A stretch of DNA of 64,000 bases, taken from NCBI GenBank assembly GCA_020846005.1, contig JADLEQ010000023.1, positions 1-64,000 on the forward strand. The letters are read 5' to 3'. Below the pieces are notes generated by a model. It saw nothing but the letters and a program-made list of their open reading frames with translations, was not told the DNA's origin and did not search any database. Below, one piece after another: positions 1-64,000 of this stretch (the stretch's first letter is position 1; the number at the start of each line of letters is the position of its first letter). Origin of the DNA: Polyangiaceae bacterium. GTDB taxonomy: Bacteria > Myxococcota_A > Polyangia > Polyangiales > Polyangiaceae. A program made the translations under genes and the position numbers.

Positions 1-252
1 CGAAGCCCTCCTGCGTTTCGACTGACGGCGCGCTGCCGGCGGCGCCGTCGTCGGACGGCGCCGCCGCGATGGCGTCGAGCCGGCGCCGAGGCCGCGCTCG
101 CCCCGATGGCCATCACGCCGCGCGCAGCGTGCTCGCCGGCGAGACGCCCATCACCGAGTCGGCGTGCATCGCCATCAACCAGCCGGCGCGCGCACAAGCA
201 CGCAGGCTGGTCAGTTCGGGCTGTGCCCAGCATCACTCGAAACGGGCCGGTT
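1..252. other. No gene recognised
   Basis: I see no convincing gene in this edge segment. Open frames on both strands are Arg/Pro/Ala-rich and look like GC-bias artefacts. The minus strand, which is the direction of the neighbouring response-regulator remnant, has a stop in every frame. The far left may hold part of a gene that continues outside the window, but nothing in the available bases supports a name. Confidence 0.4.
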
Positions 253-732
253 TCAGTCGCCGTGGAAGTCTTGGAGTAGGAGGGCCACAACCGCGGGACG
301 GGGCCGATAGCAGACCTTGCCGAACCGCTTCTGGACCTTGTCGTAGATCCGGCCCCAGGCCATCTCGACGCTGCTCGTCGACACCTCAAGCCGGTCAGCA
401 GCTTCCTTCGTCCCGAGCGCCTGGAGCTGGGCGAGGAGTACCTTCGCTTCCTGCGGGACAAGGCCGAACAGCTCGGTCCCGAAGTAGATCAGCGGAGCGA
501 GGCTCCCCGCGGGCTCGCACGCCGGAGGGGGGATCGAGCTGCGACTGGCGGCCGGGTTGCTCAGTTCGCCGGGCGGCTGGGACCGCTCGTGCTGGCGCAC
601 CGCCGCAAGCACCTGGCGCACCAGGGCGTCGATGGCGGGCTTCTCGATGAACACGTCCGCACCGGCGTCGATCGCCTCGTGGTACGGATCAGCCTGCCCG
701 GTGCACGTTTCGGGGGTGATGCCGTCGCTGTT
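253..732 (-). pseudogene. Truncated response regulator (C-terminal receiver fragment + LuxR-type HTH)
   Basis: The frame begins right after an in-frame TGA (733-735). It encodes a run TCTGQAD...AIDAGADVFIEKPAIDALV that matches the last third of a receiver domain: the beta5 Lys-Pro of the EKP motif followed by helix alpha5. A linker and a LuxR/FixJ-like helix-turn-helix follow (about residues 65-133 of the GTG frame at 654, with EAKVLLAQLQALGTKEAAD then a recognition-helix-like STSSVEMAWGRIYDK). The phospho-acceptor aspartate and the first two thirds of the receiver are missing. They are not found in another frame upstream, where a divergent gene begins at 869. I therefore read it as a remnant. 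A short DNA-binding protein started at the GTG (654) is possible, but a free-standing alpha5 fragment would be odd. Confidence 0.6.
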
Positions 733-832
733 TCATTGGTGATCCACCCCCCTGGCGGAGCGGTGCGCCGGCGGCGCCGGCGGCGCGGGCGGCTGGGCGG
801 CGCAGCGCGAGATGGCGGCCGTCGCGCCGGGG

Positions 833-862
833 TTGCGCTGGCGCGTGCGCCGTGGGTAGCGT
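833..862 (+). promoter_or_regulatory. Putative promoter, near-leaderless
   Basis: TTGCGC (833-838), an 18-bp spacer and TAGCGT (857-862) lie directly before the ATG at 869. Only six bases separate the -10-like hexamer from the start codon, so the predicted transcript would begin at or next to the ATG. The same layout recurs before several other genes here. Confidence 0.45.
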
Positions 863-868
863 CGTCGG

Positions 869-1576
869 ATGCATTTCGAGTCCAGTCGACTGGGTCGCCG
901 CGCCGCGTGGCGCTGGTTCGGGCCCGCGATCGTGGGTGCGGGGGTCGCCGCCTGCAGCGCCTCGCCGCCGCCCGCAGCCGGAGCGCGGCCGGCGCCGAAC
1001 CCGGCCGCGGCGGATCTTGGCGCGACGTCGGGGAGCGGGGCGCCCGCGGCGGCGGACCCCGCGCCGTCCGCCAGCGTCACGCCGCCCGCGGCGTCGGTGG
1101 CGCCCGCGGCGTCGGCGGCGCCCGCGGCGTCGGCGGCGGCGCCGGTGGCGAGCTCGCGCTGCGCGAGCGCCGCGCCGTGCAAGAGGCTCGGCAAGTGCGT
1201 CGACGCGCCGGGCGAGCGCTGCGGCGTCGACGAGGCGAGCTGCCGCGCCTCCTCGGCGTGCGAGTCGGGCGGGGCCTGCGTCCCGAGCGCGGACGCGACG
1301 CGGTGTGTCGCGACTCGCGAGTCCTGTCAGGCCTCGACGGGGTGCCGAGAGGACAGCGAGTGCCTGCTCGGCGAGGACCAGACTTGCGTCGCCTCGGCGG
1401 AGCTGTGTCGCAAGGGCGAGGTGTGCCCGGTCGCGGGTCGCTGCGGCTTCAGTTCCCTGCTCGGCATGTGCGTCGCGCGGTCGCACGAGGACTGCCGGCG
1501 CTCCAAGAACTGCAAGGAGCTCGGCCTGTGCCGGCGTGATCCGGAGGCGCAGGTCTGCCTGCCCGGGACGCCGTAG
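869..1576 (+). CDS. Cys-rich lipoprotein, function unknown
   Basis: A 235-residue secreted lipoprotein. A basic n-region and hydrophobic segment end in a lipobox VAAC (Cys29). An Ala/Pro/Ser-rich linker (about 30-95) contains three 7/6-residue Ala-Pro-Ala-Ser repeats. The C-terminal half (about 100-235) is a series of short cysteine-paired modules of the form C-x(5-8)-C-x(3-6)-C, reminiscent of the extracellular Cys-rich repeats common in myxobacterial surface proteins. No catalytic motif is visible. The ATG sits 6 nt after a TAGCGT hexamer, which supports this start. It is convergent with tamB. A role in the cell envelope is inferred only from the signal peptide. Confidence 0.7.
   Translation: MHFESSRLGRRAAWRWFGPAIVGAGVAACSASPPPAAGARPAPNPAAADLGATSGSGAPAAADPAPSASVTPPAASVAPAASAAPAASAAAPVASSRCASAAPCKRLGKCVDAPGERCGVDEASCRASSACESGGACVPSADATRCVATRESCQASTGCREDSECLLGEDQTCVASAELCRKGEVCPVAGRCGFSSLLGMCVARSHEDCRRSKNCKELGLCRRDPEAQVCLPGTP
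1084..1137 (+). repeat. Three 18-bp tandem repeats in a lipoprotein gene
   Basis: An 18-bp unit (GCCCGCGGCGTCGGCGGC, first copy with one change) occurs three times in a row at 1084, 1102 and 1120. It keeps the frame and encodes the Ala/Pro/Ser linker of the lipoprotein. Confidence 0.75.
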
Positions 1577-1643
1577 CCGCCGGGCCTGCCGCCGGGCCTG
1601 TGGGCGCGCGCGTCACGCGCGGCGCGCCGCGGCGGGCCGCAGC

Positions 1644-4600
1644 TCAGTACCGGTACTGGTAGAGGAGGTCGACGCCGGCGCCCTGCGTGCCGGCCTCCGT
1701 GCGCAGCGACCACGCGCGGAGGAAGCGCCAGTCGATCGTCCCGCTGAAGGCGCTCTGGTCGTTCGCGCCGGGGCCGCTCGCCGTGGCCGCGCGCGAGTAC
1801 GTCCCCTCGAACCACACCCGCTCGCTGATCCGGACGGCCGCGGTGTAGTTCTCGCTCGTGGCGCCGCCCGCGGTGCGGCTCGTGGTGGAGCGGATCTCGA
1901 CGACGTCGAACGGCGTGCCGCGCAGCAGCTCGTTCAGGCCCACGTTGGCGGCGTTGATCCCGGCGCCGAGGCTCGAGCTCTCGGCGCCGGATGGGTCCAC
2001 GCCGCGCAACAGCGAGAGGATCTCGGCTTCGTCGAGCGGGGGAGTGCTGCGCAGCGTGAGGCGCGCCTGCGACACTCGCCCGATCACGTCGACGTGGACC
2101 GTCGTCCCGCTCGGCGCCTGCCACGACGCGCTCACCGACAGGCTCGGATCGCTCGCCTCGCCGGTGTCGAAGCGCACGTGGCCGTAGTCGACCGTGAAGT
2201 TCTTGCCGAGGAGCGCCACGCGGCCGCCCGGCTCGAGCTCGACCCAGCCGCTCGCGTCGACCTCGCGACCCAGCACGAATTCTGGCTCGCCGCGCACCGG
2301 GACGAGCGCGTCCTCGTGCACCAGGCGCGCCCGCCGGAGATCCACGCGCACCACCCACGGGATCTCGCGCTCCGCTCGGGTGGTGCGCCGCGCCTCCTCG
2401 AGCTGGACGACCCGCACGTCGGGGTGATCCTCGAGCGGGATCAGGCGCCGGGACGCCGCCGCGGGCAGGCGCACGTCGAGGCCATCGATCGTCACCTTCG
2501 CGGTGAGGCGCTCGCCGTCGGCCGTCGTCTCGCGACCGATGCCCACGGTGATCGGCGCGACCGTCGTCGCCTCGCCGAGCGATACGCCCTCGAGCAGCAG
2601 CGGGATCCGCTGCCCGGAGAGCGCGACGGCGCCCTCCGTGAGCCGCAGGCCCCGGAGCTCGAACCGCGCTCCGGCCTGGACGTTGCGGGCGCGGGAGCGG
2701 GCGCGCCCCTTGACCGGGTGCACCACGAGCTGCCACCGCTCCGGGTCGTGTACGGTGGCGGTCGCCACCGCGCTCACGTCCTCGATGCGCAGGCCGAGCT
2801 GCGGGACCTGCGCGCTCCCGCCGACCAGCTCCACGCGGCCGTTGACGTAGCCGAGCCACTCGCCGCCGCGTTCGCCGAGCGGCGTACGCGGGCGGCGGAG
2901 CTCGGCGGCGAGGCGCCCGTTCAGCCGGCCTCGCGGATGTGCGAGCACGCCCTCGAGCAGCGGGGTCAGGACGACGGCCTCGGTCTGCTCGAGATCGACG
3001 ATCAGGCCGAGCTTGCCCGAGGCGCCGAGATCGGGGACGAAATGCGACCAGTCGACGGGACCGAAGGCGTCGACGGTGAGGCGCCCGCCTCGCTCCTGAT
3101 CGATGCGCAGCGCGACGCGCGGGTCCCCGCGGAAGTCGCGCGCCTGCAAGCTCGCCCGCCCGAGCCGCCGGCCGTCCACGGCGAGCCCCGCGAGGTCGAG
3201 GCTGCCGAGCGTCCGCGCGCGACCGTCCTGGGTGCGTTCGATCGTGAGGTGTCCGGTCGCCGTCGCCGAGACGCGCGAGCGCGCGAGCCAGGGGAGCGCG
3301 TCGAGCGGGAGGGCGTGGGCCTCGAAGCGGGTCGCGCCCCACACCGCGGGCTCGTCGCCGCGCAGCGCGGCCTCTACGGAGGCCCAGGGCAGGTGGATCG
3401 CGGGGCGCGCGACCAGGCGCGCGGCGCCGTCGCGCAGGACGATCTCGCCGGTGACCTGCTCGTCGGCGCGCGAGTACCCGAGCGTCGCGTCGAGGGCGAG
3501 GGGGCGCACGGCCTTCGGCGCCTTCCACGCGAGGTCGCGGGCCCGGAGCTTGGCGACGACGCGCGGCGCCTTCAGCGTGCCGTCCACGCGGATCTCCCCC
3601 GAGGCTCGCGCGGCGAACGGCAGCCCGGGGAGGAGCGGCTCGAGACGCGCGAGCTCCGTCTCCGGCAACGTGACGACCCCGCTCACCGGGCGCTCGAGCA
3701 GGCGCGCGAGGAGCGCCTCGGGCCGGTCGAGCAGCTCCTCGAGGCCGAGCTCCGCGCCAGCGCTCGCCACGAGCTCCGTCGCTCGCCGGCAGTCGCTCCG
3801 TGGACGACCGCAGCGCCTGCCCTCGGCGTCGCGCCACTCGTCGAGCTGGACGAGCGCCTGCGCGCGCCGCGAGGGGCCGTCGGCGCTCACGCCCACCTCC
3901 AGCTCACGCCCCGAGAGCCACGGCTCTCCGGAGTCGCCCTCGCGCCCCACGACCAACCCGAGCGTCTGCGCCTTGACGGAGATGCTCGGGAGCTCGTACG
4001 CGCGGAGTCGCTCGATCCGGAGCTCCGCGGAGGCGAAGCCTCCCCTGCCCACCGTATAGCCGGAGCGGGCGAGCAACAGGCTCAGATCGTCGAGGGGGAC
4101 CATGCTCACCCCCGCCTTCAGCGACCCGGTGAGCTCGCGCCAGGCGGCGGGGTCGTCGACGAAGCCCGGCAGGATGCCGGTGAAGTTCGCCGTGACGGCT
4201 CCCCACCCCGGGAGGCTACCGGCGAGCTCGCCGGTGAGATCGTCGCCCCGCAGGTTCACGGTGGCCGTCGCGGCGGCGCCGCGCGCGATCCAGGCCCCAC
4301 CGTCCTTCACCTCGACCCGGAGGTGCCCTCGCTGGACCTCGTCGCTGCTGACCAGCTCACCGGTCAGGTCGGCGGTCCCCGCGAGGCGGAGCCGCTCGAG
4401 GGACAGCAGCCGCCCGACGGCGCCGAGATCCACGTGGCGAGCCTCGACGGAGGCCTCGATCACGCCCTCGCGGAGCCCGAGCTCGCCGCGCAGCGTCCCG
4501 CCCGCGCCCGCGAGATCGATCCCGCGCACGTCGACCCGGCCACGGCGCACCTCGACCCGGGCCACGCGCCCCTCGATCGCGTCGTCGCCGCGAGCCGCGC

Positions 4601-6320
4601 GGAGCCGCAGGTCACTCACCGACGGCGCGGGCTCGGTGCGGACGCGGCCGCTCACGGACAGCCCGAGCCCGCCGGCCTGACCGAGCGACGCGGTGAGGAA
4701 CGGCGACCGCACCGGCCCGCGCGCGCGGGCCTGCACCCGATCGAAGGCGAAGCCTGCCGCGGAGACGCGCCGCGCGGCGAGGCGGAGATCCACCGCGAGC
4801 CGCTCGGGCTGGCTGACGGGGCCGCTCGCCGATCCCGTCACCTCGGCCTGGCCGAGTCGGACATCCCCGTACCGGAGCTGGGCCACCGCGCCGGCGACGC
4901 GCGCGTTCAGGCGGCCCGCCTCGATCTTGCCGCGGAGCTCCGCGCCCGCGACGCCGCGCGCCGGCGTGAGGCGGGCCACGCGCGGCGCACGTCCGATGGC
5001 GAAGGGCTTCACCGACACGTCGAGCTCGATGATGCCGCTCGGCGCGACGCGGACGGTGGCGCCGACCGGCATGCCCGACTCATGGAGCTTCACCTTGCCC
5101 GTGAACCCGCGCTCGTCGAGCACGCCGTTGTAGTCGGCGCGCGGCAGCTCCAGCCCCTCGATGCGCGACGGCGAGAGCTCGCCGTTGACGCTCGCCCAGA
5201 CACCGCGCGGCTGCGGCAGGAGCTCGAGCGAGAGATCGGAGTCGAGCGACGTGTCGGGCGCGTCCGCCAGCGCGGCGCGCAGATCGACTCGCCGCCCCTC
5301 GATCGAGAGCGCGAGGCGAGGCTCCGCGCCGAGCCGCGCGGTGCCGCGCGCGGCGATCCGCGAGCGATCGCCGACGGTGAGGCGCGTCTCGACGCTGAGC
5401 TCGGGGAGCTCGCCGGAGACGCTCGCCTCGCCCGTCACCGTCTGGAGCACCGGCCAGTCCGCCCACAGCGCGCGCACGACCTCGGGCCTCGCCTCGGGGA
5501 TCTCGACGTGCGCCTCGAGCTTCGAGCCGCGCACCGCCACCCGCGCCTCGGCCTGGAGCTGCCCGAGGTGACCGCTGAACGCGACCTCGATCTTGCCGGG
5601 GACGACGAGGTGGACGGCGCCCGTGCCCGCGAGATCCGCTCCCGCGAGGCCGCGGACGACCCCGCCGAAGCGCCGGACGTTCACCAGCACCCGCTCCGGC
5701 GTCACGCCGACGGTGCCCGTCACGCGGGCCACCGTGGTCTCGAGCACCGGCAGGCCGCCCAGCTGGCTCCGACTCCAGACCCGCTCGAGCTCGACGTGGT
5801 CGAGCAGCACGCGGACGGGGCGGGAGGGCGGCGCCGCCGGGCCCGCCGCGGCGGGCCGGGGCCGAGGTTGGAACGCGAGCGCGATCGTCGGCTCGCCCGT
5901 CGCCGGGTCCTCGATCAGCTCCGTCTCGACGTTCTCTGCGCGGACGAACGGGATCCGGACGTCCCGCGGGCCGTCGCCGAACAGCCACGAGCGAGCGATC
6001 TCGACGGCGTCGGCGCGCACGAGCAGCACGCTGGCGCGGAGCACGCTCGCGCCGTGCGGATCCCGGATGTCGACGCCTCGCGCCCGGACCCGGCGCAGGC
6101 CGAGCTCGTCGAGCTCGCGCACCTCGACCGTCCCTGCGAAGGTGTCGGTGAGCGCGCTCGCGAGCGCATGGGCGCCCAGGCGGCGCACTGCCGGGGCGTC
6201 CAGGTGCAGGTAGAGGCCCGCCGCCGCGGCGGTCGCGAACACCGGGAGCGAGCCGAGCGCGGTGAGCGCGCGGCCGGCTGCACGCAGCAACCAGCGCCTC
6301 GGCGTCGTCGGTTCCGGCAT
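1644..6320 (-). CDS. tamB: TamB-family inner-membrane/periplasmic translocation protein
   Basis: This 1558-residue protein has the TamB architecture: a single N-terminal membrane anchor (about residues 17-40), then more than 1000 residues of periplasmic beta-rich repeats, and a C-terminal DUF490/TamB domain (about 1200-1558) ending in aromatic beta-strands and QYRY. The C-terminus has the family hallmarks: strand-turn patterns such as VARL/LVDLRRARL, a GKNFTVDYGHVRFDTG segment, and a PPLDEAEILSLL helix. TamB bridges the periplasm and delivers lipid or protein substrates to the outer membrane with an Omp85 partner. That partner is encoded directly upstream (tamA, 94 bp away, same strand), so the two probably form an operon. 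The size is near the usual 1300-1600 residues. The ATG at 6320 begins the anchor cleanly. Confidence 0.9.
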   Translation of the reverse strand: MPEPTTPRRWLLRAAGRALTALGSLPVFATAAAAGLYLHLDAPAVRRLGAHALASALTDTFAGTVEVRELDELGLRRVRARGVDIRDPHGASVLRASVLLVRADAVEIARSWLFGDGPRDVRIPFVRAENVETELIEDPATGEPTIALAFQPRPRPAAAGPAAPPSRPVRVLLDHVELERVWSRSQLGGLPVLETTVARVTGTVGVTPERVLVNVRRFGGVVRGLAGADLAGTGAVHLVVPGKIEVAFSGHLGQLQAEARVAVRGSKLEAHVEIPEARPEVVRALWADWPVLQTVTGEASVSGELPELSVETRLTVGDRSRIAARGTARLGAEPRLALSIEGRRVDLRAALADAPDTSLDSDLSLELLPQPRGVWASVNGELSPSRIEGLELPRADYNGVLDERGFTGKVKLHESGMPVGATVRVAPSGIIELDVSVKPFAIGRAPRVARLTPARGVAGAELRGKIEAGRLNARVAGAVAQLRYGDVRLGQAEVTGSASGPVSQPERLAVDLRLAARRVSAAGFAFDRVQARARGPVRSPFLTASLGQAGGLGLSVSGRVRTEPAPSVSDLRLRAARGDDAIEGRVARVEVRRGRVDVRGIDLAGAGGTLRGELGLREGVIEASVEARHVDLGAVGRLLSLERLRLAGTADLTGELVSSDEVQRGHLRVEVKDGGAWIARGAAATATVNLRGDDLTGELAGSLPGWGAVTANFTGILPGFVDDPAAWRELTGSLKAGVSMVPLDDLSLLLARSGYTVGRGGFASAELRIERLRAYELPSISVKAQTLGLVVGREGDSGEPWLSGRELEVGVSADGPSRRAQALVQLDEWRDAEGRRCGRPRSDCRRATELVASAGAELGLEELLDRPEALLARLLERPVSGVVTLPETELARLEPLLPGLPFAARASGEIRVDGTLKAPRVVAKLRARDLAWKAPKAVRPLALDATLGYSRADEQVTGEIVLRDGAARLVARPAIHLPWASVEAALRGDEPAVWGATRFEAHALPLDALPWLARSRVSATATGHLTIERTQDGRARTLGSLDLAGLAVDGRRLGRASLQARDFRGDPRVALRIDQERGGRLTVDAFGPVDWSHFVPDLGASGKLGLIVDLEQTEAVVLTPLLEGVLAHPRGRLNGRLAAELRRPRTPLGERGGEWLGYVNGRVELVGGSAQVPQLGLRIEDVSAVATATVHDPERWQLVVHPVKGRARSRARNVQAGARFELRGLRLTEGAVALSGQRIPLLLEGVSLGEATTVAPITVGIGRETTADGERLTAKVTIDGLDVRLPAAASRRLIPLEDHPDVRVVQLEEARRTTRAEREIPWVVRVDLRRARLVHEDALVPVRGEPEFVLGREVDASGWVELEPGGRVALLGKNFTVDYGHVRFDTGEASDPSLSVSASWQAPSGTTVHVDVIGRVSQARLTLRSTPPLDEAEILSLLRGVDPSGAESSSLGAGINAANVGLNELLRGTPFDVVEIRSTTSRTAGGATSENYTAAVRISERVWFEGTYSRAATASGPGANDQSAFSGTIDWRFLRAWSLRTEAGTQGAGVDLLYQYRY

Positions 6321-6414
6321 CGCTGGGAGCGGGGCAGCTCCGGTGCCGAGACTAGCACCGCTCGCCGGGCTGCCGAGGCCGCGCGCTCGGGGCGGGACGT
6401 TGCGGGCCCGGCGA

Positions 6415-8679
6415 TCAGAAGGCCTCGCCGATCGCGAGGTGCACCGCCGCCGGCAGCCCGAACAACGTCCCCGCGTTGCCGAACTCGGGGAACACCGGGC
6501 GCTCGGTGTCGCGCTGGGCCACCGGGATCTCCGCGAGCGTCTCGTACCGCCGGCCGACGACCTGGAGCCCCGGGACGCGGTAGCCGAAGTCGAGGCGGAG
6601 CGGACCGATCGCGGACACGTACCGCAGGCCGACGCCGGTCGACAGGTGCGGCGCCAGGCGGTTGATCTCGCTCGTGCGCCGCGTGACGCTGCTCGCGTCC
6701 GCGAAGAACGCCGCCTCGAACGGGCCGCTGATCGCGACGCGCACCTCGGCCGAGGCCTCCCACAGCGTGACCCCGCCGAGCGGGCGGAGGCACTCCGTGC
6801 GCGCGAGGATGGCGTCCGGATCGGCGGGGTCGATGCGGCAGTCGACCGCGCCCGCGGCGAGGAAGCCGAGCGGCCCGTGCGGCCCGACGCCGTTCAGGGG
6901 GTACCCGCGGTTCGAGCCGGGGCCACCCGAGTAGAAGGCTCGGAAGAGCAGCCGGTGCTGGTCGCGCACGACGTCGGGGTCGTCGATGCGGCGCAGATCC
7001 GCGCCGGACTCGCCGGCGGTGTCGAGCGTCTCGCCGTAGTTCGACGGGAACAGGAGCCCGAGCAGCCCGCGCACCGCGAGCACCGCGCGCCCCGGGAACA
7101 GCTCCTTGTAGAGGCGCAGCTCCGGGCGGAGCCGCACGTCGGACACGTCGCCTTGGAAGATGTACCCCGCGGACTGCAGTGAGGTCGCGAGGTAGGCGCC
7201 GTTGCGGGGCTGGATCCGATCGTCGCGCAGGTCCAGGGCCACGAGCAGCTCGGGGAACGAGACGATGACCCGCTCCAGCCCCTCCGGCTTGCGGTCGTCG
7301 GCGCCCCCGGCGTACACGAACGGGAAGTTGGCCTGGAGGTTGTAGGACGGCGTCACGAACAGGTGGCCGTCGAAGAAAGAGCGCTCCACGCCGGGGCGCC
7401 CGCGGAGCTCGTGGTAGCCGATGATGCGCTCATCGGCGGCGAGGTTCGCGTAGAGGAGGGGGTAGACGTTGTACGCGGCGTGGACGAACCCCGTCGTGCG
7501 CGCCTCGAGGAACGCGGGCCGCCGGAGCGTGGCGTTCAGCTGGTTCTCGAGCAGCGGCCGCTCCGGCGCGAGGACGCCGGACTCGTCCGCCGACCCGCCG
7601 GGGAGGCGCGTCGGGAACCAGGTGACGCCCGGCCGCGTGTCGATCGACAGCGAGCGGAGCTCGCCCAGGAAGTTCTTGTCCTCCCACCCTGCCCGCAGGC
7701 GATTCGCGAGGCGGATCTGATCGAAGCGGACGCCGCCGCCCAGCTCCAGCCGGCGCAGCGTGCTCTCGACCACCACCACGCGGAGCGGCACCACGCCCGT
7801 CTCGGGCCGCGCGCGATCCTCCTCGACCCGCACGCTCGCGAAGACCCCGAGGTCGACGAGCGCCCGCTGCGCCGCCACCACCTCCTGGCGCCGGAACGGT
7901 CGCCCCGGCTCGAGCGCGAAGATCTCGCGGACGACGTCCTCGGGCACCTCGGCCAGCCCGACGATCGAGATCGGCCCGTAGCGCGCCGGCGGGCCGGGCC
8001 TCACCTCGAGCACGACGTCGGCCGTCTTGCGGCCGAGATCGAGGGTGACCTTCGCCGTCACCTCCGCGAACGCGTGGCCGTGGTCGCCCAGGATGTCGAC
8101 CAACGCCTTCTTGCTGTCCTCGAGGTCCGCCTCGTCGAACCGGCGCCCCTCCTCCAGCGTCACCGCCGACGCGGCCTCGACGGCGCCCGCCGCGCGCTCT
8201 GCGCCGAGCACGCGCCGGCTGCGGACGATCACCGGCTCCCCCTCGACGATCTCGACCTCGACCCGCACGCGGCGCTCGTCGAGCGCCACCACGCGCGCGG
8301 CGATCACCTTCGCGTCGTAGTACCCCCTCGCGCGGTAGTAGCGCTCGATGCGGAGCAGGTCGCGCGCCAGGACGTCTTCGTCGAGCACCTCGTAGGCGAG
8401 CCCGACGCCGTCCCAGATCCCGAGGAAGCGCTTGGACTCCGAGGTGGCGATCCCGGCGCGCAGGGCGGCGCGGTCCTCCGCGCTCGACGCGCGAACGTCG
8501 ACCTCGCTGACGATCCTGCGCCCCTCCGGGAACGGTTTGCGCACGCAGGCCGCCGCGAGGACCGCGCCGACGAGGAGGCCGCCGTGGCCGCCACAGGGCG
8601 CGCCCGCCCCACGCCGACCACGGCCTCGCCCACCCCGCGCCACACGGTCGCTCGCACGGTGCGTCGTGGCGGGGCGCAT
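6415..8679 (-). CDS. tamA: TamA/BamA-type Omp85 outer-membrane protein
   Basis: The mature region begins around KPFPEGRRIV. It shows successive POTRA-like modules (about residues 50-330 of this start; note the repeated Y-x-x-x-G-Y-Y-x-A-K-V and L-x-x-L-G-x-F-x-x-V patterns), then an Omp85 barrel domain (about 335-754). That domain includes the GPGSNRGYPLNGVGP segment, related to the conserved lid-loop VRGY/F motif, and ends with RLDFGYRVPG and a terminal aromatic strand. Together with tamB immediately downstream it should form the Tam translocation system. The start is uncertain. I chose the ATG at 8679, but the frame stays open to 8745 and a GTG at 8643 is also possible. The hydrophobic signal is short and ends AAAC, so it might even be lipid-modified, which would be unusual for an Omp85 protein. 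Confidence 0.87.
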   Translation of the reverse strand: MRPATTHRASDRVARGGRGRGRRGAGAPCGGHGGLLVGAVLAAACVRKPFPEGRRIVSEVDVRASSAEDRAALRAGIATSESKRFLGIWDGVGLAYEVLDEDVLARDLLRIERYYRARGYYDAKVIAARVVALDERRVRVEVEIVEGEPVIVRSRRVLGAERAAGAVEAASAVTLEEGRRFDEADLEDSKKALVDILGDHGHAFAEVTAKVTLDLGRKTADVVLEVRPGPPARYGPISIVGLAEVPEDVVREIFALEPGRPFRRQEVVAAQRALVDLGVFASVRVEEDRARPETGVVPLRVVVVESTLRRLELGGGVRFDQIRLANRLRAGWEDKNFLGELRSLSIDTRPGVTWFPTRLPGGSADESGVLAPERPLLENQLNATLRRPAFLEARTTGFVHAAYNVYPLLYANLAADERIIGYHELRGRPGVERSFFDGHLFVTPSYNLQANFPFVYAGGADDRKPEGLERVIVSFPELLVALDLRDDRIQPRNGAYLATSLQSAGYIFQGDVSDVRLRPELRLYKELFPGRAVLAVRGLLGLLFPSNYGETLDTAGESGADLRRIDDPDVVRDQHRLLFRAFYSGGPGSNRGYPLNGVGPHGPLGFLAAGAVDCRIDPADPDAILARTECLRPLGGVTLWEASAEVRVAISGPFEAAFFADASSVTRRTSEINRLAPHLSTGVGLRYVSAIGPLRLDFGYRVPGLQVVGRRYETLAEIPVAQRDTERPVFPEFGNAGTLFGLPAAVHLAIGEAF

Positions 8680-8779
8680 CGGGAGCGTCACCCAGGCCGC
8701 TGCAGTCTCGCGCGCGAGCCCTGACGGGGAGCGCGCTCTCGCCACGTCGCGCCCCCGGGCGCCGTGGCCGAGCCGCCGA

Positions 8780-9478
8780 TCACTTCTTCTTCATGCCGGG
8801 CAGGAGCGCCGTCTCCTCGACCTTCTCGAGGATCTCCCACTTCTTGAACGTGAGCATCCCCATGATCGGATCGGCCTCGGCGCCCAGGCTGCCCTTGGTG
8901 AAGGTGGTGGCGTAGTCGCCAGTGATCTTGACCTTCATGCCCTTCATCGGGAGCGGGTTCGGGATCTCGACCGCCCAGAAGGTGTCCGTGTACGGCTCCG
9001 GCTTGTCCTTCTTCGCCTCTTTGTCGAAGTGCTCGATGGCGTCGAAGATCTGCGCGAAGTTGGAGGCCCAGCCCTTCACCTGCATCGCCTCGCGGAGGTC
9101 GGCGTCTTTGCTGTCCGCGATCCAGAAGGACGGGAACGGCGCCGAGCAGCCCTCCGGATCGGCCTTGCCGGCCTTGTGGACGGCGCAGGCCGGAGCGTCG
9201 GGCAGGTTCGTCTTGACGACGTACCCGACGATCGTGATCTCCTTGCCCTTGACTTCCTTCTGGTGGACGCGGCTGCGCAGGTAGTAGCTCGCGCCCCAGA
9301 CGGTGTAGGCGTCGCCGTCCTTGATCGGCTTCTTCGGGACGTTCGGGACCGGCGGCAGGTCGGCCTTGGCGGACGGCGCGCCGCGGGGCTTGTAGACGGG
9401 CTTCTCCTCGCTGCACCCGGCGGCGGCTGCGGCCAGGGCCAGGACGGCCACGAGGGACGGCTTCAAGGGGCGGGGCAT
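8780..9478 (-). CDS. Lipoprotein with OB-fold-like domain, function unknown
   Basis: The product is 232 residues. It starts at an ATG preceded by a strong ribosome-binding site (GAGGAGG about 8 nt upstream), which excludes the longer open frame upstream. A textbook lipoprotein signal ends AAAAGC (Cys22). The mature part has strand-rich segments of the type KGKEITIVGYVV and GMKVKITGDYATTF separated by a polar, Lys/Asp-rich stretch. This looks like an OB-fold used by periplasmic proteins, but I cannot name the family. Two cysteines (in ACAVHKAG and GCSAPFP) may form a disulfide. It is divergent from the phosphatase at 9673 across about 195 bp. Confidence 0.7.
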   Translation of the reverse strand: MPRPLKPSLVAVLALAAAAAGCSEEKPVYKPRGAPSAKADLPPVPNVPKKPIKDGDAYTVWGASYYLRSRVHQKEVKGKEITIVGYVVKTNLPDAPACAVHKAGKADPEGCSAPFPSFWIADSKDADLREAMQVKGWASNFAQIFDAIEHFDKEAKKDKPEPYTDTFWAVEIPNPLPMKGMKVKITGDYATTFTKGSLGAEADPIMGMLTFKKWEILEKVEETALLPGMKKK

Positions 9479-9672
9479 GTAGGGGATCCTCCTCACGCGA
9501 CGGCAGACACGGGTAACACGGGCCGAGCGGCGTTCGCAAGCGCCCGCGCGCGGCCCCCGGCCGCCGGCGGCCTCGAATTGCCGCGGAAGATTCGCCCGCG
9601 GCTGGACCGGGACCGCCCGGCGTCCCCGAGGCTCTCGCTCCGTCCTAGGATGCCGGGGACCCTGGAGCGCGC

Positions 9673-10374
9673 TTGGCCCGGACCCTGATCGTCGGCGACG
9701 TGCACGGCTGCTCGCGTGAGCTGGCCGACCTCCTGGATCAGGCCGCGTTCGGCGCGGATGACCGGCTCGTGCTGGTCGGCGACCTCGTCGCCCGCGGCCC
9801 CGACTCGGCCGGCGTCCTCGCGCTCGCGCGCCGCGCCGGCGCGCTCGGCGTCCGGGGTAACCACGAGCTCCGGCTCCTCGAGGCGCGCGCCGCACGGCTT
9901 CGCGGCGAGCGCGGCCCGCGGCTCGGCCCGAGCCAGGAGGCGCTCCTCGGCGAGCTCACGGACGAAGACTGGGCGCAGCTCGAGGCGCTGCCGCTCTGGC
10001 TCGAGCTGGACGAGCACGAGGCGCGGGTCGTCCACGCCGGGCTGGTGCCCGGCGTCCCCGTCGAGGAACAAGATCCGTGGGTGCTCACCCGCATCCGCGG
10101 CTTCGAGGACGACGGCGCGCCCACGTCGAAGCTCCGCGCGAAGTCGTGGGCGGAGCGGTGGCGCGGTTCGCCCCACGTCGTGTTCGGGCACAACGCGATA
10201 GCGGGGCTGCAATTGCACAGTCACGCCACCGGTCTCGACACCGGGTGCGTGTACGGCGGCCGCCTCACGGCGCTGGTGTTGCCCCACGGAGCGCGCGTGC
10301 CGCGCAAGGCGGACCGAGCCGACGCGCTCGTCAGCGTGCGCGCGCGTCGGGTGTACGCGCCGCTCGGCGAGTGA
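9673..10374 (+). CDS. PPP-family metallophosphoesterase (ApaH/Ser-Thr phosphatase-like)
   Basis: This 233-residue protein carries the complete phosphoprotein-phosphatase metal-binding signature in order: GDVHG (residues about 8-12), GDLVARGPDS, GNHE, then HAG (HAGLVPG) and a final GH (VFGHNAIAG) before LDTGC. These motifs hold two divalent metals and hydrolyse phosphoesters. The closest general types are diadenosine tetraphosphatase (ApaH) and bacterial PrpA/PrpE-like protein phosphatases. The short length and lack of extra domains do not separate them. The start is a TTG at 9673 immediately upstream of ARTLIVGDVHG, with a weak GGAG; no better start exists before the first motif. The protein is cytoplasmic. 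Confidence 0.88.
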   Translation: MARTLIVGDVHGCSRELADLLDQAAFGADDRLVLVGDLVARGPDSAGVLALARRAGALGVRGNHELRLLEARAARLRGERGPRLGPSQEALLGELTDEDWAQLEALPLWLELDEHEARVVHAGLVPGVPVEEQDPWVLTRIRGFEDDGAPTSKLRAKSWAERWRGSPHVVFGHNAIAGLQLHSHATGLDTGCVYGGRLTALVLPHGARVPRKADRADALVSVRARRVYAPLGE

Positions 10375-10392
10375 AGATCTCGGGGGCGCGTG

Positions 10393-10421
10393 TTGACGGT
10401 GACGATGGCGTGAAGTACGCC
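10393..10421 (+). promoter_or_regulatory. Putative leaderless promoter
   Basis: TTGACG (10393-10398), a 17-bp spacer and TACGCC (10416-10421). The ATG of the downstream lipoprotein begins six bases later (10428). The predicted transcription start coincides with the start codon. Confidence 0.55.
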
Positions 10422-10427
10422 ACGTGC

Positions 10428-11375
10428 ATGAGGGCCTTCGCTCGCTTCTTGGGTTGTTCGTTGGTGGTCACCGTCGCCGTCGCGTGCGGCGGCTCGAGCT
10501 CGGACGAGGGGGGCGGGGCGCCCGCTGACTCGGGCACCGACTCGGGAGGCGGCTCCGGCGCCGACGGCGGCGGCAGCGGCGGCGCGGGCGCGACCGGTGG
10601 CAGCGGCGGCTCGAGCGCTACGGGCGGCACCGGCGGGAGCACGGGCGGCACCGGCGGGAGCACGGGCGGCACCGGCGGGAGCACCGGCGGCTCGGCGGGC
10701 GCCGCCGCGACGGGCGGGAGCGGCGGCGCGGGCGCCGCCGCCGGATCGGGCGGCGGCACCCAGACGTGCGTGCCGGGCGACTCGAAGGGTTGCGTCGGGC
10801 CCGGTGCCTGTACGGGGTATCAGGTCTGCGCGCAGGATGGCTCACGCTACGAGCCGTGCAACTGCGGCACGGGCGGCAGCGGCGGTGGCGCCGGCGCCGG
10901 GGGCTCCGCGGGCAGCGCTGGCGCGGCGGGCACGGCGGGCGCGGCGGGCGCGGCGGGCGCGGCCGGGAGCGCGGGGGCAGGCGGCGCCGCCGGGGCGGCC
11001 GGTGCGGGCGCCGAGGTGAGCTGCGGCGAGGCGACGCCGACGGACTGCTCGGCGGGCGACGTGTGCTGCGTGGTGCAGGGGAGCCCGGACACCTGCACGG
11101 CCTCCGGCTCGTGCACCTGCAGCGGGTTCGGCTGCACCTTCCTCGAGGTCACGTGCGACGGCCCCGAGGACTGCCCGGGCTCGCAGGTGTGCTGTGGCAC
11201 GTTCGTTCAAGGCCCGGGGCCGGGCGGCTCGCGCTACACGAGCGTCGTGTGTGCCGCCACCTGCGACGGCGGCAACGAGCGCCGCCTCTGCCACTCGGAC
11301 AACGACTGCTCCGGGCAGTATTCGGACTGCGATCCGAGCGCCATCCTCCCGTCGCCGTTCCAGCGCTGCAACTGA
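10428..11375 (+). CDS. Gly/Ser/Thr-rich lipoprotein with Cys-rich C-terminus
   Basis: The product is 315 residues. The ATG at 10428 is chosen because it begins a clean lipoprotein signal with lipobox AVAC (Cys20) and because a promoter-like pair ends six bases before it. The open frame extends further upstream but there encodes only Arg-rich shadow sequence. Residues about 25-200 are low-complexity Gly/Ser/Thr/Ala with tandem repeats (GTGGSTG three times, GAA several times), interrupted by a Cys-containing island (TCVPGDSKGC...YEPCNCG). The C-terminal 110 residues hold about 15 cysteines in short modules such as DVCCVVQGSPDTC and CPGSQVCC. Such proteins are typical myxobacterial surface lipoproteins of unknown role. 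Confidence 0.75.
   Translation: MRAFARFLGCSLVVTVAVACGGSSSDEGGGAPADSGTDSGGGSGADGGGSGGAGATGGSGGSSATGGTGGSTGGTGGSTGGTGGSTGGSAGAAATGGSGGAGAAAGSGGGTQTCVPGDSKGCVGPGACTGYQVCAQDGSRYEPCNCGTGGSGGGAGAGGSAGSAGAAGTAGAAGAAGAAGSAGAGGAAGAAGAGAEVSCGEATPTDCSAGDVCCVVQGSPDTCTASGSCTCSGFGCTFLEVTCDGPEDCPGSQVCCGTFVQGPGPGGSRYTSVVCAATCDGGNERRLCHSDNDCSGQYSDCDPSAILPSPFQRCN
10620..10682 (+). repeat. Three perfect 21-bp tandem repeats
   Basis: The unit ACGGGCGGCACCGGCGGGAGC, 21 bp, is repeated three times without change (10620, 10641, 10662). It encodes a seven-residue Thr-Gly-Gly-Thr-Gly-Gly-Ser repeat. Copy number can vary without breaking the frame. Confidence 0.9.
10923..10967 (+). repeat. 9-bp tandem repeats (Gly-Ala-Ala)
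   Basis: About five consecutive copies of a 9-bp unit GCGGCGGGC with one or two changes, encoding Gly/Ala triplets in the second low-complexity block of the lipoprotein. Confidence 0.75.
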
Positions 11376-11449
11376 TCGGGAGGGCCGCGGTGCCGGGCCG
11401 GGCCAGGGCGCGTCGCTCGGCGTCGCCGGATCGCCCGGCCCGTTGACGC

Positions 11450-11455
11450 TACGCT
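11450..11455 (+). promoter_or_regulatory. Putative -10 element of rsmE
   Basis: TACGCT ends 10 nt before the GTG start of rsmE and is followed by the same CCGCG bases seen after the TACGCT before 57138. No convincing -35 hexamer lies at the right distance; a TTGACG overlaps the element instead. Confidence 0.35.
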
Positions 11456-11465
11456 CCGCGTCGCC

Positions 11466-12191
11466 GTGAGCCGACTCCGCGTCCCCTGCTCGGACCTCCG
11501 CGAGGGGCGGCTCACGCTGGCGGCAGACGAGGGTCGGTACGTCGCGCGAGTGCACCGCCTCGACCGGGGCGCCGACGTGCTGCTCTTCGACGCGGCCCGG
11601 GGCGTCGAGTGCGACGCGGTGGTGATGGAGGTGCGCCCGCGCGTCGTCGTGGCGGCGGGGCCGCCGCGGCCGGCCCCGGTGCTCGGGCTCCCGCTCACGC
11701 TCGTCCTCGGCGTCGCGAAGGGTGAGAAGGTCGACGACGTCCTTCGCGCGGCCACGGCGCTGGGCGCAGCGCGAGTCCTCGTCGCGGCCACGGCGCGATC
11801 GGTCCCGCGCGTCGCGTCGCCCGGGGCGCGCGAGCGACGGTGGGAGACGATCGCCGTCCAGGCGGCGCGGCAGTCCGGGAGAGGGGACGTCCCGATCGTC
11901 GCGGGGCCGGCCCCGCTCGCGGCGGCGCTCGCCGAGGTCCCGGAGAGCGCAGAGTGGAGGGTCGCGCTCGCGCCGACCGCGCGCCAGTCCCTCGCCGCCG
12001 CGCTCGTCAGGCTGCGCGCGGGCGAGGGCGCGGCGGTCTTCGTCGGCCCGGAGGGCGGGCTCGAGCCCGGCGAGCTGGCCCTCGCCGCCGCGCACCGCTT
12101 CACGCCCGTGAGCCTCGGCCCGCTGGTCTTGCGGGCGGAGCTGGCGGCGGTGGCGGCGCTCGCCGCGACCGCCTGCGCGCTCCGGGGGTGA
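11466..12191 (+). CDS. rsmE: 16S rRNA m3U1498 methyltransferase RsmE
   Basis: The product is 241 residues, the usual RsmE length. It has an N-terminal PUA-like domain (about 1-70, with HRLDRGADVLLFDA) and a C-terminal SPOUT methyltransferase domain. The SPOUT knot motifs are present: GVAKGEKVDDVLRAATALG, the ERRW...QAARQSGR segment, FVGPEGGLEPGEL, and SLGPLVLRAELA near the end. It methylates N3 of U1498 in the ribosomal decoding centre using S-adenosylmethionine. The start is a GTG at 11466 with a promoter-like TACGCT 10 nt upstream and no ribosome-binding site. Confidence 0.93.
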   Translation: MSRLRVPCSDLREGRLTLAADEGRYVARVHRLDRGADVLLFDAARGVECDAVVMEVRPRVVVAAGPPRPAPVLGLPLTLVLGVAKGEKVDDVLRAATALGAARVLVAATARSVPRVASPGARERRWETIAVQAARQSGRGDVPIVAGPAPLAAALAEVPESAEWRVALAPTARQSLAAALVRLRAGEGAAVFVGPEGGLEPGELALAAAHRFTPVSLGPLVLRAELAAVAALAATACALRG

Positions 12192-12211
12192 GACCGCTCC
12201 CGCGCCCGTGC

Positions 12212-12217
12212 TATGGC
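12212..12217 (+). promoter_or_regulatory. Putative -10 element
   Basis: TATGGC lies seven bases before the ATG at 12225. It overlaps an alternative ATG at 12213, which favours the downstream start if this really is a promoter. No clear -35 is visible. Confidence 0.3.
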
Positions 12218-12224
12218 CGCCCCG

Positions 12225-12638
12225 ATGGAGACGGAGTCGGAACGTCGGGTCAGGATCCTGGTCGCCAAGCCGGGGCTCGACGGTCACGACCGCGGCGCGA
12301 AGATCGTCGCCCGTGCGCTCCGGGACGCGGGGTTCGAGGTCGTCTACACCGGCCTCCACCAGACGCCGGAGATGATCGCCTCCGCGGCGGTGCAAGAGGA
12401 CGTGGACGCCGTGGGCCTGTCGATCATGAGCGGCGCCCACAACACGCTGTTCCCTGCGGTCCTCGGGGCGCTCGCCGCCCGCGGCGCGGCGGACATCCCG
12501 GTGTTCGGGGGCGGGATCGTCCCGGACGAGGACACCGCCCGGCTCGAGGCTGCCGGGGTGCTCAAGGTGTTCGGTCCCGGGACACCGCTCGACTCCATCC
12601 TCGAGTGGGTCCGCGCGACGATCCGGCCACGAGAGTGA
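12225..12638 (+). CDS. Cobalamin-binding subunit/domain, methylmalonyl-CoA mutase type
   Basis: The 137-residue product is a free-standing B12-binding domain. It has the lower-ligand motif LDGHDRG (D-x-H-x-x-G), the loop GLHQTPEMI, the SIMSGAH segment and the [10 protein letters not shown] strand-turn that line the corrinoid nucleotide tail. It is nearly identical in plan to the C-terminal domain of methylmalonyl-CoA mutase large subunits and to small subunits of split acyl-CoA mutases. On its own it needs a separate catalytic subunit, and none is in this window. The start could be the ATG at 12213 (four more residues); I prefer 12225 because the first ATG is inside a -10-like hexamer. Confidence 0.88.
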
Positions 12639-12714
12639 GGGCGCCGGCGTGTCCGCCCCGACGCGCTTCGGCGTCAGCCCGGACGCGCCGGTGATCCGGC
12701 CGCCGGGCCGCTCC

Positions 12715-12738
12715 CCGAGATTTTCCGGTAGATCTCGG
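12715..12738. terminator. Inverted repeat, possible terminator or operator
   Basis: CCGAGAT and ATCTCGG form a perfect 7-bp stem with a 10-base loop, in an otherwise noncoding gap after the B12-binding gene. No U-tract follows, so factor-independent termination would be weak. It could equally be an operator for the small gene at 12792. Confidence 0.3.
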
Positions 12739-12791
12739 CCCCGCCTTTCAAGTATGGACGTTGCTCCACCGCCCAGCGAGGCCCCCACCGC

Positions 12792-12971
12792 ATGCTCGTA
12801 GCCGCCCTCCTCCCGACTCTCGTCGCCGTCGCGATCTTCTTCGGTACGATTCGGATGCAGAGGAGCGGCGCTGGGCGGGCGGAGCTGGAGATCCGGGCGA
12901 ACGTCGAGCGCATCTCCGAGCTGCCGCGCCGCCCGCGCGAGCCGGCGCGGATCACGCGCGAAGCCGCCTGA
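12792..12971 (+). CDS. Small single-pass membrane protein, unknown
   Basis: A 59-codon frame begins at the ATG at 12792 and encodes one strongly hydrophobic N-terminal helix (MLVAALLPTLVAVAIFFGTI) followed by a charged tail rich in Arg and Glu (RAELEIRANVERISELPRR). This positive-charge-after-helix pattern suggests a type II-like orientation with the tail in the cytoplasm. There is no clear ribosome-binding site, and a weak TATGGA lies about 33 nt upstream. It sits alone between the B12 gene and the dcw promoter. I do not recognise a family. The hydrophobic-then-amphipathic design is unlikely for random GC-rich sequence but still unproven. Confidence 0.4.
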   Translation: MLVAALLPTLVAVAIFFGTIRMQRSGAGRAELEIRANVERISELPRRPREPARITREAA

Positions 12972-13199
12972 GGCTTCGCCCGCGCGGGGGAGCGCGCGCC
13001 TCCGGGGATCGCGCCGGCGCGGTCGCCGGGGCCGCGCCGACGCCGGCGGGCGCCGGCGCGCCATGGCGTCGCGTGCGGGGGTGGCGCGCTCGCGCACGAG
13101 TAGGTGTCAGTACTACCCAGGCCTACATGAACCTATGATCATGTGAGCAAACTCGCGAGATCCTTCGATTAATTGGCGCTCCGGGGGCAGCGCGGATTG
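12972..13199. other. Noncoding upstream region of the dcw cluster
   Basis: A GC-rich part (12972-13095) with several overlapping short inverted repeats is followed by an unusually AT-rich stretch (13100-13180) leading into the mraZ promoter. The AT-rich stretch contains the palindrome ATGATCAT (13134-13141) and 5-bp ACATG/CATGT arms around it. No gene is seen. The AT-rich part could be an upstream promoter element or a binding site for a regulator of division genes. Confidence 0.4.
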
Positions 13200-13228
13200 T
13201 TGACAGGCGATCCAGCGCCCCGTACCTT
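13200..13228 (+). promoter_or_regulatory. mraZ (dcw) promoter
   Basis: A consensus -35 TTGACA (13200-13205), an exact 17-bp spacer and TACCTT (13223-13228). This is the best sigma-70-type promoter in the window. It stands at the head of the division/cell-wall cluster, about 65 bp before the mraZ ATG and directly before the repeat boxes. Confidence 0.8.
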
Positions 13229-13238
13229 CGCGACGCCC

Positions 13239-13288
13239 AGTGGGAAATAGTGGGGCCAAGTGTCATCTGGTCCCAACGAGTGTGAGAG
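13239..13288 (+). promoter_or_regulatory. MraZ-box operator (10-bp spaced AGTG repeats)
   Basis: The sequence steps in tens: AGTGGG at 13239 and 13249, AGTGTC at 13259, a degenerate GGTCCC at 13269 and AGTGTG at 13279. MraZ from other bacteria binds three or four direct repeats with a 10-bp period containing GTGG/T upstream of its own gene and represses the dcw operon. Position (10 bp past the -10) and period fit autoregulation by the MraZ encoded just downstream. Confidence 0.7.
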
Positions 13289-13292
13289 CGTG

Positions 13293-13736
13293 ATGTTCCG
13301 CGGCCAGTTCCACCACGCCATCGACGCCAAGGGGCGCATCAGCCTCCCGTCGAGGTTCCGCGACCTGCTCGTCGCCGACGCGGAGCGTTTCATCCTCACG
13401 CCCGATCCCTTCGATCCCTGCCTCCAGCTGTTCCCGCTCGCGGCGTGGGAGAAGCTCGAGCGGCGTATCGCCGAGCTGCCGAGCCTCGACCCGAACGTCG
13501 TGCGCTTCCGGCGCGTCTACGTCTCGGCCGCGATCGAGTGCGAGCTCGACAAGGCGGGGCGGGTGCTCGTCCCCCCGCACCTGCGGGAGCGCGGCGCGCT
13601 CGAGCGCGAGTGCGTGTTCGCCGGCATGGGGCCGCGCATCGACCTGTGGTCGGTCGAGCGCTGGACGGAGGCGACGGCGATGACGCCCGCGCAGCTCGCT
13701 GACTTCCGGCGGGCGCTCGCCGAGGTCGGGCTGTGA
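13293..13736 (+). CDS. mraZ: Transcriptional regulator MraZ
   Basis: The product is 147 residues with two AbrB-like swapped-hairpin repeats. The first starts MFRGQFHHAIDAKGRISLPSRFRD (about 1-50) and the second is SAAIECELDKAGRVLVPPHLRE (about 80-110). The paired DxKGRxxxP/DKAGRVLVP motifs form the DNA-binding face of the ring-shaped oligomer. MraZ is the usual first gene of dcw clusters and represses its own promoter. The ATG at 13293 begins with the family-typical MFRG. An in-frame GTG at 13260 would start inside the operator repeats and is less likely. It overlaps rsmH by 4 nt (GTGA). Confidence 0.95.
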   Translation: MFRGQFHHAIDAKGRISLPSRFRDLLVADAERFILTPDPFDPCLQLFPLAAWEKLERRIAELPSLDPNVVRFRRVYVSAAIECELDKAGRVLVPPHLRERGALERECVFAGMGPRIDLWSVERWTEATAMTPAQLADFRRALAEVGL

Positions 13737-14740
13737 CGATGGCGATCGCGCACACCGGGCTCCCCTTCGCGCACGCGACGGTGCTCGAGCGCGAGGTCGT
13801 GGAGGCGCTCGCGCCGGAGCGAGGTGGCGTCTACGTCGACGTGACCGCGGGGGGCGGCGGGCACAGCGCGGCGCTCCTCAGCGCGAGCGCGAGCGCGCGC
13901 GTGATCGCGTTCGATCGAGATCCAGCCGCGATCCGCGCAGCCGGCGCGCGGCTGGCCGAGTTCGGCGAGCGCGCGACGATCGCGCAGGGGCGCTTCAGCG
14001 ACGTGGCGGCGTGGCTCGACGCGAACGGCGTCGGCCCGGTGCAAGGCGTCGTGGCAGACCTCGGCGTGAGCTCGCACCAGCTCGATGATCCCGCGCGCGG
14101 CATGAGCTTCCGCCACGACGGGCCGCTCGACATGCGCATGACGCCCGGCGACGGTCCCAGCGCCCTCGAGCTCATCGAGCGGCTCTCCCAGGACGAGCTC
14201 GCCGATCTGGTGTTCGAGCTCGGCGGGGAGCGCCGCTCGCGTCGGGTCGCCCGGTGCGTGAAGCAGGCCCTGAGCGCCGGCGAGCTCAGCGGCACGTTGG
14301 ATCTGCGCCGCGCGGTGGTGCGCGCCGTCGGCCCCCGCCGCGTCGGCGGCGTGGACCCCGCGACGCGGACGTTCCAGGCGCTCCGCATCGCTGTGAACTC
14401 CGAGCTCGAGGAGCTCGACGCGCTGCTCGCGTGGCTGCCCGGCGGGGTCGCGCCCGGCGGGGTCGCCGCCGTGCTCGCGTTCCACTCGCTGGAGGACGGT
14501 CGGGTGAAGCGGGCGTTCCGCGACCGCGGCGCGTGGCGCCCGCTGTGGAAGAAGCCGCGCGTGGCGACCGACGCCGAGCAGGCCGAGAACCCCCGCTCAC
14601 GCAGCGCCAAGCTGCGCGCGGCCGAGCGCCTCGATCCACGCGCTGCGCGCGAAGGCTGCGAAGGCGACGAGATCGAGGACGAGTCGCCGCTGCCGCCGCT
14701 CGCGTCGGCGCTCCCGTGTCGCCCCGCGAGGAGCCCATGA
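13733..14740 (+). CDS. rsmH: 16S rRNA (cytosine1402-N4)-methyltransferase RsmH (MraW)
   Basis: The product is 335 residues. It begins close to the conserved HATVLEREVVEAL segment and contains the SAM-binding DVTAGGGGHSAALL (about 35-50), then ADLGVSSHQLDDPARGMSFRHDGPLDMRM, the ELGGERRSRRVAR helix, ATRTFQALRIAVNSELEEL and the SLEDGRVKRAFR catalytic region. All are diagnostic for RsmH, which methylates C1402 in the ribosomal P site. The GTG start overlaps the mraZ stop codon by 4 nt, and an ATG two codons later is an alternative. The stop overlaps the ftsL ATG (ATGA), so translation of the three genes is coupled. Confidence 0.95.
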   Translation: MTMAIAHTGLPFAHATVLEREVVEALAPERGGVYVDVTAGGGGHSAALLSASASARVIAFDRDPAAIRAAGARLAEFGERATIAQGRFSDVAAWLDANGVGPVQGVVADLGVSSHQLDDPARGMSFRHDGPLDMRMTPGDGPSALELIERLSQDELADLVFELGGERRSRRVARCVKQALSAGELSGTLDLRRAVVRAVGPRRVGGVDPATRTFQALRIAVNSELEELDALLAWLPGGVAPGGVAAVLAFHSLEDGRVKRAFRDRGAWRPLWKKPRVATDAEQAENPRSRSAKLRAAERLDPRAAREGCEGDEIEDESPLPPLASALPCRPARSP

Positions 14741-15102
14741 GCCCGGCACAGCGCTTCCTCGCGCTCTGGACGCTCGCGATCGTCGCGGCGACGGCGGCGT
14801 TCGTGCTGCGGCTCGCGATCCGTGTGAGGTCCGTCGAGCTCGGCTACGAGATCGGGCGCGCTCACGCTCACGTCGCGCGACTGCGCGAGGTGGAGCGCGT
14901 GCTCGCCATCGAGCTCGCGTCGCACGAGAACCCGGAGCGCGTCGAGCTGGTCGCGCGCACCCTCTTCGGGATGGCGCCCCCGTCGCCCGACCGCGTCGTC
15001 TCGGCGGGGCTGGAACCGCGGGTCGACTCCGCCGACGAGGTCGCCGGGGCACCGCCGACCGCGCCGCCTGCCGGCTCGGCCGCGAAGGAGCCGCTCCCGT
15101 GA
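14737..15102 (+). CDS. ftsL: FtsL-like division protein
   Basis: A 121-residue bitopic membrane protein. It has a short cytoplasmic N-terminus, one transmembrane helix (about 8-30, LALWTLAIVAATAAFVLRLAI), a leucine-zipper-like coiled coil (about 35-75, with regularly spaced Leu/Val such as VARLREVERVLAIEL) and a Pro/Ala-rich tail of about 40 residues. Sequence alone would not identify it, but topology, length and the slot between rsmH and ftsI are those of FtsL, which recruits FtsW-FtsI together with FtsB/FtsQ. The ATG overlaps the rsmH stop. The disordered tail after the coiled coil is longer than in most FtsL proteins. Confidence 0.82.
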   Translation: MSPAQRFLALWTLAIVAATAAFVLRLAIRVRSVELGYEIGRAHAHVARLREVERVLAIELASHENPERVELVARTLFGMAPPSPDRVVSAGLEPRVDSADEVAGAPPTAPPAGSAAKEPLP

Positions 15103-17180
15103 GCGCCGTGGAGCGATCCCTCGATGGGCCGCGCGGCCGCTGGATCCGCCTCCGCGTGGGCCTGCTCGCCGGGCTGCTCGGGCTGGGCCTCGGGCTCGTC
15201 GTCTCGTCGGCGAGCACCTTGATGCTGGAGGACGGCGCGCGCTGGCGCGAGCTCGCGGAGCTGCAGCGCCAGCGCCGGCTCCACGTCGCCCCGAAGCGGG
15301 GCACCGTTCGCGACCGCAACGGAAGCGCGCTCGCCGTGACCGTGGAGGTGCCGAGCGTGAGCCTGGACGCCATCGAGCTCCTGCGCGGCGTGCAGCCAGC
15401 GCAGGTGCCGGCCCGCGCGCGGACGGCCGCCAACGACATCGGGCGCGCCCTCTCGCTCGAACCGGCGGCGGTGGAGAAGAAGATCCTCCAGAAGCGACGC
15501 TTCGCGTGGTTGAAGCGGCGCATCACCGCCGAGGAGGCCGAGGCGATCCGGCAGCTCGGCGCGCGCCAGCGCGGCGCAGAGCGGGTCGCCGGGCTCGCCG
15601 TAGAGGGCGAGGGCAGGCGGTATCACCCGCGGCGGGAGCTCGCCGCCCCGCTCCTCGGCTTCGTCGCGCCGGACGGCGAGGGCAAGGAGGGCGTCGAGCA
15701 CGCCCTCGACGACGATCTGCGTGGCCACCCGGACCAGCTCCGCGGCCTGCGCGACCGCTCTGGGCGGCTCCTGCTCTCCGAGGGGGTGGAGGACGAGCGC
15801 GCGCTCGCCGGCCACGACGTGCACCTCTCCATCGACCAGGGGATCCAGTTCGTGGCGGAGCGCGAGCTGGCCAGCGCGGCCCGGACGTTCGAGGCGAAGG
15901 CGGCGAGCGTCGTGGTCGTCGTCCCCCGCACCGGCGAGGTCCTCGCGATGGCGAGCTGGCCCGGCTACAACCCGAACGACTACGGCGAGAGCGACATCGA
16001 GGCGCGGCGGGAGCGGGCCGTCTCCGAGGCGTTCGAGCCCGGGTCGTCGATGAAGATCTTCACCGTGGCGGCCGGGCTCGCCGCCGGGGTCGTCACCCCG
16101 ACGCAGAAGCTCTTCTGCGAGAAGGGGACGATGGCGGTCGACAACGTCGTCATCCGGGACACCCACCCCGCGGGCTGGCTCGCCCTGACGGACGTGCTCG
16201 CCGTCTCCAGCAACATCTGCTCGGCCAAGATCGGGCTCGCGCTCGGCGGCGACAAGCTCTACGAGACGCTCCGCCGCTTCGGCTTCGGGGATCGCACGGG
16301 CGTCGCCATCCCGGGCGAGGCGTCCGGCACGCTTCGCCCGCGCGGGCGGCCGTGGGTGCAGGTCGAGACGGCCTCCGCGGCGTTCGGCCAGGGCGTGAGC
16401 GTCACGAACCTCCAGCTCGCCATGGCGGCCGCCGCGATCGCCAACGGTGGCGAGCTGATGGAGCCGATCCTCGTCACCAAGGTCGTGACGGCGACCGGCG
16501 AGCTGGTGCGTGAGGCGACGCCCGCCGTCCGCCGCCGGGTGGTCCCGCGCCACGTCGCCGCGCTCGTGGCGGAGATGATCGTGGCCGTCACCGAGGGGCA
16601 CGGCACCGGGGTCGAGGCGGCGGTGAACGGCTTCCGCGTCGCCGGGAAGACGGCGACCGCTCAGAAGATCGATCCGGCGACGGGGCGCTACTCGCTCGAC
16701 CGCTACGTCGCCAGCTTCGTCGGGTTCGTGCCGGCCGAGCGCCCCGCGTTCGCCATCGCCGTCATGGTCGACGAGCCGATGATCGATCACGCGGGCGGCG
16801 CGGTCGCGGCGCCCATCTTCCGCCGGGTGGCCGAGGCGTGCCTCGAGTGGTCCGGGATGGTCCCTCGCGGCACCGCCAAGGCGGACCCGGCCGAGCTGGC
16901 GCGGATGCCCGATCCCGCCCACGCCGCGCACGCCGCGCTGCGCGAGGCGAGCGGCGCTGCCCCCGCGGTGCAGGTGGTCGCGCCCGCCGTCGCGGGGGGC
17001 GGTCCCCGGGTGCCGGACATGACGGGCTGGTCGGTCCGCGAGGCCGTCCGGCGCACGCTCGAGCTCGGCGCCGTCCCGCGCGTCCGCGGGAGCGGGCTGC
17101 TCGCGCGGACGGAGCCGGCTCCTGGCCAACCCTTCGAGAGAGGCGCGAGCCTGGTGCTCGTGTTCGAGCCGCCGACGTGA
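15099..17180 (+). CDS. ftsI: Division-specific peptidoglycan transpeptidase FtsI (PBP3-type) with PASTA domain
   Basis: A class B penicillin-binding protein of 693 residues. It has an N-terminal membrane helix (about 18-42), a pedestal domain starting PKRGTVRDRNGSALA (about 66-80) and a transpeptidase domain with catalytic SxxK at Ser316-Lys319 (GSSMK), SxN at 370-372 (SSN) and the third motif at 514-516, which reads KTA rather than the usual KTG. One PASTA domain (about 635-693, VPDMTGWSVREAVRRTLEL) closes the protein. It cross-links septal peptidoglycan in the periplasm with FtsW as glycosyltransferase partner. The GTG start overlaps the ftsL stop by 4 nt, and its own stop overlaps murE. 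Confidence 0.94.
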   Translation: MSAVERSLDGPRGRWIRLRVGLLAGLLGLGLGLVVSSASTLMLEDGARWRELAELQRQRRLHVAPKRGTVRDRNGSALAVTVEVPSVSLDAIELLRGVQPAQVPARARTAANDIGRALSLEPAAVEKKILQKRRFAWLKRRITAEEAEAIRQLGARQRGAERVAGLAVEGEGRRYHPRRELAAPLLGFVAPDGEGKEGVEHALDDDLRGHPDQLRGLRDRSGRLLLSEGVEDERALAGHDVHLSIDQGIQFVAERELASAARTFEAKAASVVVVVPRTGEVLAMASWPGYNPNDYGESDIEARRERAVSEAFEPGSSMKIFTVAAGLAAGVVTPTQKLFCEKGTMAVDNVVIRDTHPAGWLALTDVLAVSSNICSAKIGLALGGDKLYETLRRFGFGDRTGVAIPGEASGTLRPRGRPWVQVETASAAFGQGVSVTNLQLAMAAAAIANGGELMEPILVTKVVTATGELVREATPAVRRRVVPRHVAALVAEMIVAVTEGHGTGVEAAVNGFRVAGKTATAQKIDPATGRYSLDRYVASFVGFVPAERPAFAIAVMVDEPMIDHAGGAVAAPIFRRVAEACLEWSGMVPRGTAKADPAELARMPDPAHAAHAALREASGAAPAVQVVAPAVAGGGPRVPDMTGWSVREAVRRTLELGAVPRVRGSGLLARTEPAPGQPFERGASLVLVFEPPT

Positions 17181-18694
17181 ACGCTACCCCCCTGCCCATG
17201 GAGTCGCAGCTGGCGCTCGGCCGGTTGGCGGCGGCGCTCGCCCCGCTCGCCGTCCACGTGCACGGCGACGCGAGCGTCCCCCTGCGCCGGCTCGTCCAGG
17301 ACTCCCGCCTCGTCCTCCCCGGCGATCTGTTCGCCGTGCGCGCGGGCGGCCGCACCTCCGGGATCGAGCACGTCGCCGAGGCGGCCCGGCGCGGGGCCGT
17401 GGCGCTCCTCGGTGGCCCAGGCGTCGCCGAGGCGGCGGCGCGGCACGGGCTCCCGGCGCTCGAGGTCGACGACGTCCGCCTCGCGATCGCGCTCGGCGCG
17501 GAGGCGCTCGCCGGCTACCCGTCGCGGTCGCTCGAGGTGGTCGCGATCACCGGCACCAACGGCAAGACGACGACGAGCTTCCTCGTGCAACGCATGATCG
17601 ACGCGTGCGGCGGGCGGTGCGCTCGCCTGGGCACGCTCGGGTGGTCGCTCGGAGCGGACGAGGACGCGTCCTCGCTCACGACGCCGGAGGCAGACGCCGT
17701 CGCGCGCTGGGCCGCGCGCTCGCGGGACCTCGGCGCGACCCACCTCGTGCTCGAGGCGTCGAGCCACGCGCTCGAGCAGAAGCGCCTCCACGGGACGCGC
17801 GTCGCCGTCGGCGTGTTCACGAACCTCACCCAGGACCACCTCGACTACCACGGCACGCTCGAGGCCTACGCGGCGGCCAAGCTCCGGCTCTTCACCGAGC
17901 TCTCTCCCCGCACCGCCGTCATCCACCTCGACGATCCGCTCGGCGAGCGCTTCGCGGCCGCGGCGACGGGGCGGGTGCTGACGGTCTCCCGGCGCCGCCC
18001 CGCGTCGCTCCAAGCCGTCGGCGCGGTCGTCGACGCGCGAGGCCTCCGCGCCACGATCGTGGCCCCGAGCGGCGAGCTGTACCTGGAGTCACGGCTGGTC
18101 GGCGCGCACAACCTCGAGAATGTCCTCGCGGCGCTCGGCGTGATCGAGGCGCTCGGGCTCGACCTCCGTCGAGCGGTCGACGCGCTCGCCGACGCTCCCG
18201 GCGTCCCGGGTCGCCTCGAGCGGTGCGACGCCCCGAGCGACGATGTCCTCGTCCTCGTGGACTACGCGCACACCCCGGACGCGCTCGAGCGTGCGCTCGC
18301 GGCGGTGCGGGCGCTGGGGCCGGGTCGCGTCCTCTGCGTGTTCGGCTGCGGAGGTGACCGAGATCCCGCGAAGCGCCCGCTCATGGGCGCGGCCGTCGGG
18401 CGAGGCGCAGACGCGGCCTGGGTGACGAGCGACAACCCGCGCTCCGAACCGCCGCGCGCCATCCTCGACGCCATCCTCCCCGGTCTCACGCCCAGCGGCA
18501 TCCCCTACGAGGTCGAGCCGGATCGAGCGATCGCCATCGAGCGCGCGGTGCGAGCCGCGCGGCCCGGAGAGGTCGTGCTGATCGCCGGCAAGGGTCACGA
18601 GACGTACCAGATCGTCGGCGATGAGACGCGCACCTTCGACGACCGGGTCGAGGCGAGGCGCGCGCTCGCGCGACGGCGCGGGGAGGTCGGGTAG
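17177..18694 (+). CDS. murE: UDP-MurNAc-tripeptide synthetase MurE (meso-DAP type)
   Basis: The product is about 505 residues. The N-terminal domain has LVQDSRLVLPGDLF (UDP-binding). The central ATPase domain has the P-loop ITGTNGKTTT and the LTQDHLDYHGTLEAYAAAKLRLF segment with the lysine that is carbamylated in this family. The C-terminal domain has YAHTPDALERAL, FGCGGDRDPAKRPLMG and SDNPRSEPP. The DNPR motif marks enzymes that add meso-diaminopimelate, so the peptidoglycan is of the DAP type. The GTG start overlaps the ftsI stop by 4 nt, and an ATG at 17198 is an alternative. The stop shares one base with the murF start. Confidence 0.95.
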   Translation: MNATPLPMESQLALGRLAAALAPLAVHVHGDASVPLRRLVQDSRLVLPGDLFAVRAGGRTSGIEHVAEAARRGAVALLGGPGVAEAAARHGLPALEVDDVRLAIALGAEALAGYPSRSLEVVAITGTNGKTTTSFLVQRMIDACGGRCARLGTLGWSLGADEDASSLTTPEADAVARWAARSRDLGATHLVLEASSHALEQKRLHGTRVAVGVFTNLTQDHLDYHGTLEAYAAAKLRLFTELSPRTAVIHLDDPLGERFAAAATGRVLTVSRRRPASLQAVGAVVDARGLRATIVAPSGELYLESRLVGAHNLENVLAALGVIEALGLDLRRAVDALADAPGVPGRLERCDAPSDDVLVLVDYAHTPDALERALAAVRALGPGRVLCVFGCGGDRDPAKRPLMGAAVGRGADAAWVTSDNPRSEPPRAILDAILPGLTPSGIPYEVEPDRAIAIERAVRAARPGEVVLIAGKGHETYQIVGDETRTFDDRVEARRALARRRGEVG

Positions 18695-20109
18695 TGGCGA
18701 GCGCGATCCCCGAGAACCTCGCCCGGTTCGAGCTCGCCGAGGCAGCCCGGCTCGTCGGCGCGCGTGCGCCGGAGTCGGCCGGCGTCGCGCACGGCGTCAC
18801 GACAGACTCGCGCGCCGACGTGCGCGGCAAGCTCTTCGTCGCGCTCACGGGTGAGCGGTTCGACGCCCACGAGTTCGTCCCGGGCGTGCTCGAGCGGGGG
18901 GCGCTCGCGGCGGTCGTCGCGCGCGACGTGCCCGGCGCTCGCGGCGCGCTGCTCCGCGTCGAGTCGCCGCTCGGGGCGCTCGGGGCGCTCGCGGCCGAGG
19001 CGCGACGCCGCTGGGGCGGGCGGGTGGTGGCGGTGGCGGGCCGCGCCGGGAAGACGACGACCCGCAGCGCGATCGCGCGGCTGCTCGAGGCGGTCGCGCC
19101 GGGCCAGGTGCACGCGCCGACCGGGAACCTGAACAACCTCATCGGCGTGCCGATGGTGCTCCTCGGCCTCGAGGCGCGTCACCGCTTCGCCGTGGTGGAG
19201 CTGGGGACGAACGCGCCGGGCGAGGTCGCGCGGCTCGTGCAGCTCGCGCGCCCTGACGCCGGGGTCCTCACCCTGATCGCCCTGGAACACACCGAGGGCC
19301 TCGGCGACCTCGACGCCATCGAGGTCGAGGAGGGGTCGCTGCTCGCGGGGCTCTCGCCCACCGGGATCGCCATCGCCAACGCGGACGATGAGCGCGCGCG
19401 CAAGCGGCTGCGGGCGAGCGCGGCCGGGACGCACGTGCGGTATGGGGCGCGGAGCCCCGCCGATTACGCGATCGAGGCGCGGACGGCGATCGGAGCCGCG
19501 GCGAGCGAGATCCGGATCGCGCGACCCAGCGGGCCGCTCACCGTGCGGGCTCCCTTGCTCGGGGAGCCGGGCGCGCTCGCCGTCGCGGCGGCCGTCGCTG
19601 CGGTGGAGACGCTCACGGCGACGGCGCTGGAGCGCGCGACGGTCGAGCGCGCGCTGGCGAGCGGCGGCGAGCCCGGGCGCCTGGTGCCCCTCGAGCTCGG
19701 AGATGGCACGCTCGTGCTAGACGACACCTACAACTCCAACCCGGGCAGCGTGCCGTCCAGCATCGCCACCGCCGCGGAGCTGGCCCGAGACCGCGCGGCG
19801 AGGCTCGTCCTCGTGCTGGGCGAGATGCGGGAGCTCGGGGCGCTGTCCCGCGAGGCGCACGCCGAGATGGGCGTCGTCGCGGCGGCGAGCGGCGCGGCGC
19901 TCGTGCTCGGCGTGGCCGGCGACGCCTCCGTGCTGGTGGAGGCCGCGCGGCGCGGCGGCGCCGAGGCGCGGTTCACCGGGGACGCAGCCGCGGCCGCCGG
20001 CGAGGCGCTCGCCGCCGTCCGCCCCGGCGACGTGGTCCTGGTGAAGGCCTCGCGCGGCGTGCACGCGGAGCGGATCGTCGCGGCGCTGTCGAGGGGAGCC
20101 GCGTCGTGA
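18694..20109 (+). CDS. murF: UDP-MurNAc-pentapeptide synthetase MurF, divergent active site
   Basis: This 471-residue Mur ligase adds D-Ala-D-Ala to UDP-MurNAc-tripeptide. Family motifs are DSRADVRGKLFVAL (N-terminal domain), the P-loop, TGNLNNLIGVPMVLLGLE, ELGTNAPGEVARL, NADDE and VLDDTYNSNPGSV. Two things are odd. The P-loop reads AGRAGKTTT instead of the usual TGSxGKTTT. In the segment HTEGLGDLDAIEVEEGSLL, the position that is a carbamylated lysine in other MurF enzymes (the K of AKxEI) is glutamate. Glu might mimic the negatively charged carbamate. Otherwise length, order and context are normal. It starts with GTG sharing one base with the murE stop; its own stop overlaps mraY. Confidence 0.92.
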   Translation: MASAIPENLARFELAEAARLVGARAPESAGVAHGVTTDSRADVRGKLFVALTGERFDAHEFVPGVLERGALAAVVARDVPGARGALLRVESPLGALGALAAEARRRWGGRVVAVAGRAGKTTTRSAIARLLEAVAPGQVHAPTGNLNNLIGVPMVLLGLEARHRFAVVELGTNAPGEVARLVQLARPDAGVLTLIALEHTEGLGDLDAIEVEEGSLLAGLSPTGIAIANADDERARKRLRASAAGTHVRYGARSPADYAIEARTAIGAAASEIRIARPSGPLTVRAPLLGEPGALAVAAAVAAVETLTATALERATVERALASGGEPGRLVPLELGDGTLVLDDTYNSNPGSVPSSIATAAELARDRAARLVLVLGEMRELGALSREAHAEMGVVAAASGAALVLGVAGDASVLVEAARRGGAEARFTGDAAAAAGEALAAVRPGDVVLVKASRGVHAERIVAALSRGAAS

Positions 20110-21224
20110 TCTACGAGCTGCTCTACCCGCTGAGCTCGAGCTTCGGCGCCCTGAACGTCCTCCGCTACACGCCGTTCCGCGTGATCATGGCGACGCTCAC
20201 CGCGATGGTCATGTGCTTCGTGCTGGCGCCGTGGTTCATCCGCGAGCTGCAGCGGATGCAGATCGGCGAGGTGATCCGCGCCGAGGGGCCGGCGTCGCAC
20301 CAGGCGAAGGCGGGCACCCCGACCATGGGCGGGGCCCTGCTGCTGCTCTCGGTGCTGCTCTCGACGGTGCTCTGGGCGGAGATCAAGAACCCGTTCGTGC
20401 TCGCCACCACCGCGGTCACCGCAGGCTACGGGGCGATCGGGTACTTCGACGATCGGCTGAAGATCCAGGGCCGGAACAAGAAGGGGCTCGCGGGTCGCTG
20501 GAAGCTGCTCGGCCAGATCGTCGTCGGAGGCGGGGCCGTCGGCTACCTCTTCTACGGTGCCAACGTGCCGGCGTCCTGGGTGGCGATCCGCGCCCGGCTC
20601 GCCATCCCGTTCCTCGCGTTCGAGAAGCACCCGATCGAGCTCCCGATCTGGCTCTACTTCGCCTTCGCGCTCATCACCGTGGTGGCCATGAGCAACGCCG
20701 TGAACCTCACCGACGGCCTCGACGGCCTGGCGATCGGGCCGGTGATGATCAACTCCGGCGTCTACCTGATCTGGGCGTATGTCGCCGGGCTCGTCGTCTT
20801 CGGGCGGTCGGTCGCGACGTACCTCGACGTCGCCGGCATCAACGAGATGAGCGAGCTGTCGATCTTCGCCGCGGCGGTGATCGGAGCCGGGATCGGCTTC
20901 CTCTGGTACAATACCTATCCAGCCCAGGTATTCATGGGGGACGTAGGGGCGCTCGCGCTGGGCGGCGGGCTCGGCATGATGGCCGTGGTCACCAAGACGG
21001 AGCTGCTCAGCATCTTGATCGGTGGCGTGTTCTTCGTGGAGACGGTGAGCGTCATGATCCAGGTGTTCTGGTTCAAGGTGTTTGGCCGGCGGATCTTCCT
21101 CATGGCGCCGATCCATCACCATTTCGAGAAGGCGGGCTGGCCGGAGCCCAAGATCATCGTTCGCTTCTGGATCATCTCGATTCTCCTCGCCCTGGTCGGG
21201 CTCGCGTCGCTGAAGGTGCGATGA
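20106..21224 (+). CDS. mraY: Phospho-MurNAc-pentapeptide translocase MraY
   Basis: A polytopic membrane enzyme of 372 residues with about ten helices. It makes lipid I from UDP-MurNAc-pentapeptide and undecaprenyl phosphate on the cytoplasmic face. Active-site landmarks are all present: KAGTPTMGG near the N-terminus, the Mg-binding YFDDRLKI, NAVNLTDGLDGLAIG, MGDVGALALGG and APIHHHFEKAGWPE. The insertion between FLAFEKHPIELP and the next helix is short. The GTG start overlaps the murF stop by 4 nt, and the stop overlaps the murD start. Confidence 0.96.
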   Translation: MIYELLYPLSSSFGALNVLRYTPFRVIMATLTAMVMCFVLAPWFIRELQRMQIGEVIRAEGPASHQAKAGTPTMGGALLLLSVLLSTVLWAEIKNPFVLATTAVTAGYGAIGYFDDRLKIQGRNKKGLAGRWKLLGQIVVGGGAVGYLFYGANVPASWVAIRARLAIPFLAFEKHPIELPIWLYFAFALITVVAMSNAVNLTDGLDGLAIGPVMINSGVYLIWAYVAGLVVFGRSVATYLDVAGINEMSELSIFAAAVIGAGIGFLWYNTYPAQVFMGDVGALALGGGLGMMAVVTKTELLSILIGGVFFVETVSVMIQVFWFKVFGRRIFLMAPIHHHFEKAGWPEPKIIVRFWIISILLALVGLASLKVR

Positions 21225-22567
21225 TGGGGCTCGAGGGTCGGCACGTCGTCGTGGTGGGGCTCGGGCGAAGCGGTGTCGCAGCCGCCCGGCTCGCGCGCGC
21301 GCTCGGGGCGACGGTGACGGCCACCGACTCGGCGCCGCTCGAGGCGCTCTCGTCCGGCGCGCGCGCGCTGGACGCCGTGGTGGTCGCGGGCGGGCACGCC
21401 GGGGTCCCGTTCACGAGCGCGGACCTCGTCGTGGTGTCGCCGGGCGTCCCGCGCCTGTCCGAGCTCGCCGCGGCCGAGGCGGCGGGCGTCGAGGTCATCG
21501 GCGAGCTCGAGCTCGCGCTCCGCTCCGTGAGCGCGCCCATCGCCGCCATCGGTGGCACGAACGGCAAGAGCACCGTGACGACCCTGGTCGGCGCGATGGC
21601 GCAGGCGGAGTGGTCGCGCGCGTTCGTGGGCGGCAACCTCGGGGTGCCTCTGGCCGAGGCGGCGCTGGAGCCGTGGGACGCGATCGTCCTCGAGGTGTCC
21701 AGCTTCCAGCTCGAGCGCGCGCCGAGCCTGCGCCCGCGCGTCGCCGTACTCCTCAACGTGACGGATGATCACCTCGACCGGTACGCTTCGTTCGAGGACT
21801 ACGCTCGCGCGAAGGGGAACGCGTTCGTCGGGCAACTCCCGGCGGACGCCGCCGTGATCCCGGTCGGGGACCCCATCGTCGAAGCGCAGGCGCGGCGGGG
21901 GCGAGCGCGCTGGGTCCGCTTCGGCGCGGGCGGCGACTACGATCTCGACGCAGCGGGCCGCCAGGTGTGCGAGCGCGCCACGGGCACGCGCTTCGACCTC
22001 CGGGGCGTGGCGCTCCACGGCCGACACAACCTGGAGAACGCCGCCGCGGCCATCGCGGCGGCGCGCGAGCTGGGGGTCGGCGTTCCGGCGGTCGAGGCCG
22101 GCCTGCGCGCGTTCCGCCCGCTGCCGCACCGGATGGAGCTCGTCGGGGAGGTGGCCGGCGTGCGCTACTACGACGACTCGAAGGGCACGAACGTCGGCGC
22201 GGCCGTCACCGCCCTCGCCGGTCTTGAGGAGCCGCGAGCGGTGCTGATCGCCGGCGGCCGGGACAAGCTCGGCTCCTACGAGCCGCTCGCCCGCGTGCTG
22301 CGCGAGCGAGGGCGAGCCGTAGTCGTGCTCGGAGAGGCGGCCGATCGGATCGCCGACGCGGTGGAGGGCGTCGTCCCGGTGGAGCGCGCCCACGACCTCG
22401 AGACGGCGGTCCGGGCGGCCACCGCCCGGGCCCTGCCCGGCGACGCCGTGCTGCTCAGCCCCGCGTGCTCCAGTTTCGACATGTTCAAGAGCTACGCCGA
22501 GCGGGGAGAGCGCTTCGCCGCCGCGGTGCGTGGGCTCGCGGGCGCCCACCCGGGAGCGCCAGCGTGA
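21221..22567 (+). CDS. murD: UDP-MurNAc-L-Ala D-glutamate ligase MurD
   Basis: The product is 448 residues. It starts MMGLEGRHVVVVGLGRSGVAAA (Rossmann-like UDP-binding domain). The ATPase P-loop is GGTNGKSTV, followed by LEVSSFQLE, LNVTDDHLDRYASFEDYARAKGNAF (with the carbamylated lysine), LHGRHNLENAAAA and LPHRMELV. The C-terminal domain has YYDDSKGTN, LIAGGRDK and SPACSSFDMFKSYAERG. It adds D-Glu to UDP-MurNAc-Ala in the cytoplasm. Two adjacent ATG codons (21221, 21224) overlap the mraY stop. The stop overlaps the ftsW GTG by 4 nt. Confidence 0.96.
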   Translation: MMGLEGRHVVVVGLGRSGVAAARLARALGATVTATDSAPLEALSSGARALDAVVVAGGHAGVPFTSADLVVVSPGVPRLSELAAAEAAGVEVIGELELALRSVSAPIAAIGGTNGKSTVTTLVGAMAQAEWSRAFVGGNLGVPLAEAALEPWDAIVLEVSSFQLERAPSLRPRVAVLLNVTDDHLDRYASFEDYARAKGNAFVGQLPADAAVIPVGDPIVEAQARRGRARWVRFGAGGDYDLDAAGRQVCERATGTRFDLRGVALHGRHNLENAAAAIAAARELGVGVPAVEAGLRAFRPLPHRMELVGEVAGVRYYDDSKGTNVGAAVTALAGLEEPRAVLIAGGRDKLGSYEPLARVLRERGRAVVVLGEAADRIADAVEGVVPVERAHDLETAVRAATARALPGDAVLLSPACSSFDMFKSYAERGERFAAAVRGLAGAHPGAPA

Positions 22568-23841
22568 ACCAACGGGTCGTCCGGAGGTCCGGCGGTGACC
22601 TCGACGTGGTGCTCGCTGCGGCCGCCATCGCGCTGGTCGGGTTCGGCGTCGTGATGGTCTACAGCTCGAGCGTCATCGAGGCGACGACCGTCTACCGTAA
22701 CGCGCAGCACTTCCTCATCCGGCAGGCCATCTTCGGCGCCGCCGCCATCGCGGTGATGCTGATCGTGTCGAGCTTCGACTACCACCGCCTCCGGCGCCTC
22801 GCGTACCCCGTGCTCGGAGGCGTGACGCTCCTGCTCGTCCTCAGCGTCATCGGCCTCGGTCACACCGGAGGCGGCGCCGCGCGCTGGCTCAAGCTCGGCC
22901 CGATCCAGGTGCAGCCCTCCGAGGCCGCGAAGCTCGCGCTCATCGTCTGGCTCGCCTACTCGCTCGAGAAGAAGCGAGAGCTGGTCAAGACGTTCTCCAT
23001 CGGGATGCTGCCGCACTTCCTCGTGGCCGGGCTCCTCATGGGGCTCTGCCTCATGCAGCCCGACTTCGGCGGCGCGGTCGTGCTCCTCTTCCTGACCTTC
23101 ACGCTGCTGTTCGTCGCCGGCGCGCGGCTCGGGTACCTGCTCGGCGTCCTCATCGTGGGCGCGGTCGGTGCCGCCTGGGCCGTCCGGTTCACGAGCTACC
23201 GCTACCTGCGGTGGCTGGCCTGGCTCGACATGTCGCAGCACCGGGCCGACCTCGCGTACCAGCCCTATCAGTCGGTGCTGAGCTTCGGCTCCGGAGAGCT
23301 CGGGGGGATGGGGCTCGGCAGTGGGCTCCAGGTCCTCTACCTGCCGGAGTCCCACACCGACTTCATCTCCGCCATCATCGGAGAGGAGCTCGGGTTCGTC
23401 GGGATCCTCGGGCTGGTCGCGGTGTACCTGTTGATCGTCGCCCGTGGGGTCCGCGCCGCCCTCGCCGCGCGAGACGACTATGGCATGTACCTCGCGTTCG
23501 GGATCTCGGCGCTCTTCGGCGTGCAGGCGCTCATCAACCTCGGCGTCGCCATGGCCATGCTGCCGACCAAGGGCCTCACCCTGCCCTTCGTGAGCTACGG
23601 TGGCTCGAGCCTCCTGGTGAGCGCCGCGGCGATGGGCGTGCTCCTGAGCGTCTCCCGCGGCAACGAGGAGCGGATCGCGGCGCGACCGGCGGTCGCGGAG
23701 CCGGCCCGCCCGCCGGAGGCCAGCGCGACCGTGATGACGGAGGCCGGTTTCGCGCCCCGCGAGGCCGCGCCCGATCCGGGGGGGGGGCCTGCCCCCCGCC
23801 GGCCCGCACGCCCTGCTCGGCCCTCGGAGGTACCCGTATGA
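22564..23841 (+). CDS. ftsW: Septal peptidoglycan glycosyltransferase FtsW
   Basis: A SEDS-family protein of 425 residues with about ten membrane helices. Signatures are VMVYSSSVIEA (helix 1-2), KLGPIQVQPSEAAKLALIVWLA with the conserved PSE, the QPDFGGAVVLL segment, the large periplasmic loop with SHTDFISAIIGEELGF and the final LPTKGLTLPFVSYGGSSL. It polymerises glycan strands from lipid II together with FtsI. The last 55 residues are a Pro/Ala/Arg-rich cytoplasmic tail that contains a ten-G run in the DNA. The GTG start overlaps murD, and the stop overlaps the murG ATG. Confidence 0.95.
   Translation: MNQRVVRRSGGDLDVVLAAAAIALVGFGVVMVYSSSVIEATTVYRNAQHFLIRQAIFGAAAIAVMLIVSSFDYHRLRRLAYPVLGGVTLLLVLSVIGLGHTGGGAARWLKLGPIQVQPSEAAKLALIVWLAYSLEKKRELVKTFSIGMLPHFLVAGLLMGLCLMQPDFGGAVVLLFLTFTLLFVAGARLGYLLGVLIVGAVGAAWAVRFTSYRYLRWLAWLDMSQHRADLAYQPYQSVLSFGSGELGGMGLGSGLQVLYLPESHTDFISAIIGEELGFVGILGLVAVYLLIVARGVRAALAARDDYGMYLAFGISALFGVQALINLGVAMAMLPTKGLTLPFVSYGGSSLLVSAAAMGVLLSVSRGNEERIAARPAVAEPARPPEASATVMTEAGFAPREAAPDPGGGPAPRRPARPARPSEVPV
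23778..23797 (+). repeat. Ten-G homopolymer and G/C hairpin in the ftsW tail
   Basis: Ten consecutive G (23778-23787) are followed after CCTG by six C (23792-23797), giving a short strong hairpin. The run lies in the nonconserved tail of ftsW, 40 bp before the overlapping murG start. Confidence 0.8.
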
Positions 23842-24992
23842 GCCCCCCCACGCTCCTCTTCGCCGGCGGCGGCACGGGCGGGCACGTCTACCCGCTGCTC
23901 GCGGTGGCCGACGCGCTCCGCGAGCTGGCGCCGGAGGTGCGCGCCGTCTTCGTCGGGACGGCGCGCGGGCTGGAGGCGAAGCTGGTGCCCGAGCGCGGGT
24001 ATCCCCTCGAGCTGGCCCACGTGCTGCCGCTCCGGGGGGGCGGCGTCGTCGGCGCGGTGCGCGGCGCCCTGCGCGCGGCGGCGGCGGTCGTCGAGGCCGG
24101 AGCCCTGGTGCGCCGCCTCCGGCCTCGCGCGGTGCTGTCGATCGGAGGCTACGCGGCAGGGCCGGTGTCGCTGGCGGCGAGGGTGCGCGGGATCCCGCTC
24201 GCGCTCGTGGAGCCGAACGCCGTCGTGGGCCTCGCGAACCGGCTGATCGCGCCGCTGGTGTCACGGGCGTACCTCGCGTTCCCCGAGCCGGAGCGGCATT
24301 TCGCCGCGCAGCGCGTGGTCCGCGCGGGCGTGCCCATCCGGGCGGGGTTCGAGCCGGCGCCCTGGGAGCCGGGGCGGCGCCTGCGGCTGCTCGTGCTCGG
24401 CGGCAGCCAGGGCGCCCAGGCGCTCAATGAGTCGATGCCGGAGGCGATCGCCCGCGCGACGACCACGCCCGTCGTGGTCCACCAGGCGGGGGCGGGGCGC
24501 GACGCCGCCGTCGCCGAGCGATACCGCGCGCTCGGGCTGCAGGACTCCGTGCGGGTCGTCGCCTACCTGGAGGACATGCCTCGCGCGCTCGCTGAGGCGG
24601 ACCTCGTCATCGCGAGGTCCGGCGCCGGCGCGTGTGCGGAGCTGCAGGCCGTCGGGCGGCCGAGCGTGCTCGTGCCGTTCCCGTTCGCCGCCGGGGATCA
24701 CCAGCGCCTGAACGCGCGCTCGCTCGAGCGCCTCGGCGCGAGCGTCTGCGTCGAGGCGCGCCAGGCGACGCCGCCGCGGTTGGCCGCGCTCCTCGACGAG
24801 CTCAGCGCCGACCGAGCGCGGCTGGAGTCGATGTCGGCGGCCGCTCGCCGAGGAGGTCGTCCCCACGCGGCGCGCGCCATCGCGCGGGACCTGCTGGGCC
24901 TGGCGGGGCTCTCCGGGCTCGCGACGGCGGAGGGCGCGGCGAGCGCGCCGTCCGGGGCCGAGAGCCGCGGGCGACTGGCGGAGGTGCGCTGA
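23838..24992 (+). CDS. murG: UDP-GlcNAc:lipid I N-acetylglucosaminyltransferase MurG
   Basis: A GT-B glycosyltransferase of 384 residues that turns lipid I into lipid II at the inner membrane. Motifs are the G-loop [20 protein letters not shown] at the N-terminus, [26 protein letters not shown], the second G-loop [14 protein letters not shown], and the UDP-GlcNAc-binding [30 protein letters not shown] region. The C-terminus has an extra Ala/Ser-rich tail of about 25 residues. The start ATG overlaps the ftsW stop (ATGA). The last base of the murG stop is the first base of the murC ATG. Confidence 0.96.
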
Positions 24993-26380
24993 TGTTTCGC
25001 GGGCGCGTGCGGCACGTCCACTTCGTCGGCGTCGGCGGGATCGGGATGAGCGGCCTGGCCGAGATCCTGCGCACGCTGGAATTCGACGTCTCGGGCTCCG
25101 ATCTGAGGGAGGGCGAGACGACCCGGCGGCTCGCCCGGCTGGGGGTACGGATCGACGTCGGGCACCGCGCGGAGAACGTCCGAGGCGTCGACGTGGTCGT
25201 CTACTCGAGCGCGGTAGCGTCCGAGAACCCCGAGGTCGCGGAGGCGCGGCGGCTCGGCATCCCAGTGATCCCACGCGCCGAGATGCTCGCGGAGCTGATG
25301 CGGGTGAAGTACGGCGTGGCCATCGCCGGCTCCCACGGCAAGACGACCACCACCTCCCTGGTCGCGACGGTGCTGCGCAGCGCGGGCTTCGATCCGACGG
25401 TGGTCGTCGGCGGGCGCATGCAGGCGCTCGGCTCGAACGCGCGGCTCGGCGAGGGAGATCTCCTGGTCGCCGAAGCGGACGAGAGCGACGGCTCGTTCCT
25501 CCGTCTCACGCCCACGGTCGCGGTGGTGACCAACATCGATCCGGAGCACCTCGATCACTATGGGACGCACGAGCGGCTCAAGGACGCCTTCCTGCGCTAC
25601 GTGGAGAACGTGCCGTTCTACGGCCTGTCGGTCCTCTGCCTCGACCATCCGCACGTGCAGGATCTGCTGCCCCGGGTGCGGCGCCGGCACGTGACCTACG
25701 GGCTGTCGCCCCAGGCGGACTACTCCGCCCGCAACGTGACCTTCCAGGGGGTGGAGGTGGGCTTCATGGCGTACCGCAGGCAGGAGCCGCTCGGGCGCTT
25801 CCAGCTCCGCATGCCAGGCCTGCACAACGTGCAGAACTGCCTGGCGGCGATCGCGGTCGCCGACGAGCTCGAGGTCCCGCTCGACACGATGAAGCAGGCG
25901 TTCGCGACGTTCGACGGCGTGGCGCGGCGCTTCTCCATCGTCGCGGTCGAAGATGGCGTCACGCTCGTCGACGACTACGGCCATCACCCCGCCGAGATCG
26001 AGGCCACGCTCGCCGCCGCGCGCCGCGCCTTCGACCAACGCGTGATCGTGGCGTTCCAGCCCCACCGCTACACGCGGACGCAGCTTCTGTTCGACGAATT
26101 CACCCGCGCCTTCAACCAGGCCGACGTGGTGCTCCTCGCCGACGTGTACGCCGCCGGCGAGCGGGCCATCGAGGGCGCGACGAGCGATCGCCTCGCGGCG
26201 GCGATCGCCGAACACGGCCACCACGCGGTCGCGCACCTCGGCGATCGTGCGGCGCTCGTCGAGCGCCTCGCCGCGGAGGCGCGCCCCGGCGACGTCGTCA
26301 TCGCGCTCGGCGCCGGCGACATCAACCGGGTCCTCGCAGACGTGGCCGCGCGGCTGCGCGCGAGGGGAGGCGCCGGGTGA
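24992..26380 (+). CDS. murC: UDP-MurNAc L-alanine ligase MurC
   Basis: The product is 462 residues. The N-terminal Rossmann-like motif is [17 protein letters not shown] and the P-loop is [15 protein letters not shown]. The metal and substrate region has [15 protein letters not shown] and [12 protein letters not shown], then [15 protein letters not shown] and DGVARRFS. The C-terminal domain has [19 protein letters not shown] and LADVYAAGE. It attaches L-Ala to UDP-MurNAc, the first step of the peptide stem. In many dcw clusters murB and ddl follow; here ftsQ follows directly, overlapping by 4 nt (GTGA). Confidence 0.96.
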
Positions 26381-27270
26381 AGCGCTCCGGCAAGAAGCCC
26401 CGCCCGCCGGCCACGGTGATCGCGCCGTCGGACGTGGGGGCCGTCGGCGACGACAGCCCGGCGCCCCCGACGGCGCTGCCGAGCGAGCCTGCGCCCGCGC
26501 GGCGCGGGGGCTGGAGGGCGAGGGCGCTCACCGCGCTGAAGCTCGCGAGCGGCGTCGGCCTGGTGGTCGTGGTCGCGGCCGCCGTCGCGTGGGGTGCTCA
26601 CCGGTACGCGCTCACCTCGCCGAGGTTCGCCATCGCGGACGTGCAGGTGGACGGAGCGCAGCGCGCGAGCGCGGCAGCGCTGGCCGAGGCGGCGGGGGCG
26701 CGCGTGGGTCAGAACGTCTTCGCGCTCGACACCGCCGCCGCAGAGGCGCGGCTCCTCGCGGATCCGTGGGTGAGCGCCGCGCGGGTGAGCCGCCGCCTGC
26801 CGGATGGCGTCCGCATCGAGGTTACGGAGCGGCAGGCGGCGGCCCTCGCCGCGATCGGCGAGCGGCTCTACGTGGTCACCCCCACGGGCGAGCCGTTCAA
26901 GGAGCTCGCGGACGGCGACCCCGCCGACCTGCCCGTCGTCACCGGGATGGACGCGGAGAGCTTGGCGCGCGATCGTGCCCGGGCGCTCGAGCGGATCGGC
27001 GTCGCGCTGGAGGTGCTGCGGCACTGGGAGCGGATCCCGATGTCGCGCGTGCACCCGGCGCAGGAGGTCATCCTCCACCCCGGAGGGCAGGTGTCGCTCG
27101 TGGTGGGGAAGGCGGCGGCGGCGCTCCACCTCGGGCACGGCCCGTGGCGAAAGAAGCTGCTCATGGCCGAGTCCGTCCTCCGCGACCTCGGCGCCAAGGG
27201 CAGGGTCCCCGGGATCGTATTCTTGGACAACGAGGCGCACCCCGAGCGGGTGGTCGTGAGGATGCGATGA
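26377..27270 (+). CDS. ftsQ: Cell division protein FtsQ
   Basis: The product is 297 residues: a Pro/Ala-rich cytoplasmic N-terminus (1-45), one membrane helix (about 53-75), a POTRA domain starting [23 protein letters not shown] (about 80-150) and an FtsQ beta domain including [29 protein letters not shown]. FtsQ binds FtsL-FtsB and is recruited through its POTRA domain. The DPWV...R(R/K)xPx-xxxVxExxP/A pattern is diagnostic. It starts with GTG over the murC stop, and its own TGA overlaps the ATG of the FtsZ-like gene, so the latter is translationally coupled to FtsQ. Confidence 0.92.
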
Positions 27271-28223
27271 GCGCGCGCGCGGCGTTCCACATCGAGCTCG
27301 TCCCCGAGGCGGCGGCCGCCGCGCGCGTGGTCGTGGTCGGGCTCGGCAACGCGGGCGGGCGCGCGCTCGCGGCTGCCTGCGAGCGCGGCTTCGGTGGCCC
27401 CAGGGCGATCGTGGTCGCGCCCTCGCCCCCGGCGCTGCCGCCCGAGATCGAGGGGTTCTCGCCCGAGCGCGACGACGCGAGCATCGACCGCGCCCTGGCC
27501 AGCGCAGATCTCGTGATCGTCGTGGCGAGCCTCGGCGGCGCCAGCGGGGCCGCGCTCGCGCCGCCGTTCGTTCGCCGCGCTCGGGAGCACGGAGCGCTGG
27601 TGCTGGCGGCGGTCGCGCTGCCGCTCGCGTTGGAGGGCAGTCGCCGCGTGCGGCGGGCAGCGGAGGCGCTGCGCGCGGTGGCCGCCGAGGCGCACGGTAC
27701 GATCCCGATCGACGGCGCCGCCGCGAGCGGACCGGACGCCGTCACGCTCGGGGACGCCCGCCACGCCGTCGACGTCACGGTCCACGGCGTGATCGACGCG
27801 ATCGTCGCCGGCTTCGACCCGCACGCGCGCGCCCGGGTCCAGCTCGGAGAGCTGCGCGCGCTCTGGCGATCGCCCGCCCGCCTGGCCGCCGGGCGGGGGG
27901 TCGCGGTCGGCCCGTCGCGCGCTCACGAGGCGGTCGGCGAGGCGGTGCTCGCGCTGGGCGATCACGTCCTCGGCGAGGCGAGCGCCGTGCTGGTCGGGAT
28001 CAGCGGCGGCGCCGACCTCCGGCTACACGAGGTCAACGCCGCTGCCGCGGCGCTCCTCGAGCTCGTCGGTCCGCGCACCGAGGTGCTCGTCTCCGCGCGC
28101 TCTACCCCCGCCGCGGAGGGCGCGCTCGCGGTCACCCTCCTCGCCGACGTGTCCTCCGCGCGCCGGCCGGTCGAGCCGCTCGCCTCACGCCATCGCGGCG
28201 AGTCGGCGCTCGCGCCCCACTGA
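27267..28223 (+). CDS. Degenerate FtsZ-like protein (predicted pseudo-GTPase)
   Basis: This 318-residue protein can be aligned by eye with the FtsZ encoded at 33763 over most of its length. VVVVGLGNAGGRAL (21-34) matches the first glycine loop. ADLVIVVASLGGASGAALAPPFVRRAREHGALVLAAVALPLALEGSRRVRRAAEAL (80-135) follows the FtsZ tubulin-signature strand and helix, but GGGTGTG has become GGASGAA. TIPI (145-148), ARVQLGELRALW (189-200) and the C-terminal half (GEAVLALGDHVL...AVLVGISGGADLRLHEVNAAAAALLEL...ALAVTLLADV) continue the match. In the T7 loop N-x-D-x-x-D reads R-V-Q-L-G-E, so the catalytic aspartates are gone, as is the ribose-contacting NTD (now APS). About 25 residues are missing around 50-75, and there is no C-terminal FtsA-binding peptide. 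The fold is probably kept, with GTP binding and hydrolysis lost. It overlaps ftsQ by 4 nt and ends the unbroken dcw chain. A generic Rossmann protein is the alternative, but the C-terminal match argues against it. Confidence 0.75.
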   Translation: MSARAAFHIELVPEAAAAARVVVVGLGNAGGRALAAACERGFGGPRAIVVAPSPPALPPEIEGFSPERDDASIDRALASADLVIVVASLGGASGAALAPPFVRRAREHGALVLAAVALPLALEGSRRVRRAAEALRAVAAEAHGTIPIDGAAASGPDAVTLGDARHAVDVTVHGVIDAIVAGFDPHARARVQLGELRALWRSPARLAAGRGVAVGPSRAHEAVGEAVLALGDHVLGEASAVLVGISGGADLRLHEVNAAAAALLELVGPRTEVLVSARSTPAAEGALAVTLLADVSSARRPVEPLASRHRGESALAPH

Positions 28224-28252
28224 GCGCCAGCGCGGGCGGGGGCGAAGCGCGC

Positions 28253-30013
28253 TCACCACCACGGCTCCTGGCAGTCCGCTGCGGCGAGCGTCGACTCGAC
28301 GTCGCTCGCCGTGTCGCCGCCGAGCCCGCTCGCGGCCAGGAGCGCGCTCACGCGCTCCGCCTCCGCCCGCCCGCGCTCCGTGTCGAGCGAAGGGCCGAGC
28401 GCGGCGAGCGTCGGCTCGTCGCACTCGACGACCGCGAACGCGCAGTCGAGGAGTCGGCGCTCGGTCGCGTCCGCCGACGACAGCGCCTCGGCGCAGGCCG
28501 CCGTGTGACGCGCCAGCGCGGCCTCGAGCGCCGCGCGCTCGCGCCGCGGGAAGGCGAGACGCTCCACCTCGTCGCTGCGTCGCTCGAGCTGCTCGAGGTA
28601 CGCAGCCATCGCGCGCGGCGTGAGGCGCGCGAGCGGGAGCGCCGCCGCCGCCGTCGCGGCCCCGAGCGCCGGGCGCGCGGCGGCGTCGAGATCGGCGAGC
28701 GGGTGAGCGAGGCTCCTGCGGATCGCCGCGGGGCGCACGTTGGGGCGGAGCGCCGGCCCGAGCCACGCGTGCTTGCGGCGGCCGAGCTCGGAGAAGATCG
28801 GCTCGAGCCGGCCGTCGCGGGCCGCGAGCGCTGCGCGCGCGCCCTCCCACCGGCGCAGCGCCCCGGCGTGGCGCGCGAGCGCCTCGACCACCAGCGCCGC
28901 GCCCGCGGCGGGCGCGGCCACGATCGCCGCGTCGAGATCGCGCAGCAGCGCGCGCGCCGCCTCCTGTTCGCGGAGCTCCGCTTCACCGCCCACCGCCAGC
29001 GCCGAGTACCTGGCGCGGAAGACCTCGTCGCCCGGGTGCGGGATCCGGGCGAGGCGCAGGCGCGCCTCCTCCCCCGCGCCGAAGACCCGCGCCACGACGA
29101 CCACGCCGTCGGCGCACGCCGCGCGCGCCTGCACGTACTCGCCGACGTTGACCGGCGTCGCGTCGCAGGCTCGGAACACGGCGCCGCTGCCGTCCGCCAG
29201 CGGGAGCCCGGCGAGCGCGCCGGTGAGCGGCGCGCGCGTGACGGGGGTCGGCGGCACGTCGTGCCCGGCGCCGTCTCTCAGCTTCGCGCGCGCGAGCGCG
29301 ATCGCGAGCGGTGGAGGCGCGCCCGCCTCGCCACACCGATCCTCGAACGTCGCCACGGCCTCGAGCCCGGCCTCGCACGCGGAGGTGTCCGTGCACCGCG
29401 CGGCCTCGACCACGGCTCCCTGGAGCTGGTCGCAGCTCCGTGGGTCGAGCCGCACCCGGCCCGCACCGTCCCTCGAGCGCTCCACGGCGACCTCGAGCAT
29501 GCGCAGGACGAGCGGGGTGCCTTCGGTCGCGCCGCACCGCGTCGCCCAGCTCTGCGCGATCGCCTGGCAGCTCCCCTTCCGCGGGCACCCGGTGCGCAGG
29601 AGCTCGAGCACCTCCTCTTCGCACGGTGTCGCCGGAGTCGTGGCGCGCTCGGCGGCGTCGACGGAGAGCTGGCGGACCTGTTCGCTCTGCTCCGCTGGGG
29701 CCTGGCGGCACGCTCGAAGCCAGTCGCTGGCGAGCCGCTCCGCGCGGCGGCAGAGCGCGTGCTTGCAGCTCGCCTCACCCTGGAGCACCTCGAAGACGCG
29801 CTCGCACTCCGCTACCCGACCGCCGCGGACGCCCTCGGTCGCGAACAGCCACTCGGCGCTGTCCGGTCCTTGCGGCGGGGCGGCGGCTCGCGCGCGCGCG
29901 CGCGGCGTGCGGGGCGGCGGCTCCGGGGGCCCGCACGAGAGCAGCGCACCGAGGAACGACACGAGGCCGGCCTCCGCGAGGAGGCGAGAGAGTCCCTTCA
30001 CGGCGCGCGGCAT
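28253..30013 (-). CDS. Large lipoprotein of unknown function
   Basis: The 586-residue product has a lipoprotein signal ending ALLSC (Cys27) from the ATG at 30013; a TTG at 30037 is also open. After a Pro/Arg-rich linker the N-terminal half (about 60-240) has some 14 cysteines spaced as in paired helical repeats (CERVFEVLQGEASCKHALCRRAE, CEEEVLELLRTGCPRKGSC), suggesting disulfide-braced alpha-helical hairpins. The C-terminal half is alpha-helical and Ala/Leu/Arg-rich, with a final CQEPWW. No enzyme motif is seen. It is convergent with the FtsZ-like gene (30-bp gap) and divergent from the next lipoprotein, so it interrupts the dcw cluster on the opposite strand. Confidence 0.72.
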   Translation of the reverse strand: MPRAVKGLSRLLAEAGLVSFLGALLSCGPPEPPPRTPRARARAAAPPQGPDSAEWLFATEGVRGGRVAECERVFEVLQGEASCKHALCRRAERLASDWLRACRQAPAEQSEQVRQLSVDAAERATTPATPCEEEVLELLRTGCPRKGSCQAIAQSWATRCGATEGTPLVLRMLEVAVERSRDGAGRVRLDPRSCDQLQGAVVEAARCTDTSACEAGLEAVATFEDRCGEAGAPPPLAIALARAKLRDGAGHDVPPTPVTRAPLTGALAGLPLADGSGAVFRACDATPVNVGEYVQARAACADGVVVVARVFGAGEEARLRLARIPHPGDEVFRARYSALAVGGEAELREQEAARALLRDLDAAIVAAPAAGAALVVEALARHAGALRRWEGARAALAARDGRLEPIFSELGRRKHAWLGPALRPNVRPAAIRRSLAHPLADLDAAARPALGAATAAAALPLARLTPRAMAAYLEQLERRSDEVERLAFPRRERAALEAALARHTAACAEALSSADATERRLLDCAFAVVECDEPTLAALGPSLDTERGRAEAERVSALLAASGLGGDTASDVESTLAAADCQEPWW

Positions 30014-30154
30014 GGCACGCCGCAGTGCGTCGCGCAACCGGCGGGGCGCGCTGCGTCCGCTCGCGCTGGAATGCCTGCGAGCGCTGGCGCCGAGCAGCGC
30101 CGCTGGCTACACCCTCGGCGGCGCGCCCGGCGCCGCCGAGGAGGAGTCGCTTCC

Positions 30155-32125
30155 ATGTCGATCCGTCGTCAACGCCCCATCGCCCGCGCGATTCCCCTGG
30201 GCGCCATGCCTCGCCGCGCGGCGGCCGCCGTGCCGTGGGCCATCGCCGTGGTCGCGCTGGGCGCTGCGTGCAGCAGCGGGTCCGGCGGGGGGGGGTACCT
30301 CGTCGACGGCGGCCCCGAAGGCGGTGACGGCGCGAGCGGCTCGAGCGGGACGGGCGGCGGAGCGGGCGCGGGCGGCGGAGCGGGCACCGGCGGCGACAGC
30401 GGCACCGGCGGCGTGGCGGGGTCCGGCGGGACGGGCGGAGGCACGAGCGGCGCGTCGGGCACGGGCGGTGGGGGCGGCGGTCCCTGCTCCACCAGCCTGG
30501 ACTGCGCGTCGCCCGCGCCGATCTGCGATCCGCTCCCCGGGGAGTGCGTGGAGTGTCTCCTCGACACCGACTGCGCGGGGGCCGCTCGCTGCCGTGATCG
30601 CGCGTGTCAGGAGGTGCGCACGTGCGTGAACAGCCTCGACTGCACCGGGCTCGGCGATCGCACCATCTGCCACCCCACGACCAAGACGTGCGAGGAGTGT
30701 GCGATCGCCGCCGACTGCCCCGGCACGGCGGACTGCGTGGCGAGCCAGTGCGTGGCGTACACGTCCTGCGTGAACAGCCTCGACTGCGCGAGCCTCGGGT
30801 TCGTGTGCGACACCGTCCGAGGGCGGTGCGTCGAGTGCAACTCGACGCTCGACTGCACGGGCTCGGCGACCTGCGTCGACAGCGTGTGCGAGACGCTCGT
30901 CCCGTGCACCAGCGACAACCAGTGCACCCCGCTCGGCAAGCTGTGCAACCAGGGCCTCGGCTACTGCGTGGACTGCCTGGGCGACGGCGAATGCCCGACG
31001 GCGTACCACTGCGCCGCCGGCGAGTGCGCGGTGGACGTGTGCGCCGCGGGGGCGACGCGCTGCGAGAGCGGCGACGTCGTGGAGTGCGACTCGCGAGGCG
31101 CCGCCTGGCAGCTCGACACGGCGTGCGGCAGCCAGCAGTCGTGCGTGGAGGCCGGCGCGGGCGCGACCTGCGAGCCCTGGGTGTGCCAGGCCGGGCAGAC
31201 GTACTGTGACGGCACCGACCGCGTGGTCTGCGCCGCCGACGGCCTGAGCGAGCTCTCGCGGACGGACTGCTCGAGCGCGGGGCAGGTGTGCTCCGCGGGC
31301 GCGTGCACCTCCCAGGTGTGCAGCCCGCTCACGTACTCCTGCTCGGGGGGCGACGTGGTGCGCTGTAACGCCGGCGGCACGGCGACCTCGATCGTCGACG
31401 CCTGCACCTCGTCCGAGCACTGCGTCGACGGCCTCTCGTCGTGCCAGGCGGACGTGTGCGCCCAGGGGACGGACGGCTGCGTGGGCAACGAGGTCCGCAC
31501 GTGCGCCGCGGACGGCTCCGGCTGGGGGTCGCTCGTGCAGGACTGCAGCAGCACGGGGCAGACCTGTGTCGCCGGCGCCTGCGTCAGCGGCTGCACCGCG
31601 GCGACCGCCCGCGCGCAGGTCCGCCTCGCCGAGATCTTCGTCGGCGATCCGGACTACATCAAGCTCCGGAACCGCGCGAGCTGCACGGCGCAGCTCTCCG
31701 GGTTGGTGCTCGAGGTCGCCTCCTCGGCGCCTTTGAGCCCGCCGACGTCCTTCCCGCTGCCGTCCTTCAGCCTCGCCGCTGGCGGGACGGTGAACCTCGT
31801 CGACGACACGGGCGCGGCGAGCTCGGGGGAGATCCAGGTCCCGATGAACATCTTCATGACCGACCTCGACGGCTCGCGGATCCTCCTCTGCAACGGCCCG
31901 TGCTCGACGACGGGGAGCGTCCTCGACGCCGTGCTCCACCAGGGCACCGACGCCACGACGGGTGGGCCGCCTCCCTTGCCGTCGCCGCTGGCGTTCTCGC
32001 CCGCGCTGACGGGGATCGACGGGACCAACTACAGCAGCACGGCCTTCGTGCGGGTCACCTACCTCGGCACGAACCCCTCGTTCGCGGCCTCCGATTGGAC
32101 GACCGGCCCCAAGTCGCGCCCCTGA
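30155..32125 (+). CDS. Cys-rich lipoprotein with C-terminal lamin-tail-like domain
   Basis: The product is 656 residues. The ATG at 30155 follows GAGGAGGAG and begins a signal peptide with lipobox GAAC (Cys39); ATG codon 18 is also possible. A Gly/Ser/Thr-rich linker (45-110) comes next. Then about 380 residues carry a repeated cysteine module of roughly 40-45 residues, with recurring SLDC...C...C.EC, DCPGTADCVASQC and G-x-x-C-x-x-G-x-C signatures. The last 170 residues (from about RAQVRLAEIFVGDPDYIKLRN) resemble a lamin-tail domain (LTD): an Ig-like strand set with YIKLRNRASCTAQLSGLVLEV and a disulfide. LTDs occur in bacterial surface and adhesion proteins. A cell-surface role is inferred. 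Confidence 0.75.
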   Translation: MSIRRQRPIARAIPLGAMPRRAAAAVPWAIAVVALGAACSSGSGGGGYLVDGGPEGGDGASGSSGTGGGAGAGGGAGTGGDSGTGGVAGSGGTGGGTSGASGTGGGGGGPCSTSLDCASPAPICDPLPGECVECLLDTDCAGAARCRDRACQEVRTCVNSLDCTGLGDRTICHPTTKTCEECAIAADCPGTADCVASQCVAYTSCVNSLDCASLGFVCDTVRGRCVECNSTLDCTGSATCVDSVCETLVPCTSDNQCTPLGKLCNQGLGYCVDCLGDGECPTAYHCAAGECAVDVCAAGATRCESGDVVECDSRGAAWQLDTACGSQQSCVEAGAGATCEPWVCQAGQTYCDGTDRVVCAADGLSELSRTDCSSAGQVCSAGACTSQVCSPLTYSCSGGDVVRCNAGGTATSIVDACTSSEHCVDGLSSCQADVCAQGTDGCVGNEVRTCAADGSGWGSLVQDCSSTGQTCVAGACVSGCTAATARAQVRLAEIFVGDPDYIKLRNRASCTAQLSGLVLEVASSAPLSPPTSFPLPSFSLAAGGTVNLVDDTGAASSGEIQVPMNIFMTDLDGSRILLCNGPCSTTGSVLDAVLHQGTDATTGGPPPLPSPLAFSPALTGIDGTNYSSTAFVRVTYLGTNPSFAASDWTTGPKSRP

Positions 32126-32157
32126 CCTCCCGGGCGCCGCGCGCCGGCCCCTCGAAC

Positions 32158-32187
32158 TTGGCCCGGCCCGCCGGGCTCTCGTAGCGT
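32158..32187 (+). promoter_or_regulatory. Putative ftsA-ftsZ promoter
   Basis: TTGGCC (32158-32163), 18-bp spacer, TAGCGT (32182-32187). The ftsA ATG lies 32 nt further on, giving a predicted 25-nt leader. It would allow ftsA and ftsZ to be expressed apart from the upstream dcw operon, from which two lipoprotein genes separate them. Confidence 0.5.
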
Positions 32188-32219
32188 CGCTCCGACCCGG
32201 AATCCCCGGGCAGCTCGCG

Positions 32220-33488
32220 ATGCGTTACGCCCTCAATTCCACCGAAATCGTCGTTGGACTCGACCTCGGCTCCACCAAGGTGACCGCCGTCGTCGGTGAG
32301 GTGGACGCCGACTGTATCCGGATCCTCGGCGCGGGCACCGTCCCGTGCCGCGGGCTGCGCAAGGGTGTCGTCTCCAACATCGAGTACACCGTCCGGGCCA
32401 TCCGCGAGGCCGTCGACGCCGCCGAGAACATGGCCGGCGTCCAGATCTCCACCGTGTACGCCGGCGTCGCGGGCAGCCACGTGCGCTCGCACGTCTCCGA
32501 CGGCGTGTGCGCGATCGCCGGGCGCGAGGTGACCCGCGCCGATCTCGAGCGGGTCCTCGAGGGCGCCCGCGCCATCCCGGTGGACGCCGACCGCATGCTG
32601 CTCCATGCGCTCGCCCGCGAGTACGTCGTCGACAATCAGGACGGCATCCGAGATCCGGTGGGGATGAGCGGCGTCCGTCTCCAGGCGCGGGTGAACCTCG
32701 TCACCGCGGCGGCGAGCTGCGTGCAGAACGTGATCCGCTGCGTCGAGCGGTGCGAGCTCGAGGTCGCGGAGGTCGTGCTCCAGCCGCTCGCCGCAGCGGA
32801 CGCCGTGCTGAGCGAGGACGAGAAGGAGATCGGCGTCGCCGTACTGGACATCGGCGGCGGGACGAGCGACCTCGTCCTCTACGCGGATGGGGGCATCGCG
32901 CACGTGAGCGTGATCCCGGCCGGGGGCAACAACATCACCGCCGATCTCGCGGCGGGCCTGCGGACGCCCATGGGCGAGGCGGAGCGCCTGAAGTGCAACC
33001 AGGGGTGTGCGCTCGGTCGCATGATCGGGGAGGACGAGGAGGTCGAGGTGCCGGGCGTCCGCGGGCACGGCTCGCGCCGGGTGGCCCGTCGCCTGCTCGG
33101 GGACATCATCGAGCCGCGCGTCGAGGAGATCTTCGCCGAGGCGCGGCGGCGCATCGAGGAGCTGGGGCTCCTCGAGCAGATGGCGTCGGGTTGCGTCCTC
33201 ACCGGCGGGGCGGCCCTGATGGAGGGGATGGTGGAGTGCGCCGAGGAGGTGCTCGGCATGCCCGTGCGGCTCGGGATGCCCGAGGGCATCGACGGCATGG
33301 TCCAGCTCGTCCAGGCGCCGCGCTTCGCGGCGGCCGTCGGGCTCGTGCGGTACGGCGCGCAGGCGCTCTCCGACGCGGCGCTCCGCGAGCGGGATCGGGG
33401 CGCTCCGGCGCCCGCCGTCCTCCGCGACGCGCCGCGCGAGTCGGCGCGCGGCCGCGGCCTGATCGACTGGCTCCGCGCGGCGTTCTGA
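32220..33488 (+). CDS. ftsA: Cell division actin-like protein FtsA
   Basis: The product is 422 residues of the actin/HSP70 ATPase fold. Phosphate-1 is IVVGLDLGSTKVTAVVGEV (about 10-28), the FtsA-specific 1C domain covers about 85-165 (VYAGVAGSHVRSH...GREVTRADLERVLEGA), phosphate-2 is VAVLDIGGGTSDLVLY (about 210-225) and the adenosine motif is GCVLTGGAALMEGM. The C-terminus ends in a short amphipathic helix GLIDWLRAAF that attaches FtsA to the membrane. It anchors FtsZ filaments to the inner membrane. The ATG at 32220 has no strong ribosome-binding site. ftsZ follows after 274 bp. Confidence 0.95.
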   Translation: MRYALNSTEIVVGLDLGSTKVTAVVGEVDADCIRILGAGTVPCRGLRKGVVSNIEYTVRAIREAVDAAENMAGVQISTVYAGVAGSHVRSHVSDGVCAIAGREVTRADLERVLEGARAIPVDADRMLLHALAREYVVDNQDGIRDPVGMSGVRLQARVNLVTAAASCVQNVIRCVERCELEVAEVVLQPLAAADAVLSEDEKEIGVAVLDIGGGTSDLVLYADGGIAHVSVIPAGGNNITADLAAGLRTPMGEAERLKCNQGCALGRMIGEDEEVEVPGVRGHGSRRVARRLLGDIIEPRVEEIFAEARRRIEELGLLEQMASGCVLTGGAALMEGMVECAEEVLGMPVRLGMPEGIDGMVQLVQAPRFAAAVGLVRYGAQALSDAALRERDRGAPAPAVLRDAPRESARGRGLIDWLRAAF

Positions 33489-33762
33489 GCGCGCGGCCCC
33501 GGTGCTCCGGGGAGGGGGAAGGGGGCAGCGGGGCGCGCGGGCGGTCCGGCGCTCACGCTGGAGGGGTGCGCCGTGCGCCTCGGGCTCACCGCCGCGCACG
33601 GCACGTGGAAGACGCTCCCGATTTCTTTTCCCTCCGCGCGGGTTTCTGCAAAGAGCCGGGACGAACGCAGCGTGCCAACGGCTCGGAGGCGATCGCGACC
33701 CCGACCAGCGGCACCTCGAGCCGAGTCACGCGGGCACCGACCCGCTCCGGGAGGCAAGGACC
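33489..33762 (+). other. ftsA-ftsZ intergenic region
   Basis: This 274-bp gap is unusually long for an ftsA-ftsZ pair. No gene is seen. It contains a T-rich island (GATTTCTTTTCCCTCC around 33619-33634) in otherwise GC-rich DNA, and ends with a good ribosome-binding site (GGGAGG at 33749-33754, AAGGA at 33756-33760). I could not find a TAnnnT -10 element, so ftsZ is probably read through from ftsA, with the gap acting as a long leader that could influence ftsZ translation or stability. Confidence 0.45.
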
Positions 33763-35037
<1,275 letters not shown>

Positions 35038-35053
35038 GCCGCGCCCCGCGATC

Positions 35054-35269
35054 CTACTCCACGATCTCGGCTGCCTGGCAGCGGGTCGGCGTCTCCTTCG
35101 GGCAGTAGTAGATGTCCCCGCCGACAGGGAGGAACAGGATGTGGCGGTCCTTGGTGTACCAGGCGTCCCCGGAGACGTTCGTCGTCGTCGGCTGACCCGT
35201 CTGGACAAAGGTGCAGCCGCCGGTGACCGCCGCGGCGAGCGCGGCGCAGAGGAGGGCTCCGCGCGTCAT
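35054..35269 (-). CDS. Tiny lipoprotein, second of a related pair
   Basis: The 71-residue product has lipobox TGGC (Cys19). The mature part carries DAWYTKDRHILFLPVGGDIYYCPKETPTRC, with two cysteines likely to pair. It resembles the preceding gene product in size and in the order aromatic-charged strand, (Y/I)-Y-(H/Y)-C, about ten residues, C, then a short acidic end, so the two look like a tandem duplication. The ATG overlaps the stop of the upstream gene (ATGA). The function is unknown. It is convergent with ftsZ (16-bp gap). Confidence 0.7.
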   Translation of the reverse strand: MTRGALLCAALAAAVTGGCTFVQTGQPTTTNVSGDAWYTKDRHILFLPVGGDIYYCPKETPTRCQAAEIVE

Positions 35270-35460
35270 GGCAGCTCCTCGTCGACGGCGGTGCAGACCG
35301 GCTTCCCGCTGCTCGCGTCGCAGTGGTAGACGGTCGCGCTGAAGATGCTCTGGTTGACGACGTAGGCCTTGCGCTCGTGCGAGACGACGAGGGTGCGGTT
35401 CACGCAGCCCGTCGCGCCCGCCGCGCCGAGGAGCGCGAGGAGGAGGACGGTTCGGTTCAT
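35266..35460 (-). CDS. Tiny lipoprotein, first of a related pair
   Basis: The 64-residue product has lipobox ATGC (Cys19) followed by about 45 residues (RKAYVVNQSIFSATVYHCDASSGKPVC) with two cysteines. The start ATG lies 7 nt after a TAGCCG hexamer, and a TTGACG sits 18 bp further upstream, so it is probably transcribed from its own near-leaderless promoter. Its stop overlaps the next gene's ATG. No family is recognised. Location in the outer or inner membrane cannot be decided; the residue after Cys is Val. Confidence 0.7.
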   Translation of the reverse strand: MNRTVLLLALLGAAGATGCVNRTLVVSHERKAYVVNQSIFSATVYHCDASSGKPVCTAVDEELP

Positions 35461-35467
35461 GGGGCAC

Positions 35468-35497
35468 CGGCTATCGCGGCGGCGGCAGCGGCGTCAA
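35468..35497 (-). promoter_or_regulatory. Putative leaderless promoter of the small lipoprotein pair
   Basis: On the minus strand TTGACG (35497-35492), an 18-bp spacer and TAGCCG (35473-35468) precede the ATG at 35460 by seven bases. The -35 hexamer contains the TGA stop codon of the upstream transpeptidase gene, so the promoter is built into the gene end. Confidence 0.5.
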
Positions 35498-37368
35498 CGG
35501 GCCGGGGCCGGAGGCGTCGCCGGGTCCGCGGGCGCTCGCGGTGGCGCCGCCGGCCGCGCGGCCAGCGCGCGGCCGCCCTCTCTGGGATCGGCGTACGCCC
35601 AGGCGACGCCGTCGAGCACCAGCGCGTCGTTGGCGTCCCCCATGGGGAGGCCACCCGCGACACGGTGACCGAGCGCCTCGAGTCCTCGCGTGAGCTCCGC
35701 GGGGATCGGGCGACCCCGCTCGATCCGCACGTGGTCGGGGACGAACGAGTGGTGGAGGCGGGGCGCATCGATCGCGTCGTCGAGGGGGAGCCCGTGATCG
35801 ACGAGGTGGCGGAGCACCTGGGTCACCGTGCTCGGGATCGTCTCGCCGCCCGGCGAACCGAGCACCAGCAGCACCGCGCCATCGCGGAGCACGAGCGCCG
35901 GAGACATCGAGCTCACGCTCCGCCGGCCCGGGGCGGGGAGGTTGACGCCCGCGGTGCCGAACGCGGCCACGGAGTCGTTCAGCACCACGCCGGCCGCGCT
36001 CACGCCCGCTCCGAAGCCGGCGGAGAGCGTCGTGGTGCAGCTCACGACCATGCCGTCGGCGTCCACGATCGAGAAGTGCGTGGTGTGCTCCTGCTCGGCC
36101 GTCGCCGCCGCGTACATCTCCGGATCGATCTCGCGCGACGGCGTGGCGCGGCGCGGGTCGAGGCGGGGGGGGGCGTCGAGGAGCAGCCGCGGCGCGGCCC
36201 AGCGCCGGCGCAGCTCCGCGTCCGCTTCCGCGCCGAGCGCCTCCGGGTCCCCGACGCGCCGGCGGCGCTCGGCGTGCGCGCGACGCCAGACCTCGACGAC
36301 GAGGTGGACCTCCTCGGCGGACCCCGGCGCCCGCTCCCACGCGCGCAGCTCCCCGAGCGCGGCGAGGGTGAGCGCCACCACCGCGCCTCCCCCGGAGGGA
36401 GGGGGCATGAGCTCGACGTCGAGGCCACGATACCGGACGCGCAGCGGCTCACGCACGACGGCGCGGTACCCGGCGAGGTCCTCCGGCGCGATCCGTTCGC
36501 GGCCGAGGCGCGCGATGATCGCGGCGGCCGTCTCGCCCTCGTAGAACCCTGCGCGCCCGCGGCTCGCGACGCGCTCCAGCGTGCGGGCCAGCTCCGGCTG
36601 CCTCAGGCGCGCGCCGCGTGCCAGCGGCGCGCCGCCCCTCCCGAAGACGGCCCGGGCGCCGGCGTCCAGGTGCCGCCATGCCCACCGGATCGTCCGCGCC
36701 TGCCGGTCACCCACGCGATGGCCGTCGCGGGCCAGGCGGACCGCCGGCTCGATCAGGTGAGCCCACGGGAGGCGCCCGAGCCGCTCGTGGGCGAGCGCCA
36801 GCCCGGCGACCGTCCCTGGTACTCCTACCGAGGAGGGGCCGCGCCCCCCCGCCGCGATCATGGCCGAGAACCGTCGCGGGTCCACGCCGCTCGGGGCCGT
36901 CTCCCGGAAGTCGATCGCCGTCGTCGGCCCGCCGCGCGGCCGCGCGAGGAGGAAGCCACCGCCACCGAGGTTGCCCGCGCTCGGGTGCGTGACGGCGAGC
37001 GCTGCGGCGACGGCGACGGCCGCGTCGACGGCGTTGCCCCCCGCCTCGAGCACCGAGACGCCTGCGCGGGTCGCGTGCTCCTCCACGCTCGTGACGACGC
37101 CGTGCCGCCCCGAGACGGAGCGCTCGCCGCCGCCGACGATCCGGGGCGGCGGGCCGTGGTCGGACGGAGGGGCCGTCGCGGCAGCGCTCGGCGGCGCCGT
37201 GCCGGGCGGCGAAGGGGGCGCGCCGAGCGGCCGCCCTCCCGCCGAGGCGCTGGCGGCCGACGCAGGCAGCGACGGCTCCCGCGGCGCGTCGCGCCCGCAG
37301 CCCAGCGCGGCGACGCCGAGCATCGCGCCGAGGAGCGCCGGCGCCGCTCGCGCGCTCGTCCGGCTCAC
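35494..37368 (-). CDS. ggt: Gamma-glutamyltranspeptidase family lipoprotein
   Basis: The product is 624 residues with a lipoprotein signal (lipobox ALGC, Cys24) and a Pro/Ala/Ser linker. The NTN-hydrolase body starts at HGVVTSVEEHATRAGVSVLEAGGNAVDAAVA, with the family stretches NLGGGGFLLARP, DFRETAP and SVGVPGTVAGLALAHE. Autoprocessing would free the nucleophile Thr in EHTTHFSIVDADGMVVSCTTTL. Substrate and lid features NLPAPGRRSVSSMSPALVL and GSPGGETIP are present. It likely hydrolyses gamma-glutamyl amides such as glutathione outside the inner membrane. It starts with GTG overlapping the stop of the DUF4013-like gene (4 nt) and is the last gene of that three-gene operon. Confidence 0.9.
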   Translation of the reverse strand: MSRTSARAAPALLGAMLGVAALGCGRDAPREPSLPASAASASAGGRPLGAPPSPPGTAPPSAAATAPPSDHGPPPRIVGGGERSVSGRHGVVTSVEEHATRAGVSVLEAGGNAVDAAVAVAAALAVTHPSAGNLGGGGFLLARPRGGPTTAIDFRETAPSGVDPRRFSAMIAAGGRGPSSVGVPGTVAGLALAHERLGRLPWAHLIEPAVRLARDGHRVGDRQARTIRWAWRHLDAGARAVFGRGGAPLARGARLRQPELARTLERVASRGRAGFYEGETAAAIIARLGRERIAPEDLAGYRAVVREPLRVRYRGLDVELMPPPSGGGAVVALTLAALGELRAWERAPGSAEEVHLVVEVWRRAHAERRRRVGDPEALGAEADAELRRRWAAPRLLLDAPPRLDPRRATPSREIDPEMYAAATAEQEHTTHFSIVDADGMVVSCTTTLSAGFGAGVSAAGVVLNDSVAAFGTAGVNLPAPGRRSVSSMSPALVLRDGAVLLVLGSPGGETIPSTVTQVLRHLVDHGLPLDDAIDAPRLHHSFVPDHVRIERGRPIPAELTRGLEALGHRVAGGLPMGDANDALVLDGVAWAYADPREGGRALAARPAAPPRAPADPATPPAPAR

Positions 37369-38225
37369 GACGGGCCTCCGCGGGCGGGCGGGCGCGGCAC
37401 GCGCACTCTGGGCGCGGTGGGGGCGGCCGCGCGCAGCTCCGAGGGCAGCAGGGAGCGCGGGGGCACGTCCTCGTGCGGGTGGGCGGCGGCCGCCTCGCGG
37501 AGCTGGGAGCGGAGGTGGAGCGCCGCGAGCTGGACGCACCCGAGCGCCGGCACCACGCCGACGCCGCACGCGAGCGCGCCGAGCGCGACACACGCGACGG
37601 CGATCACGGCGAACCCGGGCGCGACGCGGAGCAGCGGCCACCACGTGCGACGGGCGGCGCGGAGCAGCGCAGGGAGCGCCAGCGGCTCGTCGCGGTGTAG
37701 CTCGACGTGAGTCAGGGCAGCGGTCGCGAGGGCCGCGCTCACGGCGAGCGCGCCGCTCGCCAGCCCGGCCCCGGCGATGAGCGCGAGGGCGCCGAGCGGC
37801 CCCTCGCCGAGCGCGAGCACGAACGCGAGCGCGGGCAGCAGCGTGATCGCGAACGCGAGGAGCGTCGCGCCCAGCGCGAGCGCGCCGCCGTGGCCGGCGA
37901 GCAGCGGAGCCAGGCCGCTCCGCGCATGGACGGGGAGATCGATCAAGCGGAGCGGCGGCAGCGGCTGCGGATCGTGCTGCGCCAGTCGTCGATGCGCCTC
38001 CCCCAGCCAGCCGTAGACCACCAGCCAGCCGAGGATCGGCAGCGCGGTCAGCGCCCCGGCGATGGACCACACCAGCCACGGGCGCGGCACGGACGTAGCG
38101 AGCAGAAACGCGCGCCAGGCGCTCGGCGCGGGCGCGCGGGCGGGACCGGGCGCGAGCGCGACGGGGACGCCGGCCGGAGGGGGCTCGAGGTCGAGGTCGT
38201 CCGTCGTCAAGGCGGCGCCGCTCAC
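37365..38225 (-). CDS. DUF4013-like polytopic membrane protein (second paralogue)
   Basis: The product is 286 residues with about six membrane helices and an Ala/Leu/Gly-rich core. The pattern RPWLVWSIAGALTALPILGWLVVYGWLGEAHRRLAQHDPQPLPPL, followed later by FAVIAVACVALGALACGVGVVPALGCVQLAALHLRSQL, parallels the neighbouring gene product segment by segment, so they are tandem paralogues. The DUF4013 assignment is from this overall pattern (loop with LP-P-L after helix 2, long later helices). The GTG start overlaps the upstream stop by 4 nt. No function is known; it may act as a membrane scaffold for the transpeptidase lipoprotein encoded next. Confidence 0.75.
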   Translation of the reverse strand: MSGAALTTDDLDLEPPPAGVPVALAPGPARAPAPSAWRAFLLATSVPRPWLVWSIAGALTALPILGWLVVYGWLGEAHRRLAQHDPQPLPPLRLIDLPVHARSGLAPLLAGHGGALALGATLLAFAITLLPALAFVLALGEGPLGALALIAGAGLASGALAVSAALATAALTHVELHRDEPLALPALLRAARRTWWPLLRVAPGFAVIAVACVALGALACGVGVVPALGCVQLAALHLRSQLREAAAAHPHEDVPPRSLLPSELRAAAPTAPRVRVPRPPARGGPS

Positions 38226-39082
38226 GCGCGCGGGGCGCCGCCGCCGGCGAGCGCCTGCTCGGCGGGGACGGGCTGCGGCTCCTGGAGCGGGATCTCCGCG
38301 CCGCCGCGCGCGCGGTGATCGTCGTAGAGCTGCCAGCGCAGGTGCATCGCGGCGATCTGCACGACGACGATCGCAGGGAAGAGCCCCACGTAGCAGGCGA
38401 GCATCCCGCAGAGCACGAGCCCCGTCGCCACCATGCCGAACACGAGGTTCTTCACGATGACGCGCCAGGCCGTCGCCCGGGCATACGCCATCGAGTCGCT
38501 GAACCGGAAGGCGCCCTCGAACGTGCCCGTCAGCTCCGCGCGCGTCTGAAAGGCGTTGTACACCGGACCGACCGCCAGCAGGAACAGCGCCCACGCAAGG
38601 GCCATCACCACGCTGACGAGCACCACCACGATCGGCTCCCCGGTGGCCGCGCCGATCGCCACCGTGATCCCCATCCCGATCGCGATGGCGAGGTACACGA
38701 GGAAGAACACGGGGAGCCCGACGACCAGCCCGACGAGGAAGGGCGCCAGGCCGCGGTTCACCCAGTACATGAGGTCACCGAAGTCGAGCTTGGGGAAGGG
38801 CGACGGGTGGCGGCGCACGAGGCGCTGGTGGACCTCGACGAGCCACCCGGCGAAAGCGAGCGGCCCGACGAGCGGGATGAGCGACAGCACGATCGACAGG
38901 AGCAGGTCGTTCTTCCAGTTCGGGTTGGTGAACGCGAAGCGCACGCCGTCCAGCACCCGCACCGGTCGGCGCGCGCCCGGCCCGGGGCCGAGCGCCGCGG
39001 CAGCCGCGTACGGGGACGGGACGTACGGCGACGCGCCGGGCTGCGGCGGAGGCTGGAAGCGAGGCGTGCCGGAGCCATCCAT
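38222..39082 (-). CDS. DUF4013-like polytopic membrane protein (first paralogue)
   Basis: The product is 286 residues. A Pro/Ala/Tyr-rich cytoplasmic N-terminus (1-50) precedes RVLDGVRFAFTNPNWKNDLLLSIVLSLIPLVGPLAFAGWLVEVHQRLVRRHPSPFPKLDFGDL, which is characteristic of DUF4013 membrane proteins, and about six helices follow. The final YVGLFPAIVVVQIAAMHLRWQLYDD is shared with the paralogue downstream. The ATG lies 7 nt after a TAGCGT hexamer, supporting this start and a leaderless transcript. It heads an operon of two DUF4013-like genes and a gamma-glutamyltranspeptidase. The function is unknown. Confidence 0.8.
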   Translation of the reverse strand: MDGSGTPRFQPPPQPGASPYVPSPYAAAAALGPGPGARRPVRVLDGVRFAFTNPNWKNDLLLSIVLSLIPLVGPLAFAGWLVEVHQRLVRRHPSPFPKLDFGDLMYWVNRGLAPFLVGLVVGLPVFFLVYLAIAIGMGITVAIGAATGEPIVVVLVSVVMALAWALFLLAVGPVYNAFQTRAELTGTFEGAFRFSDSMAYARATAWRVIVKNLVFGMVATGLVLCGMLACYVGLFPAIVVVQIAAMHLRWQLYDDHRARGGAEIPLQEPQPVPAEQALAGGGAPRA

Positions 39083-39089
39083 GCGCCGG

Positions 39090-39095
39090 ACGCTA
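39090..39095 (-). promoter_or_regulatory. Putative -10 element of the DUF4013-ggt operon
   Basis: TAGCGT on the minus strand (39095-39090), seven bases before the ATG at 39082. A 17-bp spacer would place its -35 (GTCGAT) on the same bases as the -35 of the opposite promoter for the gene at 39153. Confidence 0.4.
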
Positions 39096-39113
39096 CCACG
39101 TCGCCCAGCGCCA

Positions 39114-39143
39114 TCGACGCGGCGGGCCCACCCGCGCTAGGAA
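39114..39143 (+). promoter_or_regulatory. Putative promoter of the PEGA protein gene
   Basis: TCGACG (39114-39119), 18-bp spacer, TAGGAA (39138-39143), then nine bases to the ATG at 39153. The -35 overlaps that of the divergent operon, so the two could not easily be occupied by RNA polymerase together. Confidence 0.4.
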
Positions 39144-39152
39144 CACGCTGGC

Positions 39153-40697
39153 ATGTGGGTCCACCGCCTCGACGACTCCCACGATGGGGTGCGCGGCGCC
39201 GCGCCCAGGCGCCGCGCCCGCGCGCGCGGCTGGGCGGGCGCGCTCGTCGTCGCGGCGGCGCTCACGCAGGTCCCGCGCGCACACGCGCAGACGGACGAGC
39301 AGCGCGCCGAGGCGCGCGAGCGCTTCGACCGCGGCCTCCGGCTCTTCAACCAAGGAGACAACGGCGGCGCGCTGGCGGAGTTCGAGCGCGCGTACGCGCT
39401 CGTCGATCATCCGGTCGTGCTCTTCAACATCGGGCTGGTGCGCGCCGCGGCGGGGCAGCCCGTGCAGGCGGTGGAGGCCTTCGACGAGCTCCTCGGCCGG
39501 CCGCGCGGGCTGGACGCCGAGCGCCTGGAGCGGGCCCGCGCGGTGCGCGCCGCGCAGGCGGCGCGCGTCGCCGAGATCGAGGTGCGGGCGCCGATCGCCG
39601 GCGCGACCGTCGAGGTGGACGGGGTCGAGGTGGGACGTACCCCGCTCGCGGCGCCCGTGCGCGTCGCGAGCGGGCAGCGCCTCGTGGTGGTCGTGGCGCC
39701 CGGCCACGCCCCGGCCCGCCAGCGGGTGACCGTCGCCGGTCGCGCGAAGGCCGTGGTCGAGCTCGCCCTCGTCCCGCTCGAGGGGTCGCTCGCGCGGCTC
39801 GAGGTCGACACGAGCCTCCTCGACGCCGAGATCTGGGTGGACGGCCAGGTCGTCGGCCACGCGCCGCTCGCTGCGCCGCTGGTCCTGCCGCCGGGCGAGC
39901 GAGCGGTCGAGGTCCGCCGTCCCGGCTACCGGCCCGCGCGGGCGAAGGTGACGCTGGGGCAGGGCGCGTCCGGGCGCGTCGCGCTCGAGCCCGAGGTCGA
40001 TCGGAGCGCGCTCGCGCGCGAGGGGGGGCGCCTGCGCCTCGTGGTGAGCGAGCCGAACGCGGTCGTCTTCGTGGACGGCGCGCCCTCGGGGCCCCAGGGG
40101 TCGACGCTCATGCTCCCGCCCGGTCGGCACCTCGTGCGCGTCGAGCGCGCCGAGTTCTTCCCGTTCGAGCGCGAGGTCCAGGTGCCCCGGGGGGGCACGG
40201 CGACCGTCGCCGTGGAGCTCGAGCCGACGCCGGAGCACCGCGCGGCGTACGCCGGCTCCGCGTCGTCGCGGCGTACGTGGGGGTGGATCACCGCGGGCGC
40301 GGGAGGCGTGGCGCTGCTCGGAGGCGGCGGCTTCCTCCTGTGGAACTCGAGCGAGAAGAGCGCCGCGTCGCGTGCGTTCGAGCGCGAGGCCGCGCGCAAC
40401 GACACGGGTGGCGACTGCGATCCGGCGCTCGGCCTGCAGACGGACGGCTGCCTGGTCGCGCTGGACCTCGCGCTCACGAAGCTGGAGGACGTGCGCTCAC
40501 GTGACACCTTCGGCTGGGTCGGCGTGGGCGTCGGCGCAGCGGCGGCCGCCCTCGGCGTGACGCTCGTGCTCACCGGAGACGACCCGGACCGCTACGAGCC
40601 CCGGCCCGAGAGCGATGTGTTTGGGCGGGTGCGCGCGGTCCCCGTAGGCTGGGTGCAGGCGGCGGGAGGCGGGGTCGGGCTCCTTGGCACGTTCTGA
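39153..40697 (+). CDS. TPR-PEGA domain secreted/membrane protein
   Basis: The product is 514 residues. A signal peptide ends near RAHA-Q (about residue 47). One TPR-like helical pair (ARERFDRGLRLFNQGDNGGALAEFERAYAL, about 52-110) is followed by three PEGA repeats (about 148-205, 222-282 and 300-360). The repeats each have the pattern IxxP/S-x-AxVxVDGxxVGxxPL...LxPGxHxVxVxxxGYxP. A hydrophobic helix (about 378-400), a loop with two Cys and a second helix (about 447-470) close the protein. PEGA repeats are small beta domains often linked to S-layers or envelope sensing. The ATG is 9 nt after TAGGAA. It overlaps the next gene by 14 nt. Confidence 0.8.
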   Translation: MWVHRLDDSHDGVRGAAPRRRARARGWAGALVVAAALTQVPRAHAQTDEQRAEARERFDRGLRLFNQGDNGGALAEFERAYALVDHPVVLFNIGLVRAAAGQPVQAVEAFDELLGRPRGLDAERLERARAVRAAQAARVAEIEVRAPIAGATVEVDGVEVGRTPLAAPVRVASGQRLVVVVAPGHAPARQRVTVAGRAKAVVELALVPLEGSLARLEVDTSLLDAEIWVDGQVVGHAPLAAPLVLPPGERAVEVRRPGYRPARAKVTLGQGASGRVALEPEVDRSALAREGGRLRLVVSEPNAVVFVDGAPSGPQGSTLMLPPGRHLVRVERAEFFPFEREVQVPRGGTATVAVELEPTPEHRAAYAGSASSRRTWGWITAGAGGVALLGGGGFLLWNSSEKSAASRAFEREAARNDTGGDCDPALGLQTDGCLVALDLALTKLEDVRSRDTFGWVGVGVGAAAAALGVTLVLTGDDPDRYEPRPESDVFGRVRAVPVGWVQAAGGGVGLLGTF

Positions 40698-41877
40698 GGC
40701 GGCAGGGTCCGAGCGCGGGGGCCCGATCGAGCCAGCGCTGCTGCGGGGGGCGTACCGCGCCTTCTCGGTCCCCGGCCGCGTGCTGCTCACCGGTCACTCC
40801 CACCAGGCGTGGCCGGACGTGGCGCGCGACGCGCAGCTCGCGGCCTTCGACGACGCGGCCCTCCACGTCGACGACAAGTGGAGCCGCGCCCTCGCGCGCG
40901 CGGAGCGGGTGCGCGAGTTCGTGGCCGGGCGCCTCGGGGGCGCGCCGGGCGAGTATGCCCTCGGGGGTAGCACACACGAGCTCGTCGTGCGGTTCCTCTC
41001 GGCGCTCGACCTCGCGCGCCGGCCCCACCTCGTCACGACGTCCGGTGAGTTTCACAGCGCCGATCGTCAGCTCCGTCGCCTGGTCGAGGCGGGCGTCGAG
41101 GTGACGTTCGTCGCGTCGTCGCCGCTGGAGTCGTTGGCCGAGCGGCTGGCGCGCGAGCTCAGGCCCGAGACCGCCGGGGTACTCGTCTCCGCCGTGCTGT
41201 TCGAGACCTCGGCCGTCGTGCCGGGGCTCGGGGGCGTGGTGGAGGCTGCCGCTCGGGTCGGCGCGCACGTCCTCGTCGACGCCTACCACGCGTGGGGGGT
41301 CGTCCCGCTGCGCCTCGAGGAGCTCGGCGCAGAGCGGGTGTGGGTCGTCGCGGGGGGCTACAAGTACGCTCAGTGGGGCGAGGGAGCGTGCTTCCTCCGC
41401 GTACCCCCCGCGACGTCGCTGCGGCCAGTCGTCACCGGCTGGTTCGCGGGCTTCGACGAGCTGGACCACGCGCGGCGCGCGGGGCCGGTGGGGTATGCGT
41501 CGCGGCCCGCCGAGCGGTTCGCTGGCGCGACCTACGATCCGACGAGCCACTACCGCGCGGCCGCGGTGTGTGACTTCTTCGATCGGGAGCAGCTCACGCC
41601 GCCGCGGCTGCGTGAGCTCTCTCTCCGGCAGACAGCGCGCCTCATCGCCGGCCTCGACACGCACGGCTTCGAGCTGCTGACCCCGCGGGCGGCCGCGTGC
41701 CGTGGAGGGTTCGTCGCCGCCCGCGTGCGCGACGCGCGGCGGGCCGTCGAGCAGCTACGCGCGCGCGGCGTGTGGGTGGACGCGCGCGGTGAGGCCCTGC
41801 GGCTCGGGCCGGCGCCGTACGTCACCGACGACGAGCTCGACCTCGCTGTCGCCGAGCTGGCGGCGATCGCGCGCTGA
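40684..41877 (+). CDS. Kynureninase-like class V aminotransferase-fold PLP enzyme
   Basis: The product is 397 residues. LLTGHSHQAWPD near the N-terminus, GGSTHELVVRFLSAL, VTTSGEFHSADRQLRRL, VDAYHAWGVVPL (Asp and His that contact PLP) and the Schiff-base lysine in VVAGGYKYAQWGEGACFLR give the kynureninase/class V aminotransferase fold. Substrate is not determinable from sequence; kynureninase is the nearest named type, but the N-terminal substrate loop differs. The TTG start at 40684 overlaps the end of the PEGA gene by 14 nt. No ribosome-binding site stands out. No tryptophan-degradation partner genes are nearby, so a different beta-elimination or hydrolytic reaction is possible. Confidence 0.78.
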   Translation: MARSEAAGSERGGPIEPALLRGAYRAFSVPGRVLLTGHSHQAWPDVARDAQLAAFDDAALHVDDKWSRALARAERVREFVAGRLGGAPGEYALGGSTHELVVRFLSALDLARRPHLVTTSGEFHSADRQLRRLVEAGVEVTFVASSPLESLAERLARELRPETAGVLVSAVLFETSAVVPGLGGVVEAAARVGAHVLVDAYHAWGVVPLRLEELGAERVWVVAGGYKYAQWGEGACFLRVPPATSLRPVVTGWFAGFDELDHARRAGPVGYASRPAERFAGATYDPTSHYRAAAVCDFFDREQLTPPRLRELSLRQTARLIAGLDTHGFELLTPRAAACRGGFVAARVRDARRAVEQLRARGVWVDARGEALRLGPAPYVTDDELDLAVAELAAIAR

Positions 41878-41973
41878 CCCGCGGGGCCCGGCCCGCTCGG
41901 GCGGCCTCGCGACGATCGCGAAGGAATCGCCGGAGGCGAGACCGCGCGCGCAGCGCCTGCGCGGTATCTCTCT

Positions 41974-41993
41974 CGCGCGGTCATGACCGCGCG
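41974..41993. promoter_or_regulatory. 20-bp perfect palindrome upstream of nirS
   Basis: CGCGCGGTCA followed directly by its reverse complement TGACCGCGCG. It lies in a 274-bp noncoding gap, 97 bp past the kynureninase-like stop and 158 bp before nirS. Either it is an operator for a dimeric regulator of nitrite reduction, or a 9-bp hairpin ending the upstream transcript; there is no U-tract. No FNR/Dnr-type TTGAT-N4-ATCAA site is visible in the gap. Confidence 0.45.
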
Positions 41994-42151
41994 CGCCGAC
42001 GGCTCCGCGTGTCGTTGGGTCTCGGCACGAAACGCGGCTCCTGACCCGCCGCGACTGACGTCCATCATACGCACGGCCTGTGCCATGCCGTACGAGGGGG
42101 CGCCGGCACATCGCGTGCACCCGCGCACCCGTGCGCCCCAGGAGACCCTTC

Positions 42152-44110
42152 ATGCGAATTCGTTCCACGGTTCCCCTCACGATGGCTGCCCTCGCGGCGG
42201 CGGCGACCTTCGCCTGCGACCAGAGGCCGACCCCCGGCGCCGGACCGTCGGCGTCCGTGTCGGCGAGCGCGGGCGCGGCGCCTCTCAGCGCCGCGGCCGT
42301 CGCCGGGCAGGCGCTGTTCGAGACGAAGTGCGCCGCCTGCCACAGCGTCGGCGAGGGCGACCGCGTCGGTCCGGACCTCAAGGACGTGGGCAAGCGCCGC
42401 GACAAGACCTGGATCGGGAAGTTCGTCCGCGACCCCGTGACGATGACGAAGGAGGACCCGATCGGGAAGGAGCTCCTCGCGAAGTACAAGGCGCAGATGG
42501 CGCCCATGGCCGTGACCGACCCGGAGCTCGATCAGCTCCTCGCGTACATCGCGGAGCAGGGCGCCTCCGGCGCGGCGGCGGCGCCCGCGGAGCCGTTCAC
42601 CGAGCTCGCGGGGGCGGACTTCGAGAAGGCGAAGGGGATCTACTTCCAGCGCTGCTCGGGCTGCCACGGGACGCTGCGGGCCGGCGCCACCGGCCCCAAC
42701 ATCCAGCCCGAGCGCACCCGGAAGCTCGGCACCAAGGCGATCAAGAACGCGCTGGTGAACGGGCTCCCCGGCGGCATGCCCCCGTGGGGGAAGGTCGGCG
42801 TGCTCTCCGACGAGGAGATCGCCCTGATGGCCAACTTCATCCAGATGGCGCCCCCCGAGCCTCCGGGCATGACGCTCGAGCAGATCAAGGCGACCCACGA
42901 GCTGAAGGTCCCCGTCGCCGATCGCCCGAAGAAGCCGGTGACGAAGCGGAACTGGCAGAACTACTTCGGCGTGATCCTGCGCGACGCGGGCCAGGTAGCC
43001 ATCTTCGATGGGGACTCCAAGGAGAAGCTCGCCATCATCCCGACGGGTTACGCGGTGCACATCCTCCGCGCGTCGTCCACGGGTCGCTACTTCTACGCGA
43101 TCGGCCGCGACGGCAAGCTCTCGCTCATCGACCTCTGGCCGGAGACGCCAACGCTCGTGGCTCAGGTGCAGGGCTGCTTCGACGCGCGCAGCGTCGACGG
43201 CAGCAAGGCCAAGGGCTGGGAGGACAAGCTGGTGATCGAGGGCTGCTACTGGCCCGCGCAGTACGTCGTCTTCGACGGGCTCACCCTCGAGCCGAAGGCC
43301 ACCCAGAACGTGCTCATGCCCGCCATCGACGGCGAGCAGCTCAAGGAGAACCGCGTCGCGGCGATCGTCGCGAGCCACCACGATCCGCTGTGGGTCGTCA
43401 ACCTGAAGGAGGCCGGGTACATCGTCCTCGTCGACTACAGCAAGCCCGGGTTCCCGATCGTCGACAAGTTCGAGACGCAGCGCTTCCTCCACGACGGCGG
43501 CTGGGACGCCAGCAAGCGGTACATCATGATGGCCGCCAACATGAAGAACGAGATGGTCGTGGTCGACGTGAAGGAGCGGAAGTTCGTCACCAAGTTCGAG
43601 ACGGGCATCAAGCCGCACCCGGGCCGCGGCGCGAACTTCCTGGATCCCCAGTACGGCTGGGTGAACGCCACCACCCACATCGGCGAGCCCAAGCTGGTCA
43701 TCTACGGCGCAGACCCCGCCAAGAAGCCCGAGCACGCGTGGAAGGTGGTGCGCGAGTTCAAGGCGGGCGGCTCGGGGAGCCTGTTCGTCAAGACGCACCC
43801 GAAGAGCCGCTGGGTCTGGTTCGACTCTCCGATGGCGGCCGAGGCGAAGGACACGCGCCAGATCTGCGTCTACGACAAGCAGGAGGCGAAGGTCCACAAG
43901 TGCTGGGCCGCACTCGAGCGCGGGCGCATCACGCACTTCGAGTTCGACAAGGAGGGCAAGGAGGTTTGGGTCTCGGGCTGGGACAAGAAGGGCGCCATCA
44001 TCGTCTACGACGACAAGGAGCTGAAGGAGATCAAGCGGATCGAGGAGGACTGGCTCGTCACGCCGACGGGCAAGTTCAACGTCTACAACACCGCGCACGA
44101 CGTGTACTGA
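42152..44110 (+). CDS. nirS: Cytochrome cd1 nitrite reductase NirS with an extra cytochrome c domain
   Basis: The product is 652 residues: a signal peptide (possibly lipoprotein, ATFAC at Cys22), a first cytochrome c domain (CAACH at 60-64), a second cytochrome c domain (CSGCH at 168-172) and an eight-bladed d1-heme propeller (about 262-652). In the propeller the proximal d1 ligand is His303 (GYAVHILR), and the two active-site histidines are His447 (RFLHDGG) and His489 (KPHPGRGANF). The end VTPTGKFNVYNTAHDVY is typical NirS. It reduces nitrite to nitric oxide in the periplasm. Classical NirS has one cytochrome c domain; here a second electron-carrier domain is fused at the front. The ATG follows GGAGA. 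Heme d1 synthesis genes follow on the same strand. Confidence 0.93.
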   Translation: MRIRSTVPLTMAALAAAATFACDQRPTPGAGPSASVSASAGAAPLSAAAVAGQALFETKCAACHSVGEGDRVGPDLKDVGKRRDKTWIGKFVRDPVTMTKEDPIGKELLAKYKAQMAPMAVTDPELDQLLAYIAEQGASGAAAAPAEPFTELAGADFEKAKGIYFQRCSGCHGTLRAGATGPNIQPERTRKLGTKAIKNALVNGLPGGMPPWGKVGVLSDEEIALMANFIQMAPPEPPGMTLEQIKATHELKVPVADRPKKPVTKRNWQNYFGVILRDAGQVAIFDGDSKEKLAIIPTGYAVHILRASSTGRYFYAIGRDGKLSLIDLWPETPTLVAQVQGCFDARSVDGSKAKGWEDKLVIEGCYWPAQYVVFDGLTLEPKATQNVLMPAIDGEQLKENRVAAIVASHHDPLWVVNLKEAGYIVLVDYSKPGFPIVDKFETQRFLHDGGWDASKRYIMMAANMKNEMVVVDVKERKFVTKFETGIKPHPGRGANFLDPQYGWVNATTHIGEPKLVIYGADPAKKPEHAWKVVREFKAGGSGSLFVKTHPKSRWVWFDSPMAAEAKDTRQICVYDKQEAKVHKCWAALERGRITHFEFDKEGKEVWVSGWDKKGAIIVYDDKELKEIKRIEEDWLVTPTGKFNVYNTAHDVY

Positions 44111-44252
44111 GCGCGAGTCGCGGCGGCGCCCCCGGTGAGACCAGCGGGGCGCGACGGGGTCGGCCACCGCCGGCCCCGTCTCCATTTCGGAGCGGTCACC
44201 CGCCGAGGCCGCGGCGCCCCTGGGCACGCATCTTGAATCCCGCCGGAGCGAC

Positions 44253-45443
44253 ATGCTGATGGTGACCGACCTCCTCCGCGCCGCGCGCGATCCCGCCGCC
44301 GCGCAGGCGACGCGCGCCAGGGCGCCGCAGCGCTTCTCCGGGCCGGCGCGCGGCGTGCCCGTGGTGGTGTGGAACGTCGTCGGGCACTGCAACCTCTCCT
44401 GCCCGCACTGCTACGCGGCCGCATCGCTGGCGCCGTCCGCGCACGATCTGCGCACCGACGAGGCGCTCCGGCTGCTCGAGCAGCTCGCCGAGACGGGCAC
44501 GCAGGTCATCATCTTCAGCGGAGGAGAGCCGCTCCTCCGTGGCGATCTCTTCGAGCTGATCGAGCGCGCCGTCGCCCTCGGCCTCTCTCCGCAGCTCTCG
44601 ACGAACGGCACGCTGCTCGACGACACGACCGCCGCGCGCCTGCGCGAGGCCGGCGTGCGCTACGTCGGGGTGAGCGTGGACGGTACGCGGCCGTTCAACG
44701 ACCGCTACCGGGGCATGGTGGGGGCCTTCCAGCGCGCCTCCGACGGCCTGCGCGCGGCGCGACGCGCGGGGATGCGCACCGGCCTCCGCCTGACGCTCTC
44801 GCGGGCGAACGCCGAGCAGCTCGAGGCGGTGCTCGCCCACGCGACGGAGCTGGGCGTCGACCGCTTCTACGTGTCGCACCTGGTGTACTCGGGGCGTGCG
44901 GCGCGCATGGCGGACGCCGATCTGTTGCCCGCGGAGTCCCGCGCGGTGCTCGAGCGGCTTTTCGAGCTCGCGCTGGGGCAGCTCGGGGACGGGGTCGGGC
45001 CGGAGGTGGTCACGGGTGGGAATGACTCGGACGGCCCGGCGCTGCTGCTGTGGTTGGAGGCTCGGCTCGGTCGCGAGGCGTCCGCGCGGGCCGAGGCGCT
45101 GCTCGCGGCGCGCGGCGGCAACTCCGCTGGCGAGAAGCTGCTGGACATCGACCACCTGGGGCGCGTGCACCCGGACCAGTTCTGGCAGGCCGCGCGGCTG
45201 GGCGACGTCCGGCACACGTCCTTCGCCGAGATCCTGCGGCACCCCCTCCTCGCGCAGCTCCGCGACCGCACCCGACTGCTGACGGGGCGCTGCGGCGAAT
45301 GTCGGTGGCTGGAGCTCTGCCGCGGATCGCACCGCGAGCGCGCGCTCGCGGTGCACCACGACCCGTGGGCGCCCGATCCTGCCTGCGTGATGACCGACGC
45401 CGAGATCGGACGCGCTCCGAGCCTACGGAAGGCCGCCCCATGA
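44253..45443 (+). CDS. nirJ: Heme d1 biosynthesis radical SAM protein NirJ
   Basis: A radical SAM enzyme of 396 residues with CxxxCxxC at Cys46, Cys50 and Cys53 (GHCNLSCPHCYA), the SAM-binding FSGGEPLL and STNGT strands, and a C-terminal SPASM-like cysteine cluster (GRCGECRWLELC, and CV near the end) for a second iron-sulfur cluster. NirJ replaces propionate side chains of 12,18-didecarboxysiroheme during d1 formation. Position directly after nirS and before nirF and nirDL supports NirJ rather than another heme-type SPASM enzyme such as AhbC/AhbD. The start is ATG 44253 (GGAG upstream) or ATG 44259. The stop overlaps nirF by 4 nt. Confidence 0.9.
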   Translation: MLMVTDLLRAARDPAAAQATRARAPQRFSGPARGVPVVVWNVVGHCNLSCPHCYAAASLAPSAHDLRTDEALRLLEQLAETGTQVIIFSGGEPLLRGDLFELIERAVALGLSPQLSTNGTLLDDTTAARLREAGVRYVGVSVDGTRPFNDRYRGMVGAFQRASDGLRAARRAGMRTGLRLTLSRANAEQLEAVLAHATELGVDRFYVSHLVYSGRAARMADADLLPAESRAVLERLFELALGQLGDGVGPEVVTGGNDSDGPALLLWLEARLGREASARAEALLAARGGNSAGEKLLDIDHLGRVHPDQFWQAARLGDVRHTSFAEILRHPLLAQLRDRTRLLTGRCGECRWLELCRGSHRERALAVHHDPWAPDPACVMTDAEIGRAPSLRKAAP

Positions 45444-46699
45444 CCCTGCTCCGGACCCACGCCATCGCGCTGGGCGCCTTGGCCGCGCTCGCCTGTCGCC
45501 AGCCCACGCTCGCCTCCGAGCCCGCGCCGGCCGCCTCGGTGTCGGCCGCCGCGTCGGCGGCACCGGCGCCGCCGCCCGGTGGGGTCGGGTCACGGGTGTT
45601 CGTGGTGGAGCGGGAGACGGAGAGCCTTGGCGTCTACGACCTGGTGTCCAGGACGTACGAGCCGGGCCGGATCCGCGGGCTCGGGAACCTGCGCCACGCG
45701 GTGATGGCGTTCTCGCCCGATCTCCGCTGGGGCTACGTCGCCACGCGGAGCGGGAAGCTCAGCCGGGTCGATCTGGCGACCCTCGAGCGCGCGGGAGACG
45801 CGGAGGTCTCGGCGAACAGCATCGACATCGCCATCGGCCAGGACGGACGCTTCGTCGCCACCGCCGAGTACCAGCCGGGCGGCGTGACGTTCCTCGACGC
45901 CAGCACGCTGGAGGTGGTCGAGCGCATCCCGGCCGAATACGAGCGGGACGGCGCGAGGGCGATCTCTCGCGCGACGGGGCTCGTCGACGCCCCCGGACAG
46001 CGCTTCGTGTGCGTGCTGATCGAAGGAGCGGAGATCTGGGTGATCGACGCCTCGGGGCCCAAGCCGGTGGTCGAGCGGCGCGTGCGGACGAGCACGGACG
46101 AGCCGTACGACGCGATGATCACGCCGGACGGTCGCTGGTATGTCGTGGGACACCTGGGCAGCGAACACGTCACCGTGCTCGATCTCGCGGCGAGCGACCC
46201 GCGCCCGCGCGAGGTCAGCCTGCGGGACCCTTCGCGAGAGTTCGCGCGCGCGGCGCCGGTGAAGCTGCCGCACCTGGCCTCGTGGGCGGTGGCGGGCAGC
46301 GGCGTGTTCGTCCCGCTGGTCGGGGAGGCGAGGATGGTCGTGCTGGACCGCGACGGCTGGGGCTTCCGCCGGAGCATCCCGGTGCGCGGACACCCCGTCT
46401 ACGCAGTGGCCGCGCCGAGCGGGCGGGAGGTGTGGGTCAGCTTCTCCGGCGCCGAGCACGACGCCTGGATCGACGTGATCGACACCACGACGCTCACGGT
46501 CGCGCGGAGCCTCCGCGTGGGGGAGCGCATCTATCACCTCGACTTCACGCCGCGCGGCTCCCACGTCCTCGTGAGCGCGAACCAGGCCGGCAGGCTCGCG
46601 CTCGTCGACGCCCGCACCTACGCGGTCGTCGACGAAGAGCCGGTGCACTCGCCCTCGGGCGTCTTCGGCGCCTGGCGCGCCTTCAGGATCGGACTATGA
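45440..46699 (+). CDS. nirF: Heme d1 biosynthesis protein NirF
   Basis: The product is 419 residues with a lipoprotein signal (lipobox ALAC, Cys19) and an Ala/Pro linker. An eight-bladed propeller related to the d1 domain of NirS follows (VFVVERETESLGVYDL, RHAVMAFSPDLRWGYVATRSGKLSRVDL, YDAMITPDGRWYVVGHLGSEHVTVLDL, VRGHPVYAVAAPSGREVWVSFSG). NirF acts in the periplasm late in d1 synthesis, and known forms bind heme d1 or its precursor. The lipid anchor agrees with reports of membrane-attached NirF. There is no cytochrome c motif, which separates it from NirN. The ATG overlaps the nirJ stop, and its stop overlaps nirDL. Confidence 0.9.
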   Translation: MTLLRTHAIALGALAALACRQPTLASEPAPAASVSAAASAAPAPPPGGVGSRVFVVERETESLGVYDLVSRTYEPGRIRGLGNLRHAVMAFSPDLRWGYVATRSGKLSRVDLATLERAGDAEVSANSIDIAIGQDGRFVATAEYQPGGVTFLDASTLEVVERIPAEYERDGARAISRATGLVDAPGQRFVCVLIEGAEIWVIDASGPKPVVERRVRTSTDEPYDAMITPDGRWYVVGHLGSEHVTVLDLAASDPRPREVSLRDPSREFARAAPVKLPHLASWAVAGSGVFVPLVGEARMVVLDRDGWGFRRSIPVRGHPVYAVAAPSGREVWVSFSGAEHDAWIDVIDTTTLTVARSLRVGERIYHLDFTPRGSHVLVSANQAGRLALVDARTYAVVDEEPVHSPSGVFGAWRAFRIGL

Positions 46700-47751
46700 C
46701 GATGAACGCTCCGCTCGCGCCCTCTAACGTCGAGAACGCGCTCGCGCGCGCGCTGCAGACCCAGGTCCCCTTCGTCGAGCGCCCGTTCGCCGCGCTCGGC
46801 GAGCCGCTCGGGCTGTCGGAGGCCGAGGTCCTCCGGGTCCTGCGTACGTGGCGGGAGGACGGTCGCCTCCGTGAGATCTCCGCGATCCTCGAGGGCAGCG
46901 CCCTCGGCTACGACAGCGCGCTCGTGGCGGGCAAGGTGCCGGAGGCGCGTCTGGACGCCGTCGCGGAGATCGTGAACGGCCACCCGACCGTCACGCACAA
47001 CTACGTGCGGGGGCACGAGTACAACCTGTGGTTCACCATCGCGGTGCCCTTCGAGATCGGGCTCGAGCGGACGCTGGAGCAGCTCGCGCGCGCGTGCGAG
47101 GTGGACCGCTTCCACGCGCTCCGGCGGACGCACACCTTCAAGGTCGGGGTGAACTTCGACCTGGAGACGCGCGCGAGCGCGACCGAGGTCGTGCCGCTCG
47201 CGGCCGCGCGGGCCGTGCGGGTCGGGGAGCGCGAGCGCTCCCTGTTCCGAGCGCTCCAGGCGCCGCTCGCGCTGGAGGAGCGCCCCTTCGCGGGGCTCGC
47301 GGCGGCGGTCGGCGCTGGCGAGGAGGAGCTCCTCGCGTTCGCGCGGGGGCACCTCGGCAACGCGATGCGCAGGTACGTCGGCACGTTCCGCCATCGGCGA
47401 CTCGGCGTGCACGGCAACGGTATGGTGGTGTGGCGCGTGCCGGAGGCGGAGCTGCCGAGGGTCGGGCCCGAGCTCGCGGCCACGCGGGAGGTGAGCCACT
47501 GCTACGCACGGAACGCCATCCCGGGGTTCCCCTATACCCTGTACAGCATGGTGCACGGACCGACGGAGGAGGCGTGCCGGGAGGTCGCCGCGGGAGCGGT
47601 CGCGCGCATCGGGGACTGGGAGCGGCTCATCCTCTTCAGCTCGCGGGAGCTGAAGAAGTGCCGCCTGCGCTACTTCTTGCCGGAGCTCGACGCCTGGCGC
47701 GCGCCGACGCCGCGGGCGTCGTCGTCGCGCGTCTCGCTGCCCGCCGCGTGA
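46696..47751 (+). CDS. nirDL: Siroheme decarboxylase, fused NirD-NirL type
   Basis: The product is 351 residues made of two AsnC/Lrp-like halves. Half one (about 10-165) has FVERPFAALGEPLGLSEAEVLRVLRTWREDGRLREISAIL and the active-site region HNYVRGHEYNLWFTIAVP. Half two (about 178-335) repeats the plan: LEERPFAGLAAAVGAGEEELLAFA...RRYVGTFRHRRLGVHGNGMVVWRVP and SHCYARNAIPGFPYTLYSMVHG. Such proteins decarboxylate siroheme at C12 and C18. Many denitrifiers need NirD, L, G and H; here one fused gene is the only copy visible. The C-terminal tail is Ala/Ser/Arg-rich and lies antisense to the end of cysG. The ATG overlaps the nirF stop by 4 nt. Confidence 0.9.
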   Translation: MTMNAPLAPSNVENALARALQTQVPFVERPFAALGEPLGLSEAEVLRVLRTWREDGRLREISAILEGSALGYDSALVAGKVPEARLDAVAEIVNGHPTVTHNYVRGHEYNLWFTIAVPFEIGLERTLEQLARACEVDRFHALRRTHTFKVGVNFDLETRASATEVVPLAAARAVRVGERERSLFRALQAPLALEERPFAGLAAAVGAGEEELLAFARGHLGNAMRRYVGTFRHRRLGVHGNGMVVWRVPEAELPRVGPELAATREVSHCYARNAIPGFPYTLYSMVHGPTEEACREVAAGAVARIGDWERLILFSSRELKKCRLRYFLPELDAWRAPTPRASSSRVSLPAA

Positions 47752-49178
47752 GGCCGCGGGGGGCGGGCCGGCCACTCGCCGACGTCCGCCGCGCCCTCCG
47801 GGTCGAACCAGCGCAGGCGCTCACGCAGCTTCACGACCTGTCCGACGACGATGAGCGTCGGCGGCTTCATGCGGGCCTCCACCGCGAGCTCGGGCAGCGT
47901 CGCCAGGGAGCCCGTCACGACCCGCTGACGGTGGGTGGTGCCCCGCTGGATGATCGCCGCCGGGGTGTCGGCGGGGAGGCCGTGGGCGATGAGCTCACGG
48001 CACAGCACCGGCAGGCCGTGGAGGCCCATGTAGACGACGACCGTCTGCCACGGGCGCGCGAGCGCCGGCCAGTCGAGGTTCATCGTGCCGTCCTTCAGGT
48101 GGCCGGTGACGAAGACGCAGGCGTGGGAGCAGTCGCGGTGCGTGAGCGGGATGCCCGCGTACGCCGCCACGCCCGCCGCCGCCGTGATGCCGGGCACCAC
48201 CTCGAAGGAGACCCCGTGCTCCGCCAGCGTCGCGATCTCCTCGCCGCCTCGCCCGAAGATGAACGGATCGCCGCCCTTCAGTCGGGCGACGCGCTTGCCC
48301 TCCGTGGCCAGGCGGACGAGGAGCGCGTTGATCTCCTCCTGCCGGAGCGCGTGGTGGTCTCGCTCCTTCCCCACGTAGATGCGATCGGCGTCCCGGCGGC
48401 ACAGCTCGACGACGGCGGGCGAGACCAGGTGATCGTAGACGATCACGTCGGCCTGCTGCATCAGGCGGAGCGCGCGGAAGGTGAGGAGATCGGGGTTCCC
48501 GGGGCCGGCGCCCACCAGGTACACCTCGCCGCGAGCCGGCGCCGGTCCGACGGAGGCGAGGCGGTCGTCGAGCCACCGCTCCGCCTCGGCTCGCTTGCCT
48601 GCCAGGACGAGCTCGGCGAAGGGGCCGTCCAGCAGCTCCTCCCAGAGCGCGCGGCGTCGCGCCGGGTCGGGCACGCGCTCCTTCAACCTGGGTCGGAGGG
48701 CGCGCGCCAGCTCGGCCAGGCGGCCGTACGTCGAGGGCAGGAGGGTCTCGAGGCGCGCCCGGAGGAGCCGCGCCAGTACCGGCGAAGCGCCGCTGGTCGA
48801 CACCGACACGACGAGCGGCGAGCGATCGACGATGGACGGGAAGAGGAACGTGCAGAGGTCTGGCGCGTCGACGACGTTGACGAGGACGCCGCGCGCCTGC
48901 GCGGCCGCCGACACGGCGGCGTTGGTCGCGGGCGCGTCCGTCGCGGCGACGACTACGAAGGCGCCGTCGACGTGCTCGGGCGCGAAGCGCTCGGCGAGGT
49001 GCTCGATACGGCCGGCCGCGGCGAGCTCGGCGAGCGAGGGGCCGAGCTCCGGCGAGGCGACGAGCACCTGCGCGCCGGCCGCGAGGAGCAGCGCGACCTT
49101 GCGCGCAGCGACCGTGCCGCCGCCCACGACGAGGGCGCGGCGGGAGGCGAGGGACAGGGAGACGGGGAGGTGGTCCAT
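47670..49178 (-). CDS. cysG: Siroheme synthase CysG (fused dehydrogenase/ferrochelatase and methyltransferase)
   Basis: The product is 502 residues. The N-terminal part (1-205) is the Met8/SirC-type precorrin-2 dehydrogenase/ferrochelatase: ALVVGGGTVAARKVALLL, VVAATDAPATNAAVSAAAQARGVLVNVVDAPDLCTFLFPSI and STSGASPVLAR. The C-terminal part (about 215-460) is the uroporphyrinogen-III methyltransferase: VGAGPGNPDLLTFRALRLMQQADVIVYDHLVS, RLKGGDPFIFGRGGEE and PGITAAAGVAAYAGIPLTHRD. It makes siroheme, here both a cofactor and the precursor for heme d1. The last 40 residues are an extra, low-complexity tail that overlaps nirDL on the other strand by 82 bp. The ATG is preceded by a C/T-rich leader with no ribosome-binding site. 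Confidence 0.95.
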   Translation of the reverse strand: MDHLPVSLSLASRRALVVGGGTVAARKVALLLAAGAQVLVASPELGPSLAELAAAGRIEHLAERFAPEHVDGAFVVVAATDAPATNAAVSAAAQARGVLVNVVDAPDLCTFLFPSIVDRSPLVVSVSTSGASPVLARLLRARLETLLPSTYGRLAELARALRPRLKERVPDPARRRALWEELLDGPFAELVLAGKRAEAERWLDDRLASVGPAPARGEVYLVGAGPGNPDLLTFRALRLMQQADVIVYDHLVSPAVVELCRRDADRIYVGKERDHHALRQEEINALLVRLATEGKRVARLKGGDPFIFGRGGEEIATLAEHGVSFEVVPGITAAAGVAAYAGIPLTHRDCSHACVFVTGHLKDGTMNLDWPALARPWQTVVVYMGLHGLPVLCRELIAHGLPADTPAAIIQRGTTHRQRVVTGSLATLPELAVEARMKPPTLIVVGQVVKLRERLRWFDPEGAADVGEWPARPPRPHAAGSETRDDDARGVGARQASSSGKK

Positions 49179-49234
49179 GGGGGCGGGGGGGGCGAAGGCG
49201 AGCGGGAGGGCGAGAGGGAGGGCGGGCGGGGAGT
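49179..49234 (+). other. G-run cluster upstream of cysG (G-quadruplex potential)
   Basis: On the plus strand, which is the template for cysG, this 56-bp stretch has a G5 and a G8 run, then five runs of three or more G with one- to five-base loops (GGGAGGGCGAGAGGGAGGGC, then GGGCGGGG). It fills the gap between the HNH gene stop and the cysG start, so the cysG leader RNA would be almost pure pyrimidine. Confidence 0.6.
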
Positions 49235-49241
49235 GAATGGG

Positions 49242-50219
49242 TCAGGCGACGCGGTCGAAGCGCTCGGCGAGGTGCCACTCCAGGGCCTCCCGGCTCGGGC
49301 GGGCATGGGGGCTCTCCGGTACGAACCGGAGGGAGCGCCCGTCGTACTCGTTGTACCGGCGGCCGTTGTTCCAGCGCTCTCGGATCTGGCGGGAGACGCG
49401 GACGCGGTAGTCAGCTCGACCCGCGGTCGGCGGTTCGATGCCCACGAGCCCGTGGTCGAAGAGCGTATGGAATTCGCTGGTGAGCAGCAGACCATTCTGC
49501 AGGTGGTTGCTCGCGGGGCCCAGGTACGGCTGGATGTGCGCCGCCTCGAGCACGGGCTCCGTGTGCTCGCCGGTGACGGCGCACTGCCGCCCGTACGCAT
49601 CGAGGACGCGGGCGCGGAACACTCGTTGCCCTTCGCGCGCGACGACCTCGGACTCGATCCGGCGGCGCTCATCATCGCGCAGGAGCTCGAACGGGCCGGC
49701 GAGATCGCGCGGCGCGGCGGCTCCGTCCTGAGCGATGGCGCTGAGGAGGACGCGCGCGCTCTCCGTGCTCCGCGTCCGACCCCCGCGCACGTTGCCTTGC
49801 GCGCTGAACCCCTGTTCGACGCCCCACGGCAGCCAGCGATGGTCCTCCCAGAAGGTCACGTCGCGTAGGAGCGTGCAGCCCAGCGGCCGGCGCATCCAGC
49901 TCTCATCACGCCTCAGCAGCCTCGCGAGCTCGGCACGCGAGTCCGCACCGGCCCGGATGCCGAACGTCTGCCAGACCCAGTTCGCGTCCGGCGCGACGAA
50001 GAAGGACGCGAAGAAGCCGTAGCCGGCGATCGCGTTCCTCGGTGACTTGAGCTTCAGAAATGACGGCTCGCCGGGCGCGGCCTTCACGACCGGGTCCTGC
50101 GCGCGCGGGTGCCAGAAGCACACCTCGTCCAGCCGCCACGGTGGCCGGCCGCGCGCCTCCCGGGAGAGGCGATCGAACCAATCCACGTTGGTCACCAGGA
50201 CGATCGGACCTTCCGGCAT
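49242..50219 (-). CDS. HNH endonuclease with PUA/EVE-like N-terminal domain
   Basis: The product is 325 residues. The C-terminal third is an HNH_2-type nuclease: FRARVLDAYGRQCAVTGEHTEPVLEAAHIQPYLGPASNHLQNGLLLTSEFHTLFDHGLVGI has the expected His, Asn and His ligands but only one Cys, so no structural zinc. The N-terminal 150 residues (VLVTNVDWFDRL...EVCFWHPRA...SFLKLKSPRNAIAGYGFFASFF) have the look of a PUA-like domain of the EVE/SRA class: W/F-x-P, then F-K-L-K-x-P-x-x-x-I-x-G-x-G. Such domains read modified bases when fused to HNH nucleases, suggesting modification-dependent restriction. The ATG at 50219 has TATCAT six bases upstream. A GTG at 50246 is the alternative. No methylase lies nearby. 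Confidence 0.8.
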   Translation of the reverse strand: MPEGPIVLVTNVDWFDRLSREARGRPPWRLDEVCFWHPRAQDPVVKAAPGEPSFLKLKSPRNAIAGYGFFASFFVAPDANWVWQTFGIRAGADSRAELARLLRRDESWMRRPLGCTLLRDVTFWEDHRWLPWGVEQGFSAQGNVRGGRTRSTESARVLLSAIAQDGAAAPRDLAGPFELLRDDERRRIESEVVAREGQRVFRARVLDAYGRQCAVTGEHTEPVLEAAHIQPYLGPASNHLQNGLLLTSEFHTLFDHGLVGIEPPTAGRADYRVRVSRQIRERWNNGRRYNEYDGRSLRFVPESPHARPSREALEWHLAERFDRVA

Positions 50220-50225
50220 GTATCG

Positions 50226-50231
50226 ATGATA
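50226..50231 (-). promoter_or_regulatory. Putative -10 element of the HNH gene
   Basis: TATCAT on the minus strand, six bases before the ATG at 50219, within the most AT-rich bases of the surrounding kilobase. No clear -35 hexamer is present. Confidence 0.4.
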
Positions 50232-50281
50232 CCGGAGCTCGGACACGATGGACGATCACCCTGGCCTCGACGCGGCGTCGA

Positions 50282-50656
50282 TCACGGCGGGCGGCTCGGG
50301 TGCGAGAGGATGTACGCGGCGACCAACGCCAGGGCGACGGCCATCCCGGCGAGGAGCGCCGGGGGAGCGTCGGAGTACGCGGTGACGGCGGCGAGGCTGG
50401 CCGTCATGGAGAAGAGGGCGATCGCCTTCGCGGGGCGAGGGATGATCCGGTGCTCTGCCCAGCGCTGGAGCGGCGGGCCGAAGATCCGGTGCTCGTGGAG
50501 CCAGCGGTGGAACCTCGGCGAGGCGCGCGCGAAGGCCCAGGCCGCGACGAGGAGGAACGGCGTGGTCGGCAGCACCGGGAGGAACGCCCCGGCGACGCCG
50601 AGCACGACGCACGTCACGCCGAGGGCCAGAGCCAGCGTCCGGCTCGCCGCCGACAC
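50282..50656 (-). CDS. DUF454 (YbaN-like) inner-membrane protein
   Basis: The product is 124 residues. The N-terminal double helix [59 protein letters not shown] is diagnostic for the YbaN/DUF454 family ([41 protein letters not shown]). Two more helices follow. The biological role of the family is unknown. The GTG start directly follows the stop of the kinase gene with no base between (TGAGTG), so it is probably translated by termination-reinitiation. Confidence 0.93.
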
Positions 50657-52750
50657 TCACCCCCCGAGTGGCTTCGCGCAGCGGAAGCCGATCCCGTGGC
50701 TCCGCGCCGTCGGCACCTGCGCGTAGCGGAACGACGGGTGCAGCCACGCCTCGAACCAGCCATTGAAGGCGCCGCCCCGGATCACCCGCCGCGCGCCCGT
50801 CTCCGGGCCGCGCGGGTCGACCCGCGGCTCGGAGGTGTACTCGGCCTCCCAGTCCGCCACCCACTCGAACACGTTGCCCACCATGTCGCGCGGGCCGAAG
50901 CGCGAGCTGCCGAGCGGGAATCTGCCAACCGGCGCGGTCGCGGGGAAGCCGTCGTCGTCCTCGTAGAGCGGCTGCAGGGTGACGCCGTTCTCGCGCCCCC
51001 AGCGCACGCACTCGGGCCCGCAGGCGTTCAGGTGGCGGGCCGTCGGCTTCTCGTCCCCCCAGGGGTACACGCGGCCATCGGGGCCGCGCGCCGCGTACTC
51101 CCACTCGGCCTCGGTGGGGAGGCGGCGATCTTGCGCCGCGCAGTAGGTCTGCGCCGAGTCCCAGTCGACGCAGTTCACCGGGTGGTCGCTGCGCTCCGGC
51201 GCTTGGCCAGTGCACAACGCGTCGAACTTGGGTCGGTCCTTCGGGGCCAAGCCGGGGAAGTCTACCGAGGTGGGCGCGCGCCTGCACTGCCCGGCGTCGG
51301 AGCACGCCTTGTAGCGGGACGCGGTGACTTCGTTCAGGTCGAGGCAGAACGCCGGGAGCTTCACGTTGTGGCTCGGCCGCTGGTTCTTCGGGGCGTCGTC
51401 GGCGTCGGAGCCCATGAAGAACTGGCCAGCCGGGATGAGCGCCATGTCCTCCGGGCACGTCGTGGGCGTGGCGGCCGCCGCCGACGCCGCCGGAGCGGCG
51501 CTCGCCGTCGGCGTCGCGGTGGCGGCGACGGGCGGCTCGGGCGAGCGCCGCGGCGCGAAGTGCGCAGCGGCCGCGATCGCGGTGACGACGCCCGCTCCGC
51601 CCAGGACCAGGCCGAGCCGGGATCGGCTTGCGGCGGGTGGGATCACCGGAGTGAACGACGCGCTGCCGCCGGTCGCGCCCACCGGTGGCCCGTCGCCGAG
51701 GACGGTGGCGGCGACCGAGGCCGAGACGACCGGGTCACGCGGCGCGCTCGCCGGAGCGGGGCCGGCGCTCACCGGCGCGACCACGGTCTCCCCGCGCGAC
51801 CGCAGGCCCGCAGCCGCTTCGAGCTCATCCCATAGCTCACCGCAGCGAGCTGGACGCTGCCTCGGATCCGTCGAGAGCGCCTTGCGGAGCACCGCCTCGA
51901 CCTCCGGCGGCACCGGGACGCCGAACGCGCTCGGCACCGGGCGTCGCTCGCTGCTGCTCGACGAGAACGCGAGCTGTACCACGTCCGTGCCCTCGAGCGC
52001 CGGCCGGCCGGCGAGCAGCTCGACGACGCAGAGGGCGACGGCGTAGACGTCCGTCCACGGCCCCGTCGCGCCGTAGGTGCGGCTGAACTGCTCGGGCGCG
52101 CCGTACTGGGGCGTGAAGGAGGTGATGCTCGCGCCCGTCTTCGCCAGGGCCGCCTGCAGGTGCGAGCTGTCGCTCACCATCTTCGCGACGCCGAAGTCGA
52201 GCACCTTGACGGTCGCGCTACCGCTCCTCGGGTTGGCGCCGAGCACGAAGATGTTGGCGGGCTTCACGTCGCGGTGGGCGACGCCTCGCCGATGCGCGAC
52301 ATCGAGCGCCCGGGCGACCGGCCCGAGCAGCGCCATCGTCTCGCCCAGGGTGAAGCGCCCGCGACCGGCGGCCCGCTCGGCCTCCAGCACGTCGTCGAGC
52401 GGGCGGCCGTCGAGCCACTCGAGGACCATGTACGGGAGCCACGCGCCGTCCGCCGTGGTGTGCGTGCCCACGTCCCGCGCCTGGACGATCGCCGCCGTCT
52501 CGCTCGAGAGCTCGGTCAGCAGCGCGCCCTCGTTGACGAACGCCTGGAGCAGGGCGTCGCGCTGGTCGACCGGCGAGCTGGCCAAGCCGCTGAAGAGCTT
52601 GATGGCGACCGGCTTCTTCCAGATGTCGTGCTGCGCCCGGTACACGACGGCGAACCCGCCCTCGCCGACGCAGCGCTCGATCGTGTACTTCCCGGCGAGG
52701 GTCGTCCCTGCCAGGCCGAGCGGGTCGTCCGGGGCTGGTCGAGTCGTCAC
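50657..52750 (-). CDS. Ser/Thr protein kinase with C-terminal formylglycine-enzyme-like domain
   Basis: The product is 697 residues. The kinase domain (about 20-295) is complete: VGEGGFAVVYRA, catalytic Lys51 (VAIKLF), HRDVKPANIF with Asp161, DFGVAK (185-190) and GAPEQF. An Ala/Pro/Ser linker and one membrane helix (about 410-432) lead to a periplasmic SUMF1/FGE-sulfatase domain (about 465-697): MALIPAGQFFMGSDADD, LDLNEVTASRYKAC, PVNCVDWDSAQTYCAAQDRRLPTEAEWEYAARG and NVFEWVADW...RRVIRGGAF. Such domains in kinases probably bind a ligand rather than oxidise cysteine. The fusion is common in myxobacteria and planctomycetes. The GTG at 52750 gives a natural start just before the kinase domain. 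Longer open sequence upstream is Arg-rich shadow. Confidence 0.92.
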   Translation of the reverse strand: MTTRPAPDDPLGLAGTTLAGKYTIERCVGEGGFAVVYRAQHDIWKKPVAIKLFSGLASSPVDQRDALLQAFVNEGALLTELSSETAAIVQARDVGTHTTADGAWLPYMVLEWLDGRPLDDVLEAERAAGRGRFTLGETMALLGPVARALDVAHRRGVAHRDVKPANIFVLGANPRSGSATVKVLDFGVAKMVSDSSHLQAALAKTGASITSFTPQYGAPEQFSRTYGATGPWTDVYAVALCVVELLAGRPALEGTDVVQLAFSSSSSERRPVPSAFGVPVPPEVEAVLRKALSTDPRQRPARCGELWDELEAAAGLRSRGETVVAPVSAGPAPASAPRDPVVSASVAATVLGDGPPVGATGGSASFTPVIPPAASRSRLGLVLGGAGVVTAIAAAAHFAPRRSPEPPVAATATPTASAAPAASAAAATPTTCPEDMALIPAGQFFMGSDADDAPKNQRPSHNVKLPAFCLDLNEVTASRYKACSDAGQCRRAPTSVDFPGLAPKDRPKFDALCTGQAPERSDHPVNCVDWDSAQTYCAAQDRRLPTEAEWEYAARGPDGRVYPWGDEKPTARHLNACGPECVRWGRENGVTLQPLYEDDDGFPATAPVGRFPLGSSRFGPRDMVGNVFEWVADWEAEYTSEPRVDPRGPETGARRVIRGGAFNGWFEAWLHPSFRYAQVPTARSHGIGFRCAKPLGG

Positions 52751-52952
52751 GGACTGCCGGCTCCGGCGCGGGCGCCGCCCTCGGGCGGTGCGGGGGGCTG
52801 CTGGGAGGGCTTCGCGATCAAGCTGGGCTCCGTGGGGAGGGGACCGGGAGCCGAGGCGCCCGCACGACTCAACCCCCTGTACGTGGGGCCCGACCGCCGG
52901 TTTCGGCAAGGCGGCTGCGGGGCATCCGACGCCGGCGGCGCCCGGCGCGCCG

Positions 52953-54887
52953 TCAGGGGAGCTGGTACGAGTTGTAGATCTCGAACGCCGGGGGCGGGCT
53001 CGGGACCCTCAGGAAGCCGACCCGCGCGCCGGGCACCGTCACGCTCTCGACCGCGCAGTCCGGCCGGCAGCGGAGCGGCTCGAGGTAGTGGTGCCGCAGC
53101 ACGATCTCGGAGCCACGCGCAGCCTCGACGCGGAGGAGGTTGAGGTCTTGGGCCACGAGCCGGCCCTCGCCTCGCAGTAGCCAGCTCGGCTCGGCGCGCG
53201 TGCGGTAGATGCGGTAGGCCCCGATCGAGTCGACCGGCTCGAACAGGTCGCGCCGCAGATCGAGCGGCCCGGTGAAGCCGTCGAGCACCACCCAGCCGAT
53301 CGCCCAGAGCTCCAGGTACGGCGCGACCTCGGCGGGTGGGATGGCGCCCCCCTTGGGCATCCCCCAGCGGAACAGGTTGGAGTCGACCTGGGGGACGTTC
53401 CGCTCCGGGATCCCGCCGAGGAGGGGCAGCCGGGTGGTAGCGGCGAGATACTCCGTCAGCACCCAGTCGGACACCAGGACTCGGCCGCGGCCGCCGTGCA
53501 GCTCGACCAGCCGGGCGCGCACCGCCTGCTGCTCGGGGCTGGCGTGGCCGTGGCGCTGGAGCCACGGGATGGGCTCGAGCGGCATGGCGAGCGGCGAGGT
53601 GAACCGATCGAGGAGCGAGTGGTGCACGCGGGTCGGGAGGAGCTCGGGGACGTAGTACGCGACGTCGCGCGCGAACCGCGGGACCACGAGGACGGCGGCG
53701 AGGGCGAGCAAGAGCTTGACCCGGGGGCCCATCGACCGCAGCGATTCGGTTGCGAACAGATCCCGCAGCACGACGGCGGCGGGGAGCGCGGCGGCGAGCA
53801 TCGCGGGGCCGATCTGCCGGTAGGGCTGCGTCTGCCGCGCGTGCCACGAGTACCCTGAGACGTACGCCAGGAAGAACGTCCAGCCGAGCAGCGCGCCGAC
53901 GGCGAGGAGCCGCGGGTCGCGGGCGCGCCTCCACCGGACCAGGCACGCCGCCGCCGCGACGAACGACAGCGTCCGGAACATCGTCCGCACGGGCACGCCG
54001 GTGTTGCGCCCGTCGCGTACGAGGTCGAACGTATCGAACACGAGGTACTCGAGCGTCGTGTTGAAGAACACGTCCACGTCGAGCACGTAATGGCGGAAGG
54101 CGAGCAGCGGCCGGATCCACACCAGCGCCGTCGCGGCGGCCAGCAGCCCGCCCACCGCGATCAGCGCGTGCAGGCGCCACCCAGCCCTGCGAGCGGCCGC
54201 GATCCAGACGACGGCGAGCGGCAGCGCGAGCGAGAGCCCCGCGAAGGGGTGGAGCAGCGCCAGCACGGGCAGGAGGGCGCAGAACGCCAGGATCCGCGCG
54301 GTGGAGGCGTCGCGCAGCCCTCGCCACGCGAGCGCCACGAGCAGGACGACGAGGCCGGAGGCGCCGGCCCACGTAATCATCCCGATCCACCACGACCAAT
54401 GTAGGAACGAGTCGAACCACCAGAGCGCCACCCAGAGCCCGGTGGCGACCGCCGCGTCGCGCCGTGAGAGGAGGAACGCGCGCGCCGCCGCCCACCCGAG
54501 CAGCGGGTGCGCGAAGTGCACGACCACGATGAAGGAATTGAACGCGACGCCCCCGGGGACGCCGATCCACGTGAGCGCGATGACCCACAGCTCCGTCAGC
54601 TTGCTCGTCAGATCCTCGACGACACCCGCTGGCTGGCCCGCGAGCAGGAGCGGGTCCCACGACCAGAGCTCCCCGTGCTGCCGGAAGGCGCGGACGGCGC
54701 GATCCGTCTGGTACAGGTGCAGCGCGTAGTCGATCGTGGCGATCGGATCTCGTGAGAAGAGCACGCGCGCCGGCATGAAGTAGGCGAACGCTGCCAGGTG
54801 CACGAGCGCGATCCCCGCGAGGCCGCGCCACGGCGTGGCCTCGGCGGCGGGCGGGGGCGGCGGCGAGGTGGCAGGATCGGCGGACAT
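52953..54887 (-). CDS. Polytopic membrane protein (GT-C-like topology)
   Basis: The product is 644 residues with about 11 hydrophobic helices in the first 440 residues, a periplasmic loop with charged residues after helix 1 (FSRDPIATIDYALHLYQTDRAVR, with Asp/Tyr reminiscent of GT-C active-site loops), and a soluble C-terminal domain (about 450-644) with alternating strands. The helix and first-loop layout resembles GT-C glycosyltransferases that use polyprenyl-linked sugars, but no decisive motif is present. The downstream end of a three-gene minus-strand run (isomerase, lipoprotein, this) supports a polyprenyl-related role only weakly. The ATG at 54887 lies one base after the lipoprotein stop. 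Confidence 0.65.
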   Translation of the reverse strand: MSADPATSPPPPPAAEATPWRGLAGIALVHLAAFAYFMPARVLFSRDPIATIDYALHLYQTDRAVRAFRQHGELWSWDPLLLAGQPAGVVEDLTSKLTELWVIALTWIGVPGGVAFNSFIVVVHFAHPLLGWAAARAFLLSRRDAAVATGLWVALWWFDSFLHWSWWIGMITWAGASGLVVLLVALAWRGLRDASTARILAFCALLPVLALLHPFAGLSLALPLAVVWIAAARRAGWRLHALIAVGGLLAAATALVWIRPLLAFRHYVLDVDVFFNTTLEYLVFDTFDLVRDGRNTGVPVRTMFRTLSFVAAAACLVRWRRARDPRLLAVGALLGWTFFLAYVSGYSWHARQTQPYRQIGPAMLAAALPAAVVLRDLFATESLRSMGPRVKLLLALAAVLVVPRFARDVAYYVPELLPTRVHHSLLDRFTSPLAMPLEPIPWLQRHGHASPEQQAVRARLVELHGGRGRVLVSDWVLTEYLAATTRLPLLGGIPERNVPQVDSNLFRWGMPKGGAIPPAEVAPYLELWAIGWVVLDGFTGPLDLRRDLFEPVDSIGAYRIYRTRAEPSWLLRGEGRLVAQDLNLLRVEAARGSEIVLRHHYLEPLRCRPDCAVESVTVPGARVGFLRVPSPPPAFEIYNSYQLP

Positions 54888-54888
54888 C

Positions 54889-55971
54889 TCAGCGTGCGTC
54901 GGGTGCGCCTGCGCCGGCGTCGGTCGTGAGCCCCGCGTCGTCGGTCGGCGAGGGCGTAGGCTCCTCGCGGGTGAGCGCGCCGGTGACGCGGAGCACCGTC
55001 GCGGCGCTGAGCGTCGTGGTCTTCTGCCCCTGCGGTGTGAGCGCCGAGAGCCGGAGCGTGCCCGTGGTCGCAACGCGCGCCTCGAGCACGATGCCCGTCA
55101 GGCGATCGATCCGCATCTCGCCGTCGCCGTCGCCGCGGTACTGCTCCAGGGTGGCCGTCGCCGTCGGGTCGAGCGGGTGCGGGACCTCCTGGCGGGGGGC
55201 CTGGAGCCGGAGCCGGATGCGGATGCGCGCGCTCCCTTCGTCGAGCGCGATGAGCGACATGTCCGCCACCTGGGTCAGGCGGATCCCGCGCAGGCGGATC
55301 GGATCGCTGAACCGCCACTTCGCCCCGACGCCGACCGGGCCCGTCGGGAGCCGGAACGGGAAGCGCCGCTGGGCGTCGAGCGTCTCGTCGAGGGCGTCGG
55401 CGACCTCGCGCGGGGGCTCGAACCCGCCGAGCAGCTCGGTGCGCATCTCGACGACCTCGCCGTCCTCCTCGACCAACTGGAGCGTGGCGCTCCCGGCGAG
55501 CAGCGAGAGGTTTCGGTTTGCCGCCTCTGCGACCGCGGGGGGCAGGCCCTGCGGGTCGATCCCGAACTCACCGATCGTCGAGCGCTCCTGGACGAGCCGC
55601 AGCGTGCCCGCGTCCGTCTCGCGGACCACCGGATCGGCGGTCCCGTGGAGCACCTCCGTGCGCAGCGCGGCGACGAGCGTGGGCGCCTTCACCGGGGGCC
55701 CGCCCTCCAGCCCGAACGACGACTCCGTGCTGAACGTCGACGTGTAGCGCAGGCCAGCCCAGCGCCCGATTTGTAGGAGCACGCGCGGCTCCGCGCCCCG
55801 CGACTGGATGTCGATGCGGGCGACCGGCTCGGCCGGCGCGGCATCGGCGGCCGGCGTCGGCTGCGCGCGGCAGGTGGACGAGCACGCCGCCGCCGTCCCG
55901 CAGATCGTCGAGAGGAGCGCGATCCGCAGCGCGCTGCGCCACGCGGTCGGCCTCGGGCGGCGCGCCGTCAC
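54889..55971 (-). CDS. Lipoprotein of unknown function
   Basis: The product is 360 residues with lipobox AAAC (Cys30). The mature part is beta-rich, with repeated LRL/VxL strands, and includes NLSLLAGSATLQLVEEDGEVVEMRTELL and KWRFSDPIRLRG...ARIRIRLRLQA. This is similar in feel to periplasmic beta-sandwich lipoproteins seen in myxobacteria, but I cannot assign a family. The C-terminus is Thr/Asp/Ala-rich. It starts with GTG overlapping the isomerase stop by 4 nt, and its stop is one base from the membrane-protein ATG, so the three genes are coupled. Confidence 0.7.
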   Translation of the reverse strand: MTARRPRPTAWRSALRIALLSTICGTAAACSSTCRAQPTPAADAAPAEPVARIDIQSRGAEPRVLLQIGRWAGLRYTSTFSTESSFGLEGGPPVKAPTLVAALRTEVLHGTADPVVRETDAGTLRLVQERSTIGEFGIDPQGLPPAVAEAANRNLSLLAGSATLQLVEEDGEVVEMRTELLGGFEPPREVADALDETLDAQRRFPFRLPTGPVGVGAKWRFSDPIRLRGIRLTQVADMSLIALDEGSARIRIRLRLQAPRQEVPHPLDPTATATLEQYRGDGDGEMRIDRLTGIVLEARVATTGTLRLSALTPQGQKTTTLSAATVLRVTGALTREEPTPSPTDDAGLTTDAGAGAPDAR

Positions 55972-57026
55972 GGGCCGCCGGCCTCGGCGTCGAGCCACCG
56001 CGCGAGCTCTCCCCGCACGATCCGCGGGGTTGCGGCGAGCTCGGTCACGTCGCGCGCGCCCACCAAGAGCATGGCGGCGCGCAGCTCTCGGACGACCCCC
56101 GCCAGGAACGCCAGCGCGGCGTCGCGCCCGCCGGCCTCCAGGGCCTGGAGCACGGGTCGCGCGATGCCTGCCGCCGTCGCGCCGAGCGCCAGCGCGCGCG
56201 CGACGTCGAGCCCGGTCGCGACGCCGCCGGTCGCGATCACCGTGCTGAACCCGAGGCGCGCCATCCACGCGACGCTCGCGGCCGTCGGGATCCCCCACTC
56301 GCGAAACGCTTCCCCGAGCGCGCGCTCGCCGGGCGCGGCGCGCTCCGTCTCGACCGCGACCCAGGAGGTCCCGCCCGCCCCAGAGACATCGACGTGCTCG
56401 ACGCCGACGTGGCGGAGGCGGCGGCCCGCGCTCGGTCCGAGGCCGCAGCCCGTCTCCTTCGCGACGACCGGGACGGGGAGCTCGCGGGCGAGGCGCCCCA
56501 GCGCGTCGAGCACGCCGCGGAAATCCCGGTCCCCCTCGGGTTGGACGAGCTCCTGCGCGGGGTTCAGGTGGACGCAGAGGGCGTCGGCGCCCACGGCCGC
56601 GACCAGCGCCGCGACCTCGCTCGTCGATAGCTTTGCGGCCTGCACCCCGCCGAGGTTGCCGAGGACCAGCGCCCGCGGCGCCAGGTCGCGGACCCGGAAC
56701 GTGCCCGCCGCGCCCGGGTCGCGGTGCATCGCGCGCTGGCTGCCGAGACCGAAGCCCAGCCCGAGCTCCTCCGCCACGCCGGCGAGCGTCTCGTTGATGG
56801 ATCTCGCCCGCTCGCTCCCCCCCGTCATCGAGGCGATGACGACCGGGGCGGCGAGGCGCTTGCCGAACAGCTCCACGGAGGCGTCGACCTCGTCGAGCGA
56901 GAGCTCGGGCAGAGAGTCGTGCAAGAGCACCACGTCCGAGAGCAGCGTGCCCGTCCGGCGGAACCCCACGTCGCCGCGCGCGGCGAGGTCGAGGTGGTCG
57001 TCCTTGCGGCGGGAGATGTCGGCCAT
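55968..57026 (-). CDS. fni: Type 2 isopentenyl-diphosphate delta-isomerase
   Basis: The FMN-dependent isomerase is 352 residues. The N-terminus is SRRKDDHLDLA, then APVVIASMTGGSERARSINETLAGVAEELGLGFGLGSQRAM, VLGNLGGVQA, CVHLNPAQELVQPEGDRDF, VVAKETGCGLG and VDVSGAGGTSWVAVE, and finally VIATGGVATGLDVARALALGATAAGIARPVL. These are the FMN and substrate contacts of Idi-2, which interconverts IPP and DMAPP. It is divergent from the polyprenyl synthase and mevalonate genes (112-bp gap). A TAGTAA hexamer about 48 bp upstream could be its -10. Confidence 0.95.
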   Translation of the reverse strand: MADISRRKDDHLDLAARGDVGFRRTGTLLSDVVLLHDSLPELSLDEVDASVELFGKRLAAPVVIASMTGGSERARSINETLAGVAEELGLGFGLGSQRAMHRDPGAAGTFRVRDLAPRALVLGNLGGVQAAKLSTSEVAALVAAVGADALCVHLNPAQELVQPEGDRDFRGVLDALGRLARELPVPVVAKETGCGLGPSAGRRLRHVGVEHVDVSGAGGTSWVAVETERAAPGERALGEAFREWGIPTAASVAWMARLGFSTVIATGGVATGLDVARALALGATAAGIARPVLQALEAGGRDAALAFLAGVVRELRAAMLLVGARDVTELAATPRIVRGELARWLDAEAGGP

Positions 57027-57096
57027 GCGAGGATCGGGTGACGGGGCGGGCCGCGCCGGCCGGCGCTCGGAGCTTACTAGCGGGCGCGAGGCGCCG

Positions 57097-57125
57097 TTGA
57101 CACCCCTCCCGCCCGCCCGTACGCT
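57097..57125 (+). promoter_or_regulatory. Mevalonate/polyprenyl gene promoter
   Basis: Consensus TTGACA (57097-57102), a 17-bp spacer and TACGCT (57120-57125). The ATG of the polyprenyl synthase follows after 12 bases, so the leader would be only about five to seven nucleotides, with no room for a ribosome-binding site. Confidence 0.7.
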
Positions 57126-57137
57126 CCGCGCGGGAAA

Positions 57138-58280
57138 ATGGCTCCGCGCGCGCGACCCACGCCCGGCCCGAAGCGACCGGCGGGCGCCGTCGGCGGCGCC
57201 GGGGCGCGGCCGCCCGGCGCCGCGGCGCACGCGAAGAGCATCCCCGCCAACGCCTTCCACGCGCTGCTCGGCGCGGTGAGGAAGCCGGTCGACGCCCGGC
57301 TGGCCCTGCTGCTGGAGCAGCGCGCGGCCGCCGCCCGGGCTCACGGGCCGGAGGTCGGGGACATGGTCGACTCGCTCCGCAGCCTGTGCCTGCGCGGAGG
57401 GAAGCGCCTGCGCGCGGCGCTCCTGGTCGCGGGCTACCGGTCGGCGAGCGCCAAGGCGCCGCTCGAGCCCGCGATCGAGGCGGGCGTCGCGCTCGAGCTG
57501 GTGCAGAGCTATTTCTTGGTCCACGACGACTGGATGGACCGCGACGATGTACGGCGGGGAGGTCCGGCCGTGCACGCCGAGCTGGCCCGCACGTTCCGCT
57601 CCCGCCACCTCGGCGCGGCGGCGGCCATCTTGGCCGGCGACTACGCCGCGGCGCTCGCGGTGGGCGTGCTGGCGGGCGTCCCCATGCCGGGGGCGGCCAC
57701 GCGGAGGATCTGGGAGGCGTTCTCCGAGATGCAGGTCGACGCGACGATGGGCCAGCAGCTCGACGTGATCGGGCGCACCACGACGCCGGAGGCGGGGTAT
57801 GCGCTGAAGACGACCAGCTATACCGTCCGAGGGCCGCTGCGGCTGGGCGCGCTCCTCGGCGGCGGCGGCTCGCGCCTCCTCGCAGCGATCGATCGGTACT
57901 CGGCCCCACTCGGGCTCGCGTTCCAGCTCCGCGACGATCTGCTCAACGCCTTCGGTGACCCGGCGACCACCGGCAAGCCGCTGGGCAGCGATCTGCGGGA
58001 GGGGAAGCGCACGCCGTTGCTCCTCCACGGGCTGAAGCGGGCGCGCGGCCGTGACCACCGGCTCCTGCACGCCGCGGTCGGGAACGCGAGCGCCACCGAG
58101 GCGCAGGTCCGGCGCGCGCTCGAGGTCCTGGAGCGAGTCGGCGCGCGCGAGGCGATCGAGGGGCGCGTGGACGAGCTCACCCGCGAGGCCCTGGAGCGCC
58201 TCGCGGGGAGCCGGCTCACGCCCGAGGGACACGGGCTGCTCGAGGGCGCGGCGCGCACGCTCACCGCGCGCCAGCGCTAG
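57138..58280 (+). CDS. Polyprenyl (farnesyl/geranylgeranyl-type) diphosphate synthase
   Basis: The product is 380 residues. After a Pro/Ala/Gly-rich N-terminal extension of about 35 residues, the isoprenyl synthase fold has LRGGKRLRAALLVAGY, the first Asp-rich motif LVHDDWMDRDDVRRG (D-D-W-M-D), MGQQLDV, KTTSYTVRGPLRLGALLGG and the second Asp-rich motif FQLRDDLLNAFGD. It condenses IPP with allylic diphosphates. The residues just before the first Asp motif (LVQSYFLVHDD) are bulky, favouring a C15-C20 product, but chain length cannot be fixed from this. The start ATG lies 12 nt after a strong -10. The extension is poorly conserved-looking and might be unnecessary. Confidence 0.9.
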   Translation: MAPRARPTPGPKRPAGAVGGAGARPPGAAAHAKSIPANAFHALLGAVRKPVDARLALLLEQRAAAARAHGPEVGDMVDSLRSLCLRGGKRLRAALLVAGYRSASAKAPLEPAIEAGVALELVQSYFLVHDDWMDRDDVRRGGPAVHAELARTFRSRHLGAAAAILAGDYAAALAVGVLAGVPMPGAATRRIWEAFSEMQVDATMGQQLDVIGRTTTPEAGYALKTTSYTVRGPLRLGALLGGGGSRLLAAIDRYSAPLGLAFQLRDDLLNAFGDPATTGKPLGSDLREGKRTPLLLHGLKRARGRDHRLLHAAVGNASATEAQVRRALEVLERVGAREAIEGRVDELTREALERLAGSRLTPEGHGLLEGAARTLTARQR

Positions 58281-58298
58281 CCGGCGGGCCGCCTTCGC

Positions 58299-58327
58299 TG
58301 GTCAAGCCGGCGGTCGCGCACTAGGAC
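58299..58327 (+). promoter_or_regulatory. Putative leaderless promoter of mevalonate kinase
   Basis: TGGTCA (58299-58304), 17-bp spacer, TAGGAC (58322-58327), then seven bases to the ATG at 58335. The -35 matches the consensus at four of six positions. Confidence 0.4.
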
Positions 58328-58334
58328 CGAGGCG

Positions 58335-59234
58335 ATGGCGCGAGCCTGCGGCAAGGTGATCCTGCTCGGCGAGCACGCGGCGGTCTACGGGATCCCCGCG
58401 ATCGCGTGCGGCATCGCGCGTGGCGCCACGGCCACGGCGCGCCTCGCGGCTACCTCGCGGCTCCGCCTCGGCGAGGCTTGGCTGACGCCGGGAGACACCG
58501 CGGAGGCCGCCGCCGCGTTCGCCGCGCTCCTGGCCGCGGCGCCCGGCGCGGCCGCGGAGGTCGAGGTCGAGCTCGAGCTGCCGCCGGGCTGTGGCCTCGG
58601 CTCCTCGGCGGCCATCGGCGTCGCGATCGTGCGCGCGCTCGCGCGCGCGCGCGCCGCCGCGCCGGACGAGGCGCTCGTGCGCCGAGCGGCGGGCGCGTGG
58701 GAGCAGGTGTTTCATGGCAACGCATCGGGCGTCGACGTGGCGGCCGCCTCCCTCGGCGGATGTCTGCGCTTCTCGCGCGGCGAGGAGCCGCGCGCCCTCA
58801 CGCTGGGCGCTCCGCTCGAGCTCGCGATCGGCGTGGCCGGTCCGGCGGCGAGCACCCGCCAGATGGTCGAGGCGGTCGCCCGGCTCCGCGAGCGACGCCC
58901 GGAGCCGTTCGCCAAGACGCTCGAGGCGATCCGGTCGCTCGTCGACAACGCGACGCTCGCGCTCGAGGCGGGCGACCACGCGGCGCTCGGCAAGCTGATG
59001 GACGCCAACCAGATGCTCCTCGCCGGTTGGTACGTCTCCACCGCGGAGATCGAGCGCGCCTGCCGCGCGGCGCGCGCCGCCGGAGCGCTCGGCGCCAAGC
59101 TCACCGGCGCCGGCGGCGGAGGCGCGGTGGTCGCGCTGGCCGCTGCCGGGGGCGCCGCGGCGATCCTCGCCGCGTGGCGCGCGATCGGCGTCGAGGGGTT
59201 CCCGGCTGCGGTGGGGAGCGGAGGGAGCCCATGA
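58335..59234 (+). CDS. mvk: Mevalonate kinase
   Basis: A GHMP kinase of 299 residues. Motif 1 is GKVILLGEHAAVYGIPAIACGI near the N-terminus, motif 2 (ATP loop) is PPGCGLGSSAAIGVAIVRAL, HGNASGVDVAAASLGGCLRF carries the catalytic Asp, and motif 3 is GAKLTGAGGGGAVVAL. HGxxSGxD distinguishes mevalonate kinase from its relatives. It phosphorylates mevalonate as the first step of the pathway laid out here. The ATG lies 7 nt after TAGGAC. The stop overlaps the decarboxylase ATG (ATGA). Confidence 0.94.
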   Translation: MARACGKVILLGEHAAVYGIPAIACGIARGATATARLAATSRLRLGEAWLTPGDTAEAAAAFAALLAAAPGAAAEVEVELELPPGCGLGSSAAIGVAIVRALARARAAAPDEALVRRAAGAWEQVFHGNASGVDVAAASLGGCLRFSRGEEPRALTLGAPLELAIGVAGPAASTRQMVEAVARLRERRPEPFAKTLEAIRSLVDNATLALEAGDHAALGKLMDANQMLLAGWYVSTAEIERACRAARAAGALGAKLTGAGGGGAVVALAAAGGAAAILAAWRAIGVEGFPAAVGSGGSP

Positions 59235-60205
59235 GCGGGGGGCGCGCCCGAGTCGTCGCGTGCTCGAACATCGCGCTCGCGAAGTATTGGGGCAAGGCGG
59301 ACGAGGCGCAGAACCTCACCGCCGTCCCCAGCCTCTCGCTCACCCTCGACGCGCTCCGCACCACGACGGAGGTCGCCGTCGACGCGACCCTCCAACGCGA
59401 CGAGCTGATCCTCGGCGGGCGCGCCGTCGCGGGGCGGCCGCTGGCGCGCGCGGCCGCGCTGCTGGAGCGAGTGCGCGCGCTGAGCGGGTCGCGGCTCCAC
59501 GCGCGCGTGACGAGCGAGAACGACTTCCCGACGGCGTCGGGGCTCGCGTCGAGCGCGAGTGGCTTCGCGGCGCTCGCGCTCGCCGCCGCCCGCGCCTACG
59601 GAGCGCCGCTCGGGCCGGGCGCGCTCAGCGCGGTGGCTCGGCGGGGCTCCGCGTCAGCGGCGCGCTCGCTCCACGGCGGCTTCGTCGAGCTCCTGGCCGG
59701 CGCCGAGGAGGCGCGCCAGCTCGCGCCGGAGACCCACTGGGACGTGCGCATGGTCGTCGCCGTGACGACGCTCGCGGCCAAGGGCGAGAGCTCGACGAGC
59801 GGCATGCTCCACACGGCTCGGACGAGCCCGTACTACGGCGCCTGGCTCGAGCACGCGCCGAGGCTGTTCGAGGAGATCCGCGCCGCCGTGCTGGCGCGTG
59901 ATCTCGCGGCGCTCGGGCCCGCGATGGAGCAGAGCGCGCTCGCGATGCACGCGTCGATGCTCGCGTCGCGCCCCGCCGTGATCTACCTGAACGCCGCGAG
60001 CCTCGCGGCGTTGGCGCGCGTGCGCGCCCTGCGCGAGGTCGACGGCGTCTCCGCCTGGGCGACCATGGACGCCGGCCCCCACGTGAAGGTGCTCGCGTCC
60101 GCGGAGGACGCTCCGCGGGTGCGCGACGCGCTCCTGGCGGTGGCCGGTGTCGAGCGGACGATCGTGTCGGCGCCGGGCCCGGCAGCGCGCGTGATCGAGC
60201 CATGA
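59231..60205 (+). CDS. mvaD: Diphosphomevalonate decarboxylase
   Basis: The product is 324 residues. N-terminal SNIALAKYWGKADE with PSLSLTLD, the ATP loop TASGLASSASGFAALALAA, GSASAARSLHGGFVEL and the late AWATMDAGPHVKVL are specific to diphosphomevalonate decarboxylase, which turns mevalonate-5-diphosphate into IPP with loss of CO2. The conserved Asp in MDAGP acts as catalytic base in this family. It overlaps mevalonate kinase and phosphomevalonate kinase by 4 nt on either side. Confidence 0.95.
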   Translation: MSGGRARVVACSNIALAKYWGKADEAQNLTAVPSLSLTLDALRTTTEVAVDATLQRDELILGGRAVAGRPLARAAALLERVRALSGSRLHARVTSENDFPTASGLASSASGFAALALAAARAYGAPLGPGALSAVARRGSASAARSLHGGFVELLAGAEEARQLAPETHWDVRMVVAVTTLAAKGESSTSGMLHTARTSPYYGAWLEHAPRLFEEIRAAVLARDLAALGPAMEQSALAMHASMLASRPAVIYLNAASLAALARVRALREVDGVSAWATMDAGPHVKVLASAEDAPRVRDALLAVAGVERTIVSAPGPAARVIEP

Positions 60206-61125
60206 TCCGCCGCGGCGAGCCGGGGCGCGAGGGCCGGGCGCGCGCGCCGGGCAAGCTGGTGCTCTCCGGGGCGTACGCGGTGCTGCGCGGCGCACCGGCG
60301 CTGGTGACCGCGGTCGATCGCTTCGTCGTCGCCGACACGGGGCGCCCGGCGGCGCTCGTCACGCCGGAGGTGCGGGCCGCGATCGGCGACGCGCCCGCGC
60401 CCTGGTTCGACGCCAGCGAGCTCCGCGACGAAGGACGCAAGCTGGGCCTCGGCTCGAGCGCGGCCATCCTGGTCGCGTCGCTGGGAGCGCTGGCGCTCCG
60501 CGACGGCGCGGCCGCGGCCGGGCTCGGGGAGGCGCTGCTCGCGCGCGCGGCCGCGGCGCACCGCGCCGCCCAGGGAGGGGGGAGCGGGATCGACGTGGCC
60601 GCGAGCGCGCTCGGGGGCGTCCTCCGCGCGGAGTCCTCGGCCGGCGAGGTGACGGCGCGTCGCGTGCGGCTCCCGGCGGGCCTCGACGTCGAGGTGTGGG
60701 CCTCGAGCCGCTCGGTGGCGACGAGCGGGATGCTGCGCGCCGTCGAGGCGCTCTCCGCCAGCGATCCCACGACGTTCGAGCGCCGCATGGGCGCGCAGCG
60801 CGCGGCGGCGGAGCGCGCCGCGGCCGCGGTCGACGCGGCGGATCGGGACGCGCTGCTCGCGGCCCTCGCGGAGCAGGGCACCGCGCTCGCCGCCCTCGGG
60901 GACGCCGCGGGAGTCCCGATCGTCGACGAGCTCGGGCGCTTCTTGTCCAGCGCGGCGGCGGCGCAGGGGGGCGCGTTCTTGCCGTCGGGCGCCGGGGGCG
61001 GCGACGTTTCGATCCACGTCGCGCCCGGTCCGTCGACACCCGCGCTGCGGCGGCTCGCCGAGGCGGGGGGCCTGTCGAGGCTCCCGCTCGCGATCGGCGC
61101 GCCGGGCGTCGAGCCCGCGGCGTGA
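60202..61125 (+). CDS. Phosphomevalonate kinase
   Basis: A GHMP kinase of 307 residues. APGKLVLSGAYAVLRGAPALVTAVDRFV gives motif 1, KLGLGSSAAILVASLGALAL motif 2, and GGGSGIDVAASALGGVLR and SGAGGGDVSIHV the third region. SGAYAVL and the KxGLGSSAA run are typical of ERG8/MvaK2-type phosphomevalonate kinase. With the kinase and decarboxylase it completes mevalonate to IPP. HMG-CoA synthase and reductase are not in the window. The ATG overlaps the decarboxylase stop (ATGA). It is convergent with modC (about 20 bp). Confidence 0.88.
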   Translation: MIRRGEPGREGRARAPGKLVLSGAYAVLRGAPALVTAVDRFVVADTGRPAALVTPEVRAAIGDAPAPWFDASELRDEGRKLGLGSSAAILVASLGALALRDGAAAAGLGEALLARAAAAHRAAQGGGSGIDVAASALGGVLRAESSAGEVTARRVRLPAGLDVEVWASSRSVATSGMLRAVEALSASDPTTFERRMGAQRAAAERAAAAVDAADRDALLAALAEQGTALAALGDAAGVPIVDELGRFLSSAAAAQGGAFLPSGAGGGDVSIHVAPGPSTPALRRLAEAGGLSRLPLAIGAPGVEPAA

Positions 61126-61146
61126 CGCGCCCGGCGCAGCGGAGCG

Positions 61147-61896
61147 CTACTCGGCGGCGCGGGTCGCCCCCGCCACGAGCTGCTCCACGAAGGGGGAGGC
61201 CGGGCGCGCCTCGAGCTCTGCCCACGTCCCGAGCTGCGTCACGCGGCCCTCCTCGAGCACGGCCACGCGCCGGCCGAGGCGGCGCGCGTCCTCGGGATCG
61301 TGAGTGACCACGAGCGCCGGCAACCCGAGCTGCGCCAGGTACTCTGCCAGGAAGGCGCGCACCTCGCCGCGCGAGCGAACGTCGAGCGCGGCGAGCGGCT
61401 CGTCGAGCAGCAGCACGCGCGGCGACGCGGCGAGCGCGCGTGCCAGCGCGACCCGCTGCCGCTCGCCGCCCGACAGCGCGCGCGGGCGCCTCGAGGCGAG
61501 CGCGCTCAGGCCGAGCTCCTGCAGGAGCGTCTCGGCGAGGCTCCGGCGCTCCTCTCGGCTCCGCCGCGGCGAGGCGCAGGCCAGCGCGAAGTCGAGGTTC
61601 TGGCGCACGTCGAGGTGGGGGAACAGGGCGTAGTCCTGCGGCAGGTACCCGATCCGCCGCTCCTCAACAGCGAGATCGATCCCCCGCGACGAGTCGAAGA
61701 CCGGCGCGCCATCGATCACGATCCGGCCGCGGTCGACCGGCAGCGCGCCGATCACGTGCCCGAGCAGGCTGCTCTTCCCGGCGCCGTTCGGGCCCACGAG
61801 CACCAGCGTCTCGTGCTCCGCCTCGAGCTCGACGTCGACGCGCAAACGCCCGACGCGGGCCTCGACTCGGAGCTCCAGCGCGGCGCGGCTCGTCAC
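61147..61896 (-). CDS. modC: Molybdate ABC transporter ATPase ModC
   Basis: The product is 249 residues with Walker [11 protein letters not shown]-loop [17 protein letters not shown], signature [16 protein letters not shown], Walker [14 protein letters not shown] and switch VVTHDPED. It lacks the C-terminal MOP/TOBE domain found in longer ModC proteins, and ends with a short helix after [14 protein letters not shown]. Assigned to molybdate by position after modA and modB; other oxyanion or sulfate transporters share this ATPase type. The GTG start overlaps the modB stop by 4 nt. Confidence 0.88.
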
Positions 61897-62702
61897 GCGG
61901 CCTCTCCCCCCGCGGCCGTGCGGGCGAGCAGCCACCGCACGAGGAGCAGCAGCGTGTACGCGACCGCCACGAGCACGATCGAGAGCGCCTGCGCGACGCG
62001 CGAGTCGGACTCGAAGGCGGTGTAGATCGCGAGCGGCAGCGTCTGGGTGCGGCCCTCCAGGTTCCCCGCGAACATCAGCGTGGCGCCGAACTCGCCGAGG
62101 GAGCGAGCCCAGCTCATCGCGCCCCCCGCGAGGAGCCCGGGCGCCGCGAGCGGGACCGCGACGCGGGAGAAGACTCGGAGCGGGGCGGCGCCGAACGTCC
62201 GCGCCACGAGGAGCAGCTTCGGGTCGATCCGGCGAAACCCGCTGGTCGCCGCCTGGACGAAATAGGGCGCGGAGACGAACACCTCCGCCAGCACGACCGC
62301 CGTCGTGCTGAAGGCCAGCGACGACCCCGTGGGGTAGGCCCACCCGGCGAGCAGCCCGCGCCGGCCGAAGGTGAGCAGCAACGCCACGCCGGCCACCGCG
62401 GGCGGGATCACCGCCGGGAGCTGCACCAGCGTCTCGAGCGCGCGCGCCGCGCGCCCGCTGGCGTTCGCGAGCCACCACGCGAGCGGCGTGCCGAGGCCGA
62501 CCACGATCGCCAGGCTGAGCGAGGTGGTGAGCAGGCTCAGCCGCAGCGCCGGGCCGACGAGGGGGTGGGACAGGCCGTCGCGGAGCGCGGACGGGCTGGT
62601 CGCGAGGAACAGCGCGACGACCGGGAGCGCGAGAAAGCCGAGCAACCCCCAACCCGCGACGGCCAGGCCGCCGCGCTCGAGCCGGAGGCGCCCCGCGCTC
62701 AC
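61893..62702 (-). CDS. modB: Molybdate ABC transporter permease ModB
   Basis: The permease is 269 residues with about six helices. The coupling EAA-type loop is [49 protein letters not shown], the classic ModB/CysT signature ending in [29 protein letters not shown] is also typical. The N-terminus starts at a GTG (62702) that overlaps the modA stop by 4 nt. Longer open sequence upstream lies inside modA and is a shadow. Confidence 0.9.
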
Positions 62703-63544
62703 GGCGACGCTCCAGCCCGGGGCGTGCCGAACCCCGCCTGCGCCAGCGCGCCCCGGCCCGCCGGCGAGAGCACCAGCGCGACCCACGCCCGCGCCAGCTC
62801 CGGGTTCGGCGCTCCGGCGGCGACGGCGATGGGGTACTCCGCGACCACGTTCAGTTCGCTCGGGATGGCGACCACGGTGACGCTCGCGCCGGCGGTGAGG
62901 GCGTCGGTGCGGTAGACGATCCCGGCCTGCGCCTCCCCCAGGCTCACCTTGGCGAGCACTTGTCGGACGTTGAGCTCGCGGGAGACGACACGCGCCTCGA
63001 CGCGGGCTCGGAAGTCGGCGCCGAGCGTCCGGTTCGCCCGATCGAGGAGGGTGACCGTGTATCTCCCGATCGGCACCTCGGGCGCGCCCAGGACGATCCG
63101 CTCGGCCGCCGGCAGCTCCGCCAGCGTCCGGACGCGCTGAGCCGCCTCTCTCGACACGACGATTACGGGCTCGTTGCCGGCGAAGATCACCGGATCGAGC
63201 ACGCGCGCGTCGCGCAGCAGCGCGTCCATGTGTCGCGCGTCGGCTGACGCGAACACGTCGACCGCCGCTCCGTGCTCGACCTGCGATCGCAGCTCCTGCG
63301 TACCGGCGAAGTTGAAGGTCACCTCGACGCCCGGGTGGGCCTGCTCGAAGTCACTGCCCAGCCGGGTGAAGACCTCGCGCAGCGACGCCGCCGCGAACAC
63401 GACGAGTCGCCCGTGGCTGAGAGCGTCCGCCGGCGCCTTGCGCCTGCACGCCGTCGCGCACGTCGCGAGGAGCGCGACGCAGAGCGCGAGTACCGCCCGA
63501 CGGACGCGGTGCTCGCGCCGACGATGCACGCTGCACTGGGTCAT
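62699..63544 (-). CDS. modA: Molybdate-binding lipoprotein ModA
   Basis: The product is 281 residues with lipobox ATAC (Cys33). The substrate-binding fold has [92 protein letters not shown] and [31 protein letters not shown], all typical of ModA proteins that bind MoO4 or WO4. AASL provides one oxyanion serine; the GTQ turn has Thr where many ModA proteins have Ser. The start ATG overlaps the stop of the upstream outer-membrane protein gene (ATGA). Confidence 0.93.
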
Positions 63545-64000
63545 AGGCTCCCCGTGACCTGCGCGTACCCCAGCGTCGCGTTCGGCGTCCGGCCTCCCGG
63601 GGCGTCCGTGGCGAACTCGCCGCGGACGAGGTGCGCGCCGCCGACCTCCAGCGCGAGGTTCTTCGGAGCCACGTGCCACCGGACGCGCAGCTCGAGCTGC
63701 TGCCCGACGTACGCGCCCGATCCCCCGCTCGGATCCCGCACGCCCGCGGTCGTCCACGCGTCGCGCTTCGCAGCGAGCCAGACCAGGCGATACGCTGCGA
63801 AGGCGTCGAGCGTGCGGTGCGGCTGCACCTCGAGCCGGGCGCCGGGGGAGCTCAGATTGCTCCGGCCCACGGCGCCGTACAGGCCGGTCGGGCCGAGCTC
63901 GAAGCGGCGAGCGCCGTACAGTGGATCGAAGCGCCCGTTCGTCCGGTCGCTGGGCGAGCGGTCGCCGCTCGCGTAGTCGTACTGGAGCGCGAGGCGCGGG
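63541..64000 (-). CDS. Alginate-export-type outer-membrane beta-barrel (partial)
   Basis: Only the C-terminal 152 codons are in the window; the frame is open to the edge. PRLALQYDYASGDRSP followed by GRFDPLYGARRFELGPTGLYG is the signature region of alginate-export family barrels (YxxGD...FDPLxP), and later residues show alternating strands with Tyr/Trp/Arg (LDAFAAYRLVWLAAKRDAWT, QQLELRVRWHVAPKNLALEVGGAHL) ending QVTGSL. Despite the family name such proteins are general outer-membrane porins. Tight coupling to modA (4-nt overlap) suggests an outer-membrane entry route serving the molybdate transporter. Confidence 0.75.
   Translation of the reverse strand, partial: PRLALQYDYASGDRSPSDRTNGRFDPLYGARRFELGPTGLYGAVGRSNLSSPGARLEVQPHRTLDAFAAYRLVWLAAKRDAWTTAGVRDPSGGSGAYVGQQLELRVRWHVAPKNLALEVGGAHLVRGEFATDAPGGRTPNATLGYAQVTGSL

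Follow-up and report, generated by a model that had tools for sequence, protein, structure and literature searches.

The window analysed here, a stretch of 64,000 nucleotides from a contig of a Polyangiaceae bacterium, carries on its minus strand a frame of 325 codons, which runs from an ATG at 50219 to a TGA at 49244-49242 (Table 1). An alternative GTG start at 50246 is possible; the relatives start near M1. The gene is present as a single copy in its own genome (5.7 Mb, 119 contigs), and its GC3 is 0.88, as against 0.93-0.96 in the eight surrounding genes. Matches to chimallin (residues 133-186, E about 0.05), which vanish in a profile search, were set aside as chance, and so was a light-harvesting match with an E of 0.82.

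Table 1. The nuclease gene and its features, with positions in the window.
Feature	Position	Strand	Basis
Whole gene: PUA-like domain, linker and HNH_2 nuclease, 325 aa	49242..50219	-	ORF; 30 other full-length relatives aligned
Front domain, residues 1-169, predicted PUA-superfamily fold, uncatalogued subgroup	49713..50219	-	Model pLDDT 85.4, pTM 0.81; structural matches
Invariant T10 at the end of strand 1; would correspond to VcaM4I T11	50190..50192	-	31/31; residue roles from PMC7897488
Invariant W36-x-P38; would correspond to W22-x-P24 in the flipped-base pocket of VcaM4I	50106..50114	-	31/31; PMC7897488
FLKLKSPRNAIAGYG, residues 54-68, basic strand motif of the original prediction	50016..50060	-	Residue 56 basic (K or R), 31/31
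Invariant W83; would correspond to W82 of VcaM4I	49971..49973	-	31/31
W129, invariant; possible pocket wall	49833..49835	-	31/31
Linker, residues 170-195	49635..49712	-	Residues 172-196 at pLDDT < 50 in the full-length model
HNH nuclease domain, residues 196-325	49245..49634	-	TagI nuclease domain; VcaM4I-like C-terminal half
HNH_2 (PF13391) core with H228, N242, H251 and D255	49434..49583	-	PF13391; each residue 31/31

The neighbours of the gene in the window encode a siroheme synthase, a siroheme decarboxylase-like protein, a cytochrome d1, a radical SAM protein, a DUF454 protein and a kinase-FGE protein, and no known defence gene was found among them. Positions 42080-49178 hold a cytochrome d1/heme d1-type cluster, which comprises a protein with c-heme and d1-like parts, as judged from its sequence, a radical SAM protein, a second D1-domain protein, a NirDL-like siroheme decarboxylase and a fused siroheme synthase. 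At 50657-52909, on the minus strand, a serine/threonine kinase domain and an FGE-sulfatase-type domain are joined in one protein.

The C-terminal third holds the HNH_2 motif that had been pointed out in the original prediction: PF13391 matches residues 213-262 with an E of 3.5e-12 and a score of 46.4 bits, where 21 is the cut-off. H228, N242, H251 and D255 are each invariant, and with these catalytic residues conserved, the predicted HNH nuclease looks intact. A sequence search of the PDB gave VcaM4I as the best match. It was also the top match in Foldseek (E 8.5e-8) for the full-length model (12 rows), which has a mean pLDDT of 79.8 and a pTM of 0.51. VIA-align 2 aligned this model with VcaM4I over 244 residues at a Z of 12.4; the rmsd is 17.4, and therefore the arrangement of the domains is different or uncertain. 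With the nuclease domain of TagI, the Z was 12.3 over 107 residues at 2.7 Å.

The 31 full-length proteins can be aligned across both halves, and the query is 27-52% identical to the 30 others. In the front domain, T10, W14, F35, W36, P38, G66, W83, F86, G91 and W129 are invariant in all 31 proteins; given these residues, the N-terminal pattern is, at the level of the alignment, more than chance. As previously described, this pattern includes FWHP (35-38) and FLKLKSPRNAIAGYG (54-68), but the 'FKLK' reported within it was one letter short, the actual string being FLKLK. A tyrosine near position 150 is found in 16 of the 31 relatives; the query protein has an arginine there. No Pfam family matched the front 170 residues of the query at E values up to 10, and the EVE, ASCH and SRA families were matched by none of the 31 relatives at E values up to 1. 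In NCBIfam and PADLOC, the front domain was without a match, and the sub-threshold matches were confined to the C-terminal part.

When modelled alone, the front domain reached a pLDDT of 85.4 and a pTM of 0.81, which is better than the full-length model. It is confidently modelled as a PUA-superfamily fold, and an unrelated fold, against which the original prediction was to be checked by fold prediction, was not seen. Foldseek matched the model to 2kku (E 1.3e-5) and ZmASCH (1e-4). In VIA-align 2, where a Z below 8 may by itself reflect a common arrangement, ZmASCH exceeded this value with a Z of 11.3 (140 residues, 3.5 Å), and the EVE domain of VcaM4I gave 7.6 (128 residues, 3.9 Å); the other values were 8.6 for 2dp9, 8.0 for the McrB N-domain (6n0s), 7.9 for the EVE protein 2eve, 7.4 for THYN1, 6.9 for the TRIP4 ASCH domain, 6.8 for YqfB and near 6 for YTH domains. 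The list of matches was dominated by ASCH, EVE, McrB-N, THYN1, TRIP4, YqfB and YTH structures, and most of the other structures listed are PUA-superfamily proteins. Among viral predicted structures, several ASCH-named proteins were matched, and only two unnamed ones at E < 0.001. SRA structures gave weak Foldseek E values only, and there was no SRA profile match.

As for the subgroup, EVE was rejected by sequence, with hhalign giving only 0.2% for the front-domain profile against nine VcaM4I-like front domains. This comparison set was verified via one member, L043, which matches 6yex over its full length with an E of 1.8e-93; L046, L048 and L049 (with other front ends), L050 and L056 lie outside it. 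In the comparison of full-length profiles with the VcaM4I-like proteins, the HNH half alone aligned (98.8-99.1%). According to PMC7897488, an EVE domain is recognized by a sixth strand beside strand 1, which comes after the five-strand core; in the front-domain model, this core is followed by very short strands only. ASCH was rejected as well, though ZmASCH is the nearest fold. The motif GxKxxxxR, which PMC5615036 describes as conserved among ASCH proteins, occurs in none of the 31 proteins within the first 170 residues, and PF04266, searched at E values up to 10 for the query and up to 1 for the 31 relatives, gave no match. Across the query's own genome, there were no ASCH matches at 1e-5. 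Because EVE fails by sequence and ASCH by motif, the front domain, as predicted from sequence and model, is an uncatalogued subgroup of the PUA superfamily, with ZmASCH nearest in shape. According to PMC7641849, EVE-HNH proteins are varied, and many EVE domains escape all but sensitive methods; the family of the query may be among the EVE-HNH variants seen by those authors.

A contig search of the genome collection found six loci. Among Myxococcota, 67 of 377 genomes have a match at an E of 1e-5, and 28 of these, the query's own included, hold an essentially full-length copy. Of the 1501 plasmid records matched, 4 have a single place that spans at least 80% of the query, and such coverage was seen in none of 11 phage records. 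In IMG/VR, the single-protein search found nothing, and the alignment search found six loci, five of them full length. From alignment A1, L034 (with a stop inside), L033 and L036 (partial) and L007 (self) were dropped, along with L011 and L022, which were judged to duplicate L002 and L003; L042 (partial) was dropped from A2. The Myxococcota locus L083 (G019:C2:442-1341) has an in-frame TAA within the nuclease gene and is probably a decayed copy.

The tree, built from 31 rows, places the query together with two relatives that belong to another family (96/85), and this group sits in a fully supported clade of seven, including one Planctomycetota row. Two other rows come from the query's own family; one is in the clade of seven, not beside the query, and the other is in the other large clade. 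G377, a genome of the same genus, lacks a full-length copy. The neighbouring siroheme synthase had no match at 1e-10 in G377, G036 and G006, and the DUF454 neighbour was matched in G377 only among these three. The tree, the GC3 and the absence from the same-genus genome fit a horizontal gain, which is expected of defence genes and is not specific to them. Mobility of the gene is supported.

Around 27 relatives, 125 of 127 neighbouring proteins were compared, the ORFs having been called by a simple GC-bias script; L082:3426-3662 and L083:430-675, which overlap the nuclease gene, and most of the 50 proteins at nine other loci lay outside this set. No recurrent partner was found around the 27 relatives, the commonest Pfam families being present at three or fewer among the 25 of 93 families listed. 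The PADLOC families listed (25 of 225) each match 2 of the 125 neighbours and are helicase-like. At 2 of 36 loci (L041 and, from G337, L063), the gene next to the family member codes for a second nuclease of the HNH_2 type, whose front domain is different. These second nucleases (L041:8914-9843 and L063:6963-7850, both on the plus strand) share 31% identity over nearly their full length; the loci are unrelated. The phage contig L040:1-13270 carries a family member together with matches to a terminase small subunit, ParB, a methyltransferase and a primase-helicase. The member lies beside the ParB and methyltransferase genes, as if phages use the nuclease too.

The gene is probably a single-gene restriction system, its product being a modification-dependent (type IV-like) endonuclease. 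Sequence and model together support a PUA-superfamily sensor fused to an HNH nuclease in one gene, in a VcaM4I-like layout. The original prediction of a PUA-like domain in front of an HNH nuclease held for the fold, with VcaM4I as the best whole-protein match; in the sequence comparisons, the sensor fell into neither the EVE nor the ASCH class. The function proposed in that prediction is likely right. For the query protein itself, we infer modification-dependent cleavage and phage defence. The front PUA-superfamily domain would bind DNA, and a modified base would be flipped into a pocket of invariant aromatic residues. Capture of the base would release the C-terminal HNH nuclease, which would then cut nearby, probably as a dimer. 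Base flipping, the identity of the pocket, the dimer, auto-inhibition by the linker and the antiviral role are transferred from VcaM4I and would apply here by analogy.

The restriction reading is favoured by the HNH_2 motif with its invariant residues, the PUA fold of the front domain, the likeness to VcaM4I and its residue order, the lack of a recurrent methylase or other partner among the families listed, the second HNH_2 nuclease at 2 of 36 loci, the patchy spread across phyla and the relatives on phage contigs. Against it stand the front domain without an EVE, ASCH or SRA profile match, the arginine at the tyrosine site, the few defence genes beside the relatives and the metabolic neighbours in the window. 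Moreover, ZmASCH is a reported ssRNA nuclease, and a PUA fold is therefore no proof of base reading. No characterised full-length member of the family was found in the literature searched, a scope from which subscription journals were largely absent. Streptomyces SCO2863 and SCO4213 may be characterised members. An architecture-guided screen was reportedly carried out by Lutz et al. in 2019.

The target base can be approached from the methylation of the host. The genome has no match to a C5-cytosine methyltransferase at an E of 1e-10; its methyltransferase matches are seven N6_N4_Mtase, two N6_Mtase and two MethyltransfD12. Since the host has adenine- or N4-type enzymes, a reader of those common marks would endanger it unless limited by context. 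A reader of C5-modified cytosine would pose no such danger, as no C5 enzyme was matched, so that self-tolerance in this host is more compatible with C5-modified cytosine than with adenine or N4-cytosine methylation. Across the family, C5 methyltransferases occur in 16 of the 28 genomes with full-length relatives, as compared with 147 of 377 overall (upper-tail P of 0.034, with kinship and genome size ignored); G019, with the internal stop in its copy, is counted among the 28, and G202, with matches on two contigs, is not. As C5 enzyme genes are not depleted in the relatives' genomes, plain 5mC is doubtful as a target of the whole family. Recognition of a hypermodified base, or a restriction to certain sequence contexts, accords with both the own genome and the family data. 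It is conceivable, and advanced tentatively, that the sensor represents a distinct class of PUA reader, apart from EVE, ASCH, SRA and YTH and shared by several phyla and phages, whose target is perhaps a hypermodified or N4-modified phage cytosine and not plain 5mC; it would sometimes form a pair with a second HNH nuclease whose sensor is different, such that two kinds of modified DNA are policed together.

If the front domain recognized unmodified DNA, by a short sequence or by a structure, the HNH nuclease would be type II-like or structure-specific, with self-protection by other means. PUA-like domains bind unmodified nucleic acid too, ZmASCH binding ssDNA and ssRNA, and no sequence similarity ties the front domain to readers proven to recognize modified bases. 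This explanation is nevertheless unlikely: no methyltransferase of the four DNA methyltransferase families searched was matched on contig C23 (104,625 bases), in line with the earlier remark that no methylase partner lies nearby, none was seen around the relatives among the 25 of 93 families listed, and the likeness to VcaM4I extends across the whole protein. Still less probable is an action on RNA or nucleosides, ASCH-like as in ZmASCH or YqfB, by which the protein would be a stress or toxin-like nuclease. ZmASCH, reported to cut ssRNA, is indeed the top structural match (Z 11.3), and YqfB, an ac4C amidohydrolase, is matched at a Z of 6.8; yet the ASCH motif GxKxxxxR is missing in 31 of 31 proteins, and the HNH half groups with DNA-cutting restriction enzymes.

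That clustering of the HNH half with restriction enzymes also argues against a selfish or phage-derived nuclease that helped in homing or packaging and was taken up into the chromosome, to which only a slim chance is given. IMG/VR contigs do hold five full-length relatives, in one case along with terminase, ParB, methyltransferase and primase genes, and the GC3 is somewhat below that of the neighbours (0.88 as against 0.93-0.96). However, the fused front domain is conserved, the 26 other aligned relatives come from bacterial assemblies and not from viral contigs (distinct A1 genomes: 30/30), and a modification-dependent enzyme, HHPV4I, is known to be phage-borne as well.

If the reading as a modification-dependent restriction endonuclease is true, the enzymes that cleave modified phage DNA would gain a widespread unnamed sensor. 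Modified-base sensors of this kind are sought for phage defence and as tools for mapping DNA modification. According to PMC11037411, ASCH domains are predicted to be readers of DNA adenine methylation without experimental proof; an ASCH-shaped domain on a nuclease would give a simple cleavage read-out of what such folds read.

Among known systems, NF045808, a phosphorothioated-DNA-binding restriction endonuclease family, is matched by the HNH half alone (residues 195-321). The front half is unmatched and the 53.6 bits are far under the curated cut-off of 180, and membership was rejected. ZmASCH of Zymomonas mobilis (PDB 5GUS/5Y6B) is the structure nearest to the front domain. It is a stand-alone protein, reported in PMC5615036 to cut ssRNA and to bind ssDNA and ssRNA, and its GxKxxxxR is absent from 31 of 31 relatives. 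TagI (SRA-HNH, PDB 6GHS) has the same HNH fold, and the layout of a PUA-superfamily sensor with an HNH nuclease is common to both; its own sensor is SRA-type, and the sequence match is weak and limited to the HNH half (E 0.32).

VcaM4I (EVE-HNH, PDB 6YEX), a modification-dependent restriction endonuclease of solved structure, has the same domain order as the query protein and a homologous HNH half, with hhalign giving 98.8-99.1% against VcaM4I-like profiles. Its H224, N241, D250 and D254 correspond to H228, N242, H251 and D255, the position of Asp250 thus being taken by a histidine. Its front domain also belongs to the PUA superfamily, but is unrelated in sequence, and the query's is structurally nearer to ZmASCH. 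The pocket into which its EVE domain flips 5mC or 5hmC consists, according to PMC7897488, of P24, W82 and Y130; T11 and W22 contact the edge of the base, and a linker helix blocks the nuclease until, as the authors presume, modified DNA is bound. T11, W22-x-P24 and W82 are matched in chain order by T10, W36-x-P38 and W83, which would be their counterparts by this order. Y130 has no clear counterpart in the query protein; the invariant W129 might take the role of the tyrosine missing near position 150.
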